From: an uncultured Candidatus Cenarchaeum sp.
GTDB taxonomy: Archaea > Thermoproteota > Nitrososphaeria > Nitrososphaerales > Nitrosopumilaceae
DNA: 64,000 nucleotides
Assembly (NCBI GenBank): GCA_958295735.1
Contig: OY282369.1
Coordinates: forward strand, 1,162,161 to 1,226,160
Direction: 5' to 3'
A program made the translations under genes and the position numbers. Shown piece by piece: positions 1 to 64,000 of the stretch (positions are counted from its first letter, which is position 1; the number at the start of each line of letters is the position of its first letter). The notes under the pieces were generated by a model. That model did not search any database and had not been told where the DNA came from. It saw nothing but the letters and a program-made list of their open reading frames with translations.

Positions 1-1237
1 GGTTTTCCCCGCCCCGCAGATCCTTTGCAACGGCCACCATCATCGTTTCGAGTTTGGTCGTATGCTTACCACATATGGTTTTGTAGCGAAAGAAGAAGTT
101 AACGCACGTTTCTGCAAGTTCGGCAAAATCGTCCGCGCTCAATCTGTCCCTGCCGGCCATCAGAGCAACATAGCAGATCTTGCTGTTCAAGATCTTCAGG
201 GTTTTGAGGCTAGTGACAACCCGATCGTCACCCCATTCTTCCCCCTCGGGATTTACGATTTGGGAGTAAATCGCGGCGTATCTGCTCATTTTGTCCACGA
301 GTTCTTTTACGCCGCCGGGTGTTGAAACGGTGCCGCTTATCTCGCTGTAGATGTCGCCGCTGCCGATTTTTTTGCGGTTTGCCAGCCAGAAATAGCGCAG
401 AAACTCGTCTATTTTGATTTTGTCGTGGTTGTCCGGGCTGTCGAGGCTATCCATTATGCCCACCCACGCGTCAAACACACACCCCTGCAGCCTTTCGTCG
501 TCGGCGCATTTCTCCATGAGGTAGTTTTTTACCAGATCGCCCTCGGACAGCTCCAGTCCGCGATCATTCAGAGTCTCGAATATCCTGTACGCGTCGTTGT
601 TGGACGAAACGATTACTACTATGACTTTAAAGTTTTTGACGAAGCGATCTCCCAGGCTGATAAGATCGGTGCGGCTTGAATGTTCCTCCGCTAGCGCCTT
701 GTGGATTATCTTGTAGGCGTTAAAGAGCCCCACGTTTGCCACTTTTACGTCCCCTTCCTCCGCGCGGTTCTTTTCGTCCGGTTTTCCGGCCTTCATGACG
801 TTGTTCTTGAAAAATTCGCGGTTTCGATCACTTGGTATGATCCTGTCAAAGAACTGCTCGGATTCAAGATCCTTCTCCTGCACGTACCTCCTAAACTCGT
901 CTGCCGCTTCCACCTCGTTCATGCCGAACAGCATGTCGCGAATCACGGCAATCAGGATTGCCGAAGTGATGAGCCTTTGCTGGCCGTCTACAATCTTGAA
1001 TATGTCCTCAGAGTCGTCGCTGTTGGGCTCCCGCACGAACACCATGGCGCCGAAAAAATACGGCTTCTTTTTGGGCCTGTTCGAACCTACGAGCCCGGAT
1101 ATGTCGGTGACGAAATCGTTCACCTGCTCCTTCGTCCAAGAATACTCGCGCTGGTAGGCCGGTACTTTGTATTTGTTGCCGCCCGAAAAAAGTTCGTGTA
1201 TCGACATCAAACTGGAGGTCAGCTCGCGGTCTGTCAT
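1..1237 (-). CDS. DUF262 (GmrSD N-terminal-like) protein, C-terminus beyond window
   Basis: The frame is open from an ATG at 1237 to the left edge, so at least 412 residues are present and the C-terminus is missing. The N-terminal part reads YKVPAYQREYSW and then, about 65 residues on, KIVDGQQRLITSAIL; the DGQQR signature defines DUF262, the nucleotide-binding N-domain of GmrSD-type modification-dependent restriction proteins. The leftmost part (RYKTICGKHTTKLE) fits the alpha-helical middle of the family. By family knowledge such proteins cleave modified or invading DNA with NTP hydrolysis; whether the DUF1524 HNH nuclease domain follows cannot be seen. It fits a defence role beside the R-M genes to its right. 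Confidence 0.85.
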   Translation of the reverse strand, partial: MTDRELTSSLMSIHELFSGGNKYKVPAYQREYSWTKEQVNDFVTDISGLVGSNRPKKKPYFFGAMVFVREPNSDDSEDIFKIVDGQQRLITSAILIAVIRDMLFGMNEVEAADEFRRYVQEKDLESEQFFDRIIPSDRNREFFKNNVMKAGKPDEKNRAEEGDVKVANVGLFNAYKIIHKALAEEHSSRTDLISLGDRFVKNFKVIVVIVSSNNDAYRIFETLNDRGLELSEGDLVKNYLMEKCADDERLQGCVFDAWVGIMDSLDSPDNHDKIKIDEFLRYFWLANRKKIGSGDIYSEISGTVSTPGGVKELVDKMSRYAAIYSQIVNPEGEEWGDDRVVTSLKTLKILNSKICYVALMAGRDRLSADDFAELAETCVNFFFRYKTICGKHTTKLETMMVAVAKDLRGGEN

Positions 1238-1283
1238 GCAAAGATGGATACTAGGCCATTTAAAAATCATTCGCGCCTATCAG

Positions 1284-1375
1284 GTGTAGACTTACGTCCA
1301 TCGTGATCTAGGCGTGAGATCGCGAGGTGGCTTGCCGCTGCTAGGCGCGGCTTCGGTTTGGACGTAAGTCTACAC
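1284..1375. mobile_element. 92-bp MITE-like element, copy 1
   Basis: A 92-bp non-coding element bounded by perfect 17-bp inverted repeats, GTGTAGACTTACGTCCA at 1284-1300 and its complement at 1359-1375. The same element, same length, lies in opposite orientation at 22174-22265. The ends resemble those of the 2.2-kb element at 48251-50427, which is the likely source of transposase. It sits just upstream of the DUF262 gene. Confidence 0.85.
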
Positions 1376-1773
1376 CGATACAGTTGGCGCAGAAGTGACG
1401 GCAACCGCCTCCGAAGGCGGCCGTAAAGCTCAAGGGACAGGCGTCTGCACTCTCCTCCCCCCCTCGCCCAACGCGCCCTGGAACCGTCCCGGTCGGCCCG
1501 CGCGCGGCGCGATTCTGGCGGCATGCGGGGAATCGTTCGGCGCGCGCCTGCCCCCGCCGCCAGCAGATCCGGCGCCCGGCGCGGGTCGCGCTCTGCCCAG
1601 GCGCTAGCAGGGCCCGTCGCGGCGGCCGCTCGGCCGCCGTTGCCAAAGCCGCCTGCCGCGCGAACCGACGGCTGCGCGGGCTTGGAGCCGCTTTTGGGCG
1701 CGGCGGGGCCGCGGGCACGGGCAGATGCGTGCTGGCCAAACAAACAGATATTTGTCTGGCTGGCTGATTGGGG
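1376..1773. other. GC-rich spacer, no gene recognised
   Basis: About 400 bp of very GC-rich sequence. Short open frames on both strands show no recognisable motif. Near its right end the sequence becomes less GC-rich just before the next gene. Confidence 0.5.
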
Positions 1774-2565
1774 ATGTTGCCTGATCCGAAGGTCACCTCG
1801 CACATAAGAACGGGGCAGAAGGTCAGGATCACCAGGACTGCCGGCAAAAACGACCGCCACCTCGTTGGCAGGGTGACCGACATCCTCGAGACAGAGCCGT
1901 ACAACAAAGACGGGGTAGAGGTCATCATAGACGCAGGATTCAGCGGGTATGTGGTGGATGTCATGGACGACTGGCCAACATCCGAGGAACTGCGGATGAT
2001 GATACGCGAGCACGAGACCCAACACTTTGAGCTGAAATCGTCGTTCAACGTGCCAATGCAAAGCAACGCCAGACAAACGATCGACCTGAGGCTGATCCTT
2101 GCGCGGGAGATTGTCGCGTTTTTGAATTCCAAGGATGGCGGGTACCTGTGCCTGGGCGTAAGTGACGAACCTAAGATCGTCGGACTTGTGCCCGACTACC
2201 AGAAAATAAGAAAATCTAACGAGTCGGAGTGGCGGCAAACCGGCAGGCTCGTTACGAAAGAACTCCTGAGGGATACCCTGCAGCGCATGATGGACGAAGG
2301 CGTACGCAAATACATACGTGGGAACCCCAAAACTTTCACGCTACCCACCAAGTTTTACGAATTCAGCGGAAAAGACGTCTGCCTGATAAAACTCAAACCG
2401 CAAAAAAACCCGTTTTATGTTACGCCCACGAAGGGCTACGAAGAAGTGGAATTTCCTGTTCGCGTAGGAACAACAAAATCCAGCCTCAACATCCCAGACA
2501 CTGTGGAATACGTGCGTTCCAATTTTGAACCAGACAGTCACGACCGCAAAACCGCTCAAGACTAA
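1774..2565 (+). CDS. DUF2196 (YwbE-like) domain fused to AlbA_2 domain
   Basis: About 263 residues from ATG 1774; a TTG at 1768 is an alternative start. Residues about 10-60 (TGQKVRITR ... GRVTDILE ... VEVIIDAGFSGYV) resemble the small DUF2196/YwbE family. Residues about 90-240 form an AlbA_2 (Schlafen AlbA-like, putative DNA-binding) domain: HFELKSSFN, then IVAFLNSKDGGYLCLGVSD and IVGLVPDY. AlbA_2 proteins are often regulators or parts of defence loci, but the exact job is unknown. The gene is less GC-rich than its surroundings and is followed directly by a tandem repeat array. Its neighbours suggest a defence link by context only. Confidence 0.75.
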   Translation: MLPDPKVTSHIRTGQKVRITRTAGKNDRHLVGRVTDILETEPYNKDGVEVIIDAGFSGYVVDVMDDWPTSEELRMMIREHETQHFELKSSFNVPMQSNARQTIDLRLILAREIVAFLNSKDGGYLCLGVSDEPKIVGLVPDYQKIRKSNESEWRQTGRLVTKELLRDTLQRMMDEGVRKYIRGNPKTFTLPTKFYEFSGKDVCLIKLKPQKNPFYVTPTKGYEEVEFPVRVGTTKSSLNIPDTVEYVRSNFEPDSHDRKTAQD

Positions 2566-2610
2566 TCCTGCCCCGCGCGATCTGAATTGGATAGTCCAGA
2601 GGCTCCCAGA

Positions 2611-2786
2611 GGCCGCGCCGTCCGCGAAACACGCCAGAACCGTGCCAGAACCACGGCCGCGCCGTCCGCGAAACACGCCAGAACCGTGCCAGAACCACGG
2701 CCGCGCCGTCCGCGAAACACGCCAGAACCGTGCCAGAACCACGGCCGCGCCGTCCGCGAAACACGCCAGAACCGTGCCAGAACCAC
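2611..2786. repeat. 44-bp tandem repeat, four perfect copies
   Basis: Four head-to-tail copies of a 44-bp unit beginning GGCCGCGCCGTCCGCGAAAC, at 2611-2654, 2655-2698, 2699-2742 and 2743-2786, with a 7-bp partial fifth. The unit is not a multiple of three, so it is open in several frames and yields false ORFs. There are no spacers, so it is not a CRISPR array. Confidence 0.95.
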
Positions 2787-3047
2787 GGCCGCGCACGCCG
2801 GGCTGGCAGACAACCCCACACCCGCGCATCCGAAGTGCAGGGCGTGACGCTGTCCCTGCGCAGGATGTGCCGAATGGTGTTGAACGGGGAATACCCGGCG
2901 CGGCGACTGGCGCACTTCGCCGCGCGAACGCCGCGCGGCGCGGGGAACGACCGCGCGGTCTGCCGATGCGCCGCGCGCGGCCCCGAAGCATCGTAAAATG
3001 CCGCGGAATCAACGGAGCGCGGCGAGGTTTTGCGCGGCGGGAATCCC
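2787..3047. other. GC-rich insertion-sequence tail, no gene
   Basis: The stretch around 2886-3000 resembles, inverted, 27450-27560. It looks like the non-coding tail of a lost element that carried the transposase remnant to its right. Confidence 0.4.
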
Positions 3048-3560
3048 GTAGCGCGGCAACGGCATCGGGGCCGCTTCGGCCGCGCCTCGCGCATCCCGGC
3101 CATCACGGATCCGCACAGGCAGGTGCCGGCGGCCATCTACCCGAACAGCCAGACGTGGTTGGCCAAGCCCGCCACGTCGTTGAACGCCACGCCGAACCGT
3201 TCCGGTGCCCCCTTGTGTGGCCTGCGGAGCACCCCGTAGATCTTCGCGCGCGCAAGCGCGCTCTCGATCCTTACGATCATCCTGCCGATATTCTCGCCCT
3301 TCTTTTGGGCCGCGTCGGGCCCCTTCGCGGTCATCCCGGCGAGATTCGCGGGGACGATCCGGGGAAGGCGCTTCTCGGATCTCCGGAACCTCTCGTCCCC
3401 GATCGCCCGCATCCTCACCCCCTCGGGCGTGTCAATATCCGCCGCGCTCGAGGACGGCCAAGCCGGCCCGTCCACCATGGCACGCCGTTCCGGCTGCCGG
3501 GAAGCGGCCCGCCTCCGCATACCAGCGCCCCTTCGCGGCTGGCCGCCGGCGCCCTCAAAA
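3048..3560 (-). pseudogene. Decayed IS5-like transposase, C-terminal remnant
   Basis: The minus-strand translation follows the C-terminal third of the intact transposase at 29679-30863. Matching blocks are GDERFRRSEKRLPRIVPAN (intact GDSGFQGSEKRLPGIVPAN), then R-IESALARAK, then FGVAFNDVAGLANHVWLFG, then after a stop AAGTCLCGSVMAG. The N-terminal two thirds are gone and the rest has stops and drifted residues. It is a dead relic. Confidence 0.75.
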
Positions 3561-3628
3561 ACAGCCCGAATGGGCGTTCCGGATCAGATCAGAAACCTCG
3601 TTCCCCCGCCGCGCAATGCACGCGGCCG

Positions 3629-4174
3629 CTAGACTTCATCCGCTTGGATCATCATTATTTTTACCGGAACCGACGGGAATGTCCTGTTAAGCCTCACAAT
3701 ATCACATTCCAGCTGCTCTCCATAAGACACGCCGGATGACATATTCTTCGTCATGGCGTATGTGGGCACGATTTCAACCCCCACGTCTATCCTGCCAGCG
3801 TTGTAAAAATGCTGAAATTTTGACATGTCGTAAAACATGAATGCGTACTTGCCGAGCTGCACTTCCACGTTGACGCGCCCCTTGTTGTAGTCGATCTGCT
3901 TGTGAGTGCGGATTTTTTTGTCGCAGGCGGTTTTCAGATCGTAATCCAGTTTTACCTCGCCGAAGCCCATCCTTCCAAATTCGCTTTTGAACGCCTTGTT
4001 CATGGCGGGCGGCGAGTACAGCATCTTTCCTCGCATCGTCTTTTCTTTGCTGGTCTTGGTGCGAAAAGCGTGAACGCTCGCTATGATTCCGTCAATCATC
4101 TTGTCGATCTCAGAAAACCGGCAGGCCATGATTTCCTTACCGCCCAAATGGGAGTAGATGCGCGATGTGATCAT
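3629..4174 (-). CDS. BglII-like type II restriction endonuclease
   Basis: 181 residues from ATG 4174. The centre carries D95-x8-E104-x-Q106 (IDYNKGRVNVEVQLGKYAF). This is the exact spacing of the BglII active site residues Asp84, Glu93 and Gln95, and the following block (RIDVGVEIVPTYAM ... SYGEQLECDIVRLN ... VPVKIMMI) also follows BglII. BglII cuts A^GATCT and BstYI (RGATCY) has the same fold, so a GATC-centred site is expected. The start overlaps the methyltransferase stop by 4 nt (ATGA), giving an M-then-R operon. The protein is shorter than BglII (223 aa) at both ends. The specificity is inferred, not shown. Confidence 0.85.
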   Translation of the reverse strand: MITSRIYSHLGGKEIMACRFSEIDKMIDGIIASVHAFRTKTSKEKTMRGKMLYSPPAMNKAFKSEFGRMGFGEVKLDYDLKTACDKKIRTHKQIDYNKGRVNVEVQLGKYAFMFYDMSKFQHFYNAGRIDVGVEIVPTYAMTKNMSSGVSYGEQLECDIVRLNRTFPSVPVKIMMIQADEV

Positions 4175-5037
4175 GGTGTTGTTCCGTGGATGGGCTTTCC
4201 CATGGGGCGGGTACGTAACTTGCCCTGCTCCAACATCGAAATGCGCTTCATGGCGATCTGGCGGTACCCGGCGTTTATCTCCGCCCCAATACCGCGGCGC
4301 CCGTGCATGAGGGCCGCTATGAGCGTCGTGCCGGAGCCCGCGTAGGGATCAAGCACGGTGTCTTTCCTGTTGGTGAGGGACAACACCAGCCGTTCCACGA
4401 GTTCCACGGGGTACTGGGCGGGATGCTCCGTCTTTTCGACGTGGTTGTGCTTGACGTTGGGTATGTCCCACACGTCGGACGGGTTCTTCCCCAAAGCGTT
4501 GCACGACAGTTCGCCCTTCCTTTTTCCACGAAAATACCGCTTGTTGGGGTATTTTGGCGGCACCCTGACGGGGTCGAGGTTGAACGTGTAGTTGTCGGTC
4601 TTGGTAAACCACAGTATAGACTCGTATCTTCCGGACAGCCGCCTCGTGCAGTGCAGGCCGTGTCCAAAATGCCAGATGATCCTGTTTCGGAGGATCAGCC
4701 CAAGCCCCTTGAATATGGGATACAACTCCATATCCAGCGGGGCAATGCGCCCGTTGTGCACGTAGTTTCCAACCTGCCAACATATTGAGCCGGTCGGCTT
4801 CAGCTTATCCGCACACACGCGGATGACCTCGGCCTGGTTCTCGAGGTATTCATCCAAGCGCTGGCGCTTTTCGTATTCCTTGCCGATGTTGTATGGCGGC
4901 GACGTCACGATCAACTGGACGGATTCCTTTGAAACCGTTTTCAAATATTCGAGGCAGTTGCCGCGGTAGAGATAATGTTTCTCCGCGAATTTCGCGGATG
5001 CCGCCGTTCCCCCAACGCGGGCGCGCTTATTCGTCAT
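4171..5037 (-). CDS. TSPPY-class DNA methyltransferase, partner of the BglII-like nuclease
   Basis: 288 residues from ATG 5037; the open frame extends 102 codons further upstream but that part is low-complexity GC-rich sequence. The catalytic motif TSPPYNIGKEY lies near residue 42, and the SAM-binding motif DPYAGSGTTLIAAL near residue 245. This order (TSPPY before the FxGxG-type motif) is the beta class of amino-methyltransferases, which contains N4-cytosine and N6-adenine enzymes; serine in the motif favours N4-cytosine. It is translated first and overlaps the nuclease gene. Its likely role is to protect host copies of the nuclease site. Confidence 0.88.
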   Translation of the reverse strand: MTNKRARVGGTAASAKFAEKHYLYRGNCLEYLKTVSKESVQLIVTSPPYNIGKEYEKRQRLDEYLENQAEVIRVCADKLKPTGSICWQVGNYVHNGRIAPLDMELYPIFKGLGLILRNRIIWHFGHGLHCTRRLSGRYESILWFTKTDNYTFNLDPVRVPPKYPNKRYFRGKRKGELSCNALGKNPSDVWDIPNVKHNHVEKTEHPAQYPVELVERLVLSLTNRKDTVLDPYAGSGTTLIAALMHGRRGIGAEINAGYRQIAMKRISMLEQGKLRTRPMGKPIHGTTP

Positions 5038-5440
5038 AGCGCAGCCACGCGAGCGCCGTGCGCTTGCCTCCCCACCCCCCGCGCGCCGCGCCCCGGGGGC
5101 GCCCCGGCGGGCCCGCGCGCCGCGCAATCCCCGATGCGGATGCCGTCGTCTCGTTTTCCAACGACGGGGGCAGACTGCGCCCGGCGCCACGCAGCGCGCG
5201 GAGCGCGTCTTGGAACCGTTGGCTCGTTGCCTGCGCATGTGCCGTCCGACCTGTGATCCGGCAGCGCGCGTGAGATCGGGCCTATTTTGTAGCGGCCGCC
5301 TGCGCGCTCGCTTTGAACTGGATTCCGGCATCGGCGCGGGCACCCGCGTGGGTTGTTTGGCATCGAGTCTTGCGCCGGGGCGGCGCCCGGCGCGGGACCG
5401 GCGCCGGAGGGCGGGGCGGCGCCCGGCGCGGGACTGTCTG
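5038..5440. other. Upstream region of the BglII-like operon, no gene
   Basis: About 400 bp of GC-rich sequence between the methyltransferase start and the AGATCT array. No clear TATA box lies 25-30 nt upstream of ATG 5037. Long opposing open frames here have no recognisable content. Confidence 0.4.
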
Positions 5441-5480
5441 AGAGAGATCTAGAGAGATCTAGAGAGATCTAGAGAGATGA
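5441..5480. repeat. 10-bp tandem repeat placing AGATCT once per helical turn
   Basis: Three perfect copies of AGAGAGATCT (5441-5450, 5451-5460, 5461-5470) and a fourth ending GATGA. AGATCT, the BglII site, falls at 5445, 5455 and 5465. The array lies about 400 bp upstream of a BglII-like R-M operon. Confidence 0.9.
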
Positions 5481-5824
5481 TCGTCATCACTCAACGGAGC
5501 CTTTCTTCCGGTTTATATGAACGTTCGGCACGGGTCAGGATAACGCAAGGGCCGGCCGCTCGGCGCGCCATTTCCCGTCCGTGAATTTCGGGGAACGCGG
5601 GGTCTGGCGGAACAAGGCGTTGGGCCGGATCGCGGCGGTTCTGGCCCGGTGTTTGGGAACGCGGCGGCGGGGAGTTCGGGCGGCCTGCGCGCGGCCGGTC
5701 GCGGCATGGCGCGCGGGATCCTCCGAAGCGGGGCGCGCGGGAATGGCGATTGCCGTGCGGGGCGGTTTATCCCGCACGCGCCACGCACGAGTTACCGCTG
5801 CCGGGCGCGGATCTGGGGCGCGGT
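5481..5824. other. GC-rich spacer, nothing recognised
   Basis: No motif or relic identified. Overlapping open frames on both strands appear to be by-products of the base composition. Confidence 0.4.
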
Positions 5825-6573
5825 GCCTCGTGCCTAGGTCAGCTTGGCCACCTCCGCGGCCGCGGGCCTGCTGGGCGTCCCCGCGCCTGTGCGCACTCCG
5901 AAGTCGGGTTTGCGCCCCCGTGATCTTAAAGCCGCCCTCGATCCGCCCGCCGGCTTGCCGTGCACCACGGCGCGGGCGCTCTCCGGGGGGCAGCCGGCCG
6001 ACTCCCTTCCAAACGCCTCAAGAACGCGGGCGCGTCCCGCATCGCTCCCCAGATCCTCGCCGCCGGTTTTTCCTGGCGCCCGCCGCCCGATCCCTGCACT
6101 TCGGCCGTGCTCCGCGCGCCGCCCGGCGCCTGGAGGGATCCGGCGGCGCCGCGACGGGCGGCTCGCGCGGCGCGCGGAACCGCGCGGGGAGGGCGCGCCG
6201 AAAGCGCTGCCCGCGCCGCCTGCGGGAGATCGGCCGCGCTCCCGAGTGCGAGGCGTTTGCCCGGCGGCTCCCGCGCTCCGCGCGCGCTCAGCAATACTCC
6301 GCGGCTCCCGCCGCGCGCGGGGGGCGGGGGGCGCCGGGAGGCGGGGGGCTTTCGGCCCGGACAGGCGGGCCGATCCCCGAGATCGCGGCGGGGCCGGCCG
6401 CGGGCAGTCCGCCGGGAGGCCGCGCCGCGGGATGGGCCGCCCCCTTCCCCGCGCCGAGGCCGGCATTTCCCGCCGCGGCGGACCGGGGCGGGGCGCCCGG
6501 GCCGGCGATGCGGGGGGCCGCGGGCGCGGGGCCGGCGTTCGGGTTCGCCGCGGAATGCCCCGCCGGGGGCGCC
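5825..6573 (-). pseudogene. Strongly decayed IS66-type transposase relic
   Basis: The plus-strand sequence from 5836 (GTCAGCTTGGCCACCTCCGC) and the block around 6010-6100 align with the 3' part of the intact IS66 transposase at 43665-45068, including the stretch encoding LEKLVARIERAI. Frames are broken throughout and the sequence is much richer in G+C than the intact copy. The right part is too eroded to align by eye. Confidence 0.55.
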
Positions 6574-6819
6574 TCAGGCCCCCCGCGCGCGGGGCGGGGC
6601 CTTCCTGCCCATGGCGCTGATCCCGCTGGGCGACTCGTCGAAGTGGGTAATCCCGAGCCGCGCGGACCCGAACCACCCCCGCACCTCCTCCGGGGTGTGC
6701 CGCCTGGCGTGCTCGGGAAAGTACCAGTCGAAGTTCGTCGCGACGCACTGCTCGAACGGGACGTCCTCGGACCACCAGCACTTCAGGAAGTGCCAGTACA
6801 CGAGCCGCTGCAGGTCGTA

Positions 6820-8119
6820 TAGCCGCGTAAATAAGTAACTGAGCTAATCGCGGGCGTTCATTCGGGTTGTTTTTGCGGACGCGGCGCGCCGGCACGCGCG
6901 GGGCCCGACCGCGCGCGGCGCCGTCAGATGATCTTCGCGACGGGCTCCCTGAACAGAAACCGCGTGACGTCCAGGTGGAACCGGTGCGTCCTCAGGTATT
7001 CCATCGACTTCGCGATCCTCGCGTCCACCGTCGGGTAGACCTGGTGCGCGTGCGGCTGCCGCTTGAGCGTGTTCCAGCAGGATTCGACCGGGTTGAGTTC
7101 GGGCCACCCGGTGGGGAAGTACCCGATGCGCACGAGTCCCTCGTTGTCCTTTACGAACTCGTTCGTGCCGATCGATCGGTGCGGCGTCGCCCTGTCCACG
7201 AGCAGCGCCGCCGGGCCGTGCCGTGCCGTCACGCGCCTGAAGAACTTGATCGTCGTCTCCGTGTCGAACCTCTGCGCGTTCATGAACACCTGGTCGCCGT
7301 TCATGGACAGCGCCCCGAAGATCATCCTGCGCGTGTGGTTCCCCGTGTACCACTCGTAGGCCCGCTTCCCGACCAGCGTCCACAAGCTCCGCCTGGGCTG
7401 GTAGTCGTGCAGCAGGCTGCTCTCGTCCACCACGAACGGCAGAAATCCGTCGTTTTCCGCCTTTTGGAGCCAATGTTTCAGCCATTTTTGCCACTTTGCT
7501 ACGTTTTCGACCGACTCCCTCCTGGCGTGCACCGGCTCGGGGACCTTGGGGGAATAGCCGCCGTCGCGCAGCTTGCGGCGCACCGCCCCCTCGCTGTACG
7601 CGATGCCGGTCTTCTCCTTCACCTTCTCCGCGAGCAGCTTCGGGAACCTGGACAGCGTGTCCCCCTCTTCCATGAATTCGGTGAGCTTCCGGTTTGTTAT
7701 CTTGGGCGGGCGGCCGGGGCGGGGGCGATCGCTAAGGCCCTTGAGCCCTTCCCGCAGGTAGCGCTCGTGCCACGCCCTGATCGTGTTGTACGACTTGTAC
7801 ATGATCCTCGCGACTTCCCTGTAGCTTTCCTTCTCGATCACGATCCTGCAGATTCCGTGGATCCTCGTCACCTTGCGCGGATCCTTTTCCGTCGCGAGGG
7901 CGTGCATGAGCTCCGCGCGGGTCAGCATGCCGTGCCCTCGAAAACAATCTAAATGAACGTTCCGGATCGGCCGGGCGTTTTTTCCTAATTATTGCGCAAT
8001 TTGATCCCTCGCGACTAGGGGCGAGGCACCCGCGAAAAACGGCCCGAATCAGCCCCCAGACTAGCTCAATTACTTATTCCGCCGCCGAAGACCAGCTCAG
8101 TTACTTATTTCCGTGGCTA
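6820..8119 (-). mobile_element. IS630-type element a, copy 1 (1300 bp)
   Basis: 1300 bp bounded by inverted repeats of about 28 bp that begin TAGCCGCGTAAATAAGTAAC, flanked by a TA duplication (6818-6819 and 8120-8121). The TA target and single DDE transposase are typical of IS630/Tc1. Other full copies at 39693-40992 and 41085-42384 have the same length. Confidence 0.95.
6924..7928 (-). CDS. IS630-type transposase (element a, copy 1)
   Basis: 334 residues from ATG 7928. Residues about 20-110 form two helix-turn-helix units (SYREVARIMYKSYNTIRAWH; GIAYSEGAVRRKLRDGGYSP). The DDE catalytic triad is complete: D in FLPFVVDESS, D in ALLVDRATPHRS, and E in PELNPVESCWNTLK. It should cut and join the element ends at TA sites. 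It differs from the other two copies by only one or two residues near position 12-22, so the copies are recent and probably still active. Confidence 0.95.
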   Translation of the reverse strand: MLTRAELMHALATEKDPRKVTRIHGICRIVIEKESYREVARIMYKSYNTIRAWHERYLREGLKGLSDRPRPGRPPKITNRKLTEFMEEGDTLSRFPKLLAEKVKEKTGIAYSEGAVRRKLRDGGYSPKVPEPVHARRESVENVAKWQKWLKHWLQKAENDGFLPFVVDESSLLHDYQPRRSLWTLVGKRAYEWYTGNHTRRMIFGALSMNGDQVFMNAQRFDTETTIKFFRRVTARHGPAALLVDRATPHRSIGTNEFVKDNEGLVRIGYFPTGWPELNPVESCWNTLKRQPHAHQVYPTVDARIAKSMEYLRTHRFHLDVTRFLFREPVAKII

Positions 8120-8697
8120 TACGTGCCCTTTCTTATCCGGAGCGCCGGTATGTCCCTGCGTATGGTGATCCTGGCCTTCAGCCGCGAGAGGTCCCTGCCC
8201 AGGAGCGCCATGTCCCTCGAGAACTCGGCGCACTGCTTTACGGTCATGCGCGTGGTCGTGCCGCGTATGTGGTCGTCGGCCAGCTCCCGCAGGGGCGCCT
8301 TTACCGAATAGACGTACACGGCGAACTCCCCGCCCTTGGAGAGGAGGCTTGCCAGCGACTCGAACGACTCGGCGGTGTCCCGCGTGTGGTGGAGCATCTG
8401 GTCGGCGCACACAAAGTCGAAGAACCCCTTTTTGAACGGCGGTGCCGCCACGTCGGCCTGCAGAAAGTGGACGTTGGGCAGGCTGCCGTACCTTTCGTGC
8501 GCGTACTCCACGCTCTCGCTGGCATCTATGGCGAACACGTCCGCCCCGCGGTTGGACGAGAGCCATTTCGCGCTGTTCCCCACGCCCGTCCCGGCGTCCA
8601 GTATCCTGGAGCGGCTTTCCAAGAACCGGTCGAGCGACGCCACCGTCCCCCACCCGTACCTCCGCAGGAACCACCTCCGCTGGTAGACGAACCGCTC

Positions 8698-10200
8698 GTG
8701 CGTGGTCGGCACCCCCCCCCCCCCGCGCCGGCGCAGCTAGGGGGCGCGTGGCTCCGCCCAGATCAGCTTTGCCGCTTCCGCGGTCGCGCCCTCGCCGTGC
8801 GCCCCCAGGCCAGGCCGCGCGCCACGAAGCCTGGCATGCGCCCCATGGCCGCGGGGCCGCCCTTGATCTGCCCGCTTGTCTCGCGGGACGCCGCGTCGCA
8901 GCGCGGGGCGCGCCCCGAGTTGTTGGTCGGCTCCGCCCCCGGATGCCCCGGGAACGCGAGCAGGGCTCGTGATCCTCCCGATCCCGGCCGCCGGCTTTTC
9001 CAGCAGCTCGCCGCCCGATCCCGCGTGCCCGCCCAGCGCGCCCCGGCATCACCCACATGGCCCGGCGCAGCCGCGCCGACGCCGCCCCCTCGCCGCGCGG
9101 CCGCGGGGCCTCCGCGCACGCGCGCGACGGGCCCCCGCGCGGGAAGCGCGGGCCCGGATGCGCCCCGTCCGCGCCCGCCGCGCGCTCGGCGTCGCGCGGC
9201 CCGCGCGCCCGGCATGCCTGGCGCTTGCCGCCCGGATCGAGCGCCTCGCGCGGGCGGCGGCCGCCCGGGGCCGCGCATCCCCCGCACCCGTCCGCGTGCG
9301 CGTCGATCACCCCGCTGCCACTGTTCCCGCGGTACATGACGAACTGGTTGGGGCCCGACTGGACGGCTCGGATCCGGCCCCGGATCCCGCCCGGCGACAC
9401 GCCCGGCTCGCCTGCTTCCGCCGCCGGCGAGCCGATTTCCTTCACGCCCTTCGCCGTCGGTTCCAAGGCGTCCCCGACCCGCGCGAGCGCGTCGATCGCC
9501 GCGGATTTGGCCATGCCGCAGCCGAACAGCGAGTCCGCGGCCCTCGCGACGCCGTCGTACGGCACCCGCTGCAAGCGCAGCTCCGCCACGGCCGCAACCA
9601 AGTTCCTGCCGAACGAGCCCCGTCCCGGCAGGCCGCTCTCCGCCTCGAACGTCTTGCCGCACTTTCTGCACTGCGCCGTGCCGGTGTCGCGGAGCGCCCT
9701 GCAAGCCTTGACGTGTGGTATGTCCGTGATGTACTTGGTCTTGGCGCCGCCCGGCGCCGCGGGCGGCCCGCCCCCGTACTCGTGGCGCTCGGCGCGCGCC
9801 GGGTCGCGCTTCCGCGTCGTTCCCTTGTGGCCCTTCCTGCCCCCGGCTTCTTCCGTTCCGGCCCGTCGCCGCCCTTGCTGGCAGCTGCCTTCCATTACAG
9901 CGAGTCGGCCGGGGGCGGCGTGTTGGCATTCTCGTAGCGCGACATCTTTTCGGACAGCGCATCAAGCGGCTTCTTGAAGTCGTTCGCGCAGGCAAGCTCC
10001 TCGCGCTCGGATCTCAGCTCGCTCGTGGCGCGGCGGGGCGCCCCCGCCGGCTCCCGGTCCGTCGCGAGCCCGCCCGTGCCGCGGGGCCTGCCGGCACGCG
10101 CGGCGGCGGCCGAATTGCGGCTTTCCGCGGAGCTAAGAATAGGCCGGCCCCGTGCCGGGAGGTTGGCGCTGGCCGCAGACAAAACCCGATGCGACGCCCG
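8698..10200 (-). mobile_element. Decayed IS66-type element
   Basis: The left end (8698, GTGCGTGGTCGGCACC followed by a 13-C run) matches the terminal repeat of the intact IS66 element at 43310-45221. The minus-strand translation follows that transposase in broken frames: GPERKKPGGRKGHKG-like, AQCRKCGKTFEAESGLPG, FGRNLVAAVAEL, VPYDGVARAADSLFGC and MYRGNSGSGVIDAH. Multiple frameshifts and stops make it non-functional. It truncates the methyltransferase copy on its left and abuts the FkbM gene. The right boundary is approximate. Confidence 0.85.
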
Positions 10201-10248
10201 CCCCGGGGCCTTTTCCCGCCGCCGCGCGCCGGGCGCGCATCCGGCCGG

Positions 10249-11322
10249 CTAGAACGGGGCGGCGACATAGTTGGCGGCCTTCTCCAGGCGGGCCCGCGTC
10301 CCGTCGTGAAAGGCGGCCTCCTTGGGAAGGAGCAGCACGTCCGCCCAGCCGCGGGCCGTGCCCTCGAGGTGCGCGGCCAGCGCCTCCATGGCGTCGGGGG
10401 CCACCTCGTAGACCGCGGAGGCCGGCGGCGACACGGCATCCGCCGACGGGGCCGGCTCGAAGGCGAAGAAGGAAAAACCGTCCGCGTACGCGTCCAGCAG
10501 CGTCGCGGGATCGGCGCCGCCGCGCGCGAGGTGGGCCGGGTAATATTCCACGGCGGCCGCGGGGCGGGGGTCGCGGGCCATCAGCCGCTTGGCTCCGGCC
10601 AGCACCAGGGGCTCGCCGCCCTCGACGTCGATCTTCAGCAGCAGCTGGCGGCCGCGGCCCGAAAAGTACTCGTCCAGGGTGACGGCATCGGCCACGTACC
10701 AGTCGTCGGCGCCGGGATGCGAACGGGCGGCGATGCTGCCGCCATACAGGTGGGCTTGCCCGTACGAGAACAGCTGCGGGATCGACGCGCCGGCCACGGC
10801 CTTTCGCTCGAACGTGATCATGTCGTCCAGCCGGTTGAGCGCCACGCTCTTGGGGGCCAGCTCCCCCGCCTTGCCGCACTCGAAGGCGAACACCCTGCCG
10901 CCCGCGCCGCGCGCCTTGATGTGGGCCGCCATGTGCATGGACGCGATCCCATAGTTCGCGCCCACGTCTATGCAGTCGCACGGGCGGCCGGAGGCCCAGA
11001 CGTCCGACATGACGTGCCTGAAGGTCCCCCCGATCTGGGCGTCGGCCGGGTCGTCCGGCGGGCAGGCCGGCTTGCGGCCGGCTTCCAGATCCGCCGTGTG
11101 CCGCAGGACGCCGTAGCGCCTGCGCCCGTGCGGCTCCATCATGTAGCCGTTGTCGTTGGCGCACATGAACACCGACAGGCCGCCGACGTCGACCAGATCG
11201 ATCCGGGCGGGCTGGGGGGGAGGATCGGGCGGGCCCATGAGCCGGCGGCCCAGCTTGCGCGCGGCGCGCTGGAACGCGTTGCGCGGCGCCGACAATGGCT
11301 CGCGCCTCTTCGGAACGCACAT
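10249..11322 (-). CDS. FkbM-family methyltransferase, copy 1
   Basis: 357 residues from ATG 11322; an upstream frame to 11364 is ignored because the paralogue at 54029 starts at the equivalent place (FQRAARKLGR). SAM motif I is CIDVGANYGIASMHMA at about residue 115, and the family block LLKIDVEGGEPLVLAGA lies near 225. FkbM enzymes O-methylate sugars or other small groups, and here the context is glycan synthesis. A proline-rich linker (PPDPPPQPA) separates a basic N-terminus from the catalytic domain. The gene is richer in G+C than its paralogue. No TATA box is obvious. Confidence 0.85.
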   Translation of the reverse strand: MCVPKRREPLSAPRNAFQRAARKLGRRLMGPPDPPPQPARIDLVDVGGLSVFMCANDNGYMMEPHGRRRYGVLRHTADLEAGRKPACPPDDPADAQIGGTFRHVMSDVWASGRPCDCIDVGANYGIASMHMAAHIKARGAGGRVFAFECGKAGELAPKSVALNRLDDMITFERKAVAGASIPQLFSYGQAHLYGGSIAARSHPGADDWYVADAVTLDEYFSGRGRQLLLKIDVEGGEPLVLAGAKRLMARDPRPAAAVEYYPAHLARGGADPATLLDAYADGFSFFAFEPAPSADAVSPPASAVYEVAPDAMEALAAHLEGTARGWADVLLLPKEAAFHDGTRARLEKAANYVAAPF

Positions 11323-11389
11323 GAACGGAGGGGCGATTTGCGCGCTGGCTCGTCCTGAAAGCATCCCCCTCCTTCACGCGCGTGCGTCC

Positions 11390-12575
11390 GTCCAGGCGAG
11401 GACGGGGGCGGGCCGGGCGGGTGATCTGCGAGGCGGAAGCGGAGGCGCGGGGGCGGGCCTTTGCCCCGATCCGGAACGGCGGGCCGGGACGCGGCGGGCC
11501 GGAACCACAAGGCTGGCCGGGGGCCGCGCCGGGAGGATGGCCGCCGGGAGCGCGGGGGCGAGGCGGCGGGCGGGCTGATGGCGGGGGCCGTGGAGTTCCC
11601 GGCGCCCCCGGCCGGGAGGCCGCGGCGGAGATGCGGCGGTTGCGGGCCCAAGCGCATCACGCATCCTGCCCGCGCGGGCGGGCCGAACGGCGGCATCCCG
11701 GGGCGCGGGGGGCACCCGGCCGCACTCGGGCGGGCGCCGGAACGGGCGCGGGGCGGGCTGGCCCGGGGCGGGCGCGGGGAGATGCCGGCCCGCGTGTGCC
11801 GCGCAGCACCGCACGCGGGGTGCCGGCGGGCGGGGATGCGGCGGGGGCGTGGCCCAAAAGGAGCGGGCGGGCCACGCGCGAGGGCGCGTTCCGACTCCGG
11901 CACGGCGGCCGGCGGTCCGTCGCGCACACGGGCGGCGCCTCGCGCTTCGCGGCCGGCTTTGGCGCGCTTGATGCGGCCGCGGGCAGGCGTGCGCCGCGCG
12001 TCCCCGGGAGGGTCGCGGGCGATCACAGCAGGCCCGCATCCGTCCCGGCCGGCCGGCTGGGGGGCCCGGTTCTGCGCCAGCGGGCCGTGGTCCCGGAGGC
12101 GGGGCGGGGCGGAGTTCGGGGAGGCGGCCAGGCCGGGCACGCGGCACGCGCCGGCCCGCATCGGCCGCCCGCGGGCAGGTTGCAGGCAGGGGCGGCTCCG
12201 CGGGGAGCTGCGGCGCGGGCTGCGCGGGCCCGCCGGCGCGCCCCGCGGCCTGCGTGCACGGGGCGACCCGCACGAGCTGCGGCGCGGGCTGCGCGGGCCC
12301 GCCTGCGGGCCGCATCGCGGGACCGCTCGCGGCCCGCCTGCGGGCCGCGTTGGGGGCATGCTCCGCCCGTCTAGACCTGCGGATCCGGCGGCCTGGCCGA
12401 TCAAGCGGCACGACCGTGGCGGGGGGCGCACGCCCCCAAGTCGGGGGGGAGAGGCGCCCGCGCGGGCGCTCCCGCGGAATGCGCCGCCGAGCGGGGCCGG
12501 GGTTGTGGCGGACAGGCAGGCGGGGGAGCGGCATCGCCCGGCGGGGGGGGGCCGCGGCTTTTGGGACTACACACG
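11390..12575 (+). pseudogene. Extremely GC-rich relic of an IS481-like transposase
   Basis: The plus-strand translation keeps scattered blocks of the better preserved transposase at 22303-23408: CGPKRITHPARAGGPNGGIPG (there CEPKDIAYPARMGRPAGSIPG), ADPAAWPIKRHDRGG (there TDPVARLIKWCNYDR) and VVADRQAGEHR-like at the end. The terminal GGGACTACACAC lies at the same distance from the GT gene as the end of the 22-kb copy. Sampled 60-bp pieces are about 83% G+C here and about 67% in the 22-kb copy. Confidence 0.7.
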
Positions 12576-12671
12576 TGCGCCGCCGCTTGCCAAAGTTTTA
12601 ATGGGATCAAGAGGCGGGTTGCCGCGTGTTCCAAGACGTCCCCAAAACGCGGGCCTACAACGGAGTGTCAC

Positions 12672-12679
12672 TTTATAGA
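12672..12679 (+). promoter_or_regulatory. TATA-like box of glycosyltransferase copy 1
   Basis: TTTATAGA about 30 nt before the TTG start at 12706, conserved in copy 2. A second conserved block, CAAAG-TTTTAATGGGATCAA at about 12590-12613, marks the 5' limit of homology among all five GT copies. Confidence 0.5.
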
Positions 12680-12705
12680 ACCGAAACAGACAGCACGGCA
12701 GAGAC

Positions 12706-13770
12706 TTGAAGGTACTGGTCCACGGGTTCGAACACCCCTCGTTTACCAAGATGTCTAGGAAATTCAACGAGGAGGTGTCAAACCTGGGCATAGAGTTGAG
12801 GAATGTGGGCACGCAGGAAGTAGGCGCCGGATTTCCCAGCACCAGGCCGAGAGAATGGCTCAGTGCTAGGAGATTCAGGGAGATCGTCAATGAGTTCAAG
12901 CCCGATTTTGTGATGACTGATCAACAAGGATACTTCGGGCTGGCGGCCATAAAGGAAAGGATACCGTTGCTGATGTACCTGAGAGGAGATTACTGGAGCG
13001 AGGTACGGTGGTTGTTCGCACACACTTCTTCCAAGAAATTATTCAGAAGGTTCGCGATGTCGTGGCGGATGAAGAATGCCAACGAGTGCTTCCGGCGATC
13101 GAGCCTCATAATGCCCATCTCAAAGTACCTGGACGGCATCGTGAGGGCCCGGTTTCCGCAAAAACCCACCGCAGTCATGCATCAGGGGGTTGATCCAGAA
13201 GCCTGGCAGGCAAGTGAGGAAGACGGGGATGTGGATATAAAGCACCCGTGCATTGGACTAGTGCAGAACGCAAGCATATACGAAAAGACCGCCGAGATGC
13301 CGGTACTCTCCCGCGTCATGGCGGCGTTGCCGCACGTCACCTTCTACTGGGGCGGCGACGGGCCGTACCGCGACATTGTACTGCCCGAGCTGTCCAAGCA
13401 CGACAACTTTGAGTGGTTGGGGAACCTAGACCCTTCCGGCGTCAGGAGGTTCCTCTCGTCCGTGGACGTCTACGGCTTGGCCAGCGGACTTGACATGTTG
13501 CCTACCACAGTACTGGAGGCGCAGATGGCGCGCCGGCCGGTGATTGCCACGCGCGTGGGAGGCGTGCCGGAGATGGTAGCGGAGGGGAGGACTGGGCTGT
13601 TGGTAGACAAGGGCGACCACGCGCGGTGGGTGGAGCACATAGAGGCGCTGCTGGGAGACGAGAAAAGGAGGCGGCGGATGGGGGCGGAAGGGCGGCGGTT
13701 CGTGGAGGAGAATTTTACGGCCAGGACGATGGCGCGGCAGTTCAGCGGCGCGATCGGCAAGGCAGCGTAG
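12706..13770 (+). CDS. GT4-type glycosyltransferase, short family copy 1
   Basis: 354 residues, GT-B fold, starting at TTG 12706 (the same TTG is used by all copies; no ribosome-binding site). The N-terminal Rossmann half starts KVLVHGFEHPSF; the C-terminal nucleotide-sugar half carries GLVQNASIYEKTAEMPVLSRV, FYWGGDGPYRD and a D-x7-E variant of the GT4 E-x7-E motif (GLDMLPTTVLEAQMARRPVI) followed by ATRVGGVPEM. It should transfer a sugar from a nucleotide donor to a growing glycan on the cytoplasmic face. Closest relatives are the paralogues at 18148, 23713, 26152 and 45353. Donor and acceptor are unknown. Confidence 0.9.
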   Translation: MKVLVHGFEHPSFTKMSRKFNEEVSNLGIELRNVGTQEVGAGFPSTRPREWLSARRFREIVNEFKPDFVMTDQQGYFGLAAIKERIPLLMYLRGDYWSEVRWLFAHTSSKKLFRRFAMSWRMKNANECFRRSSLIMPISKYLDGIVRARFPQKPTAVMHQGVDPEAWQASEEDGDVDIKHPCIGLVQNASIYEKTAEMPVLSRVMAALPHVTFYWGGDGPYRDIVLPELSKHDNFEWLGNLDPSGVRRFLSSVDVYGLASGLDMLPTTVLEAQMARRPVIATRVGGVPEMVAEGRTGLLVDKGDHARWVEHIEALLGDEKRRRRMGAEGRRFVEENFTARTMARQFSGAIGKAA

Positions 13771-14150
13771 CCGGCGGGGCCGGGGCGGCGGGCCGCACCG
13801 GGCGCTAGCGACGCGGCAATCCTGCCGCCCGGATCTTCCAGGCCGCGGCCGCAGTTCCGGCGAGGGAAAAACGGGCCGGGGACGGCCCGCCCCGCGGCCG
13901 CGCCCGAAGGCTGCCCGGCTCGAGGCAGGAAGCCGTCTCCGTTTAGCCAGCTGGTCGGGGCGGGTTTGCGCCCCGGGTCGAGGCCCCGCGCGCGACGCTG
14001 CAGTATGCAGAACCCGACCAAGCGGCAGAATGCCATGCCCTCGGACAGGGGCAGGCGGCCGGGCGGAGATCAAGGGCGAGCATTCTGGAGGCGGCCGGCG
14101 GCCAGGAACAGGCTTGCGCGCCAGAAATCGGAAATGTGCCGTTTTGGTAC
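13771..14150. repeat. Non-coding tail duplicated after GT copies 1 and 2
   Basis: The sequence after the GT stop resembles 19285-19625, after copy 2, with shared blocks such as CAGGCTTGCGCGCCAG near the end. The duplicated unit therefore covered the GT gene plus about 350 bp downstream. No coding content is evident. Confidence 0.6.
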
Positions 14151-14244
14151 GAGCTCACGCTTTTGAAGCGGATTCGCAGGCAATCCGAACACATTCGTGA
14201 AATCCCGGGCCGCGCGGCCGCGATCGACAGAATCCGGCTTTCCA

Positions 14245-15483
14245 TGCACAATCCCGAAATCGTTTCGCATGCAGATCCACGCTTGGAACGGGGGGTTCGC
14301 GGGGGAGGGGCCGGCGGGGTGATTCCGAAATCGTTTCGCATCCTGGCCGGCGGGCTGGCCCGCCGCACGGCCAGAGTGGAAATGAAGGTGCGGGGGGTCC
14401 CGCGCGCTCCCCATGGCGAAAACGTTACGTACGAACTCGGCGGAAGAGATATCTGGTAATGGCGAAACTGGATCCCGTCAAGGTGAAGTGGATAGCGGGC
14501 GAGATGGGGGGGGTCCGGAGCGCCGGGATCGCGGCCCGGATGGGGGTTCACCGCCTGGCTTAGTTGCACGAGCTTCAGCAGGCGGGTCCGGAGCGCCGGG
14601 ATCGCGGCCCGGATGGAGGTCTCGCCGCGCCGCGCGCGGCAGATCTACGCCCAGTACCGCAGGACGGGGGAGGTGCCGGCGCTGGGCATGCCCGGCAGGC
14701 CGAGGAAGGAGATCCAGGACCGCGCCAGGATCTCGGCGAAGGCGTTCCGCCGGTGCAGGACGGGCGCGTCCAGGCCGGGGCGGATCGTGGCGGTCACGGC
14801 GAGGATCCGCATACCCCACAACACCATCCACCGCGTGCTGAAGGAGGAGGGGATGGCGGCAGGGCACCCGAAGAAGAGCAGGAAGCGCGAGCGGATCAGG
14901 TACGGGAGGACGCACTCCAACTCCCTGTGGCACACCGACTACAAGCTGCTCCCCGACGGGAGGTGGTTCATAGCGTACCAGGACGGCGCCTCGCGGTTCA
15001 TCGCGGGCTACGGCGTGTTCGGGGAGGCCACGGGGAGCACGCCCCGGGGGTGCTCGAGAAGGCCATGGCCGAGCACGGCAGGCCCGCCTCTATAATGACC
15101 GACCGCGGGTCCCTGTCCTGCGCCAGCGAGTCCGAGGCCAGGAAGCGCGGCAGGACGGAGTTCGAGAGGAGGCTGGACGAGCTGGGCGTGGGGCGGATAC
15201 TGGCGGGGGTGGGGCATCCCCGGACCAGCGGCAAGCTGGAGAGGTTCCACGGGGAGATCCAGAGGAAGATCGAGCGGTTCAGCGGGATAGACGAGTTCGA
15301 CCAGCGGCACGGCCGCGGCACGGCCGCGACAGGCCCCACGACTCCCCGGACCAGAGCACGCCGGGGACGCCCGCCGGGGCGTTCGCGCGGAAGATGCCCG
15401 AAAAGGGGCAAACAGTCAAAGACGAGCACGCTGGGGAGGTGCATCTTGCTGGCTAGGTTGCGAAACGATTTCGGGATCGCGCA
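14245..15483 (+). mobile_element. IS481-type element, defective copy 1
   Basis: Ends match the IS481 terminal repeat (TGCACAATCCCGAAATCG at 14245 and the complement ending at 15483). The left end carries a second internal copy of the repeat at about 14321. The transposase, 14459-15456 on the plus strand, begins MAKLDPVKVKW and retains EVSPRRARQIYAQYRRTGE, SNSLWHTDYKLLPDGRW and GKLERFHGEIQRK. It is broken by a duplicated segment near 14510-14610 and a frameshift near 15045. No target duplication is visible. Confidence 0.85.
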
Positions 15484-15486
15484 GTG

Positions 15487-15680
15487 TAGTCCAGTTAACT
15501 CAAGTGTAGACCGCCCGGCACGCCGTTTCCAGCCCGAAAATTCCAAGAAACGCGCGGTTTGGCGGGCCGGGGAGGCGCCGGGCGTGATCGCGGAGGTTCC
15601 GGCGGGGCGTTTCGGGGCGCGGCGGCGGAATGTCCCGGCAGGCCTGAGCCGGGACGCGGCCGCGCGATCCTGCGTTCAAA
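15487..15680. repeat. Dispersed repeat shared with about 43135-43320
   Basis: The sequence around CGCCGTTTCCAGCCCG at about 15515-15590 recurs inverted at about 43220-43310. Both lie at insertion-sequence junctions, so this is probably a relic of another element. Confidence 0.55.
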
Positions 15681-15989
15681 ATCTACATCCGGGAAGTTCT
15701 GGGTCGGGGGACGCGGCGCGCGGCATCGGGGCGGGCGCGCGGCAGAACATCCCGATCTTACCACGATCGCGCGGCGCGCGGCAGGAGGGGGAGGAGATAA
15801 GTGCGTGCTTTTGATCGGTGAGTCAATACAGATTACCCCCAATCAAACACTGTGGCGCAACATAGGGTTTTGCGGGTGCGTCTGGAATGCCTGCAGATCT
15901 GCCTCAAAAGCGCGAGATTTTGCGGCCTGCTTGGATCTCATAGCCGCGGCTGCGGGGCAAACCGCCTCAAAATCGCGAGCTGTTGCCCT
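15681..15989. other. Spacer, no gene recognised
   Basis: Contains a poorly conserved direct repeat of the type GCCTCAAAA-CGCGAG at about 15900 and 15965. No protein or RNA gene recognised. Confidence 0.4.
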
Positions 15990-17036
15990 TTAACTAGACA
16001 TGCACTGCTCGCCCCACTCCGCGCGATCTTCGTACCTGCCCCTCCGTTGTAGTTCCTCTGCCACGCGTCTTAAAAGCGCAATCCGCCAGCACTCGTCCAA
16101 CAGCACAAAGATGTGACCCAAGAGGGACGGTATGTTGGCATGATAGAGGTTGCGGCCGCCCCTCCACGTCTTTTGCTTCAGTGCATTTACTGTTGTGACG
16201 TCTCCATCTACCACCGCTGGAACCGCGAACAGTATGTTTGAAACCACGCCCCCGTTTGCCTTTGCCACGGTGTCTTGGAAATCCCGCATGGTCACCGTCC
16301 TGTCCTTCACTTTGATGGCCAGCATTATGTCGTCTCTCTTATAGCAAGTTATGTCCGCTACGGCTCCCGTTGCCTTGTCCGCCTCGTTGATCCCCTGAGA
16401 TTCTATTCTGTCAAACAGCCCGGTAGCGCGTCCGACCACATCCATGATAGACACGCAGACTGCCATAGGTCTGAGTCCGCCGCTTGGCGTTTCTGTAAAA
16501 CACGTGATCATCTCGCACAGCCGTTCAAGGCTTACGCGCTCTGGAAAATTGATCGACACTTCTTGGCTACGCCCCATGCGGGCAACGCTGTCGAGGCATC
16601 TAGAGAGGGCGCGCTTCAAATCGTCGCATTCTGCGTGCTCTAGTGGTGCCAAAAACTTGACCAGTTTGTCCCAATCCTTGCGCCGTTTTAGCGATGTGGG
16701 CGTGTCAAGGCGATTCCGCCTCAGCGGCTGTCCGACGTATGGATCACCGCTAGTCCCCACTATGTTGTGGTTTTTCGTAACCCACGGAACGACAACATCC
16801 TTTGCGAACGATCTTGCATCCCACCCATGCGTCTCGCCTGCTACCTGAATTGCAAGTATGTCGCGTGACGGATCGGCGATTTTTCCAAGTAGTTGCGTAA
16901 TCAGCGCGTATCGGATAGACACTACTGGCGAGTTTATGAGTGAATCAATCTCTGGATCCGGTGCACCGTCGTGGCGCGCGACATTCCACACATCAGCCAG
17001 CCACGCACTTGCTTTGCGCTTGTCCAACACGGCCAC
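15990..17036 (-). CDS. Probable SacI-family-like type II restriction endonuclease
   Basis: 348 residues from GTG 17036, which follows the methyltransferase stop without a gap. The motif HNIVGTSGDPYVGQPLRRN near residue 90 is, from memory, a hallmark of the SacI restriction endonuclease family, and the length fits. The C-terminal third has DITCYKRDDIMLAIKVKDR, at the place where a PD-(D/E)xK nuclease would read E-V-K. A lysine precedes VK here where an acidic residue is expected, so activity is uncertain. The gene is markedly less GC-rich than the flanking relics, suggesting separate origin. SacI itself recognises GAGCTC; specificity here is unknown. Confidence 0.55.
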   Translation of the reverse strand: MAVLDKRKASAWLADVWNVARHDGAPDPEIDSLINSPVVSIRYALITQLLGKIADPSRDILAIQVAGETHGWDARSFAKDVVVPWVTKNHNIVGTSGDPYVGQPLRRNRLDTPTSLKRRKDWDKLVKFLAPLEHAECDDLKRALSRCLDSVARMGRSQEVSINFPERVSLERLCEMITCFTETPSGGLRPMAVCVSIMDVVGRATGLFDRIESQGINEADKATGAVADITCYKRDDIMLAIKVKDRTVTMRDFQDTVAKANGGVVSNILFAVPAVVDGDVTTVNALKQKTWRGGRNLYHANIPSLLGHIFVLLDECWRIALLRRVAEELQRRGRYEDRAEWGEQCMSS

Positions 17037-17989
17037 CTAGAAGTTCAGCCACAGGGACTCGCGTCTTGGCTTCCTGACAGAATGGCATGTCTTAGCCTTT
17101 GCATCCACACGCCGCCACTTAGAATACAGTCTGTCATACAGGAGGGTGCGGTATCCCGACATGACGGCACGGCCTTTCATGTTGTTTACCACCTCTGCCA
17201 GTTCTGTGTGCTGTTCGTCTGTCATCTCAAAACCGTATGCGCACGTGTCGCCCCTAGACGCGTGGACGTATGGAGGATCGAGATAAAACAGTGTGTCTGA
17301 AGAATCGTAGCGTTCCACTACCTTGATGGCGTCGGAGTTCTCGATCTGCACGCGCATGAGCCTTTGCGTGACTGCCGAGAGGCATTCTACTGATCCTAGC
17401 CATCTTGACACTGAACCGGACATACCGGCCCTTGTCGTGAGGAGGCAGTGAGCCCAGCGGCCCCCACTACTGCGCTGCGCAAGTCCCGTGCGAGTTTGGC
17501 GCGCACGTACGTAAAAGCGCCGTGCACGCTCAAGTTTGGACAGGTTCTATTCAGGCGTGCAGGCACGCACCAGCTCTTCTTTGGAAAATGGTGTCAGGCC
17601 TATCGCCTTGATCAGCCTTGAGCTGTTGTTGCGCAAGACTGTGAAAAAGTTCACCAGTTCTGAATCTAGGTCGTTGTAGGTTTCTACCCTGTACGGGGGC
17701 AGGTTAAGCAATACGGCGCCAGACCCGCCGAACACGTCACAGAAATGAACCGCGTCTCGGGGCAGGAGCGGAATGATGAAATCAAGGTGGACATACTTGC
17801 CGCCATACCAGCCAAACGCAATCAGTTTGCGCTCTGGGGGGGGGGGGCGGCATTCTGTTTAATCAGACGCTCATGCACCATGGATAGGGGCGCATCTGCC
17901 CACGTAAAAAGATTTTCAGGGTTCTGGGGTATGAGGTCATGTACCCGTCGGTCACAGGCGTGAAAACGCCTTCGCTGATCTGGATTCAT
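17037..17989 (-). pseudogene. D12-class N6-adenine DNA methyltransferase, broken by poly-C frameshift and amber codon
   Basis: Reading through two defects gives about 317 codons from ATG 17989. The order of motifs is that of Dam/D12 enzymes: IAFGWYGGKYVHLDFI, then VFGGSGAVLLN (SAM binding), LERARRFYVRAR, and the catalytic DPPY in LFYLDPPYVHASR. A run of 12 C (17838-17849 on the plus strand as G) puts the start out of frame; 10 or 13 C would restore it. An in-frame TAG at 17547-17549 follows RACTPE, with clearly homologous sequence after it. Expected role: protection against the neighbouring nuclease. The defects may be real, phase-variable, or partly assembly errors. Confidence 0.85.
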
Positions 17990-17998
17990 GCCTGAGGA

Positions 17999-18021
17999 GC
18001 GGGGGTTGCTGACCTAGTACG
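17999..18021. repeat. Solo IS66-type terminal repeat
   Basis: TGCTGACCTAGTAC matches the right end of the intact IS66 element (GTGCTGACCTCGTAC, ending 45221). It lies just upstream of GT copy 2 as the intact element lies upstream of copy 5. Confidence 0.5.
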
Positions 18022-18147
18022 TCGCCACTTACCAAAGGTTTAATGGGATCAAAAGGCTGATTGCCGCGTGCTCCATGACGCTTCGAAAACGCGGGCCTGC
18101 GGTGGGGTGTCGTTTTATAGAACCGGAACAGACGGCGCGGCAGAGAC

Positions 18148-19284
18148 TTGAGGGTACTGGTCCACGGGTTCGAGCACCCCGCGTTCGCCGCGATGTCCGG
18201 AAAATTCAACGAAGAGGCGTCAAACCTGGGCATGGAGTTGAAGAACGTGGGCACGCCGGAGGCGGGCGCACACGAGTTGGCGATCGCGGTTGGCCGGAGG
18301 GCCTCGCGGCTGGTGACCCCGGGGGCGCCGGAGGCGGGCGCCGGGTTCCCCGGCGCCGGGCCGCGCGAGTGGCTCAGCGCGGGGAAGTTCAGGAAGATCG
18401 TCGGCGAGTTCAAGCCCGATTTCGTCGTGACCGACCAGCAGGGGTACTTCGGGCTGGCGGCCATAAAGGAGGGGATCCCGCTTCTGATGCACCTGAGGGG
18501 GGATTACTGGAGGGAGGAAGAGCGCGCGATCGCGCGCATCCCGTCCAGGAAACTGTTCAGGAGGTTTGCGATGTCGTGGAGGATGAAGAGCGCCGACGAG
18601 TGCTTCCGGCGATCGAGCCTCATAATGCCCATCTCCAGGCATCTGGACGGGATAGTGAGGGCCAGGTTCCCGCGAAAGCCCACCGCGGTCATGCATCACG
18701 GGATCGACCCGGAGGCCTGGCAGTCGGGGGAGGAAGGCGGGGGCGTGGACGTGAAGCATCCGTGCGTCGGGCTGGTGCAGAACGCGAACATACTCGAAAA
18801 GGCGGCCGAGATGCCGGTACTCTCCCGCGTCATGGCCGCGCTGCCGCACGTCACCTTCTACTGGGCAGGGGACGGGCCGCACCGCGATGCCGTCCTGCCC
18901 GAGCTGTCCAGGCACGACAACTTTGTGTGGCTGGGGAACCTGGACCCTCCAGGCGTCAGGGGGCTCCTCTCGTCCGTGGACGTCTACGGCCTGGCCAGCG
19001 GGCTGGACATGCTGCCGGCCACGGTGCTGGAGGCGCAGATGGCGCGCCGGCCGGTGGTCGCCACGCGCGTGGGGGGCGTGCCGGAGGCGATCGTGGAGGG
19101 GAGGACGGGGCTGCTGGCGGACAGGGGCGACCACGCGCGGTGGGTGGAGCACGTGGAGGCGCTGCTGGGAGACGAGAAAAGGAGGCGGCGGATGGGGGCG
19201 GAAGGAAGGCGGTTCGTGGAGGAAAACTTCACGGCCAAGGCGATGGCGCGGCAGTTCAGGGACGCGATCGGCAAGGCGGCGTAG
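18148..19284 (+). CDS. GT4-type glycosyltransferase, short family copy 2
   Basis: 378 residues from TTG 18148, with a TTTTATAGAA box about 30 nt upstream. The protein is collinear with copy 1: RVLVHGFEHPAF at the start, GLVQNANILEKAAEMPVLSRV, FYWAGDGPHRDAVLPEL and GLDMLPATVLEAQMARRPVV. It is longer by 24 residues because of a 72-bp in-frame insertion at about 18270-18341, flanked by a short direct repeat, placed before the GAGFPGAGPREW block. It is more GC-rich than copy 1. Function as copy 1; whether the insertion is tolerated is unknown. Confidence 0.88.
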   Translation: MRVLVHGFEHPAFAAMSGKFNEEASNLGMELKNVGTPEAGAHELAIAVGRRASRLVTPGAPEAGAGFPGAGPREWLSAGKFRKIVGEFKPDFVVTDQQGYFGLAAIKEGIPLLMHLRGDYWREEERAIARIPSRKLFRRFAMSWRMKSADECFRRSSLIMPISRHLDGIVRARFPRKPTAVMHHGIDPEAWQSGEEGGGVDVKHPCVGLVQNANILEKAAEMPVLSRVMAALPHVTFYWAGDGPHRDAVLPELSRHDNFVWLGNLDPPGVRGLLSSVDVYGLASGLDMLPATVLEAQMARRPVVATRVGGVPEAIVEGRTGLLADRGDHARWVEHVEALLGDEKRRRRMGAEGRRFVEENFTAKAMARQFRDAIGKAA

Positions 19285-19625
19285 CCGGCGGCTCGGCAGC
19301 TCTGCCTCGGGAGCGCCCGGGCCGCGGCCATAACCGCGGCGAAAAAATCGAACCGTGGGCAGTCCTCCCCGCAACCGTCCCCGACAACCGCCCAAGCCGA
19401 GGCGGGAGGCCGCCCCCGTTTCGGCAACTGGCCGAGGCGGGTTCGCGCCTCGGGTTAAAGCCCCCGCGCGCGGCGCTGCGGCGCGCCGAGCCCGCCCGGG
19501 CGGCAGAGCCATGCTCGGGCAGGGGCAGGCCGGAGGGCGAGGCCGGAGGGCGAGCGGCGTCCCGGAGGCGGCCAGCCGCCCGGGACAGGCTTGCGCGCCA
19601 GTCGGAAATGCGCCGTTTCGCGCGC
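19285..19625. repeat. Non-coding tail after GT copy 2, paralogous to 13771-14150
   Basis: Shares blocks such as GACAGGCTTGCGCGCCAGTC with the copy-1 tail. No gene. Confidence 0.6.
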
Positions 19626-21072
19626 CGGGGATGGTAGCCCCGCTTGTCCGCGCCCGCCCCGACGATCGTCGGTGCGAGGCTGGCCGCCAGCGCCGCGGAC
19701 TCGGACAGCGCCGCGCGCTTGCGGGCCGGCGCCCCGATTCCCCCGCATCAGCCCCGGCGGCGCGGTCGGGCGCGCGCCGCGCGCTGCGGCGGATCATGGA
19801 AAGGCGCGCCGCGAACGCCCCGATCTGGCGGTCCTGCCGCCCGTCATCAAGAAGATCACCCCGATCGACTCGTGTGCATCACCCGCCTTCCAGCGCCGCC
19901 CGTGCGCGTCCTGCATGCCCTCCGCCGTCCGCCCGATCCCGCCCCGCGCGCCATCGGCGGCGGACGCGGGGTACCGCGGCGCCTGCCTGCCACCTGCTCG
20001 GCGCGCGCTTTTCGACGGCCGGCCGGAAGGCGGACCGTCCCGCCGTCGACCGCCGTCGTGTACCGGGACGACTTCTTCCGCTTCCGGCGCCCGCGCTCGG
20101 CCAGGACATCCCAGGCGCCCGTTGTCATCCCGGCGGGCGCTAGGAACATTCCCCGCGCCGCCCGGCACGCCCGTCGCACGGACCGTGCAGCTCGCGATCC
20201 GCGGGGAGGAGGCCCGGCCCGGGCCCCGCCAGGCGCAGATCGGCTAGCAATTCCCCGACGTCCGGCCCTTCTGCCCCCCTCTCCCCAACGCGCGGCAGGC
20301 CCCCCCGCGCGGCGCGCGCCGCACGTCGGCCACGCGCGCCGTCAGGCACTCCTCAAACCGCGTGGCGGCCCTGCGTGAGCGGGACCGCCTCGCTCCTCTC
20401 CCGAAACTTGAACCGCGTGGCGCCCTCCTTGCCTGCCGCTCACTGTTACGACGTCGCCGCCGCCCTAGCCGGCGGGCGGGGGCGGGCAGCAGTCGGGCGC
20501 GGGCACGGCGGGCGGGCGAAGCCCCCCAGATCACCGACCTGGCGGCGGGGGCGGCCCGGCAGCGCCTTTCTGCCTCGCCATGCGGCATGAATCTCCGGAT
20601 AAAGGGGAGTACGACGGGCAGGCGGCCCGGCAGCGCCTTTCTGCCTCGCCATGCGGCAACCTGCCCAGCGGCCGCCGCGCCGCCGCGGGCGCCCCGTGGC
20701 CGCGGGCGCCCCTGCCGGAGCCCCCCTTTCGCGCATGAACGCCGGCGCCGAGACCGGGGCGAGCTCGCCGCACGGCGCGCCGTGCCTGTCCGGCGGGGGG
20801 ATCTGGAGAGCCGCGGCCGGCGTGTGCAAGGCGTTGAATGCGCTTCCGGCGACCGGCGATTGGCGCTTCGGTTCGCCATTGTCGCGACGCATGCCGGCGG
20901 ATCGGGGCGCCGCCCGTTGACCGCCGGCGTCGCGGAAACCCATCCGCGCGCCCAACAAGTATAGGGCGTTTCGGCCGGCCGGGCCTGCGCCATGAGCGGG
21001 AGCGCATTTTCAACTTCCGGCGCCCGGCGGATGGCGGCGGACCGCGCGCATCTGCTTCGAGAGCGCGAGATC
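19626..21072. other. GC-rich decayed region with internal repeats
   Basis: No intact gene. It contains a direct repeat of about 40 bp (GGCCCGGCAGCGCCTTTCTG) at about 20549 and 20627, and a stretch at about 20926-21035 that resembles 43045-43150. The long open frames on both strands have no recognisable motifs. I take the region for old transposon remains. Confidence 0.5.
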
Positions 21073-22125
21073 TTACGCCGGCGGGGCCTTCCTGCCTATG
21101 GCGCTGATCCCGCTGGGCGACTCGTCGAAGTGGGTAATCCCGAGCCGCGCGGCCCCGAACCACCCCCGCACCTCCTCCGGGGTGTGCCGCCTGGCGTGCT
21201 CGGGAAAGTACCAGTCGAAGTTCGTCGCGACGCACTGCTCGAACGGGACGTCCTCGGACCACCAGCACTTCAGGAAGTGCCAGTATACGAGTCGCTGCAG
21301 GTCGTACGTGCCCTTTCTTATCCGGAGCGCCGGTATGTCCCTGCGTATGACTATCTTGGCCTTCAGCCGCGAGAGGTCCCTGCCCAGGAGCGCCATGTCC
21401 CTCGAGAACTCGGCGCACTCCCCCTCGGTCATGCGCGTGGTCGTGCCGCGTATGTGGTCGTCGGCCAGCTCCCGCAGGGGCGCCTTTACCGAATATACGT
21501 ACACGGCGAACTCCCCGCCCTTGGAGAGGAGGCTTGCCAGCGACTCGAACGACTTGGCGGTGTCCCGCGTGTGGTGGAGCATCTGGTCGGCGCACACAAA
21601 GTCGAAGAACCCCTTCCTGAACGGCGGTGCCGCCACGTCGGCCTGCAAAAAGTGGACGTTGGGCAGGCTGCCGTACCTTTCGTGCGCGTAGTCTATACTC
21701 TCGCTGGCGTCTATGGCGAACACGTCCGCCCCGCGGTTGGACGAGAGCCATTTCGCGCTGTTCCCCACGCCCGTCCCGGCGTCCAGTATCCTGGAGCGGC
21801 TTTCCAGGAACCGGTCAAGCGACGCCACGGTCTTCCACCCGAACCTCCGCAGGAACCACCTCCGCTGGTAGACGAACCACTCCTTGGAGTGGTACGTTTC
21901 GTGGTAGTTCCTCCACTTTGCCGAAAAGGACGACTCGGTCCTGGCGAACTTGGCGTTCCTGTCGGTCACCAGCCGCGGGATCCCGCCGCTGACGCGGAAC
22001 CCGTGCCGGGCGGCGCACGAGAGCGTCCCCTCGACGATCTCGAGGGACTCCGCCCCGTCCGCCTTTAGCTTCAGGGGGCGGCGGCACCTCGGGCAGACCA
22101 AGTGCCGCACCAGGGAGGCTTTCAC
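21073..22125 (-). CDS. Zinc-ribbon SAM-dependent methyltransferase (intact copy)
   Basis: 350 residues from GTG 22125; the upstream open frame runs into MITE sequence and is rejected. The N-terminus is a Trm112-like ribbon, LVRHLVCPRCRRPLKL, with only one clear CxxC. The class I methyltransferase core follows: RILDAGTGVGNSAKWL (motif I), ADVFAIDASES (motif II) and DFVCADQMLHHTRD. The C-terminal 100 residues are tryptophan-rich and specific to this family. Such fused proteins occur in surface-polysaccharide clusters and methylate sugars or lipid-linked intermediates; the substrate here is unknown. The broken paralogue is at 6574-8697. Confidence 0.85.
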   Translation of the reverse strand: MKASLVRHLVCPRCRRPLKLKADGAESLEIVEGTLSCAARHGFRVSGGIPRLVTDRNAKFARTESSFSAKWRNYHETYHSKEWFVYQRRWFLRRFGWKTVASLDRFLESRSRILDAGTGVGNSAKWLSSNRGADVFAIDASESIDYAHERYGSLPNVHFLQADVAAPPFRKGFFDFVCADQMLHHTRDTAKSFESLASLLSKGGEFAVYVYSVKAPLRELADDHIRGTTTRMTEGECAEFSRDMALLGRDLSRLKAKIVIRRDIPALRIRKGTYDLQRLVYWHFLKCWWSEDVPFEQCVATNFDWYFPEHARRHTPEEVRGWFGAARLGITHFDESPSGISAIGRKAPPA

Positions 22126-22173
22126 GCCGCACGGCGGCGCGGGGGCCCAAAAAAGTCTTTGCGGCGGGCTTTT

Positions 22174-22265
22174 GTGTAGACTTACGTCCAAACCGGAACC
22201 GCGCCCAGCAACGGCAAGCCACCTCATGATCTCGCGCCCAGATCACGATGGACGTGAGTCTGCAC
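22174..22265. mobile_element. 92-bp MITE-like element, copy 2
   Basis: Same length and sequence as the element at 1284-1375, in opposite orientation, with ends GTGTAGACTTACGTCCA and TGGACGTGAGTCTGCAC. The second end has two changes from a perfect inverted repeat. It lies between the methyltransferase and a broken transposase. Confidence 0.85.
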
Positions 22266-22302
22266 GGGCTTTTGTGTTGTGGGATCCCAATGGACCCCCC
22301 CT

Positions 22303-23408
22303 TCACCTGACACGATGATGTTCCCCCGTCTGCTTGTCCGTCACGATCTTGGCCCCGGGAGGCGGCATCTTCCGCCGGAATGCCAGGGCAGGCGTCTCTC
22401 TCCTCTTTTTGAGGGACATGTGCCTCCTGTCGTAGTTGCACCACTTGATCAGCCTGGCCACTGGATCCGTCGGTCCAGACGAGTTGAATATGTCCCCCGC
22501 GCGGCCCGTAGGCGGACCGCGGACGGTCTTGTGGTGTGACGCGCCGACGAACCTGGGCAGCCTGCGCCGCAGCTCCCCGAGGAACCTCTCCAGCTTGCCG
22601 TTGGTGAGTGTGGTTGATGCGTGCCAGCGCGTGCCGCATGCCCGGCCTGGCCAGCTCCTTCTCGAACTCCGTCTCGCCCCTCCCCGTGAGGGAGACGGAG
22701 CGCATGTTGGAGCATCTGAGTGGCCAGCTCCTTCTCGAACTCCGACTCGCCCCTCCTCCCGGACTCCGACTCGCCCCTCCTCCCGGACTCCGACTCGTTG
22801 GCGCAGGACTGGGACCCGTGGTCGGTCAGGATGGATGCGGGCCTGCCGTGCTCCCCCATCGCCTTCCCGAGCACCTCCAGCGCGTGCTTCCCGGTAGACT
22901 CCTCGAACACGCCGAAGCCGGTTATGAAGCACGAGGCATCGTCCATGTACGCGATGAACCACCTCCCGTCGTCCAGCCTCTTGTAGTCGGTGTGCCACGC
23001 GTAGTTGGAATACGTCCTCTTGAACCTGACCCGCTCGCGCTGCCCGCTCTTCTTGGGCCGCGCCTCCGCCATGCACTCGCCCGTCAGCACCTTGTGTATG
23101 GTGTTGTGCGGCATGTGTAGGCCGGTATCCTCCTTGATGTCCTCCCCCAGCCCGCGTGCCCCGCACTCGTTCCTGCGCCTGCCGGAGAGCACGGTCAAGT
23201 GCTCCCTGCGCCCGGGGATGCTGCCGGCCGGCCTGCCCATGCGGGCGGGGTACGCGATGTCCTTGGGCTCGCAGCCCCCGTACCTCCCCCACAGCCTCTT
23301 GACCCAGGACGCCGAGACCTTCATGGCCTCCGCCATCCGCGCGTCCGTCATCTCGCCCTCGCGCTTCTGGCGGACTATCCACCTGACGCGGCCCTCGTTC
23401 AGCTTCAT
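22303..23408 (-). pseudogene. IS481-like transposase with frameshifts
   Basis: From ATG 23408 the frame gives helix-turn-helix blocks (MTDARMAEAMKVSASWVKRL), SNYAWHTDYKRLDDGRWFIA (first catalytic Asp) and SILTDHGSQSCANESE (second Asp). Short duplications near 22690-22790, with repeated ESGRRGES units, shift the frame; the Glu region (GKLERFLGELRRRLP) and the C-terminus (FRRKMPPPGAKIVTDKQTGE) continue in another frame. The likely right element end is CGAGACTACACAG at about 23570. A much older copy lies at 11390-12575, also directly upstream of a GT gene. Confidence 0.85.
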
Positions 23409-23712
23409 GGCTCCGGCCCGCCGTGCCCCGACTCGTCGCTTTGGATCGGGGCAAAGGCCGAACCCCCCCCCCCCACCTTCATTCCCACTCCGCGGATCAC
23501 CCATTCAGAACGCCTCCGTCGTCCGGCTTGGACGCACGCGCGCGCGTGCAGAAGGGTGTCACTACTTTCGAGACTACACAGTACCGGTTTTACTCACCAA
23601 AGGTTTAATGGGATAAAAGCCGGCGCTACCTCGTGAACCAAAACGTTTTGAAGACGGATGCTCACTCCGGCGCGGCGCAGTTTTGCCGAACCGAAACAAG
23701 CGGTGTGGCGGT

Positions 23713-24136
23713 TTGAGGATACTCGCCCAAGGGTTCGATCACCCCACGTTTGTTAAAATGTCTGGAAAGTTCAGCGAGGAATTGTCAGGGGTGAGCATAG
23801 AGTTGAAGGGCGTGGGCACGCGGGAGGTAGGCGCCGGATTCCCCAGCACTAGGCCGCGGGAGTGGCTTAGCGCGAGGAGATTCAGGGAGATCGCCGGCGA
23901 GTTCAAGCCCGATTTTGTCATGACTGACCAGCGGGGGTACTTTGGGCTGGCGGCGATAAAGGAGAAGATCCCGCTGCTGATGTACCTGAGGGGGGATTAC
24001 TGGAGGGAAATGCGGTGGGTTGCTTCGCATACCCCGTCCAGGAAGTTGTTCGGGAGGTTTTCGATGTCGTGGAGAATGAAGAGCGCCAACGAATGCTTCC
24101 AGGGAGCAAGTCTCATAGTGTCGGTCTCAAGGCATC
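23713..24136 (+). pseudogene. GT4-type glycosyltransferase, short family copy 3, truncated
   Basis: The TTG at 23713 aligns with the starts of the other copies (RILAQGFDHPTF). About 141 residues of the N-terminal half are present, including GAGFPSTRPREWLSARRFRE and PLLMYLRGDYW, up to SVSRHL. The gene is cut there by the IS630-type element b. The C-terminal catalytic half is not found on the far side of the element, so it was lost by deletion or rearrangement. Confidence 0.9.
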
Positions 24137-25230
24137 TAGTGCCGTCAAAAAGTCTTTGCAACGGGCTTCCTGAACAGAAACCGCTCAACGTCCAAGTTGA
24201 ACCGGTGCGTCCTCAGGTATTCCATAGACTTCTTGATCCTCGCGTCCACCGTCGGGTAGGCTTGATGCGTGTGCGGCTGCCGCTTGAACGTGTTCCAGCA
24301 GGATTCGACCGGGTTGAGTTCGGGCCACCCCGTGGGGAGGTACTCAACGCGCATGAATTCCTCGTTGTCCCGGATGTAGTCGTTCACGGCGCGAGATCTG
24401 TGCGGCGCCGCCCTGTACAGGAGCAGCGCCACCGCGCCGTGCCGGGCCAGCAGGCGCCGGAAGAACTGCAGCGTCGACTCCGTGTTGAACCAGCGCGCGC
24501 TCATGAACATCTGGTCGCCATACTTGGACAGCGCCCCGAAGACTGTCCTGCGCGTGTGGTTCCCGTTGTACCACCCGTAGGCCCGCTTCCCGATCCTTGT
24601 CCACCAGCCCCGCCTGCGCCAGTAGTCGTGCAGCAGGCTGCACTCGTCCGCCACAAACGGCATCAATCCGTCGTTTTCCGCCTCCTGAAGCCACAGATGC
24701 GCCCATTCCTGCCACGCGACGACGTTCTCGACCGACTCCCTCCTGGCGTGCACCGGCTCGGGAACCTTGGGGGAGTAGCCACCGTCGCGCAGCTTGCCGC
24801 ACACCGCCCTCGCGCAGTCCGTGATGCCGAACTTCTCCTTTAACTTCTTGGCGAGTTCCACCGGGAACTTGTACTGCACGTCCTCCTTTTCCATGAATTC
24901 GGTGAGCATCCGGTTGGTCATCTTGGGCGGGCGGCCGGAGCGGGGAAGATCGTCCAAGCCCCGCAGCCCTTTTTTCAGGAAGCGTGTGTGCCACGACTTT
25001 ATCGTGTTGTATGCCCTGCGCATCAGCCACGCGGCTTCCGTGTAGCTTTTTTTGGCGCACACGACATACCAGATTGCGTGTAGCTTTTCCTTCCTGCGGA
25101 TGTCCTTTTCTTTCCTGTAGGCGATATCAATCTCGGCATCCGTCATCATGTTGCGCGGGTAGAAAACTACCTGTTATGAACGTTCCAAAAAAAAAAAAAA
25201 CAAATTTGCAAAGACTTTTTGACGGCGCTA
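24137..25230 (-). mobile_element. IS630-type element b (about 1.1 kb)
   Basis: Inverted ends TAGTGCCGTCAAAAAGTCTT (left) and TAGCGCCGTCAAAAAGTCTT (complement of right, ending 25230). The flanks do not belong together: a GT gene on the left, an IS5-like transposase on the right. A 14-A run (about 25187-25200) lies near the right end. A fragment of a related element is at 48048-48250. Confidence 0.85.
24145..25149 (-). CDS. IS630-type transposase (element b), second Asp replaced
   Basis: 334 residues from ATG 25149, about 60% similar by eye to the element-a transposase. The helix-turn-helix segments (SYTEAAWLMRRAYNTIKSWH), first Asp (FVADECS) and Glu (PELNPVESCWNTFK) are present. In the second-Asp position it has LLLYRAAPHRS where element a has LLVDRATPHRS, so the triad lacks one Asp and transposase activity is doubtful. 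It could still bind its ends. Confidence 0.88.
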   Translation of the reverse strand: MMTDAEIDIAYRKEKDIRRKEKLHAIWYVVCAKKSYTEAAWLMRRAYNTIKSWHTRFLKKGLRGLDDLPRSGRPPKMTNRMLTEFMEKEDVQYKFPVELAKKLKEKFGITDCARAVCGKLRDGGYSPKVPEPVHARRESVENVVAWQEWAHLWLQEAENDGLMPFVADECSLLHDYWRRRGWWTRIGKRAYGWYNGNHTRRTVFGALSKYGDQMFMSARWFNTESTLQFFRRLLARHGAVALLLYRAAPHRSRAVNDYIRDNEEFMRVEYLPTGWPELNPVESCWNTFKRQPHTHQAYPTVDARIKKSMEYLRTHRFNLDVERFLFRKPVAKTF

Positions 25231-26040
25231 TACATCCAAGTGTGCCAGCCGATCTTAGAAGCGATCCTGCCCACGCCGGACAAGATCTCCAAGGAGATAG
25301 CCGGGTGCAAGACGGACGAGGAGCGCATGGAGTTCCTTGCCGACGACGGCAGGGGCAGGGCAAGATGCTGCTTGACTCGACCCGCACGCCCCGCGCGCGG
25401 CCTTCCGGCGAGGAGCAGAAAGACTACTATTCGGGCAAGGACAAGAGGCACTCCCTGAACACGCTGGCGGCCGCCGGCCCGGGGGGATGCTGCTGTACGC
25501 CGGCGAGACGCTTCCCGGCAGCCGGCACGACATCGTCATGGTGGGCGGGCTGGCCAAGGTGTTCCCGAGCACGGCGGATCCCTGCACGCCCAACGAGAAG
25601 AGGGTGACGGTGGTCGGGGACGCGGGATTCCGGGGAACCGAAAAGCGCCTCCCCGGAATAATCCCGGTGACCCCCCACAAGAGGAACACGATACACCGCG
25701 TGCCGTTCAGGGGGACCGCGGGGCAGTTCCGCCGGCTCTTCAACACCGCGGCCGGCCTGGCCAACCTCGCCCCGGCATCGGACGACATCGTCAGCGGCGC
25801 CGGCCTGTACGGAAAACTGGCGGCCAAGTAGAGCAGGCACAGGCTGAAGCGGAAGCCGCGCCGCTGACGCGGCGCGGGATTCCCGCCCTCGGGGACTCCC
25901 GCATCCCGACAGCATCGCATCGCATCCCGGGGCACTTTGCAGTGCTGCGAGCCCGCGCGCTCCGGATCGGCATATTGCGCAGTTGTTCCCCGCGCGGCGC
26001 AAACACGCGCCGTAAAAAGCGCGCCGATCGGCGCCCCTGA
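25231..26040 (+). pseudogene. IS5-like transposase, 3' fragment with internal deletion
   Basis: Follows the transposase at 37413-38581 from YIQVCQPILEAILPTPDKI onward and includes LLDSTRTPRARPSGE, GDAGFRGTEKRLPGII and FRRLFNTAAGLANLAPAS. About 33 residues containing the catalytic Glu region are deleted between PHKR and the sequence before VPFRGT. A TAG replaces the Trp codon of the relative (AAK-stop-SRH, near 25830). The non-coding element tail runs to about 26040. Confidence 0.85.
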
Positions 26041-26151
26041 AAATACACATGCGTCCCACTATTTTTACTACGGCGCCTTGGTCGTGCTCCTTTGTGGGCA
26101 TTTTTGTTGCCAAATGTCAACGTCGCGCACCATACCTCACGCGCATTACGC
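26041..26151. other. Short spacer between element tail and GT copy 4
   Basis: No gene seen. Confidence 0.4.
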
Positions 26152-27219
26152 TTACGCGATTTTTTCAAGCGCGTCGCTCAGCTGCCGGGCCATGTTCTTG
26201 ACTGTGAAGTTTTCCTCCACGAACCGCCTTCCTTCCGCCCCCATCCGCCTCCTCTTTTCTTCGTCTCCGAGCAGCTCTTCTATGTGCTCCACCCACCGCG
26301 CGTGGTCGCCCCTGTCCGCCAGCAACCCGGTCTTCCCCTCCGCCATCATCTCCGGCACGCCTCCCACCCTGGTGGCGATGACCGGCCGGCGCGCCATCTG
26401 CGCCTCTAGCACCGTTGACGGCAGCATGTCCAGCCCGCTTGCCAAGCCGTAGACGTCCACGGACGAGAGGAACCTCCTGACGCCTGGGGGGTCTAGGCTC
26501 CCCAGCCACTCGAAGTTGCCGTGCTTGGACAGCTCGGGTAGCACGGCGTCGCGGTACGGCCCGTCTCCGGCCCAGTAGAAGGTGACGTGCGGCAATGCGG
26601 CCATGACGCGGGAAAGGACCGGCATCTCGGCGGTCTTTTCGTATATGTTCGCGTTCTGCACCAGCCCGACGCACGGGTGCTTCAAGCCCATCGCCTTTTC
26701 CTTTTCCGCCGCTTTCCAGTCTTCTGAATCAACGCCTTGATGCATGACCGCGGTGGGATGCCGCGGAAACCGGGCCCTCACTATGCCGTCCAGATGCCCA
26801 GAAACGGACACTATGAGGCTAGATCGCCGGAAGCACTCGTTGGCCATGCGCCGCAGCCACCACATCGCGCACCTTGCGAACAGTCTCTTGGACGGGGCGC
26901 ATGCCGCCGCCCACCGCGCCTCCCTCCAGTAGTCGCCCTTCAGGTACACCAGCAACGGGATCCCTTCCCTTACGGCGGATAAGCCGAAGTGTTCCTGCTG
27001 ATCGGTCATGACGAAATCCGGCTTGAACCCGTCGACGATCTCCCTGAACCTCCTTGTGTCGAGGATCGACTCCCACGGCCTGGTGTACGGGAATCCGGTG
27101 CACACATCTTGCGCGCTCACCATCTTGAACTCTATGCCCAGCTTCAACAATTCCTCGCTAAACTTGCCGCACGTTTGAACGAACAGGGTGTGCCCAAACC
27201 CTCCAAACAGTACCTTCAA
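26152..27219 (-). CDS. GT4-type glycosyltransferase, short family copy 4
   Basis: 355 residues from TTG 27219, the start conserved in the family (KVLFGGFGHTLF). All blocks are intact: GLVQNANIYEKTAEMPVLSRV, FYWAGDGPYRDAVLPELSKH, GLDMLPSTVLEAQMARRPVI and ATRVGGVPEMMAEGKTGLLAD. The N-terminal half is more divergent than the C-terminal half, as among all copies, in keeping with different acceptors and a common donor. The conserved block GTTTAATGGGATCAAAA lies about 100 nt upstream (near 27310-27335), while the TATA box seen in copies 1 and 2 is not conserved. Confidence 0.9.
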   Translation of the reverse strand: MKVLFGGFGHTLFVQTCGKFSEELLKLGIEFKMVSAQDVCTGFPYTRPWESILDTRRFREIVDGFKPDFVMTDQQEHFGLSAVREGIPLLVYLKGDYWREARWAAACAPSKRLFARCAMWWLRRMANECFRRSSLIVSVSGHLDGIVRARFPRHPTAVMHQGVDSEDWKAAEKEKAMGLKHPCVGLVQNANIYEKTAEMPVLSRVMAALPHVTFYWAGDGPYRDAVLPELSKHGNFEWLGSLDPPGVRRFLSSVDVYGLASGLDMLPSTVLEAQMARRPVIATRVGGVPEMMAEGKTGLLADRGDHARWVEHIEELLGDEEKRRRMGAEGRRFVEENFTVKNMARQLSDALEKIA

Positions 27220-27358
27220 ACCGGTACTGCGCCGCCTGTTTTGGCCCGGCAGAACGGCATCGCGTCAAAGCAGGCCCCCGTTCTCGAGGCGTTTTGGTCC
27301 ACGCAACGGCACAGGTTTTGATCCCATTAAACTTTTGGTGGTGTGTTGTGTGTGTTGT

Positions 27359-27376
27359 GTGTGGACTCACGTCCAC
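27359..27376. repeat. Solo terminal repeat of the 48251-50427 element
   Basis: GTGTGGACTCACGTCCAC followed by about 50 bp that match the right end of the 2.2-kb element (TTGCCGGCCGCGCCC). It follows a GT-rich microsatellite at 27340-27360. Confidence 0.8.
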
Positions 27377-27559
27377 TTGCCGGCCGCGCCCAAAAGCTGC
27401 TACCGGCCGGCGCCGCGGGGCCCGTTCCCGATCCCGCCCGCTCCGCGGCGTTCCGCGGCGCCGCGGCATCCGCGCCGCGCATCCGCGGATTGCGCCGCCG
27501 CTGCCCGCACTGCGCAGCGTTCGCGCGGCGCAAGTGCGCCAGTCGCCGCTCCGGATATT

Positions 27560-27760
27560 TACTGATTAACTCTAACGCCGCGGAGCGGGCTGTGCGGCCA
27601 GTCGTGCTCGCGCGGAAGACTACAGGCGGGAGCCGCTCGCGGGGGGGGGGGCGCAACTTCGAGATCCTGATGACCGTGAGGGAGATGTGCGGGCCGCGCG
27701 TAGTGAACTACTGGTACGGCATCGAATGCCCCAGCAGGAAGGCCTCCAAGGTGATCTGCC
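27560..27760 (+). pseudogene. IS66-like transposase C-terminal fragment
   Basis: LLINSNAAERAVRPVVLARK followed by TTGG fits the TNN-x-AER-x-R-x8-RK signature at the C-terminal catalytic Glu of IS66 transposases, and TVREMCGPRV follows in another reading. An 11-G run splits the frame. Upstream and downstream sequence (27377-27899) holds only GC-rich remains. Confidence 0.65.
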
Positions 27761-27899
27761 GCGCGGCGGACGGGCCCGTGCCCCGCGGGGAGCCGGGGGC
27801 GCCGCTGCGTAGAAAACCGCTTCAAAACCATAAGCTCGTACGCGTGCAAGCCAAAGATTATCGTGAAGTTAGTTTCTTACTTGTGTTTACTACGGCATG

Positions 27900-29552
27900 C
27901 TACACCCTAGCGTCGGCGGTTAGTGCATCGATCAGGCTATCTGCATTATGTTGCGCGTAGTATTCATCGGAAAAGACTCGTGCACTGTCCCGATAGTGCA
28001 CATAGTTGTCGATCATGTTCCTGAGGCAGTCCGGGATCGACTCCACAGTGCCGTAGATCATCCCTACCGCGCTTCGTGGTGACGCGGGATCTTCGCAAAA
28101 CAGTGTGGCCCCCGCATCCTGCAGATCCAGCGTGGTTCCTTCTGCAATATGCTTTATGTCGATCTGGAGCCGTGCCGCGCCCTCTTCAAGTGGAAGCAGG
28201 CAGGTAGCGTACTGAAGGGCCACCCTGTCCAGCACAGCCACATCCTCTGCCAAGATGTTTCCGCCGTCTCCCCTCTGCGTTACGCACGCTTGGAAGAATG
28301 GCGCAGTGTTGTTGTCCCCAAAGACGGCCTTTACGCGTATGTGCGACGCCCCCCGGCAAGGCAGATCCGTCCTCTCCCCACCACTGTCCACAGCGCGCTC
28401 GTCCAGCGGCGGCGATTTTCCAAAACCGTCTTGGTATTTGTACGTCGCACGGGCAAACTGCCTAGCTAGCCAAGTACCGCCGGGCACCACTACAGGAGTG
28501 CCGCCGGCCAAGGCCTCAGCACAGATGCCCGAGGTCTGAGCAAAATACCGTTCCCGGTTATACGGCAAAAGCATTATGTCACTGTCCTGCAACATCTGCT
28601 TGTACTCTTCGTTGGTCTGTAGATCGCGCGTCAGGCTGACGTCCGGCGCGAGGGATTCTAGAATGTCTCTTACTGGCTCCAGCTCGGGCAGTTCTAAACT
28701 GTGAATGTGGGACTGGATCAGGAACCGGATCCTGCCATTTGCCACCCGGTCGGCCCGCAGTTTGCTGATGATCGCGGGAAGGTGTTTGTAACCTTTTTGA
28801 GCGCGGGCGTGGCCCATGTATGTTATTGTAAGCGTGTTGCGTGATGGAGGCACCGCTGGCTTGGGAGCAGTGTGGGGTATGGGCGCCACTCGAAACAGCC
28901 CCGGTGCCATCTGATCGTAGTCTCTAGTCAGCTGCTCGGAATCCGTGAAAAAGAACGCGCGCATGTCGGACTCGACAATCTGCAAAAATAGTGTGCGGAG
29001 TAGCCGGATCGCGTACGGCGTCAGATCCGGACTGCCACTATGCGGTGAACCGGGTGGCGACGGCCTGAACAAAAAACACCAGCAAGCCACTGCGTTGTGT
29101 GGATTTTTTCTTACATAGTCGCAGATACCCAACGCCATCACCAAGTTGGCGGTAGGAAAGAACACCACATCGTTCTTGTCAAGCCGCATGCCAGCAAGCA
29201 AGTTGGATGTCTCTTGGGAAAATCGGCGGATCGGGGATCGGAAGTGTCGAACTATTTGGTTTGCTGCCTGCCTATCCATCACGTGCGTAAGAATCCCCCT
29301 GATCACTTTGTGCCGGATCTTTGCACCGGTGCTGAACTGCTGAATCTCGTCCGGCACAGAGTACTCCCAAGCAGATCCGTGCGTGTAGACAGGGAATGTT
29401 TTTGGGGGGAATCCACCTAGGCAATAGTCGGTGCTTGTAGCCAAAACGGGCTCATAGCCACGCTTCGCCGCGGCACGCAGGCAGTGCATCGCATAATTGT
29501 GATAGAGACAATTGCGGGTGGTGAGCATTGTGTCTGCTAATATGAACCTCAA
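27900..29552 (-). CDS. Large GT-B glycosyltransferase, copy 1
   Basis: 550 residues from TTG 29552. The N-terminus (RFILADTMLTTRNCLYHNYA) begins a GT-B Rossmann half. The C-terminal donor half has TITYMGHARAQKGYKHLP, SDIMLLPYNRERYFAQTSGI and AEALAGGTPVVVPGGTWLA. A further C-terminal domain of about 150 residues (ASHIRVKAVFGDNNTAPFFQ) follows and is not recognised. It is a diverged relative of the enzymes at 31854 and 35615. It probably adds sugars to the same surface glycan; substrate unknown. The start is set by the TATA box about 27 nt upstream, implying a leaderless message. Confidence 0.85.
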   Translation of the reverse strand: MRFILADTMLTTRNCLYHNYAMHCLRAAAKRGYEPVLATSTDYCLGGFPPKTFPVYTHGSAWEYSVPDEIQQFSTGAKIRHKVIRGILTHVMDRQAANQIVRHFRSPIRRFSQETSNLLAGMRLDKNDVVFFPTANLVMALGICDYVRKNPHNAVACWCFLFRPSPPGSPHSGSPDLTPYAIRLLRTLFLQIVESDMRAFFFTDSEQLTRDYDQMAPGLFRVAPIPHTAPKPAVPPSRNTLTITYMGHARAQKGYKHLPAIISKLRADRVANGRIRFLIQSHIHSLELPELEPVRDILESLAPDVSLTRDLQTNEEYKQMLQDSDIMLLPYNRERYFAQTSGICAEALAGGTPVVVPGGTWLARQFARATYKYQDGFGKSPPLDERAVDSGGERTDLPCRGASHIRVKAVFGDNNTAPFFQACVTQRGDGGNILAEDVAVLDRVALQYATCLLPLEEGAARLQIDIKHIAEGTTLDLQDAGATLFCEDPASPRSAVGMIYGTVESIPDCLRNMIDNYVHYRDSARVFSDEYYAQHNADSLIDALTADARV

Positions 29553-29573
29553 TTGCGCCTACACTCGCCGCCA

Positions 29574-29583
29574 CCCATTTAAG
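29574..29583 (-). promoter_or_regulatory. TATA box for the large GT copy 1
   Basis: CTTAAATGGG on the minus strand, centred 27 nt before TTG 29552. The other two large GT genes have the same box at the same distance (31821-31830 and 35583-35592). Confidence 0.7.
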
Positions 29584-29601
29584 TTTTCGGAAGCCTTGTC
29601 T

Positions 29602-29618
29602 GTGTAGGCTTACGTCCA
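29602..29618. repeat. Solo MITE-type terminal repeat
   Basis: GTGTAGGCTTACGTCCA, one base different from the 92-bp MITE end, 5 bp from the start of an IS5-like element. The rest of the element is not recognisable here. Confidence 0.75.
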
Positions 29619-29623
29619 TTAGG

Positions 29624-31050
29624 GTTTATGCTTATTGACCAAATGCCAAAACAAGTTCACACCGCGGGTTAAGGAGCCATGGCGCGACAGTATGGCATGC
29701 CAAACTCGCTCAAGCGGCGGCTCGCCATGGCCGAGAACAAGATAAAGCGGCTGGAGGCGGAACTGGGGGGCGGGCGGGCGCTCTGGAAGTCGCCCGCCGC
29801 CGAAAAGAGGCTCCAGCGCGGCGATCCCGCGCTCATGCACTCGGCCGAGATGCTGCACCGCATCATGGACCCCGCGCTCTCGAAGTGCTGGACCGGGCTG
29901 GCGCCGGAGGAGATCGAGCTCGTGCTGGCCGACTACGCCGAGGCGATCGAGCGCATGCGCGTGACCACGCTGTTCAGGAACTGCGCGAGCACCGCGTCGG
30001 CCAGGGGCAACGGGCGCAAGCTGGAGTACGAGCACGCCGTGTACCTCTGCCTGATGCGCATCAAGACCGACCTGACGCAGGACCAGCTGGCCGGCTTGTT
30101 CGGGGTGGACCAGAGCGCCGCCTGCAGGCACCTGAAGCTGAACGAGCGGGTGGTGGGGGAGGTGCTGCCCGCGCCCGAGAACATCTCCGGGGAGATAGCG
30201 GCCTGCGAGACCGACGGGGAGCGCAAGAAGTTCGTGCCCGGCAAGAAGGGCGGCGACCTGACGATCGGCGGCACCCGGGCGCCCCGCGCGCGGCCTTCCG
30301 ACGAGGCGGAGCAGAGGGAATACCATACCCGCAAGAACAAGACGCACAGCACGAACACGCTGACGGTCACCAACCGGAGGGCGGCGACCGCGCACGTGGG
30401 CGAGACGCTTCCCGGCAGCAGTAACTACACCGTGATGCCGGGGGGGCCGGCCGAGGCGTTCCCGAGCATGGCGGATCCGGGCACGCCCGAGGAGAAGAGG
30501 GCAAGGCTGATCGGGGACTCGGGATTCCAGGGATCCGAGAAGCGCCTTCCCGGAATCGTCCCCGCGAACCCCGTAAGAAGGACCGCGAACAAAGAGCTGA
30601 CCGCCGCGCAAAGGGAGTGGAACGCGAAGGTCAGCAAGACGAGGTGCAGGATCGAGAACACCTACGCGGACATGAAGCACAGCCAGATACTCCGCAGGCG
30701 GTTCAGGGGGACCCCGGAGCAGTTCAACCGCGTGTTCAACATAGTGGCGGGCCTGCGCAACTTCGTCCTGCTGTTCAGGGAGATAGCCGCCGGCACCGGC
30801 CCGTGCGGATCCATGATGGCCAGGTGGCGCGAGGAGCGGCGGAAGCGGCCCCCGTGCCGCTGACGCGGCGCGGGATTCCCGCCGCGCGAAACCGCCATAC
30901 CGCATAGATTCCTGGGCATCCTGCGTTGCTGCGAGCCCGCGCGCCCCGGGCCGGCAGATTGCGTTGTTGTTCTCCAATGGCGCGACATTCGGGCCGCGCG
31001 GGGCGGGCAGTCGCCGCGACGAGCCAAACGCATTAACTCTAGTGGGGGGT
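29624..31050 (+). mobile_element. IS5-like element, left arm of a 1427-bp inverted pair
   Basis: 1427 bp that recur inverted at 33950-35376; both translated transposases are identical. Ends are of the form GTTTATGC and CATTAACTCTAG. The right junction lies inside a transposase remnant (31051). Confidence 0.92.
29679..30863 (+). CDS. IS5-like transposase (DDE_Tnp_4 type), left copy
   Basis: 394 residues from ATG 29679. The N-terminal half is helical; helix-turn-helix TQDQLAGLFGVDQSAACRHL lies near residue 140. The catalytic half has GDSGFQGSEKRLPGIVPAN (second Asp) and CRIENTYADMKHSQILRRRF (Glu). Where the related transposase at 37413-38581 has LLDSTRTPRARP with the first Asp, this one has TIGGTRAPRARP, so the first Asp appears lost. 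The same residue is missing in the identical inverted copy, so the copies may have spread by recombination or with a helper enzyme. Confidence 0.9.
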   Translation: MARQYGMPNSLKRRLAMAENKIKRLEAELGGGRALWKSPAAEKRLQRGDPALMHSAEMLHRIMDPALSKCWTGLAPEEIELVLADYAEAIERMRVTTLFRNCASTASARGNGRKLEYEHAVYLCLMRIKTDLTQDQLAGLFGVDQSAACRHLKLNERVVGEVLPAPENISGEIAACETDGERKKFVPGKKGGDLTIGGTRAPRARPSDEAEQREYHTRKNKTHSTNTLTVTNRRAATAHVGETLPGSSNYTVMPGGPAEAFPSMADPGTPEEKRARLIGDSGFQGSEKRLPGIVPANPVRRTANKELTAAQREWNAKVSKTRCRIENTYADMKHSQILRRRFRGTPEQFNRVFNIVAGLRNFVLLFREIAAGTGPCGSMMARWREERRKRPPCR

Positions 31051-31465
31051 GATCAAGCGCGCGCTCGCCGGCAAGATCTTCAAGACGCTAGACTAGGTGG
31101 AGGAGTCCGTGCGCAAGATGTTCCGCACGAGGGAACTGAAGCCAGTCAAGCTGTTAGACTATCTGATGTGCTGACCGCATCTCGCTCTTCTGCCACGACA
31201 GGGAAGTCTTGACAGTCAAGCTGTTAGACTATCTGATGTGCTGACCGCGGCGCCCCGCCCGCCGCCCCCGTTCCCGCGCGCCCCGCCTTCCGCGCCGCTT
31301 TTCTGCGGCGATGCCGGCCGTTCCGCGCCCTGCCGCCCCGCAATGGCCCGATCCGCCCCCCGCGCGGCGGCTCGGCCCGCCGCAACCGCGCGCAAAACCG
31401 GCATCCGCCGGGCGTGCCGGCCGCAGATTGTCAAATAATCCATTTCTTAATTGTGTTTGGTACGG
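31051..31465 (+). pseudogene. IS630-type transposase C-terminal remnant (element c family)
   Basis: Reads GVIKRALAGKIFKTLD, a TAG, then VEESVRKMFRTRELKPVKLL, which matches the C-terminus of the element-c transposase (MVIKRTLSNKIYKSVND...). A 36-bp stretch with GTTAGACTATCTGATGTGCT is duplicated at about 31142 and 31208. The GC-rich 200-bp tail (31245-31437) matches the arms of the palindrome at 55195-55640. Confidence 0.8.
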
Positions 31466-31469
31466 TCGT

Positions 31470-31640
31470 TGAATCTCTGGAGGCTTGCTCGTCCGCCTGT
31501 ATTCCGTGAGCAGCCTCCGCGCGTGCCTCAGGGTCACCTTGATCCCTTGAGCTGTCCCGGACGTCTTGCGCCCCTTCTTGTGCTCTCTTAATGCGTATTT
31601 GATTTGCCTGTCGGTCAGGGAGCCCCCCATCAGCCTTGCG
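31470..31640 (-). pseudogene. Transposase N-terminal helix-turn-helix fragment
   Basis: MGGSLTDRQIKYALREHKKG then IKVTLRHARRLLTEYRRT resembles the DNA-binding N-terminus of IS481-like transposases. Nothing of the catalytic domain follows. Confidence 0.55.
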
Positions 31641-31689
31641 GCTGGCACAGCCTAGAAAAACCGCCCGCTGGCCACCTAAAGTTAGTGCG

Positions 31690-31803
31690 ACCTAATTTTC
31701 ATACAACACAGGTGCCCGAAAAGGGGCAAGCAGTCAAAGACGAGTACGCCTGGGTGGAGTATCTTGCTGGCTGGATGCGAAGCGATTTCGGGATCGCACA
31801 ACA
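31690..31803 (+). pseudogene. IS481-type element 3' end
   Basis: VPEKGQAVKDEYAWVEYLAG matches the C-terminus of the IS481 transposases (MPEKGQTVKDEYTGEEYLAS), followed by the terminal repeat GCGATTTCGGGATCGCACA. Confidence 0.85.
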
Positions 31804-31820
31804 CCTGTGAGGATCTCGTA

Positions 31821-31830
31821 AACTTAAATT
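31821..31830 (+). promoter_or_regulatory. TATA box for the large GT copy 2
   Basis: AACTTAAATT centred 28 nt before TTG 31854, with no ribosome-binding site between, as expected for a leaderless archaeal message. Confidence 0.7.
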
Positions 31831-31853
31831 AGCGTGGGCGGACAGCAATACAA

Positions 31854-33551
31854 TTGAGGTTCATACTGGCAGATACTGAACTTACTAGCTATGAAGGTCA
31901 CTATCACCATTACGCGGCACACTGCTTACTGGCCGCAGCGAAGCGCGGCTACGAGCCCGTTCTAGCCACAAACACAGACTACCGCCTAGTCGGGTTCCCT
32001 CCAAAAACGTTTTCGGTCTATTCGCAGGGAGTCGACTTTTACCACATGGTGCTTAATGAGTTTCGCTGGTTTAGCACCAGGGCGAAGATCTGGCACAAGG
32101 TACTTAGGAGGACTCGCCTACGCGCGATTGATACGCGAGTAGTAAACCGCATTGCCCGGCGCTTCCGACCTCAGATTCTCCGATTCTCCCAGGAGACGTC
32201 CAATCTGCTTGCAGGCATGCGGCTTGACAAGGACGACGTGGTATTCTTCCCCACCGCCAACTTGGTGATGGTGATGGGGATCTGCGACTATGTGAGCAAG
32301 AATCCGCACAACGCGGCGGCCTGCTGGTGTTTTTTGTTCAGGCAGGCGCTACAGGGATCGCCGCACATGTGCGAACCAGACTTGACGCCGTACGCGATCC
32401 GGTTGCTCCGCACGCTGTTCTCGCGGCTCGCCGCATCCGACATGCGCCCGTCCTTTTTTACGGATTCCGAGCAGCTGGCTAGAGACTACGATCAGGTAGC
32501 GCCGGGGCTGTTTCGGGTGCTGCCGATCCCCCACACGGATCCTAAGCCGGCGATGCCGCCGGCACACGATGTGCTCACAACAACGTACGTTGGCCAAGCC
32601 CGCATCAATAAAGGATACCACCATCTTCCCTCCATCATCAGCAAACTGCGTGCTGACTGGGTGGAAAACGGCAAAATGCGATTCGTGATCCAGTCCCACA
32701 TACGTAGTGAACAACTGCCCGAGGTAGAACCCATAAGGGAACGCTTGGAGTCCCTCGGGCCGGGCGTCATCCTGACGCGCGATCTGCAGACCGACGAGGA
32801 GTACAGGAGGATGCTGTGGGACAGCGACATAGTGCTTATGCCGTATAATCCGGAAGCGTATTTTGTCCAGACCTCGGGCATCTGCGCAGAGGCCCTGGCC
32901 CGCGGCATCCCCGTAGTGGTGCCCGGCGGCACTTGGCTTGCGAGGCAGTTTGCTCGCGCGACGTACGAGTACCAAGACAGCTTTGGAAAGTCGCCGCCGC
33001 GAAACGAGCTCGCGGTGGGCGGCGATCTGGGAAGACGGGAAGAGGTGGAGCTGCCTTGCCGGGGGGCGTCGCACATACGCGTAAAGGCCGTCTTTGGGGA
33101 CAACAACACTGCGCCATTCTTCCAAGCGTGCGTAACGCAGAGGGGAGACGGCGGAAACATCTTGGCAGAGGATGTGGCTGTGCTGGACAGAGTGGCCCTG
33201 CCTTACGCCACCTGCTTGATGCCGCTTGAAGAGGGCGCGGCACGGCTCCAGATCGACATCAGTCACGTGGCCAAGGGAACCGTACTGGATCTGCGGGATG
33301 CTAGAGCTACGCTGTTCGGTGAAGATCCCGCGTCACCGCTAAGCGCGGTAGGGATGATCTACGGGGCGGTGGAGTCGATCCCCGACTGCATCAAGAACAT
33401 GGCCAGCAACTATGCGCATTACAGAGACAGCGCGCGGGTCTTTTCCGACGCATACTACAGATGGCATAACGCGGACAGCCTGATCGCCGCCTTGACCGCC
33501 ACACGCCGGGACACAGCATGCCGGAAGGAACGAGCACAAAACTGCCCGTAG
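31854..33551 (+). CDS. Large GT-B glycosyltransferase, copy 2
   Basis: 565 residues from TTG 31854. Domain order is as in the copy at 27900-29552: N-terminal half (RFILADTELTSYEGHYHHYA), donor-binding half (TTTYVGQARINKGYHHLPSI; QTSGICAEALARGIPVVVPG) and an unrecognised C-terminal domain of about 170 residues. From residue about 102 onward it is almost identical to the protein at 35615-37312, while the first 100 residues differ at many positions. The gene lies between two inverted IS5-like elements. It probably extends a surface glycan; the variable N-half may set acceptor choice. Confidence 0.88.
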   Translation: MRFILADTELTSYEGHYHHYAAHCLLAAAKRGYEPVLATNTDYRLVGFPPKTFSVYSQGVDFYHMVLNEFRWFSTRAKIWHKVLRRTRLRAIDTRVVNRIARRFRPQILRFSQETSNLLAGMRLDKDDVVFFPTANLVMVMGICDYVSKNPHNAAACWCFLFRQALQGSPHMCEPDLTPYAIRLLRTLFSRLAASDMRPSFFTDSEQLARDYDQVAPGLFRVLPIPHTDPKPAMPPAHDVLTTTYVGQARINKGYHHLPSIISKLRADWVENGKMRFVIQSHIRSEQLPEVEPIRERLESLGPGVILTRDLQTDEEYRRMLWDSDIVLMPYNPEAYFVQTSGICAEALARGIPVVVPGGTWLARQFARATYEYQDSFGKSPPRNELAVGGDLGRREEVELPCRGASHIRVKAVFGDNNTAPFFQACVTQRGDGGNILAEDVAVLDRVALPYATCLMPLEEGAARLQIDISHVAKGTVLDLRDARATLFGEDPASPLSAVGMIYGAVESIPDCIKNMASNYAHYRDSARVFSDAYYRWHNADSLIAALTATRRDTACRKERAQNCP

Positions 33552-33589
33552 CGTAGTCACAGTATATGGTATTGGGGACCATGCGTTAT
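32157..33589 (+). repeat. 1433-bp near-identical direct repeat, unit 1
   Basis: Matches 35918-37350 throughout except for a patch of about 20 bp at 32700-32720. It covers the 3' 80% of the GT gene and 38 bp beyond its stop. The borders are abrupt. Confidence 0.93.
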
Positions 33590-33594
33590 AGTAA

Positions 33595-33949
33595 ATGGTG
33601 TTGATAATTAGCACTAATTGGCGCTTGACAGAAGAACACGCGCACAGCAGACTGGCCAGACGGTTGTTTTCCGGCGCAAAAGCCGCATGCGGGCCCCATC
33701 GCGCAAAACGCGGGGCTGCGAGGACGTCTTTGCGCGATTCGCGCGCATGCGGGCCCCGCGGCGCCGCGGAAAAGCCGCAGCGAACGGGGAGACAGGCCGG
33801 CGGTGCGGCGGGGGGGAGGCGGCTACGGCGGCAAAAGGTAGTCATGCAGCTTTACGATCCGGATCAGCTTGTTCTTCAGGCCGTCCATCAGGGCTTCGCA
33901 GTCGTCGTCGATGCTGTCATACAGATTGTTGGCGAGATAGCGCCGGATG
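33595..33949 (-). pseudogene. IS630-type transposase C-terminal remnant, second subfamily
   Basis: On the minus strand, VIRRYLANNLYDSIDDDCEA, then LKNKLIRIVKLHDY, fits the C-terminus of IS630 transposases. It is followed by a GC-rich tail to about 33595. It is interrupted at its 5' side by the IS5-like element at the same codon position as the remnant at 31051. Confidence 0.75.
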
Positions 33950-35376
33950 ACCCCCCACTAGAGTTAATGCGTTTGGCTCGTCGCGGCGACTGCCCGCCCC
34001 GCGCGGCCCGAATGTCGCGCCATTGGAGAACAACAACGCAATCTGCCGGCCCGGGGCGCGCGGGCTCGCAGCAACGCAGGATGCCCAGGAATCTATGCGG
34101 TATGGCGGTTTCGCGCGGCGGGAATCCCGCGCCGCGTCAGCGGCACGGGGGCCGCTTCCGCCGCTCCTCGCGCCACCTGGCCATCATGGATCCGCACGGG
34201 CCGGTGCCGGCGGCTATCTCCCTGAACAGCAGGACGAAGTTGCGCAGGCCCGCCACTATGTTGAACACGCGGTTGAACTGCTCCGGGGTCCCCCTGAACC
34301 GCCTGCGGAGTATCTGGCTGTGCTTCATGTCCGCGTAGGTGTTCTCGATCCTGCACCTCGTCTTGCTGACCTTCGCGTTCCACTCCCTTTGCGCGGCGGT
34401 CAGCTCTTTGTTCGCGGTCCTTCTTACGGGGTTCGCGGGGACGATTCCGGGAAGGCGCTTCTCGGATCCCTGGAATCCCGAGTCCCCGATCAGCCTTGCC
34501 CTCTTCTCCTCGGGCGTGCCCGGATCCGCCATGCTCGGGAACGCCTCGGCCGGCCCCCCCGGCATCACGGTGTAGTTACTGCTGCCGGGAAGCGTCTCGC
34601 CCACGTGCGCGGTCGCCGCCCTCCGGTTGGTGACCGTCAGCGTGTTCGTGCTGTGCGTCTTGTTCTTGCGGGTATGGTATTCCCTCTGCTCCGCCTCGTC
34701 GGAAGGCCGCGCGCGGGGCGCCCGGGTGCCGCCGATCGTCAGGTCGCCGCCCTTCTTGCCGGGCACGAACTTCTTGCGCTCCCCGTCGGTCTCGCAGGCC
34801 GCTATCTCCCCGGAGATGTTCTCGGGCGCGGGCAGCACCTCCCCCACCACCCGCTCGTTCAGCTTCAGGTGCCTGCAGGCGGCGCTCTGGTCCACCCCGA
34901 ACAAGCCGGCCAGCTGGTCCTGCGTCAGGTCGGTCTTGATGCGCATCAGGCAGAGGTACACGGCGTGCTCGTACTCCAGCTTGCGCCCGTTGCCCCTGGC
35001 CGACGCGGTGCTCGCGCAGTTCCTGAACAGCGTGGTCACGCGCATGCGCTCGATCGCCTCGGCGTAGTCGGCCAGCACGAGCTCGATCTCCTCCGGCGCC
35101 AGCCCGGTCCAGCACTTCGAGAGCGCGGGGTCCATGATGCGGTGCAGCATCTCGGCCGAGTGCATGAGCGCGGGATCGCCGCGCTGGAGCCTCTTTTCGG
35201 CGGCGGGCGACTTCCAGAGCGCCCGCCCGCCCCCCAGTTCCGCCTCCAGCCGCTTTATCTTGTTCTCGGCCATGGCGAGCCGCCGCTTGAGCGAGTTTGG
35301 CATGCCATACTGTCGCGCCATGGCTCCTTAACCCGCGGTGTGAACTTGTTTTGGCATTTGGTCAATAAGCATAAAC
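33950..35376 (-). mobile_element. IS5-like element, right arm of a 1427-bp inverted pair
   Basis: Reverse complement of 29624-31050, with the same length. The two arms enclose 2.9 kb that carries one complete GT gene with its own promoter, so the whole could act as a composite transposon or an invertible segment. Confidence 0.92.
34137..35321 (-). CDS. IS5-like transposase, right copy
   Basis: 394 residues from ATG 35321, identical to the protein at 29679-30863, including TIGGTRAPRARP in place of the first catalytic Asp motif. See that entry for domains. Full identity implies either very recent duplication or conversion between the arms. Confidence 0.9.
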   Translation of the reverse strand: MARQYGMPNSLKRRLAMAENKIKRLEAELGGGRALWKSPAAEKRLQRGDPALMHSAEMLHRIMDPALSKCWTGLAPEEIELVLADYAEAIERMRVTTLFRNCASTASARGNGRKLEYEHAVYLCLMRIKTDLTQDQLAGLFGVDQSAACRHLKLNERVVGEVLPAPENISGEIAACETDGERKKFVPGKKGGDLTIGGTRAPRARPSDEAEQREYHTRKNKTHSTNTLTVTNRRAATAHVGETLPGSSNYTVMPGGPAEAFPSMADPGTPEEKRARLIGDSGFQGSEKRLPGIVPANPVRRTANKELTAAQREWNAKVSKTRCRIENTYADMKHSQILRRRFRGTPEQFNRVFNIVAGLRNFVLLFREIAAGTGPCGSMMARWREERRKRPPCR

Positions 35377-35582
35377 TCTATCGAACTTTACGGCCAGCCC
35401 CGGTGGTGGATTCCGCCACTCTTGCGTTAACCGTTTTTGCTGTATTTACCACGTAACGAACGGCGGGACGAGAGGTTGGTGGTGGGTCGTGTCCTCGCTA
35501 CGGGCATGGAAACGCTTTTGTTGATCCAGATTCGCACAGGGCGTGGGAAGTGTAGATGGCGCTACCATGCGGGGCTCATATG
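35377..35582. other. Spacer upstream of large GT copy 3
   Basis: No gene. A short block, ACTCTTGCGTTAAC, is shared with the flank of the IS66 element near 43290. Confidence 0.4.
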
Positions 35583-35592
35583 AACTTAAATG
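35583..35592 (+). promoter_or_regulatory. TATA box for the large GT copy 3
   Basis: AACTTAAATG centred about 27 nt before TTG 35615; decides that start over the upstream in-frame start at 35543. Confidence 0.7.
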
Positions 35593-35614
35593 GGCGGGGA
35601 GGCGCAGCGGCGCA

Positions 35615-37312
35615 TTGAAGTTCATACTGGCGGATGCCGAACTCGCCGGCTACGATGGTCACTATTACAATTATGCGGCACACTGCTTGCGTGCAGCACT
35701 GAAGCAGGACTACGAGCCTGTTCTAGCCACGAGCACCGAGTATTGCCCAAGCGTATTCCTTCAGGAGACATTCCCCGTCTATACGCGTGGAATTGCCTTC
35801 AATTACCCGTTGCCGGCAGAGATCCGCCGTGTCTGCACAGGGACGAAGATCCGGCACAAGGTGCTTAGGCAGATTTCCCCGCTCGGAATGGACGCGTGGG
35901 TAGCAAGCCGCATATCTCGGCGCTTCCGACCTCAGATTCTCCGATTCTCCCAGGAGACGTCCAATCTGCTTGCAGGCATGCGGCTTGACAAGGACGACGT
36001 GGTATTCTTCCCCACCGCCAACTTGGTGATGGTGATGGGGATCTGCGACTATGTGAGCAAGAATCCGCACAACGCGGCGGCCTGCTGGTGTTTTTTGTTC
36101 AGGCAGGCGCTACAGGGATCGCCGCACATGTGCGAACCAGACTTGACGCCGTACGCGATCCGGTTGCTCCGCACGCTGTTCTCGCGGCTCGCCGCATCCG
36201 ACATGCGCCCGTCCTTTTTTACGGATTCCGAGCAGCTGGCTAGAGACTACGATCAGGTAGCGCCGGGGCTGTTTCGGGTGCTGCCGATCCCCCACACGGA
36301 TCCTAAGCCGGCGATGCCGCCGGCACACGATGTGCTCACAACAACGTACGTTGGCCAAGCCCGCATCAATAAAGGATACCACCATCTTCCCTCCATCATC
36401 AGCAAACTGCGTGCTGACTGGGTGGAAAACGGCAAAATGCGATTCGTGATCCAGTCCCACATCCATAGCGCATACCTGCCCGAGGTAGAACCCATAAGGG
36501 AACGCTTGGAGTCCCTCGGGCCGGGCGTCATCCTGACGCGCGATCTGCAGACCGACGAGGAGTACAGGAGGATGCTGTGGGACAGCGACATAGTGCTTAT
36601 GCCGTATAATCCGGAAGCGTATTTTGTCCAGACCTCGGGCATCTGCGCAGAGGCCCTGGCCCGCGGCATCCCCGTAGTGGTGCCCGGCGGCACTTGGCTT
36701 GCGAGGCAGTTTGCTCGCGCGACGTACGAGTACCAAGACAGCTTTGGAAAGTCGCCGCCGCGAAACGAGCTCGCGGTGGGCGGCGATCTGGGAAGACGGG
36801 AAGAGGTGGAGCTGCCTTGCCGGGGGGCGTCGCACATACGCGTAAAGGCCGTCTTTGGGGACAACAACACTGCGCCATTCTTCCAAGCGTGCGTAACGCA
36901 GAGGGGAGACGGCGGAAACATCTTGGCAGAGGATGTGGCTGTGCTGGACAGAGTGGCCCTGCCTTACGCCACCTGCTTGATGCCGCTTGAAGAGGGCGCG
37001 GCACGGCTCCAGATCGACATCAGTCACGTGGCCAAGGGAACCGTACTGGATCTGCGGGATGCTAGAGCTACGCTGTTCGGTGAAGATCCCGCGTCACCGC
37101 TAAGCGCGGTAGGGATGATCTACGGGGCGGTGGAGTCGATCCCCGACTGCATCAAGAACATGGCCAGCAACTATGCGCATTACAGAGACAGCGCGCGGGT
37201 CTTTTCCGACGCATACTACAGATGGCATAACGCGGACAGCCTGATCGCCGCCTTGACCGCCACACGCCGGGACACAGCATGCCGGAAGGAACGAGCACAA
37301 AACTGCCCGTAG
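35615..37312 (+). CDS. Large GT-B glycosyltransferase, copy 3
   Basis: 565 residues from TTG 35615, the same length as copy 2; the frame is open 24 codons further upstream but the TATA box and paralogue alignment favour 35615. The N-terminus reads KFILADAELAGYDGHYYNYA. From RFRPQILRFSQETSNLLAGM onward it equals copy 2 except HIHSAYLPEV instead of HIRSEQLPEV. This makes it a chimera with its own first 100 residues and a shared rest. Function as for the other large copies. Confidence 0.88.
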   Translation: MKFILADAELAGYDGHYYNYAAHCLRAALKQDYEPVLATSTEYCPSVFLQETFPVYTRGIAFNYPLPAEIRRVCTGTKIRHKVLRQISPLGMDAWVASRISRRFRPQILRFSQETSNLLAGMRLDKDDVVFFPTANLVMVMGICDYVSKNPHNAAACWCFLFRQALQGSPHMCEPDLTPYAIRLLRTLFSRLAASDMRPSFFTDSEQLARDYDQVAPGLFRVLPIPHTDPKPAMPPAHDVLTTTYVGQARINKGYHHLPSIISKLRADWVENGKMRFVIQSHIHSAYLPEVEPIRERLESLGPGVILTRDLQTDEEYRRMLWDSDIVLMPYNPEAYFVQTSGICAEALARGIPVVVPGGTWLARQFARATYEYQDSFGKSPPRNELAVGGDLGRREEVELPCRGASHIRVKAVFGDNNTAPFFQACVTQRGDGGNILAEDVAVLDRVALPYATCLMPLEEGAARLQIDISHVAKGTVLDLRDARATLFGEDPASPLSAVGMIYGAVESIPDCIKNMASNYAHYRDSARVFSDAYYRWHNADSLIAALTATRRDTACRKERAQNCP

Positions 37313-37350
37313 CGTAGTCACAGTATATGGTATTGGGGACCATGCGTTAT
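35918..37350 (+). repeat. 1433-bp near-identical direct repeat, unit 2
   Basis: See 32157-33589. The unit ends at GCGTTAT, where the IS5-like element on the right begins, while the first unit continues into different sequence. Confidence 0.93.
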
Positions 37351-38910
37351 TCACCCTCCTGTCGGCAAAAATTCACACGGCTGGTTAAAGCCCCCTGCCG
37401 CGACACTATGGCATGCCGAACTCGAGAGCGCGGCGGATGGCCACAGTAGTGAACCGGGCCAAGCGGGCAGAGGCGGAACTGGAGCGCGAGCGGGCGCTCT
37501 GGAGGTCGCCCGCCACCGAAAAGAGGCTCGAGCGCGGCGATCCCGAGACCATGCACACGCAGGAGACGCTGGACGACATCATAAGAAACCCCAAGCGCCT
37601 GAAGGACTTCACCGGGCGGGCGATCGGGGAGTTCAACTACTTGGTGCCCCTGTTCAACGAGCAGATCGATCGCACGAGCAACACCCCGCTGTTCAGGGAC
37701 GGCGGCGCGGGTGCGTCGGCTCCCGGCAACAGGTGCAAGCTCGTGCGCAGGCACGTCGTGCTCCTCACGCGCATCAAGACCGGCGCGACGCAGGGGCATC
37801 TGGCCGCCCAGTTCGGGGCGGACCAGAGCGTCGTCTGCAGGTACATCCAAGTGTGCCAGCCGATCTTAGAAGCGATCCTGCCCACGCCGGACAAGATCTC
37901 CAAGGAGATAGCCGGGTGCAAGACGGACGAGGAGCGCATGGAGTTCCTTGCCGACGACGGCAGGGGCAGGGCAAGATGCTGCTCGACTCGACCCGCACGC
38001 CCCGCGCGCGGCCTTCCGGCGAGGAGCAGAAAGACTACTATTCGGGCAAGGACAAGAGGCACTCCCTGAACACGCTGGCGGCCGCCGGCCCGGGGGGATG
38101 CTCCTGCACGTCGGCGGGCCGCTCCCCGGCAGCCGGCACGACATCGTCATGGTGGGTGGGCGGGCTGGCCAAGGTGTTCCCGAGCACGGCGGATCCCTGC
38201 ACGCCCGACGAGAAGAGGGTGACGGTGGTCGGGGACGCGGGATTCCGGGGAACCGAAAAGCGCCTCCCCGGAATAATCCCGGTGACCCCCCACAAGAGGA
38301 CCGCGCTGAAGGGGCTCACCGCGGCCCAAAAGAAAAAGAACGCAGAGCTCAGCAGGGAGAGGTCGCTGATCGAGCGCGTCTTCGAGCGGGTGAAGAAGAA
38401 CACGATACTACGCGTGCCGTTCAGGGGGACCACTGGGCAGTTCCGCCGGCTATTCAACATCGCGGCCGGCCTGGCCAACCTCGCCCCGGCATCGGACGAC
38501 ATCGTCAGCGGCGCCGGCCTGTACGGAAAACTGGCGGCCAAGTGGAGCAGGCACAGGCTGAAGCGGAAGCCGCGCCGCTGACGCGGCGCGGGATTCCCGC
38601 CCTCGGGGACTCCCGCCTCCCGACAGCATCGCATTCCGTCCCGGGGCACTTTGCAGTGCTGCGAGCCCGCGCGCTCCGGATCGGCATATTGCGCAGTTGT
38701 TCCCCGCGCGGCGCAAACACGCGCCGTAAAAAGCGCGCCAATCGGCGCCCCTGAAAATACACATGTTCCCTCGTATAGATTCCGGGGCGTCCTGCGATGC
38801 TGCAAGTCTGCGCGTCCCGGGCCGGCAGATTGCGTTGTTATTCTCCAACGGCGCAACATTCGGGCCGCGCGGGGCGGGCAGTCGCCGCGACGAGCCAAGC
38901 GCATTAACTC
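37351..38910 (+). mobile_element. IS5-like element, second subgroup
   Basis: The right end CGCATTAACTCTA at about 38900 matches the other IS5-like elements; the left end is near 37351. It carries a frameshifted transposase (37413-38581). Partial copies lie at 25231 and 52440. The boundaries are approximate. Confidence 0.75.
37413..38581 (+). pseudogene. IS5-like transposase in two overlapping frames
   Basis: Frame one (37413 to about 37970) gives MPNSRARRMATVVNRAKRAE, helix-turn-helix TQGHLAAQFGADQSVVCRYI and KISKEIAGCKTDEERMEFLA. Frame two takes over near AGGGGCAGGGC (about 37960) with LLDSTRTPRARPSGE (first Asp), GDAGFRGTEKRLPGIIPVT (second Asp) and SLIERVFERVKKNTILRV (Glu). A programmed frameshift, known in some IS5 groups, could explain the first shift. 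A second shift near 38155, from a small GGTG duplication, suggests the gene is dead. Confidence 0.8.
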
Positions 38911-39692
38911 TATTGCCGCGAAACCTGCCGGCGGATCCAGTGCCGTAGATATCGTGAATTAAAAATGAGTGACTTGTCGATTCTTTTTGGCTATTAGTAC
39001 ACATTAACCCCCCCTCCCACCCCATGGACGGCGATGGCGCGAACGAATCCCCTCAAGGCGAAGGCGGGACGAGAGTTCCTGCCGAACACCAGCATGAAAT
39101 ACCTGGAAAAGCTCTACAAAGAGGAGAAGAACGTCAGGAAGCGCGACAGACTGCGCGCGTACATGTACAGGAAGGAGTGCATGGCGCTGGAAGACATCGC
39201 GCACAACCTGAAGCGGGCCCCGTCCACAATATACAACTGGATAGAGCGCGCCCAGGAAGAGGGCATACGCGCCAGGCACGAGCGCGAGGGGCGCGGCCGG
39301 GAGTGCTTCCTGGACGAGGATCAGCTAAAACAACTCGTGGCGGATCTCAAGAAGGACCCAGGACAGTCCGGGTTCGAGTCCGGCGCGTGGAATGCCAACC
39401 TCGCCCGCATGCACGTCAAGAAGAAGTTCGGCGCGGAGTACACCCAGATAGGGATGCAGTGCCTCGTCACGAGGCTGGGATTCTCGTGGAAGAAGGGGCG
39501 CCCGAAGAACCCAGGGGCGGCTTCCAAGAAGAAGCAGGAGGAGTTCAAGGAGAACGCGAAGCGGCTCGTGAACGAAATGGCAGAGAAGGGCTTCACGGCG
39601 TTGGCGGGAGACGAGGCCGGCCTCCAGAACGCCCAGAACAGGCCCGGATACGGGTGGTACTGGCGCTCCAGGCGCGCCGTCTCCCGGTCATA

Positions 39693-40992
39693 TAGCCGCG
39701 TAAATAAGTAACTGAGCTAATCGCGGGCGTTCATTCGGGTTGTTTTTGCGGACGCGGCGCGCCGGCACGCGCGGGGCCCGACCGCGCGCGGCGCCGTCAG
39801 ATGATCTTCGCGACGGGCTCCCTGAACAGAAACCGCGTGACGTCCAGGTGGAACCGGTGCGTCCTCAGGTATTCCATCGACTTCGCGATCCTCGCGTCCA
39901 CCGTCGGGTAGACCTGGTGCGCGTGCGGCTGCCGCTTGAGCGTGTTCCAGCAGGATTCGACCGGGTTGAGTTCGGGCCACCCGGTGGGGAAGTACCCGAT
40001 GCGCACGAGTCCCTCGTTGTCCTTTACGAACTCGTTCGTGCCGATCGATCGGTGCGGCGTCGCCCTGTCCACGAGCAGCGCCGCCGGGCCGTGCCGTGCC
40101 GTCACGCGCCTGAAGAACTTGATCGTCGTCTCCGTGTCGAACCTCTGCGCGTTCATGAACACCTGGTCGCCGTTCATGGACAGCGCCCCGAAGATCATCC
40201 TGCGCGTGTGGTTCCCCGTGTACCACTCGTAGGCCCGCTTCCCGACCAGCGTCCACAAGCTCCGCCTGGGCTGGTAGTCGTGCAGCAGGCTGCTCTCGTC
40301 CACCACGAACGGCAGAAATCCGTCGTTTTCCGCCTTTTGGAGCCAATGTTTCAGCCATTTTTGCCACTTTGCTACGTTTTCGACCGACTCCCTCCTGGCG
40401 TGCACCGGCTCGGGGACCTTGGGGGAATAGCCGCCGTCGCGCAGCTTGCGGCGCACCGCCCCCTCGCTGTACGCGATGCCGGTCTTCTCCTTCACCTTCT
40501 CCGCGAGCAGCTTCGGGAACCTGGACAGCGTGTCCCCCTCTTCCATGAATTCGGTGAGCTTCCGGTTTGTTATCTTGGGCGGGCGGCCGGGGCGGGGGCG
40601 ATCGCTAAGGCCCTTGAGACCTTCCCGCAGGTAGCGCTCGTGCCACGCCCTGATCGTGTTGTACGACTTGTACATGATCCTCGCGACTTCCCTGTAGCTT
40701 TCCTTCTCGATCACGATCCTGCAGATTCCGTGGATCCTCGTCACCTTGCGGGGATCCTTTTCCGTCACGAGGGCGTGCATGAGCTCCGCGCGGGTCAGCA
40801 TGCCGTGCCCTCGAAAACAATCTAAATGAACGTTCCGGATCGGCCGGGCGTTTTTTCCTAATTATTGCGCAATTTGATCCCTCGCGACTAGGGGCGAGGC
40901 ACCCGCGAAAAACGGCCCGAATCAGCCCCCAGACTAGCTCAATTACTTATTCCGCCGCCGAAGACCAGCTCAGTTACTTATTTCCGTGGCTA
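39693..40992 (-). mobile_element. IS630-type element a, copy 2 (1300 bp)
   Basis: Same 1300-bp length and ends as 6820-8119, flanked by TA at 39691-39692 and 40993-40994. Inserted within the codon for Tyr in SRSYLTREG of the element-c transposase. Confidence 0.95.
39797..40801 (-). CDS. IS630-type transposase (element a, copy 2)
   Basis: 334 residues from ATG 40801; differs from the copy at 6924-7928 by one residue (HALVTEKDP against HALATEKDP). Complete DDE residues (VVDESS, LLVDRATPH, ELNPVESCW). Probably functional. Confidence 0.95.
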   Translation of the reverse strand: MLTRAELMHALVTEKDPRKVTRIHGICRIVIEKESYREVARIMYKSYNTIRAWHERYLREGLKGLSDRPRPGRPPKITNRKLTEFMEEGDTLSRFPKLLAEKVKEKTGIAYSEGAVRRKLRDGGYSPKVPEPVHARRESVENVAKWQKWLKHWLQKAENDGFLPFVVDESSLLHDYQPRRSLWTLVGKRAYEWYTGNHTRRMIFGALSMNGDQVFMNAQRFDTETTIKFFRRVTARHGPAALLVDRATPHRSIGTNEFVKDNEGLVRIGYFPTGWPELNPVESCWNTLKRQPHAHQVYPTVDARIAKSMEYLRTHRFHLDVTRFLFREPVAKII

Positions 40993-41084
40993 TACCTGAC
41001 GCGGGAGGGGAAGCACATCTTCGGGGTCCTGGCCGTCGGCGCGTTCTTCTACGCGTTCTACGACAAGCCGAACGCCGACAACTA

Positions 41085-42384
41085 TAGCCGCGTAAATAAG
41101 TAACTGAGCTAATCGCGGGCGTTCATTCGGGTTGTTTTTGCGGACGCGGCGCGCCGGCACGCGCGGGGCCCGACCGCGCGCGGCGCCGTCAGATGATCTT
41201 CGCGACGGGCTCCCTGAACAGAAACCGCGTGACGTCCAGGTGGAACCGGTGCGTCCTCAGGTATTCCATCGACTTCGCGATCCTCGCGTCCACCGTCGGG
41301 TAGACCTGGTGCGCGTGCGGCTGCCGCTTGAGCGTGTTCCAGCAGGATTCGACCGGGTTGAGTTCGGGCCACCCGGTGGGGAAGTACCCGATGCGCACGA
41401 GTCCCTCGTTGTCCTTTACGAACTCGTTCGTGCCGATCGATCGGTGCGGCGTCGCCCTGTCCACGAGTAGCGCCGCCGGGCCGTGCCGTGCCGTCACGCG
41501 CCTGAAGAACTTGATCGTCGTCTCCGTGTCGAACCTCTGCGCGTTCATGAACACCTGGTCGCCGTTCATGGACAGCGCCCCGAAGATCATCCTGCGCGTG
41601 TGGTTCCCCGTGTACCACTCGTAGGCCCGCTTCCCGACCAGCGTCCACAAGCTCCGCCTGGGCTGGTAGTCGTGCAGCAGGCTGCTCTCGTCCACCACGA
41701 ACGGCAGAAATCCGTCGTTTTCCGCCTTTTGGAGCCAATGTTTCAGCCATTTTTGCCACTTTGCTACGTTTTCGACCGACTCCCTCCTGGCGTGCACCGG
41801 CTCGGGGACCTTGGGGGAATAGCCGCCGTCGCGCAGCTTGCGGCGCACCGCCCCCTCGCTGTACGCGATGCCGGTCTTCTCCTTCACCTTCTCCGCGAGC
41901 AGCTTCGGGAACCTGGACAGCGTGTCCCCCTCTTCCATGAATTCGGTGAGCTTCCGGTTTGTTATCTTGGGCGGGCGGCCGGGGCGGGGGCGATCGCTAA
42001 GGCCCTTGAGCCCTTCCCGCAGGTAGCGCTCGTGCCACGCCCTGATCGTGTTGTACGACTTGTACATGATCCTCGCGACTTCCCTGTAGCTTTCCTTCTC
42101 GATCACGATCCTGCAGATTCCGTGGATCCTCGTCCTCTTGCGGGGATCCTTTTCCGTCACGAGGGCGTGCATGAGCTCCGCGCGGGTCAGCATGCCGTGC
42201 CCTCGAAAACAATCTAAATGAACGTTCCGGATCGGCCGGGCGTTTTTTCCTAATTATTGCGCAATTTGATCCCTCGCGACTAGGGGCGAGGCACCCGCGA
42301 AAAACGGCCCGAATCAGCCCCCAGACTAGCTCAATTACTTATTCCGCCGCCGAAGACCAGCTCAGTTACTTATTTCCGTGGCTA
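41085..42384 (-). mobile_element. IS630-type element a, copy 3 (1300 bp)
   Basis: Same length and ends; TA at 41083-41084 and 42385-42386. Only 90 bp separate it from copy 2. A truncated end of the same element follows directly. Confidence 0.95.
41189..42193 (-). CDS. IS630-type transposase (element a, copy 3)
   Basis: 334 residues from ATG 42193; differs from copy 2 by PRKRTRIHG in place of PRKVTRIHG. Complete DDE residues. Probably functional. Confidence 0.95.
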   Translation of the reverse strand: MLTRAELMHALVTEKDPRKRTRIHGICRIVIEKESYREVARIMYKSYNTIRAWHERYLREGLKGLSDRPRPGRPPKITNRKLTEFMEEGDTLSRFPKLLAEKVKEKTGIAYSEGAVRRKLRDGGYSPKVPEPVHARRESVENVAKWQKWLKHWLQKAENDGFLPFVVDESSLLHDYQPRRSLWTLVGKRAYEWYTGNHTRRMIFGALSMNGDQVFMNAQRFDTETTIKFFRRVTARHGPAALLVDRATPHRSIGTNEFVKDNEGLVRIGYFPTGWPELNPVESCWNTLKRQPHAHQVYPTVDARIAKSMEYLRTHRFHLDVTRFLFREPVAKII

Positions 42385-42386
42385 TA

Positions 42387-42554
42387 AATGAACGTTCCGG
42401 ATCGGCCGGGCGTTTTTTCCTAATTATTGCGCAATTTGATCCCTCGCGACTAGGGGCGAGGCACCCGCGAAAAACGGCCCGAATCAGCCCCCAGACTAGC
42501 TCAATTACTTATTCCGCCGCCGAAGACCAGCTCAGTTACTTATTTCCGTGGCTA
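42387..42554 (-). mobile_element. IS630-type element a, 168-bp solo end
   Basis: Repeats the last 168 bp of element a (from AATGAACGTTCCGGATCGG to GGCTA) immediately after copy 3, followed by TA and the host transposase frame. It is a deletion derivative or product of unequal recombination at the same target. Confidence 0.92.
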
Positions 42555-43044
42555 TATATCGACTTTTTGAAGCGCGTCCACAAGAGATTCGGCAAGGTGC
42601 TGATATTCGTCGACAACGCCTCGTACCACAAGTCCGCGAAGGTCAAAAAGTTCCTGGAATCCCGCAACGGGGAGATAGTCCTGGAGTACCTGCCGCCGTA
42701 CACCCCGGAGCTGAACCCCGTCGAGGTGCAGTGGATGGTGATCAAGCGCACGCTTTCCAACAAGATCTACAAGTCGGTCAACGATATGACGAGATCCGTG
42801 CGCGCGATGTTCCGCAAGAAGGAGATCGCGCCAGTCAAGACGTTCGACTACCTGCATGCTGACCATGCTCCTCCCCGCGGCGCCGCGGGCCGTTTCGAGC
42901 CGCGCGACGGGCGGAAAAGCCGATCCGCCCCCGGCCCCCGCGCCCGGTTTGTTGCCGTCGCGCGCCTGACCGGCGGCCGCCGCGCGCGCCGGCGAAGGGT
43001 TGTCAGGAGATTCGTTTTTCAAACATGATTACTACGCTTGCCGG

Positions 43045-43301
43045 TCGCCGGCGCCGTGGAAACCGATCCATGCGCCCTGCAAATCTTGGCCGTTTTGGCG
43101 CTCGGCCCGGCCCGAAACGGGAGCATATTTTCATCTTCTGGCGCCACGCATCGCGCCACGCATCGCGCCCCGGCTCCGGCTTGCTCCGACATTCCAGCTC
43201 CACGCCGCGATCCCTCCCGATGCCACTTCGGCCCACCAAACCACGCGTTTCCGGGAATTCGCGGGCTGGAAACGGCGTTCCGGGCGGCTTACTCTTGCGT
43301 T
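43045..43301. repeat. Dispersed non-coding repeats
   Basis: 43045-43150 resembles 20926-21035 (ACGGGAGCATATTTTCATCT against GCGGGAGCGCATTTTCAACT) and 43220-43301 resembles 15487-15600 inverted. No gene. Confidence 0.55.
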
Positions 43302-43370
43302 AACTGATGTGTATGAGGTCAGCACCCCCCCCCCCTCCTCCCCCCCGCCGGCCGCGATGCCCCGCGCCCA

Positions 43371-43662
43371 AGCCGGCCCGGGGCGGGGAGCCTCCGCGCC
43401 GCCGGCGTCCCGCGATCAACTAGCTGGAGAGCAGGCACTAGAGACAGCTCGGGCGGGGAGCCCCCCCCCCCCCGCGCCGCCGGCGTCGGTCCCGCGCCGG
43501 CCGCGGTGCTTCGCCCAAGCCGGCCCGGGGCGGGAGCCTCTCCGCCGCCGGCGTTTGCCGCGGGAAGCGCATCCCCGATCCCGCGTGAGGCCGGCCCGGG
43601 GCGGGGAGCCCCCCCCCCCCCCGCGCCGCCGGCGTCGGTCCCGCGCCGGCCGCGGCGCTGCG
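43371..43662. repeat. Imperfect tandem repeats with C-runs inside the IS66 end
   Basis: Four imperfect units sharing GCCGGCCCGGGGCGGG and GCGCCGCCGGCGTC, spaced about 70-80 bp, with C-runs of about 13-14. They lie between the left end and the transposase stop. Confidence 0.75.
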
Positions 43663-43664
43663 CG

Positions 43665-45068
43665 CTAGACCAGTTTTGCCACTTCTTCGGCCACGCCCTT
43701 GCCGTGCGCCCTCCAGGTCAGGACGCACGTCACGAAGTTGGACATGCGCCTCATGGCCGCGGAGCCGCCCTTGATCTGCCCGCTTATCTTGCGGAACACC
43801 ACGGCGTAGCGCAGGGCGCGCTCCGAGGAGTTGTTGGTAGGCTCCGCCTCCGGGTACTCCAGGAACGTGAACAGGATCGGTATGGCCCTCTCGATCCTGG
43901 CGACGAGTTTTTCCAGCCGCTCGTCGCCCGATCCCCTGTACCGGTCCAGCATGCATCCCAGCGCCACCTCCGCGGCCCGGCGCAGCCTGGCCGACGGCGC
44001 CCCGCCGTCGCGCAGCAGGATGGACTCCACGTACGCGCGCAGCAGGTCCTCGGCCAGGAGGCGCGCGTCCGGATGCGCCCCGTCCGCGTCCGCGACGTGC
44101 ACGGCGTTGCGCAGCTCGTGTGACCAGCAGTCCTGGTGCTTTCCTCCCGGATCGAACACCTTGTACGGGCGGTGGCCGTCCGTGGTCACGCATCCCCCGT
44201 ACCCGTCCATGTGCGCGTCGATCACCTCGCTGCCCCTGCTCCTGTTGTACACGATGAACACGTTGGGGCCCGACTGGATGACGTGGATCCAGCCCCGGAT
44301 CCCGTCCAGCGACATGCCCGACTCGTCGATTCCCGCCGACGGCGAGGCGTAGATCTTGTCCATCACGCCCTTCGCCTCCCGTTCCATGGCGTCCCCGACC
44401 CTCGCGAGCATGTTGATCACCGTGGATTTGGTCACGTGGCAGCCGAACAGCGAGTTCGAGGCCCTCGCGACGCCGTCGTACGGCACCCGATGCGACCGCA
44501 GCTCCGCCACGGCGCCGATCAGGTTCCTGCCGAACGAGCCCTTCTTGGGCAGGCCGCTCTCCGCCTCGAACGTCTTGCCGCACTTTCTGCACTGCGCCGT
44601 GTCTGTGTGGTGGCGCGTCTCGATCGCCACGACGGGCGGTATGTCCGTGATGTCCCGGGTCCTGGTGCAGCCCGGCGCCGCGGGCTGCCCGCAGCATACG
44701 GGCGGGCCGCCCTCGAACGCGTGGTGCTCGGAGCGCGCCGGGTCGTGCCTTCGCGCCGTTCCCTTGTGGCCCTTCCTGCCCCCCGGCTTCTTCCGTTCCG
44801 GCCCGTCGCCGCTCTTGCGGGCGACGTTCTTTTTCTTCTTCAGTTTCTTCCACACCAGCGAGTTGGCCGAGGGCGGCGAGTTGACGTTCTCGTAGTACGA
44901 CATCCTGTGGGCCATCGCATCGACGAGCTTCCTGAGGGAGTCGTGCGCGCGGGCAAGCTCGTCGCGCTCGGATCTCACCTCGTCAAACTTGGATCTCAAC
45001 TCGTCCATGGCGAGGCGGCCCGCCTCCAGCTCCAGCTCCAGTTCCCTGTACGTCTTGCGCCTGCCCAT
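43665..45068 (-). CDS. IS66-type transposase (TnpC-like)
   Basis: 467 residues from ATG 45068; the frame upstream of it is element end sequence. A coiled-coil N-terminus (RELELELEAGRLAMDELRSK) is followed by a basic linker GPERKKPGGRKGHKGTAR, a zinc ribbon (QCRKCGKTFEAESG) and the DDE core: GIDESGMSLDGIRGWIHVIQ, TTDGHRPYKVFD and EPTNNSSERALRY. All three catalytic residues are present. Single-gene IS66 elements of this type are known in archaea. It is probably the source of the decayed copies at 5825, 8698 and 51221. Confidence 0.92.
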   Translation of the reverse strand: MGRRKTYRELELELEAGRLAMDELRSKFDEVRSERDELARAHDSLRKLVDAMAHRMSYYENVNSPPSANSLVWKKLKKKKNVARKSGDGPERKKPGGRKGHKGTARRHDPARSEHHAFEGGPPVCCGQPAAPGCTRTRDITDIPPVVAIETRHHTDTAQCRKCGKTFEAESGLPKKGSFGRNLIGAVAELRSHRVPYDGVARASNSLFGCHVTKSTVINMLARVGDAMEREAKGVMDKIYASPSAGIDESGMSLDGIRGWIHVIQSGPNVFIVYNRSRGSEVIDAHMDGYGGCVTTDGHRPYKVFDPGGKHQDCWSHELRNAVHVADADGAHPDARLLAEDLLRAYVESILLRDGGAPSARLRRAAEVALGCMLDRYRGSGDERLEKLVARIERAIPILFTFLEYPEAEPTNNSSERALRYAVVFRKISGQIKGGSAAMRRMSNFVTCVLTWRAHGKGVAEEVAKLV

Positions 45069-45352
45069 GCCGTACGGTCTACGGCTATGCATAACAGCGG
45101 TCGAATTGCGACTTTTCACAAAAAGGTGAAGATCTGCCAACCTCGCGCGGCGGCAAAGCCGGCCCGGGCGCGCAGCGCCGCGGCCGGCGCGGGGGGAGAG
45201 GGGGGGGTGCTGACCTCGTACACTGATGTAGTTCAAAAGGTTTAATGGGATCAAAATATGCGTTACCCTGTGAACTCAAACGTTTTGAAAACGAAAACTC
45301 ATTCCGATCGAGTGACACTTCGCCTAACCAAAACAAACGGCGTGGTGGGGAT

Positions 45353-46420
45353 TTGAAGATACTGTTTGGGGGGTTTGGACATTCCGCGTTTGTTAAGATA
45401 TCTGGAAAGTTCAGCAAAGAATTGTTAAAATTCGGCATAGAGTTCAAGGAGGTGCACACGCATGAGCTGGGTCCGGGATTCCCCGACACTAGACCGCGGG
45501 AATGGATTTTCAACACAAGAAGATTCAAGAAAATAGTCAATGAATTCAAACCCGATTTTGTTATGACTGATTATCAGGGACATTTTGGACTGGCCGCCGT
45601 AAGGGAAGGTATTCCGTTACTGTTGTACTTGAGAGGGGATTACTGGAAAGAAACACAACAAGCGATCGAACGGACTCCGTCCAAGAAATTGTTCAGTAGG
45701 TTTGCGTTGTGGTACAAGATGAAGAACGCTAACGAATGCTTCCAGCGATCGAGCCTCATAATGCCTATCTCGAGGCACCTGGACGACACAGTGAAGGCCA
45801 GGTTCCCGCGAAAGCCTACCGCGATCATGCATCACGGGATTGACCCGGACGGCTGGAGGTCAAAGTCGGAAGACGAAAGTATGGACCTCAATCATCCGTG
45901 CGTTGGGTTCGTGCAGAACGCGATCATACACGAAAAGACGGTAGAGATGCTAGTTCTCTCTAAAGTCATGCGGGTACTGCCAAAAGTCACCTTCTACTGG
46001 GCGGGCAACGGGCCGTGCCGCGATGCCGTACTGCCTGAGCTGTCCAAGCACGACAACTTTGTATGGTTGAGGAATCTGAGCTCCTCGGGCGTCAGAAAGT
46101 TTCTCTCGTCCGTGGACGTCTACGGCTTAGCTAGCGGGCTGGACATGCTGCCCAGCACAGTACTTGAAGCTGGTATGATGCGCCGGCCGGTAATTGCTAC
46201 CCGCGTAGGGGGTGTGCCAGAGATGGTGGTGGAGGGGAAGACCGGGCTGTTGGTGGACAGAGGAGACCATGCGCGATGGGTGGAACACATAGAAGCGTTG
46301 CTAGGGGATGAGAAAAGGAGGCAGAAGATGGGGGCAGAAGGAAGGCGGTTTGTAGAAGAAAACTTCACAGTCAAGAACATGGCCCGGCAGTTCAGTGACG
46401 CGATTGGTAAGATAACGTAG
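45353..46420 (+). CDS. GT4-type glycosyltransferase, short family copy 5
   Basis: 355 residues from TTG 45353, the family-conserved start (KILFGGFGHSAF); the frame is open to 45245 but that part is the conserved upstream leader. Blocks GFVQNAIIHEKTVEMLVLSK, FYWAGNGPCRDAVLPELSKH, GLDMLPSTVLEAGMMRRPVI and ATRVGGVPEMVVEGKTGLLV are intact. It is the least GC-rich member of the family. The leader block AAAAGGTTTAATGGGATCAA is at 45233-45252, directly after the IS66 target duplication. The stop codon overlaps the 15-bp target duplication of an IS481 element. Confidence 0.9.
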   Translation: MKILFGGFGHSAFVKISGKFSKELLKFGIEFKEVHTHELGPGFPDTRPREWIFNTRRFKKIVNEFKPDFVMTDYQGHFGLAAVREGIPLLLYLRGDYWKETQQAIERTPSKKLFSRFALWYKMKNANECFQRSSLIMPISRHLDDTVKARFPRKPTAIMHHGIDPDGWRSKSEDESMDLNHPCVGFVQNAIIHEKTVEMLVLSKVMRVLPKVTFYWAGNGPCRDAVLPELSKHDNFVWLRNLSSSGVRKFLSSVDVYGLASGLDMLPSTVLEAGMMRRPVIATRVGGVPEMVVEGKTGLLVDRGDHARWVEHIEALLGDEKRRQKMGAEGRRFVEENFTVKNMARQFSDAIGKIT

Positions 46421-46434
46421 TGGATCTAATTAAT

Positions 46435-47609
46435 TGTGCGATCCCGAAATCATTTCGCATCCTAGCTAGCAAGATACTCCTCCCCCGTGTACTCGTCTTT
46501 GACTGTTTGCCCCTTTTCGGGCATCTTCCGCGCGAACGCCCTGGCGGGCGTCTCCAGCGTGCTCTGGTCAAGGGAGTCGTGGGGCCTGTCGCGGTTGTAC
46601 CGCTGGACGAACTCGCCTATCCCGCTGAACCACTTGATCTTCCTCTGGATCTCGCCGTGGAACCTCTCCAGCTTGCCGTTGGTCCGGGGATGCCCCACCC
46701 CCGCCAGGATGTGCCTTATGCCCAGCTCGGCCAGCCTCCTCTCGAACTCCGTCCTGCCGCGCTTCCTGGCCTCGGACTCGTTGGCGTAGAACTGGGACCC
46801 GTGGTCGGTCATGATGGAGGCGGGCCTGCCGTGCTCGGCCATGGCCTTCTCTAGCACCTCCAGGGCGTGCTTCCCCGTGGCCTCGTCGAACACGCCGTAG
46901 CCCGCGATGAACCGCGAGGCGTCGTCCTGGTACGCTATGAACCACCTCCCGTCGGGGAGCAGCTTGTAGTCGGTGTGCCACAGGGAGTTGGAGTGCGTCC
47001 TCTCGTACCTGATCCACTTGCGCCTCCTGCTCTTCTTCGGGTGCTCCACCGCCATCCCCTTCTCCTTCAGCACGCGGTGGATGGCGTTGTGGGGTATGCG
47101 GATCCTCGCCGTGACCGCCATGATCCGCTCCAGCCGGGACGCGCCCGTCCTGCACTGGAGGAACGCCCTCTCCACCGAGATCTTGACGTGGTCCTGGATC
47201 TCCTTCCTCGGCCTTCCCGGCATGCCCAGCGCGGGCACCTCCCCCGTCCTGCGGTACTGGGCGCAGATCTGCTGCACGCGGCGCGGCGAGACCTCCATCC
47301 GGGCCGCGATCTCGACGCTCCGGACCCCCTTCTTCATCTCGTCCACTACCCACTTCACCTTGACGGGATCCAGTTTCGCCATCACTACGTACCTCCTTCG
47401 CCGCGTCACTACGTAACGTTTTCGCCATGGGGAGCGCTCGGGACCCCCACACACCTTCATTTCCACTCTGGCCGCGCGGCGGGCCAGCCCGCCGGCCAGC
47501 CCGCCGGCCAGGATGCGAAATGATTTCGGAATCACCCCGCCGGCCCCTCCCCCGCGAACCCCCCGGTCCAGGCGTGGATCGGCATGCGAAATGATTTCGG
47601 GATTGTACA
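46435..47609 (-). mobile_element. IS481-type element, intact (1175 bp)
   Basis: Ends TGTGCGATCCCGAAATCA (46435) and TGTACAATCCCGAAATCA (complement, ending 47609), flanked by a perfect 15-bp duplication GTGGATCTAATTAAT (46420-46434 and 47610-47624). TGT ends and long duplications fit IS481. The right end carries a second internal copy of the terminal repeat at about 47514-47535. Confidence 0.95.
46462..47382 (-). CDS. IS481-type transposase, intact
   Basis: 306 residues from ATG 47382. The helix-turn-helix domain (SVEIAARMEVSPRRVQQICA) is followed by an rve-type integrase core: SNSLWHTDYKLLPDGRWFIA (first Asp), ASIMTDHGSQFYANESEARK (second Asp) and HPRTNGKLERFHGEIQRKIK (Glu). The C-terminus ends PEKGQTVKDEYTGEEYLAS. 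Probably active given the perfect target duplication. Confidence 0.93.
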   Translation of the reverse strand: MAKLDPVKVKWVVDEMKKGVRSVEIAARMEVSPRRVQQICAQYRRTGEVPALGMPGRPRKEIQDHVKISVERAFLQCRTGASRLERIMAVTARIRIPHNAIHRVLKEKGMAVEHPKKSRRRKWIRYERTHSNSLWHTDYKLLPDGRWFIAYQDDASRFIAGYGVFDEATGKHALEVLEKAMAEHGRPASIMTDHGSQFYANESEARKRGRTEFERRLAELGIRHILAGVGHPRTNGKLERFHGEIQRKIKWFSGIGEFVQRYNRDRPHDSLDQSTLETPARAFARKMPEKGQTVKDEYTGEEYLAS

Positions 47610-47682
47610 GTGGATCTAATTAATAACAAATCATAAATTCTATGCCTTTTTTAGTATATAAGAGTAATGTGTAGTTCATCAT

Positions 47683-47802
47683 ATGGTTGAAATAAGCTCA
47701 TGCAACAAGGCAATTCCCCAGCACGTGACACTGGAGATCATGCATATTGACCAACAGATCAAAACAAGCTCACATTACAAGTTAAGGACCATGGCGCGAT
47801 AA
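47683..47802 (+). CDS. Possible small ORF behind a good TATA box
   Basis: A TATA-like run (TAGTATATAAGAG, 47652-47664) is centred about 25 nt before ATG 47683. The ORF is 39 codons long, beginning MVEISSCNKAIPQHVTLE, and ends inside an IS5-like relic. The distance fits a leaderless gene, but there is no homologue I can name and it may be chance. Confidence 0.25.
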   Translation: MVEISSCNKAIPQHVTLEIMHIDQQIKTSSHYKLRTMAR

Positions 47803-48047
47803 GATGGCATGCCAAACTCGCTCAAGCGGCAGCTTGCCGTGTGCGAGAACAAGATAAAGCGGCTGGAAACGGAACTGAGGGGCGAGAACGCGCTCTAGAA
47901 GTCGCCTGCCGCCGAAAAGAGGCTCCAGCGCGGCGATCACGCGTTCATGCACGCGGCCGAGATGCTGGACTATGTGAAGGGCCCCGCGCGCTTGAAGCGC
48001 TGGACCGGGGTGGATCTCGAGAAGTCCGGGTTCCTGCTGGGCAACTA
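47745..48047 (+). pseudogene. IS5-like transposase N-terminal fragment
   Basis: Matches the N-terminus of the 394-aa transposase (MPNSLKRQLAVCENKIKRLE; AAEKRLQRGDHAFMHAAEML) with a TAA after the initial MAR and a TAG replacing the Trp codon of NALWKSPA at about 47896. It is cut at a TA by element b (48048). Confidence 0.88.
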
Positions 48048-48250
48048 TAGCGCCGGAAAAAATCTTTGCAAATTTGAAAATTTGCTTGGAATGTTCATAA
48101 CAGGTAGTTTTCTACCCGCGCAACATGATGATGGATGCCGAGATTGATATCGCCTACAAGAAAGAAAAGGACGTCCGCAGGAAGGAAAGGTTGCACGCAA
48201 TCCGGTATGTCGTGCGCGCCAAAAAAATCTACACGGGGGCCGCGGGGCTG
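48048..48250 (+). mobile_element. IS630-type element b, 5' fragment
   Basis: Begins with the element-b end (TAGCGCCGGAAAAAATCTTT) after TA 48046-48047. The transposase starts at about 48125 (MMMDAEIDIAYKKEKDVRRK) and breaks off after YTGAAGL, where the next element is inserted. Confidence 0.88.
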
Positions 48251-50427
48251 GTGTGGACTCACGTCCACTTGCCAGCCACGCCTGATGGGGCGCCGCCACG
48301 CAGGCGAGCAGTGCGCCGGCAGGCGCGGGGCTGCCGGAAGGCGTGCATTCCGTCCTTCCGGAGGGCCGCGGGGCGCGCTGCGGGTCAACATTGTTTCGCC
48401 ATCTTGTCGCCAATTGTCAGTACGCGCGCTTAAGGCCCGCACGCGCGTAACACTAGACATGCCCGACTCTGAAACGGTGCTGGTGCGGAGGGAGCTGGTG
48501 GCGGTGACCCGCCGCATGACGGCCCTGGAGGCAAAACACGAGGAATACGTCGAGGACAGGCGTCGGGAGTCGGCCGAAACGCGTAGCGAAATTGACCGCC
48601 TCAGGGTAGTGGAGGCGCAGCACGCCGGCTGCGCCTAGACCAAGCTGGAACCTGACAGGCTGCGGGGCGAAAATGAACGCCTCATGGCCGAGTTGTCGGC
48701 GGCGCTGGGCAACAAGGCGGAGAACGCGGCGGCGGCCGCGCGAGGCAGAGGCGGCGGCCGCGATGCGGCCGGGGCGGAGAGGAGCGCCGCCTCCAAGCCG
48801 GCCGCCCCCGCCGCCAAGCCGGCCGGGCGGAGAAGGGCGCCGCCTGCGCGGGGTGCGGCGAGCTTGCCGCGAAGCTGAAAAAGGCCGAGAAGCGGATCAA
48901 CTCGTGCGACGGCTACAACAAGCCCGATGCGGAGAGGTACAACGCCGACAGGGCCAAGTTCCGCAGGGAGCGCGGCACATGCGACAGCGATCGCAAGCCG
49001 AGGAAGAAGATGGGCCCGCCCGTCGGGCACAAGGGGGTGTCGCACTCGCGCAAGTCGGAGGAGACGCGCTACGCCCGCCTTTCCGCGTGCGAGTTCTTCG
49101 GGCTGGCCGAGCATCTGCACGCGGAGCGGCCCTGCAACAAGCTCTACGTCGAGCTGGACGGCGCCGGGAAGATCAGAGCCTCCTGCATCTCGGCCGAGCG
49201 GGCCTGGTGCGCGAGGTGCTGCAGGATCAGCACGGCGGAGTCGGAGTCGATCCCGGGCACCCGCACGGGAATCAAGCTGCTCGGGTCCGCGGTCGCCTGC
49301 ATCGCGAAAGCGCTGGCGTACGCGTCCGTCGCCGAGCTCGTGGAGGAGCTGCACGGGTGCAGGTTCGCGCAGACCACCTTCATCAACGCCCACGAGGCCG
49401 CCGCCAACCTGCTGGAGCCGGGCGACCGGCGCGTCGCGGGGCACATCAAGAACAACAAAGGGTGCGGGCAGGCCGACGAGACCCCCATCAACGTGTGCGG
49501 GAAGCGGGGGTACGCGCGGCTGGTCTGCTGCGGGAATGCGGTGCGCGCGGGGTTCCTACACAGCAGGGCCGCGGCCGTGCTGGACCTGTACTTTCCCTAG
49601 GTGAAAGGCAAGCCGATGGTGACCGACGGGTACTCGGGGTACAACGGGATAGACGTGAGGCAGATCTGCCTCATCCACCTGTTGCGGCACGCCGAGAGCT
49701 TCGCGATCCGCGCCGATGCGGAGAACCGGGAGCTGTACCTGCTGCCGTACCTGCGGCTCCGCTACACGTACAGGAGGATCTCCCGCATCGACACGGCGGA
49801 CGAGGCCGCCATCCGGGAGCTGGAGAGGCAGGTGCTGGAGATCGCGGGAGGGTACGGCGAGAAGCACGCGATGCGCACCGCCCTCGTCAACGCGCTGCCC
49901 CACATGTTCACGTTCCTGAGGCATCCCGGCATGCCCTGCCGGAACGACAGGGCCGAGCAGGCGATACACGAGGGGCCGGCCAGGGAAAAGAGGTCGCGCC
50001 GCCAGCTGAGGAGCGCGGCCGGCATGCGCCGCCTCTCCATAACGTGCACCGTGTTCCAGACGTGCAGGCGCCTGGGAATATGGCCGTCGACAGCGCTGAA
50101 GGCCCTCCGCGCCGACCCGGAATGGGGCATGTTCGCGCATCCCGCCACCGGGCCGCCGAGGGCCCCGGCGGCGGCGGTAGCCGCCTGACCGCCGGCAGCG
50201 GCCCGCGCGATGCCGCCCCGCGCGCGCCGGAATAGCGCGGGCGGCAGCATTCGCCCCGGATGCCGGCACGGCCCCGGGCGGGGCCCGCCCCGGCGGCGGA
50301 TCGGGCGCGATGCGGCGCCGGCTTGGCGGGGACGGGCCCCGCGGCGCCGGCTTGGCGGGGACGGGCCCCGCGGCGCCGGCCGGTGGCAGCTTTCGGGCGC
50401 GGCCGGCAAGTGGACGTGAGTCCACAC
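48251..50427 (+). mobile_element. IS66-like element with GTGTGGACTCACGTCCAC ends (2177 bp)
   Basis: Perfect 18-bp inverted ends at 48251-48268 and 50410-50427. No target duplication is visible. A solo end lies at 27359. The ends resemble those of the 92-bp MITEs. A 29-bp tandem duplication lies near 50337-50394 inside the right end. Confidence 0.9.
48459..50188 (+). pseudogene. IS66-like transposase with two amber codons and a frameshift
   Basis: From ATG 48459: a coiled-coil region (VAVTRRMTALEAKHEEYVED), TAG at 48636-48638, a frameshift near 48830, then ACAGCGELAAKLKKAEKRIN, the zinc-ribbon and DDE regions (LYVELDGAGKIRAS; VTDGYSGYNGI after a second TAG at 49598-49600; CRNDRAEQAIHEGPAREKRS). 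Reading through the ambers preserves the frame and the homology. It is formally a pseudogene; readthrough cannot be excluded. Confidence 0.8.
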
Positions 50428-50443
50428 ACTAGCGACTCTGTAA

Positions 50444-50455
50444 CATATATAAATA
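50444..50455 (+). promoter_or_regulatory. TATA box upstream of the membrane protein region
   Basis: CATATATAAATA, a strong archaeal-type box 17 bp after the end of the transposable element. It would start a transcript near 50475, about 260 nt upstream of the 50736 gene. Confidence 0.6.
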
Positions 50456-50462
50456 CCAAGGA

Positions 50463-50720
50463 GTGATTTGCATGCTAGGTGTTGGTAGTACGACATGCGA
50501 TGCATCGGACTGCTTTGGCATATCAGGATCGAGTCAGCTAGCGCGTTGTTGCCGGCCTAAGCGCTGGAACGATTCCGCTGGTTGTAGCTCGTGTGCGGTA
50601 GGGAGGCGGTCAACTATGCGTGCCCGTGGTGGCACGAGCAGATTCTGCACGGGTTTCAGTCGTGCAACAACTCTGCGCCATCTATGCACTTGCTCGCGCG
50701 ATGGTGGGTGCGGTGCCTGA
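50463..50720 (+). other. Leader or small cysteine-rich ORF, undecided
   Basis: The stretch between the TATA box and the membrane protein gene could be an 85-codon ORF (with ATG at 50472) with 12 cysteines, or a non-coding leader/RNA. I recognise neither a protein family nor a known RNA. The frame ends just before the next gene. Confidence 0.3.
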
Positions 50721-50735
50721 TTTGGGGAGGATGGC

Positions 50736-51191
50736 ATGAAAAAAGTTACCGCAGAATGGATGGGGAGGAGATGGTTTGAGTTCCGCACAGGGTACGCCAC
50801 GTACATTTCGTTTGCCTTTGGTTTTTCAAATTTCATATTGATCCTGTATGGTTTAACCGACCTCTTCAATGATGTTCCTCTACACTTGTTTGGAATCGCG
50901 ATATTTTCCGTGTTGTTGCCCCTCGCCATAATCATCGGATACGAGCACAACCGCATACAGCAAAAGACTGAAAGCAGGCAGCTACAGCACCTTCATCCGT
51001 ACAACAACGTGATAATACCAGAGTCCAAAGAAGTGTTGCATGTGAAGTACGTCTTGGGAATGCTTGACTGGATGATCGCGTCTACCAAGGACAAGGAGGT
51101 TGTCGACAACCTCACAAGGATAAAGCGGGCATACGCTAGGCTCTTGGATGGCGAAGAGGCAACAGCTTCTATGAGCAAAGAAAGCATATGA
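50736..51191 (+). CDS. Small membrane protein of unknown function
   Basis: 151 residues from ATG 50736, preceded by GGGGAGG, a plausible ribosome-binding site, fitting a gene internal to a transcript. Two hydrophobic helices lie at about residues 22-42 (ISFAFGFSNFILILYGLT) and 50-70 (LFGIAIFSVLLPLAIIIGY), followed by a polar cytoplasmic tail (DWMIASTKDKEVVDNLTRIK). The gene is much less GC-rich than its neighbours and is the only intact non-transposon gene between 47.6 and 54 kb. No family recognised. Confidence 0.7.
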   Translation: MKKVTAEWMGRRWFEFRTGYATYISFAFGFSNFILILYGLTDLFNDVPLHLFGIAIFSVLLPLAIIIGYEHNRIQQKTESRQLQHLHPYNNVIIPESKEVLHVKYVLGMLDWMIASTKDKEVVDNLTRIKRAYARLLDGEEATASMSKESI

Positions 51192-51220
51192 ATTGTCAAG
51201 GACCCTGCGCCAGAAGATGT

Positions 51221-51620
51221 GCATGAGATCAGCACCCCCTCGCGCGCGGGCGCGGTTCAGGGGCGCAGGGCCGTCTAGATCAGCTTCGCCACTTCCGCGG
51301 CCGCGCCCTTGCCGTGCGCCCTCTAGGTCAGGACGCGCGCCACGAAGCTGGACAGGCGCCTCATGGCCGCAGGGCCGCCCTTGATCTGCCCGCTTATCTT
51401 GCAGAACACCACGACGTACCGTAGGGCGCGCTCCGAGGAGTCGTTAGTTGGCTCCGCTTCCGGGTATTCTACGAACGCGAGCCGGGCCGGCGTGGACCTC
51501 CCGATCTTGGCCGCCAGCTTTTCCAGCCGCTCGTCGCCCGATCCAGCGTGCCCCCCGGCATCACATCCATGGCCCGGCGTAGCCGCGCCGACGACGCCCC
51601 CCCGTCGCGCAGCCGCGGGG
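51221..51620 (-). pseudogene. IS66-type element, decayed end
   Basis: GCATGAGATCAGCACC at 51221 matches the IS66 terminal repeat. The minus-strand translation retains VAKLI, a TAG for Trp in VLTWRAHGKG, and EAEPTNDSSERALRYVVVFC-like sequence near 51400-51460. The remainder is eroded. Confidence 0.8.
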
Positions 51621-52440
51621 CCTCCGCGTACGTGCGCGACGGGCCCTCGCGCGCGAGGCGCGCGTCCGGATGCGCCCTGTCCGCGTCCGCGACGCGCTCG
51701 GCGTCGCGTGGCCCGTGCGCCCGGCGGCTCCGCCCCGGCCCGTGCAGGGGCGCAGGAAGCGGGTCCGTTTCAGAAAGCGGCACTCCGGCGCCGCGCGGCT
51801 CGCAAGTTGCACGGAACGAGGAATTCGCTCCACGGAATTTTTGACCCATGCTGCCGACCGGTGAAAATTTCGCCACGAATGGCGATGTTCAGGCAGCGGT
51901 TTGGCCCCAAAGGGCGAAATTTTTAGTGAACGGCGGCACGGCCGCACGCCTCGGCGGCTCGTCCCGATGCGCGGCGAGCGCCGGCATGCTCGGGGAGGCG
52001 GCCCCGGAGAACGCGGCGGCCGCGCCGCGCGGGGCCGCATGGCTGCTCGGTGCGCCTGCGGCGATTCCGGCAGGCAGTGGCCCGCGCTTGGCGGGCCGGG
52101 GGGCGTGGAAGGGACGGCGGGAAGTCGCACAGGGTTCGCGGCGCGCGGCCGCGCCCGGGGGAGATCTGCCGGAGCGCGGCATTGATCTGGCAGGCGGCCG
52201 CCACTGCCTCCCGCGGACCGGCGGCAGGCCGGGGAGGCTCATTTGGGCCGGGGAGGCGGAGATCGCGCACCGACAAGGCCTGCCAGAATTCGCCGCGTTC
52301 CGCGGCGGGCGGAGGCTCCGCAGCCAGCCGTACACGGGCAGCCCGGAGGCCCCGCCCGGGGAATTCTCCGCCAGGAAGGATACGGGGGCGATCGAAAAAA
52401 ACGACCCGCGACAGATCGAGGAGGACGCAAGCGAACAGGT
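51621..52440. other. GC-rich decayed region, nothing recognised
   Basis: No motif in any frame. A 12-bp inverted repeat (AAAATTTCGCC and GGCGAAATTTTT, about 51866-51922) is present, without an obvious role. Confidence 0.4.
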
Positions 52441-52810
52441 GACATGGTTTTCGTACAACATATCGACAAAAATTCACACAACAGGTTAAAGCCCCCTGCC
52501 GCGACACTGGCATGCCGAACTCGAGGGCGCGGCAGATGGCCATACTAGGGAACATGGGCAAGAGGAAGGATGCGGAACTGGAGCGCGAGTGGGCGCTCTG
52601 GAGGTCGCCCGCCACCGAAAAGAGGCTCGAGCGCGGCGATCCCGAGACCATGCACACGCAGGAGACGCCGGACTACATCATAAGAAACCCCAAGCGCCTG
52701 AAGGACTGCACCGGGAGGACGATCGGGGAGTTCAACTACTTGGCGCCCCCGTTCAACGAGCAGATCGATCGCACGTGCAACACCCCGCCGTTCAGGGACG
52801 GCGGCGCGGG
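52441..52810 (+). pseudogene. IS5-like transposase N-terminal fragment (second subgroup)
   Basis: From about 52512: MPNSRARQMAILGNMGKRKD and RLERGDPETMHTQETPDYII match the N-terminus of the transposase at 37413. It breaks after RDGGAG where the IS481 element begins; the rest is not found on the other side. Confidence 0.88.
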
Positions 52811-53974
52811 TGTGCGATCCCGAAATCATTTCGCGGCCTAGCTAGCAAGATACTCCTCCCCCGCGTACTCGTCTTTGACTGTTTGCCCCTTTTCGGGCAT
52901 CTTCCGCGCGAACGCCCTGGCGGGCGTCTCCAGCGTGCTCTGGTCCGGGGAGCCGCGGGGCCTGTCGCGGTTGCACCGCTGGACGAACTCGTCTATCCCG
53001 CTGAACCACTTGATCTTCCTCTGGATCTCGCCGCGGAACCTCTCCAGCTTGCCGTTGGTCTGGGGATGCCCCATGCCCGCCGGGATGTGCCTCACGCCCA
53101 GCTCGTCCAGCCTCCTCCCGGACTCCGTCCTGCCGCGCTTCCTGGCCTCGGACTCGCTGGCGCAGGACTGGGACCCGTGATCGGTCATGACGGAGGAGGG
53201 CCTGCCGTGCTCGGCCATGGCCTTCTCGAGCACCCCCGGGGCGCGCTTCCCCGTGTCCTCGTCGAACACGCCGTAGCCCGCGATGAACCGCGAGGCGTCG
53301 TCCTGGTACGCCATGAACCACCTCCCGTCGTCCAGCAGCTCGTAGCCGGCGTGCCACAGGGAGTTGGAGTGCGTCCTCTCGTACCTGACCCGCTCGCGCC
53401 TCCTGCTCTTCTTCGGGTGCTCCACCGCCATCCCCTTCTCCTTCAGCACGCGGTGGATGGTGTTGTGGGGTATGCGGATCCTCGCCGTGACCGCCATGAT
53501 CCGCTCCAGCCGGGACGCGCCCGTCCCGCACTGGAAGAACGCCTTCTCCACCGAGATCTTGACGTGGTCCTGGATCTCCTTCCTCGGCCTGCCCTGTACG
53601 CCCAGCGCGGGCACCTCCCCCGTCCTGCGGTACTGGGCGCAGATCTGCTGCACGCGGCGCGGCGAGACCTCCATCCGGGCCGCGATCCCGGCGCTCCGGC
53701 CCCCCCTTCTTCATCTCGTCCACTATCCACTTCACCCTGGCGGGATCCAGTTTCGCCATCACTACGTGCCTCTTTCGCCGAGTTCGTACGTAACGTTTTC
53801 GCCAAGGGGAGCGCGTAGGCCCCCCACACACCTTCATTTCAGCCCCGGCTGCGCGGCGGGCCAGCCCGCCGGCCAGGATGCGAAACGGTTTCGGGATCAC
53901 CCCGCCGGCTCCTTCCCCGCGAACCCCCCGTTCCATTCGTGGATCGGCATGCGAAATGATTTCGGGATTGTACA
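52811..53974 (-). mobile_element. IS481-type element, defective copy 2
   Basis: Ends TGTGCGATCCCGAAATCA (52811) and TGTACAATCCCGAAATCA (complement, ending 53974). No target duplication, so one flank was lost after insertion. It ends about 20 bp upstream of the TATA box of the FkbM gene. Confidence 0.9.
52838..53759 (-). pseudogene. IS481-type transposase, frameshifted
   Basis: Starts MAKLDPARVKWIVDEMKKG at 53759; one extra base in a 7-C run near 53700 breaks the frame. From 53674 the frame EVSPRRVQQICAQYRRTGE to EEYLAS is open. The first catalytic Asp is replaced (SLWHAGYELLDD against SLWHTDYKLLPD). Inactive. Confidence 0.9.
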
Positions 53975-53996
53975 ATACCTGATTCGCTCCCATATG

Positions 53997-54006
53997 TTTA
54001 TATATG
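53997..54006 (+). promoter_or_regulatory. TATA box of FkbM copy 2
   Basis: TTTATATATG centred 28 nt before the TTG start at 54029, indicating a leaderless message. Confidence 0.7.
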
Positions 54007-54028
54007 TTACAAAAATCTAGCGATAGTC

Positions 54029-55087
54029 TTGCCGGTACAACGTAATTTGTTCCAGCGCGCCGCGCGCAAGCTAGGCCGGCACCTCATAGGTCCTCCCCCT
54101 CCCCCTCCCCCTATCCCTCCCCCTCCCCCCCGGATCGATCTAGTAGATGCCGACGGCCTGTCGGTGTTTATGTACACCAACGATCACGGCTACTATCTGG
54201 AGCCGCATGAGCGCAGGCATTACAGCATTCTGTCGCATTCGGCGGATCTAGACGCTGGCCGCAAGCCTGCTTGTCCACCAGACGACCAATCCAGTGCCCA
54301 AGTCGGGAAGACTCTCCGGCACATCATGCGGACCGTCTGGGCCTCCGGCCACCCGTGCGATTACATAGATGTGGGTGCGCATTATGGAGTTACATCCATG
54401 CATATGGCGGCACACATAAAAGCGCACGGCATGGCCTGCCGGGTATTCGCTTTTGAGTGCGGCAAGGCGGCAGATTTGGCTCCCAAGAACATAACCCTAA
54501 ACCGATTGGACGACATAATCACGTTTGAGCGAAAAGCGGTGGCCCACATGTCGATCCCACAACTGTTGACATACGAGCAAACCCATTTGGAAGCTGGCAG
54601 CATCGTCACCAATTCGCAACCTGCCGCCGACGCCTCGTACGTAGCCGACGCCGTCACCTTGGACGGGTACTTTTCGGGATGCGACCGCCAACTACTAGCA
54701 AAAATAGATGTAGAGGGCGGCGAGCCTCTGGTGCTAGCAGGTGCCAAACAACTAATGTGCAGTAGCCTTCCTCCCGCGGTTATTATGGAATACCATCCGC
54801 CCAACCTCATGCGCGATGGTGCCGATCCTTCAACAATACTAGATGCATACGCGGACGATTTTTCGTTATTCGCTTTTGAGCCCGCTCCAACTCCTGCCGC
54901 CATATCGCCTCCTGCCGCCACGGTCTACGAGGTGGCTCCAGATGCCATGGACTCGTTGACCGCGCACATCATGGGCACGGCCCGCCTTTGGTGCGACATA
55001 CTGCTCCTTCCCAAGTCGGCCGCCTTTTACGACGAGACGAGGCGCTTCTTGGAAAAGGCCTCCAACTATGTGACCGCCCCGTTCTAG
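54029..55087 (+). CDS. FkbM-family methyltransferase, copy 2
   Basis: 352 residues from TTG 54029, placed by the TATA box at 53997-54006. The basic N-terminus FQRAARKLGRHLIGPP is followed by a polyproline linker coded by CCTCCC-type repeats (54088-54132). Motif I is YIDVGAHYGVTSMHMA (Asn of the usual GANxG is His here) and the second family block is LLAKIDVEGGEPLVLAGAKQ. Predicted to O-methylate a sugar in the surface glycan. It is less GC-rich than copy 1 (10249-11322) but collinear over its whole length. Confidence 0.88.
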   Translation: MPVQRNLFQRAARKLGRHLIGPPPPPPPIPPPPPRIDLVDADGLSVFMYTNDHGYYLEPHERRHYSILSHSADLDAGRKPACPPDDQSSAQVGKTLRHIMRTVWASGHPCDYIDVGAHYGVTSMHMAAHIKAHGMACRVFAFECGKAADLAPKNITLNRLDDIITFERKAVAHMSIPQLLTYEQTHLEAGSIVTNSQPAADASYVADAVTLDGYFSGCDRQLLAKIDVEGGEPLVLAGAKQLMCSSLPPAVIMEYHPPNLMRDGADPSTILDAYADDFSLFAFEPAPTPAAISPPAATVYEVAPDAMDSLTAHIMGTARLWCDILLLPKSAAFYDETRRFLEKASNYVTAPF

Positions 55088-55139
55088 CCGGCCGCACGCG
55101 CTAGAAGATGTTATATCGAATCTGATCTAGGATGAGCGC

Positions 55140-55680
55140 CGTCCTCCCGCCGTTGATCCCGAGAACCGTAGTAAACACATGTAGGAATAGACTATTCGGT
55201 AATCTGCGGCCGGCACGCCCGGCGGATGCTGGTTTTGCGCGCAGTTGCGGCAAGCCGGGCCGCCGCGCGGGAGCCGGATCGGCTTTTGCAAGGCGGCGGG
55301 GCGCGGGACGGCCGGCATCGCCGCAGAAAAGGGGCGCGGAAAACCGCGCGTGCGAACGGGGGCAGCCGGGGGGCGCCGCGGCCAGCTCGGCCACGATGAT
55401 TCCGCTAGGCTGTTCGGCTGCCTGATGTGCTGGCCGCGGCACCCCGCCGGCAGTCCCCGTTCGCGCGCGCGGGCGCGCGCGGTCATTCGCGCCCCCGGGG
55501 CCCATTTTCCGCAACGCCGCGGCCGTTCGCGCCCCGCCGCGCGGCGGAAGGCCCGATCCGCCCCGCCGCGCGGCGGCCCGGCTTGCCGCAACCGCGCGCA
55601 AAACCGGCATCCGCTGGGCGTGCCGGCCAAAAACCATCAAGCAGTCTGTTTCATTATTACTTTTACTGCAGAAAGACGGC
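55140..55680. repeat. Large imperfect palindrome of transposon tails
   Basis: Arms of about 200 bp, 55195-55425 and 55425-55645, are inverted copies of the GC-rich tail also seen at 31245-31437. Shared blocks include GGCACGCCC, GCGGATGC and TTTTGCGCGC. It appears to be two element-c type 3' ends joined head to head. No gene. Confidence 0.75.
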
Positions 55681-55725
55681 CGGGCCGCGCCCCCGGCGCG
55701 CCCCCGCGGCGGGCGGCGGCCCGCC

Positions 55726-56724
55726 TCACTCCGGCCTGGCCGCGTCCTCTATGACGCGGCTCCCGCGGGCGCTTATGGATACGGGCACCTCCGCGAGGTC
55801 GCCCATCGCGCCGAGGAACCCCCGGCGGGCCGCCGGGCTCACTATGAACAGGAAGAACCCGCCGCCGCCGGCCCCCAGCAGCTTGCCGCCGTAGGCGCCG
55901 GCCCGCATGCCCCGCTCGTGTATCTCGTCTATGGCGTCCGCGGTGACCGAGGGGCCGAGGCCCCGCTTCAGCCGCCAGCCCTCGTCGATGAGGCCGCCGA
56001 ACTCGTCGGGCCGGAAGGCGCCCTCCAGGGCCTCGGCGCCGCGGTGCGCGAGGCGGCTAAGCCGCCGCACGGTAGGGCCGTTCTCGCCCGCGCGGTCCAG
56101 CTGCCCCGATATGACGTCGCTCGCCCTGCGCTGTATCCCGGTGAACAGCAGCACGAGGTGGGCGCTCAGCTCGCGCAGCCGCTCCGGCCCCACGTCCAGC
56201 CGCCTCGGCCGCACGTCGCGTTCCCCGCCGAACCGCACCAGGTTGAGGCCGCCCACGGCCGACAGGGTCTGGTCCTGCAGCCCGACGTTGTCGCCCAGCA
56301 GGCGGCGCTCCACGCGGATGGCCTCCATGGCGAGGTCGAGCGGCCCCACGCGCTCCCCCTTGAAGGAGTGCAGCGCGTTGAGCAGCCCCACCACGAACGA
56401 GGAGGAGGAGCCCAGCCCGGAGTACGCGGGGAGCTCCGCGGAGTGGCCCACCTCGATGTCGCGGCGTATGCCGTGCAGCTCCAGGCATTTTCGGATGGGG
56501 GCGTGCCGTATCTCGTCCAGCGAGCCGACCCGCTCGACGGTGCGGTACGAGAGCCGTATGGAGTGGTCGAAGAGGCGGCTGTAGAACCGCGTGGCGGAGC
56601 AGTACACGTACTTGTCTATGGTGGCCCCCAGGACGGCGCCCTCGCCGTGCCTGCTTATGCACTCGGGATAGTCCGTCCCGCCGCCCAGAAAGCTCACGCG
56701 GAGCGGGGTCTTGCTGATGATCAG
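55726..56724 (-). CDS. GHMP-family sugar kinase (heptose/fucose kinase-like)
   Basis: About 332 residues. Motif 1 is IISKTPLRVSFLGGGTDYPE at the very start, motif 2 is ELPAYSGLGSSSSFVVGLLN near residue 90, and motif 3 is KLLGAGGGGFFLFIVS near residue 290. This arrangement is typical of D-glycero-D-manno-heptose 7-phosphate kinase (HddA-like) and related sugar-1-kinases. No ATG, GTG or TTG is available near motif 1; the best start is CTG 56724, which overlaps the TGA of the upstream gene (CTGA). Last gene of a three-gene sugar operon; it would supply the phosphorylated precursor for a nucleotide sugar. Confidence 0.88.
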   Translation of the reverse strand: MIISKTPLRVSFLGGGTDYPECISRHGEGAVLGATIDKYVYCSATRFYSRLFDHSIRLSYRTVERVGSLDEIRHAPIRKCLELHGIRRDIEVGHSAELPAYSGLGSSSSFVVGLLNALHSFKGERVGPLDLAMEAIRVERRLLGDNVGLQDQTLSAVGGLNLVRFGGERDVRPRRLDVGPERLRELSAHLVLLFTGIQRRASDVISGQLDRAGENGPTVRRLSRLAHRGAEALEGAFRPDEFGGLIDEGWRLKRGLGPSVTADAIDEIHERGMRAGAYGGKLLGAGGGGFFLFIVSPAARRGFLGAMGDLAEVPVSISARGSRVIEDAARPE

Positions 56725-57482
56725 GCGCCGTTCCCCCGCATGAACGCGCCCACCGCATCGCGCGAGTCCGGAATGTCCGCCGCCCCCTCCGCCTTGGCGG
56801 TGCTCACGTCGTAGTTCACGGCGGGGGCGTCCCCCCGCACCTCGCAGGAGGAGGCCCCGGGCAGGTCGCCTATGGTGACCTGCCCCCTCCCGCACACGTT
56901 GAAGACGCCGGCGGCCCCGCTGCCCACGAGGGAGAAGGCCACGCGGGCCACGTCGTCCGTGTTCATGTACTGCAGGCGGCTGCGGGGGCTGACCCAGAGG
57001 GGGCCCCCGTTCATGACGTCGTGTATGGGGTTCTTTTTCAGCCCCGCGCCGACCATCCCGCCCAGCCGCAGTATGAGCCAGCCGCCGGCGCAGCCGTGCA
57101 TGACGCACAGTTCGGCCAGGCGCTTGTGGAACCCGTACGGGCTCTGCGCCGCCACGTCTATCGCGCTGTCCTCGGCGGTGGCCCCAGGCGAGGAGCAGTC
57201 CGGGTACACGTCGCACGAGGAGGCCAGGACGTACCTGCCGAACCCAAAGTCGGACAGGCTGCGCTTCACGCTGGACACGGAGGCCTCGAAGTCGGCCACG
57301 GGGTCGCGCGCGCCCAGCATCTTGCTGGAGTTGCCGTCGGCGTTCACCAGCACGTCGCATCTCTTCCCAGTATGCTCCGCGTAGTTGGACCGCGTTATGG
57401 CGCGGTATTCGATCCCGTTCAGCTCGCAGTGCCGCGAGAAGGCCGAGCCGACGAACCCGCGGCCGCCCAGTATGAAGATCAC
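56721..57482 (-). CDS. NAD-dependent epimerase/dehydratase
   Basis: 253 residues from GTG 57482, 8 nt after the previous stop. Short-chain dehydrogenase signature: nucleotide-binding IFILGGRGFVGSAF at the N-terminus and catalytic Y-x3-K in QSPYGFHKRLAELC, with Ser upstream in LASSCDVYP. It converts a nucleotide sugar by epimerisation, dehydration or reduction; the substrate is not predictable. Shorter than most members (about 310), with a compact C-terminus. Translationally coupled to the kinase. Confidence 0.85.
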   Translation of the reverse strand: MIFILGGRGFVGSAFSRHCELNGIEYRAITRSNYAEHTGKRCDVLVNADGNSSKMLGARDPVADFEASVSSVKRSLSDFGFGRYVLASSCDVYPDCSSPGATAEDSAIDVAAQSPYGFHKRLAELCVMHGCAGGWLILRLGGMVGAGLKKNPIHDVMNGGPLWVSPRSRLQYMNTDDVARVAFSLVGSGAAGVFNVCGRGQVTIGDLPGASSCEVRGDAPAVNYDVSTAKAEGAADIPDSRDAVGAFMRGNGA

Positions 57483-57490
57483 GCCGCCAC

Positions 57491-58435
57491 CTACAGCCGC
57501 ACCCGCCCGGAGCCATAGTTGTCCGAGAACCACCGGACGGTGCGGCGCAGCCCCTCCCGCAGGGAGGTGGGGCACTCCAGCCCGGCCCGCCTCATGCGGG
57601 CCGTGTCGAATATCTTCTCCATCTGCCCGTCCGGTTTTGTGGCGTCCCACCTGATCTCCCCCCCGTACCCCACCAGGTCCGCCACGGTGCGGGCGAGCTC
57701 GCGTATGGACGTGGTGGTCCCGGTGGATATGTTGATGCACTCGGGCGAGTCGTACCCGTCTATGAAGAACGGGATGGTCGCCGCCACGTCGCCGGCGTAC
57801 ACGAAGTCGCGCCTGGCCCCCCCCGACCCCCACATGGACACGTGCGGGAGGCCGTCCCGCTCGGCCTCGTACATGCGCCGCACGGTGGCGGGGATGACGT
57901 GCGAGTCCGCGAGGGAGTAGTTGTCGTGCTCGCCGTACATGTTGCCCGGCACTATTATGGCCGAGTTCAGCCCGTGCTGCTCCCTGTACGAGGCGCCGGC
58001 CACCAGGCCGACCTTCTTAGCCATGGCGTACCCGGCGCTCTCGGCCTGCGGGTAGCCGTTCCACATCTGCTCCTCCGCGATGGGGGAGGGGGCCGTGTGC
58101 GGGTAGCAGCATCCCCCGACGGGGTACACCAGCTTGCGTATGCCCCGCTTGGCGGCGTGCTCGAAGGCCAGGCTGGTGAGCAGGTTGTTCACGTAGAAAA
58201 AGTCGGCCGGGAGGCTCGCGTTGGCCCCTATCCCCCCCACGTACGCCGCGAAGTGCACCAGCACGTCCGGCCTGCGCTCCTCGAACATCCTCAGCACGTC
58301 GCCGGGGCTGGTCAGGTCGTAGTCCCTGCTGGACAGGCCCACCACGTTCTCCTTCCCGTACCTCTCCTCCAGGACGGGGAGGGTGTGCGAGCCGAGGAAG
58401 CCGGTCGCGCCCGTCAGCACTATCCTGCCGCCCAC
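57491..58435 (-). CDS. NAD(P)-dependent epimerase/reductase, GDP-fucose synthase-like
   Basis: 314 residues from GTG 58435, about 25 nt after a TATA box. GATGFLGSHT binds the cofactor; VYPVGGCCYPHTAPSPIAEE, then ESAGYAMAKKVGL (Y-x3-K), then IVPGNMYGEHDNYSLADSHV and HVSMWGSGGARRDFVYAGDV follow the GDP-L-fucose synthase (WcaG) pattern. By family it would epimerise and reduce a GDP-4-keto-6-deoxyhexose or a heptose analogue. First gene of the operon with the second epimerase and the GHMP kinase. Confidence 0.87.
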   Translation of the reverse strand: MGGRIVLTGATGFLGSHTLPVLEERYGKENVVGLSSRDYDLTSPGDVLRMFEERRPDVLVHFAAYVGGIGANASLPADFFYVNNLLTSLAFEHAAKRGIRKLVYPVGGCCYPHTAPSPIAEEQMWNGYPQAESAGYAMAKKVGLVAGASYREQHGLNSAIIVPGNMYGEHDNYSLADSHVIPATVRRMYEAERDGLPHVSMWGSGGARRDFVYAGDVAATIPFFIDGYDSPECINISTGTTTSIRELARTVADLVGYGGEIRWDATKPDGQMEKIFDTARMRRAGLECPTSLREGLRRTVRWFSDNYGSGRVRL

Positions 58436-58453
58436 GTGCGCCCGCGCCCCGGA

Positions 58454-58466
58454 TTCAATATAATCG
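58454..58466 (-). promoter_or_regulatory. TATA box of the sugar operon
   Basis: CGATTATATTGAA on the minus strand, centred 25 nt before GTG 58435, in otherwise very GC-rich sequence. Confidence 0.7.
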
Positions 58467-58499
58467 TAGGCGGGGCGCGGGCGCTCGCCTGCCTCCCGG

Positions 58500-58737
58500 C
58501 CAAGTTCGCGCCAGGCGGCAAGGCGCGGGCGCAGATTTCGCGCCGGGGTTTCGGGGAGAATGGGGCGCGGGCGCGCGTTAGGGCGCGCCGATGCGCGGGC
58601 GCGGGCCCGTCCCGGGCCGGCCGCGGGCGCGCGCGCCGCCTGCCCTGGTTCCGCGGGCGCGGGCCCGTCCCGGGCCGGCCGCGGGCGGCTGGCGCGCGGC
58701 CGGCGCCCCAGCCGCGCGGCCGCGGGAGGCGCCGGCA
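58500..58737. repeat. GC-rich spacer with a duplicated 35-bp block
   Basis: GCGGGCGCGGGCCCGTCCCG and its continuation occur at about 58595 and 58657. Separates the sugar operon from the convergent end of the next gene. No gene. Confidence 0.6.
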
Positions 58738-61020
58738 TCATGTACGGATTCGGCACGTCCCGTCCGCGGCGGAGACCAGGCCGTCCGATTCCAGCCCGGC
58801 GACGGCGTCGGCTACGGCCTTGCGGTGATCCGGCAGGCGCCGCCTGGCGTCGGTGTCCGAGACGAACCTGCGCAGGTAGCCGATCAGCATGCCGCGATCC
58901 ATGCCGCGGGGCCTTGCCCTGAGCATGCCCAGCGCTTTCCTCCTGATCCTCGAGTCGTGGTGCGACCGGATCTGCTCTTCCGCATCCCGCGCGCAGGCCC
59001 ATACCCCGTCGGACAGCTCCACGGCGCGCCCGTTCGCCGCCAGATCGTCCAGCCGTTCCGCCAGGACGGCCCTGTCCTTCCCGGCGATCCTGATGCCCGA
59101 CAGGATCTCGTCCGCCGTGAACTCGTCCCGCGCGCGGTCGCGCAAAAAGTCCGCCGCCCGCTCGGCTATGGGGTATTCCCAGCTCTCCCCGGACGGCAGG
59201 AGTTTTTTGGAGCGCGACAGGTGCCGCGCCGCCATGAGCGCGACCAGGTGCGAGATCGGCAGCCCGGCCTTTCGCGCCTCCAGCGCGGCGTACGCGGCGG
59301 TGAACGGGAAGTTGACGGCGCGCACTGCCCCCAGCATGCCGCCGCAGAGTTTCTCGAGCCGCGCCCCCGCCTCCGCGCGCAGCGATTCTGGCGCGCCCTT
59401 CCTCGTCCAGTACAGGCGGCTGCGCCCGCCGCCCGCGCGCAGGGGCTCGAATTCCCCCTCCGGGCGCCCCAGGCGGGCTATCACGGCCGACTGGGGGACG
59501 CCCGCATCTTCGAGATCCGGTATCGATATGATGTCCGATGCCGCCTCGATCTCCCCTATGCTGCCGGAAAGCGCCTCGCCCAGTACGTCGCGCGCGCGCC
59601 CGGCGCTCGAAACGCGCCCGCCCTTTGTCTCTGCCAGCCCCAAGTACCTCAGCCACCTCGCCATGCTTTTCGCCGCGTCGGGGTCCAGCCCCGACGCGGC
59701 GGCCACCTCGCCGTGGGAGGGCGCCTCCCCCGCGAGGTCGATCCGCGCCTGGACGGCCAGGAGCGCGTCCCTCAGAGGGGGGCGGGACGCGAGCAGCCTG
59801 GACAGATCCCACGCCGACGCCTTGCCCTCGTCCAGCACGTCGCCCGGGGCCACCTGCAGGGCCGGACCGGCGCGGAACGGGGCGCGCAGGCGCCGCAGTT
59901 CGGCGGCGGACTTTAGGAACGCGTCGATCACCGGATCCACGGAGGCGCTCTTGTGGACGTACGAGGCCGTACCGCCTTTAACCGAGATTCCGCCCATCCC
60001 GCGCGGATCCACCTTCCCGTAGCGCCCCTCCAGCTCGTCCGTGCGGACGGAGCCCCGCATCCGCACGTGCCCCACCACCTCGTCGGCAAGCGCGTCGCCC
60101 TCGTCCACCCGCTCGATCATGAACACCTCCGGCAGTTTCTCCCCGCGCTCCTCCGCGCGCGCGGCGTGCCACTGCACTGCGAGCACCCTCGCGTGCGTCC
60201 CCTCGCATTTCTCCAGGAACCCCGGATCCACCGACTTGGCGAGGTCCTTCGAGAGCGCCATGGCGACGGTGTCCCTTCCGCGCACGCGCTGCACGCTTAT
60301 GGCGGGCGAGTCGACCATCGTTATCCTGCAGGCCGTCACGAACGCCGCCCCCAGATGCCGCCGCCCGCTCTGGGAGGACTCGATCTCGCAGAAACTCTCC
60401 TCTTCCACGGACGAGCCGAAGCAGGCGTGATCCCCGAACCCCACCTTCAGGAAGTCCCAGCCGGCCATGCCGGGCCGGCCGCCGCCCATCTCGAATTTCG
60501 GGCGCGGCAGGTGCAGGCGGTTGGCCAGCGGGACGGGCTGCGCGTGGCCGAACCTGCACGGCCCAACGGACAGGCCGCCCGAGTCCCCCTTGTCCATCCT
60601 GATGCTCACGGCCGCCTCCAGCTCCGGGACGACCAGGAATGCCGTCGCCATGTCCTTGTCGTAGAACTCGTACCTGTACGCGTCGGAGATCCCGAGGATC
60701 CACCCGTCCACGGCCGCGGTAGTCTTTGGGAGGCTCCTGACGTCGGCCACGCACCGCGCCGCGATCCGGACGGGGGCCAGGATCTGGTCCGCGCGTTTTT
60801 TTCCCGCGCCGAGATCGCGGATCAGGCACAGCCAGTAGCACAGCCGCATCATGGAGTTTTTTGACCACTGCGTGCCCGCGCATTCGTCGGCGCGCACGTC
60901 CGCGGGGTCTGCGGAAAGCAGCTCCGCGTTCCTCGCGGCGACCACGAGCGAGTCGTACAGGCACGTCCGGAACTTCTGCATGGCGGACTCGGCGAAAAGT
61001 CCTGGTCGTCCTGGCGGCAA
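58738..61020 (-). CDS. Unknown 760-aa protein with winged-helix C-terminus, divergent to drmA
   Basis: 760 residues from TTG 61020, chosen because a TATA box lies 27 nt upstream; ATG 60981 is an alternative. The frame is open to 61668 but that overlaps the divergent gene. The first 430 residues (SMMRLCYWLCLIRDLGAGKK; MADSPAISVQ-like MVDSPAISVQRVRGRDTVAM) are not recognised. The C-terminal half has winged-helix-like repeats: SHGEVAAASGLDPDAAKSMA followed by RYLGLAE, an SIPDLEDAGVPQSAVIARLG block, and a final VADAVAGLESDGLVSAADG. No catalytic motif is evident. It may be a sensor, adaptor or regulator tied to the divergent DISARM-like helicase, by context only. Confidence 0.8.
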   Translation of the reverse strand: MPPGRPGLFAESAMQKFRTCLYDSLVVAARNAELLSADPADVRADECAGTQWSKNSMMRLCYWLCLIRDLGAGKKRADQILAPVRIAARCVADVRSLPKTTAAVDGWILGISDAYRYEFYDKDMATAFLVVPELEAAVSIRMDKGDSGGLSVGPCRFGHAQPVPLANRLHLPRPKFEMGGGRPGMAGWDFLKVGFGDHACFGSSVEEESFCEIESSQSGRRHLGAAFVTACRITMVDSPAISVQRVRGRDTVAMALSKDLAKSVDPGFLEKCEGTHARVLAVQWHAARAEERGEKLPEVFMIERVDEGDALADEVVGHVRMRGSVRTDELEGRYGKVDPRGMGGISVKGGTASYVHKSASVDPVIDAFLKSAAELRRLRAPFRAGPALQVAPGDVLDEGKASAWDLSRLLASRPPLRDALLAVQARIDLAGEAPSHGEVAAASGLDPDAAKSMARWLRYLGLAETKGGRVSSAGRARDVLGEALSGSIGEIEAASDIISIPDLEDAGVPQSAVIARLGRPEGEFEPLRAGGGRSRLYWTRKGAPESLRAEAGARLEKLCGGMLGAVRAVNFPFTAAYAALEARKAGLPISHLVALMAARHLSRSKKLLPSGESWEYPIAERAADFLRDRARDEFTADEILSGIRIAGKDRAVLAERLDDLAANGRAVELSDGVWACARDAEEQIRSHHDSRIRRKALGMLRARPRGMDRGMLIGYLRRFVSDTDARRRLPDHRKAVADAVAGLESDGLVSAADGTCRIRT

Positions 61021-61044
61021 GCCGCCGTTGCGGCGCGCTTTGTG

Positions 61045-61057
61045 TATAAAAATATAA
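61045..61057. promoter_or_regulatory. Shared divergent TATA tract
   Basis: TATAAAAATATAA gives a TATA box in each direction: about 27 nt before TTG 61020 on the minus strand and about 29 nt before TTG 61084 on the plus strand. Both genes would be leaderless and their promoters overlap physically. Confidence 0.75.
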
Positions 61058-61083
61058 GGTAGGCAAGACATCGTGCAGCCGCG

Positions 61084-64000
61084 TTGAGGGAGGTCCTGGT
61101 GTGCGATCTGGTCAAGAACATACTCGGGCCGCGGGGCGGGCCCAACGAGAAGATCGCCGGCAAGCCCGTGGTGGAATACATCACGGGAATCCTTTCGCCC
61201 GTCGAGGCGGCGGAGGACGGCCGCGATGCGGGACCCGAACAAGACGCGGAGCTGGCGGGATCGTCCGGCAGCGCCGAGGGCGACGCGGACACGGGGCCGG
61301 CCGTCACGCCTGCATCCTTCCTGTCGCCGGCGCTTGACCCGAAGAAGACGCCATCCTCGATGGGCATGACGTTTTCCGTGGCCGCTGCTGGCGGCTTTGC
61401 GGTCGACGTCTGCGTCACGTGGGCGCGCTATGCCGGCATCGGGAAGGACGTGTGGGAGCGGTCTCCCAGATTCGCCACGTTCCGCATCGACGAGGACACC
61501 GAGACCGTGTGGATCGGCGGGGACGGGGGACGCGTCGGCAGGGGCGACGCGGAGATCTCCCTCAGCGTCCGCTCGGGGGAGCCCAGCGACGGGGTCCGCC
61601 CCGTCAGCGTCTACGTGGTGAACAGGGTAAAAGTGCCCGACGGCCAGACGGCAAAATCCGACCACCACATCTTCCAGCCCCAGATCAGGATAGTCTGCGC
61701 CGAAGGGACGCGGATAGTTCCGGGGCGCGGGACGGGCGCGGCCACCGAAGAGGAGAGGGAGAACGAGGTCGTGTACGGGGGGAAGGAGTCGCTAGCCAAA
61801 GGGCACATGACGTCGGCCGTGTGGAAAGACGTGGATCCCGAGGTGAACCACCCGGACGCGGAGCTGGACTTCCCCGAATGCGCCGCGCAGCCGGGTTTTT
61901 CCTGGGCCGACGGGGAACTTTTGCCCGGCCCGGACCGCGCAAGGTTCTCGTCCTGCGACGCGCGGACGGAGTTCGTGCCGATGCACAACGTCAAGGCGCC
62001 CGACTTCGCGGGGGACGGGTACGACCCCCGCCAACTGGATCCGAGCGCGTATGCCGAGGAGTACGACGGGAAGGAGTTGAGGAAACTCCTGGAGCCGTTC
62101 GCCTTGGGATACGGGCGGTGGGTAGACGAATTGCGCGGCTCCGAGGCAAAGCACGGCGGCGTGAAGGACAGGATCGTCAGGGCCGCCGAAGACACGCGCA
62201 GGAGAATGAAACTCGGCATAGAACTCATATGCGAGGACGACGATGCAAGGCTGGCGTTCTGCTTTGCCAACCGCGCCATGCACGAGCAGGCGAGGTGGGC
62301 AAAGAGGGAAGGGATGCTGTTCAGGCCCTTTCAGCTCGCGTTCATACTCACGGTCGCCGAGTCGGCCCTGAACCCGGAGTCGAAGGATCGCGGCACGTGC
62401 GATCTGCTGTGGGTCCCGACGGGGGGCGGCAAGACCGAGGCGTACCTGTTCCTGGTGTCCCTGATCGCCGCGCACAGGCGGCTGCGGGCCGCCAAGAGCC
62501 GCTTCTCGAGGCGCCCCGGAGAAGGCGTGTCGGTGATCAGCAGGTACACGCTCAGGCTGCTCACGATACAGCAGTTCAGGAGGACCGTCTCGCTGTTCGC
62601 CGCCATGGAATACCTGAGGGTGCACGGCCTGGGCAAGAAGGGCGGCGTGGGATGGAGGCCGCGGGGCCTGCAAGGCGGGGGGGACTTCCTGTGGGGGACG
62701 GCGCCGTTCTCCGTGGGGCTCTGGGTGGGCAACGCGGTGACCCCCAACAAGATGGAAAGGACTGGGCTTGGCGGAAGCGTGCCCGGCGCCCTGGACATCT
62801 TGGGCCTCCCTGACGGACGCGAGCGCGGGGATCACGGCGAGCCGGCGCAGATGCTTGAATGCCCCGCGTGCGGATCCGTGCTGGCCACCCCCAAGATGGG
62901 GCTGAAGAGAGAGGCGGAGATCCACTACGTGATCCTCGGCGGTGCCGGCAAATTGGAGGCAGTCGGCGAGTCCCTGAAAGGGGCCAAGATCCCGCACGTC
63001 AAGATCGTGGACTCGGCCGTTACGAAAAACCGCGCCGAGGACGCTCGCACGCTGTCGCTCAAGCTGCGCTCCGATTCGCACATCAGGGCGGACGACCTGG
63101 CCAGGCTTTGGTCCGAAATAAGCCGGAGGCTGGAGGACGCCGGGGCGGGGGCGAGGCTGGCTCCGGCGAGCGCGTCCCGTCCGGGGTACTTTGTCAGGAA
63201 TTACGCGAGCGGCGGGAAGTTGATGGAATACGACTTTGACGTGTTCTGCCCCAACCCGGGATGCCAGCTCGTGACTGCCTGGGCGGGCGGGGCCCCGCTG
63301 GGAAGGATCCACGGCAGGGCTCCCGGCAGCCTGGATCTCGACGATTCCGCGTGCGGCGTCAAGAGCCCCGACGGCAACTACATGACCGACGTCGTCGACG
63401 CGTTCGCGGTGGAACGGAGCCTCTCCGACCGCATACCGATCCCGGCGCTCACCGTTGACGAGCAGCTGTACGGGACTCTCCCCACCATGATCGTCTCGAC
63501 CGTGGACAAGTTCGCCAGGATCCCGTTCGAGCCCAGATCCGGGGCCCTGTTCGGCAACGCCGATCACTACAACTGCGTCAGGGGATACTACAGGGAGCAC
63601 GTGGGGCATCCCAGCCCCTCGGGGAGGGGGGACAACAACTACGTCAGACTGCCGTACGGGATACGGCGGCCCGATCTCATAATACAGGACGAGCTCCACC
63701 TCATAGACGGCCCGCTGGGAAGCATGGTGGGCGCGTACGAATCCGCGGTAGAGCGCTTGTGCGCGGCCAAGGGCACGCGGGTAAAATACATCGCATCCAC
63801 GGCCACCTCCAAGCGCTCTGGCGATCACGTGAAATCCCTGTTTGCGAGGGAGTTCGCCGTGTTCCCCCCCAAGGGACTCGATGCGGACGACCGCTTCTTC
63901 GTCAGGGGAGGCCCGGCCCACCCGTTGCTGGACAGGGGCGCGGGGCAGCTCTACTTGGGGGTTTGCGCCCCGGGCCGCAGCGCCATAGTCCCGATCATCA
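61084..64000 (+). CDS. drmA: DISARM DrmA-like helicase, C-terminus beyond window
   Basis: At least 972 residues from TTG 61084, open to the right edge. Helicase motif I is in CDLLWVPTGGGKTEAYLFLV near residue 440, preceded by MLFRPFQLAFILTVAESAL. The DEAH-like box is DLIIQDELHLIDGPLGSMVG near residue 865 and is followed by KYIASTATSKR. Two cysteine pairs (LECPACGSVLATPK; VFCPNPGCQLV) suggest a zinc-binding insert, and TMIVSTVDKFARIPFEPRSG fits DrmA from memory. By family knowledge DrmA is the SF2 helicase core of the DISARM anti-phage system and works with DrmB (DUF1998); DrmB and a methyltransferase would be expected just to the right. Confidence 0.82.
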   Translation, partial: MREVLVCDLVKNILGPRGGPNEKIAGKPVVEYITGILSPVEAAEDGRDAGPEQDAELAGSSGSAEGDADTGPAVTPASFLSPALDPKKTPSSMGMTFSVAAAGGFAVDVCVTWARYAGIGKDVWERSPRFATFRIDEDTETVWIGGDGGRVGRGDAEISLSVRSGEPSDGVRPVSVYVVNRVKVPDGQTAKSDHHIFQPQIRIVCAEGTRIVPGRGTGAATEEERENEVVYGGKESLAKGHMTSAVWKDVDPEVNHPDAELDFPECAAQPGFSWADGELLPGPDRARFSSCDARTEFVPMHNVKAPDFAGDGYDPRQLDPSAYAEEYDGKELRKLLEPFALGYGRWVDELRGSEAKHGGVKDRIVRAAEDTRRRMKLGIELICEDDDARLAFCFANRAMHEQARWAKREGMLFRPFQLAFILTVAESALNPESKDRGTCDLLWVPTGGGKTEAYLFLVSLIAAHRRLRAAKSRFSRRPGEGVSVISRYTLRLLTIQQFRRTVSLFAAMEYLRVHGLGKKGGVGWRPRGLQGGGDFLWGTAPFSVGLWVGNAVTPNKMERTGLGGSVPGALDILGLPDGRERGDHGEPAQMLECPACGSVLATPKMGLKREAEIHYVILGGAGKLEAVGESLKGAKIPHVKIVDSAVTKNRAEDARTLSLKLRSDSHIRADDLARLWSEISRRLEDAGAGARLAPASASRPGYFVRNYASGGKLMEYDFDVFCPNPGCQLVTAWAGGAPLGRIHGRAPGSLDLDDSACGVKSPDGNYMTDVVDAFAVERSLSDRIPIPALTVDEQLYGTLPTMIVSTVDKFARIPFEPRSGALFGNADHYNCVRGYYREHVGHPSPSGRGDNNYVRLPYGIRRPDLIIQDELHLIDGPLGSMVGAYESAVERLCAAKGTRVKYIASTATSKRSGDHVKSLFAREFAVFPPKGLDADDRFFVRGGPAHPLLDRGAGQLYLGVCAPGRSAIVPII

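What the first reader, a model, noticed from the sequence alone, without database searches (positions are those of the whole stretch)
58738..64000. Unknown 760-aa winged-helix protein paired divergently with a DISARM-type helicase
The sequence shows a DrmA-like helicase and an unrecognised large protein whose TATA boxes overlap in one 13-bp tract. Known DISARM loci (drmA, drmB, drmC plus class-specific genes) do not, to my knowledge, include a protein like this. It has an unfamiliar N-terminal half and several winged-helix-like segments. Shared promoter control suggests a regulator or sensor for a variant DISARM in archaea. This is the best candidate for an undescribed system in the window.
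Basis: partly seen in the sequence, partly recalled or inferred. Interest (0 to 1): 0.75.

Follow-up and report, generated by a model that had tools for sequence, protein, structure and literature searches.

The report
New accessory protein in archaeal DISARM
An ammonia-oxidising-type archaeon carries a DISARM-type anti-virus gene pair (drmA-drmB) beside an unrecognised 760-residue protein with DNA-binding-type domains; the few relatives that could be found of this protein all occur in genomes with the same branch of DISARM helicase, so it looks like a previously unnamed accessory part of an archaeal DISARM variant.

Summary
A 760-aa ORF (X, 58738-61020, minus) lies head-to-head with a full drmA (DrmA model E=3e-279); a 13-bp AT-only tract (61045-61057) lies between them. 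drmB follows drmA just outside the window with an ATGA overlap (DrmB E=1e-171).

X matches no curated family in Pfam, NCBIfam, PADLOC, PHROGs or PDB sequences. It is not detectably DrmE: no DrmE_fam hit, no hhalign match to an archaeal DrmE. Its C-terminal half holds winged-helix repeats; its N-terminal half is unrecognised.

Full-length homologues (25-29% identity) were found in only two other archaea: one is Vsr/cytosine MTase/X divergent to drmA; the other has X beside a cytosine MTase and a mismatch glycosylase, with drmA-drmB-drmC on another contig. These three DrmA fall in one clade of four (100/99); the fourth's contig ends where X would be. Related archaeal loci carry a different, unrelated ~470-aa accessory (Y).

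Best reading: X is a lineage-specific DNA-binding accessory subunit of an archaeal class-2-like DISARM, in the slot DrmE occupies elsewhere. The window copy lacks MTase and drmC in cis. Function is inferred, not shown.

The parts
58738..61020 (-). Gene X, 760-aa protein of an unnamed family (TTG start; alternative ATG at 60981)
   Evidence: no hit in Pfam, NCBIfam (except LexA at E 0.09), PADLOC, PDB, only a 0.03 regulator hit in PHROGs
59836..61020 (-). X N-terminal half (residues 1-395): predicted helical then beta-rich, fold unknown; holds the best conserved motif QPxPxxNRLH (residues 161-170)
   Evidence: alignments; models too weak to read a fold (pLDDT 44 and 33)
59596..59823 (-). X residues 400-475: first winged-helix-like segment
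   Evidence: weak Pfam/NCBIfam/PADLOC winged-helix hits on the G109 homologue at 431-498; PDB Lrp-type regulator at E 0.4
58747..59388 (-). X residues 545-758: winged-helix repeats, pLDDT about 75-85 over most of the last 140 residues
   Evidence: Foldseek best match SelB C-terminal WH repeats 1lva E 1.6e-4; similar segment in helicases of G446 and G271
61021..61083 (.). 63-bp divergent intergenic region between X and drmA
61045..61057 (.). 13-bp AT-only tract TATAAAAATATAA, candidate overlapping TATA boxes for both genes
   Evidence: promoter role inferred
61084..64000 (+). drmA (first 972 of 1290 aa; continues to genome position 1227116); Walker A TGGGKT and DExH-type motif QDELH present
   Evidence: drmB follows at genome 1227113-1228930 (L009:9114-10931), outside the window

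Best explanation
X is a lineage-specific accessory subunit of an archaeal DISARM variant, occupying the place that DrmE has in class 2 DISARM. Shown: X co-occurs with one branch of DrmA and, in its two relatives, sits in an operon with a C5-cytosine methyltransferase and beside a repair gene for deaminated 5-methylcytosine (Vsr or a mismatch glycosylase). Inferred: DrmA-DrmB is the translocating core that loads on incoming DNA, as shown for the Serratia complex; X binds DNA through its winged helices and helps to recognise or hold the target, or brings in an effector through its N-terminal half; methylated self DNA is spared. In the window genome the methyltransferase and drmC are missing in cis, so that copy is either reduced, or relies on an unlinked methyltransferase or on the DNA-structure-based self/non-self choice of DrmAB.
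For: X homologues in G109 (E 6e-94) and G407 (6e-79) only. Gene orders: G109 Vsr-MTase-X divergent to drmA; G407 X-MTase plus divergent HhH-GPD, and drmA-drmB-drmC on contig C5 with DrmA 49% identical. DrmA tree: window, G109, G407, G456 form a clade 100/99; the G456 contig ends just upstream of its MTase, where X would lie. In the 398-genome phylum sample X occurs in 2 genomes and the close DrmA (over 800 bits) in 3, both X genomes included (by hand, chance about 4e-5, ignoring kinship). DrmA motifs intact; DrmB coupled by an ATGA overlap. DrmAB as core and DrmE as a less conserved component: PMC9142583.
Against: Only three homologues, 25-29% identical, so the family is thin. In G407 X and drmA lie on different small contigs. 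G236 has a related DrmA (39%) and no X. The window locus lacks MTase, drmC, Vsr and glycosylase. No catalytic motif was recognised in X, and nothing shows that X contacts DrmAB or DNA.
Confidence: 0.55

Rival explanations
1. X is a transcription regulator of the DISARM locus: its winged helices bind the shared divergent promoter and control drmAB and itself.
For: Head-to-head arrangement with an unusual 13-bp AT tract; winged-helix segments resemble transcription regulators; in both relatives X precedes the MTase, as control proteins of restriction-modification systems may.
Against: 760 aa with a conserved 395-aa N-terminal half is large for a regulator; the divergent partner is not conserved (glycosylase gene in G407) and the AT tract is not conserved in G109; the best conserved stretch (QPxPxxNRLH) is in the N-terminal half, not in the winged helices.
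Confidence: 0.2
2. X is the DNA-cleaving or effector subunit: the unrecognised N-terminal half is a divergent nuclease, which would explain why drmC can be absent at the window locus.
For: The window locus has X, drmA and drmB but no drmC; X lies next to a cytosine MTase in G109 and G407, a common place for a restriction enzyme.
Against: No nuclease family hit at E up to 1 in Pfam or PADLOC; G407 has both X and drmC; no PD-(D/E)xK, HNH or PLD signature was evident by eye; no usable fold for this half.
Confidence: 0.17
3. X is a neighbour that is inherited with drmA in mobile defence islands but has no role in DISARM.
For: Few homologues; in G407 the genes are on separate contigs that both hold integrase-like genes.
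Against: Retention with the same DrmA branch in three genomes of low similarity (DrmA 45-49%, X 25-29%), with the same divergent adjacency in two; X frame intact in all three.
Confidence: 0.08

Closest known systems
DISARM class 2 (drmA, drmB, drmC, drmMII, drmE)
   Same: DrmA and DrmB by profile; in the relatives a C5-cytosine MTase (DrmMII model E 6.5e-117 in G109) and a PLD DrmC; a roughly 800-aa extra protein in the same neighbourhood slot
   Different: X has no detectable similarity to DrmE_fam (NF038316) or to a real archaeal DrmE (L055:13191-15698); MTase and drmC are absent at the window locus; Vsr or glycosylase genes accompany the relatives
Serratia DrmAB core complex (PMC9142583)
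   Same: Helicase plus DUF1998/MZB protein as separate, adjacent genes
   Different: No X is described there; the role of X is untested
Archaeal DISARM loci of G150, G236 and G137 (this work)
   Same: Nearest other DrmA branch, DrmB, PLD, cytosine MTase; glycosylase in G236
   Different: They carry a 468-496-aa protein Y that is not detectably related to X
SelB C-terminal winged-helix array
   Same: Fold match to tandem winged helices (E 1.6e-4)
   Different: Local resemblance only; X lacks the GTPase part, and the model is low confidence outside this region

Membership tests
DISARM | DrmA helicase | tested here: met
   PADLOC 3.2e-279, NCBIfam DISARM_DrmAL 8e-270 on the first 972 aa (898 bits; the curated cut-off of 999 is for the full protein)
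DISARM | DrmB (DUF1998/MZB) encoded by a separate adjacent gene | tested here: met
   PADLOC DrmB 1e-171; NCBIfam DrmB_fam 402 bits over cut-off 240; ATGA overlap
DISARM | DNA methyltransferase in the locus | tested here: not met
   Nearest C5-MTase is about 150 kb away; the right-flank ORFs read showed no methyltransferase. Present in G109, G407, G456
DISARM | DrmC PLD protein (often absent, reported dispensable) | tested here: not met
   No DrmC homologue in window or 24 kb right; present in G407 and G456
DISARM class 2 | DrmE | tested here: not met
   X: no DrmE_fam hit at E up to 1, none in the genome, hhalign to an archaeal DrmE probability 0.1% (thin profile)
DISARM class 1 | DrmD SNF2 helicase and DrmMI adenine MTase | tested here: inconclusive
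   None seen among the ORFs read to 24 kb right; no dedicated profile search of the flanks was made
DISARM | Restricts phage or plasmid DNA | not testable with these tools
   needs experiment

The most novel reading that the evidence does not exclude
X founds a new protein family that defines an archaeal class of DISARM: a DNA-binding recognition subunit in place of DrmE, working with DrmAB and a 5mC methyltransferase, with a matching repair gene guarding the host against 5mC deamination. Sister archaeal systems use an unrelated protein Y in the same role.
Probability: 0.45. Interest if true: 0.65.

Novelty: new variant of a known kind. Interest (0 to 1): 0.5.

Why it matters
DISARM has been studied experimentally in bacteria, and its accessory proteins (DrmD, DrmE) are the unexplained part of its mechanism. 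An archaeal branch that keeps DrmAB but has another accessory protein (X or Y in place of DrmE) shows which parts are the core and which are exchangeable, and gives defined candidates for testing what the accessory protein adds.

Tried and rejected
X as DrmE: no profile hit and no hhalign match. X related to the L. plantarum 801-aa protein in the same slot: no. X related to Y: no. X on plasmids, phages or viral contigs: none. The genome-contig scan found only the G109 contig, L031. Two AlphaFold jobs gave no usable N-terminal fold. Weak hits in G446 and G271 proved to be winged helices of helicases, not X. A 99-aa truncated frame at the end of the G456 contig, next to its MTase, has winged-helix-like sequence but matches X only at E 0.002 in a three-sequence database, so it was not counted. 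Ofir et al. 2018 was not held.

Full report
1. Observation. The window is bases 1162161-1226160 of a single-contig 3.17-Mb archaeal genome. One X homologue lies in a genome of the same family whose contig equals a Nitrosopumilus MAG record, so the host is very probably a marine ammonia-oxidising-type archaeon (inference). X is an intact 760-aa ORF at 58738-61020 on the minus strand, with coding-like codon-position GC. drmA starts at 61084 on the plus strand and is 1290 aa. The 63-bp gap holds a 13-bp AT-only tract. In a 65% GC window such a run is unexpected (about 0.05 expected from composition). It suits two divergent TATA boxes, but this is inference.

2. Outside the window. drmB follows drmA with an ATGA overlap (genome 1227113-1228930) and is a clear DrmB. 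No drmC, Vsr, mismatch glycosylase or Y homologue was found in the window or the next 24 kb, and the nearest C5-MTase is about 150 kb away. Further right lies what looks like a defence island: a GHKL-type ATPase, PDC-S46 AAA-type proteins and more ATPases. To the left of X are sugar-nucleotide (surface glycan) genes (by reading).

3. What X is. No curated family matches it in Pfam, PADLOC, NCBIfam, PDB sequences or PHROGs, beyond sub-threshold HTH-type hits. The G109 homologue gives weak winged-helix hits at 431-498. The AlphaFold model is poor overall (pLDDT 44), but most of the C-terminal 140 residues reach about 75-85 and form winged-helix repeats. Foldseek finds SelB's winged-helix array (E 1.6e-4). 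The N-terminal half stays unknown (pLDDT 33). Its strongest motif is QPxPxxNRLH, kept in all three homologues.

4. Where X occurs. The family (250 genomes), a phylum sample (398), the class of G407 (229), the class of G456 (44) and one further family (70) were searched; the sets overlap. Full-length X was found only in the window genome, G109 and G407. Plasmid, phage and viral collections gave nothing. The window DrmA is 45-49% identical to those of G109, G407 and G456, while the other two DrmA of the window genome give only partial matches, at most 45%. In the DrmA tree the three X genomes plus G456 form a 100/99 clade. G456 carries MTase-glycosylase-drmA-drmB-drmC, and its contig ends 0.6 kb upstream of the MTase, so absence of X there cannot be judged.

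5. Gene neighbourhoods. G109: Vsr, C5-MTase (DrmMII 6.5e-117), X, divergent drmA. G407: X and the start of a C5-MTase on contig C6, with a divergent HhH-GPD glycosylase, and drmA-drmB-drmC on contig C5. Vsr and such glycosylases both fit repair of T:G mismatches from deaminated 5-methylcytosine (established knowledge of these families, from memory). Related archaeal loci G150 and G236 (DrmA 35-37%) have drmA-drmB-drmC, a C5-MTase and a different accessory protein Y of 468-486 aa; G137 has a drmA-drmB fusion and a Y-like 496-aa protein. G406 has a real DrmE (DrmE_fam 7e-157) near its MTase and drmA. X, Y and DrmE are not detectably related to one another, though the profiles are thin.

6. Mechanism. 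DrmAB is known as an ATP-driven complex, autoinhibited until it loads on 5'-overhang DNA, with ATPase activity lowered by 5mC (PMC9142583). The simplest reading is that X adds DNA contact or recognition in the DrmE slot. The regulator reading rests on the divergent promoter, which is not conserved in G407 (X is divergent to the glycosylase) or clearly in G109. The nuclease reading has no motif support. All steps for X beyond its genomic association are inference.

7. Novelty. A 2025 survey of YprA/DrmA-family helicases notes many uncharacterised DISARM-like classes and does not name DrmE in its main text (PMC12458937). I found no description of X, but supplementary tables were not readable here, so an earlier listing cannot be excluded. 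I rate it a new variant of a known kind.

Noticed in passing
L051:6584-8044; L075:1703-3109; L052:16337-17827: A second unnamed accessory protein (Y, 468-496 aa, 30% identity between the first two) follows drmC in archaeal DISARM loci of G150, G236 and probably G137.
   Followed up: partly
L052:9218-15802: drmA and drmB appear fused in one 2194-aa ORF in G137, although DISARM is noted for keeping them separate.
   Followed up: no
L035:8823-11228: L. plantarum plasmid pMK02: an 801-aa protein between DrmMII and drmA matches no DrmE model and no PADLOC family.
   Followed up: partly
G000 2604-2638 kb (L011-L013): Two further drmAB loci in the window genome, with other partners (GHKL-type ATPases, a DNA methylase-like gene, a Vsr homologue near 2608 kb).
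   Followed up: partly
L027:5203-7467; L028:8112-10505: SF2-type helicases whose C-terminal winged-helix segment resembles that of X; the L027 one sits beside a 760-aa methyltransferase-like protein.
   Followed up: partly
L009:11784-20000 and L010: Possible defence island to the right: GHKL-type ATPase (778 aa), a PDC-S46 protein and a similar AAA protein, further Hsp90-like ATPases.
   Followed up: no
L074:792-3356: Long tandem-repeat ORF (MRRRRSAGPERRTPRPR repeated) at genome about 580.8-583.4 kb, probably a non-coding tandem repeat.
   Followed up: no
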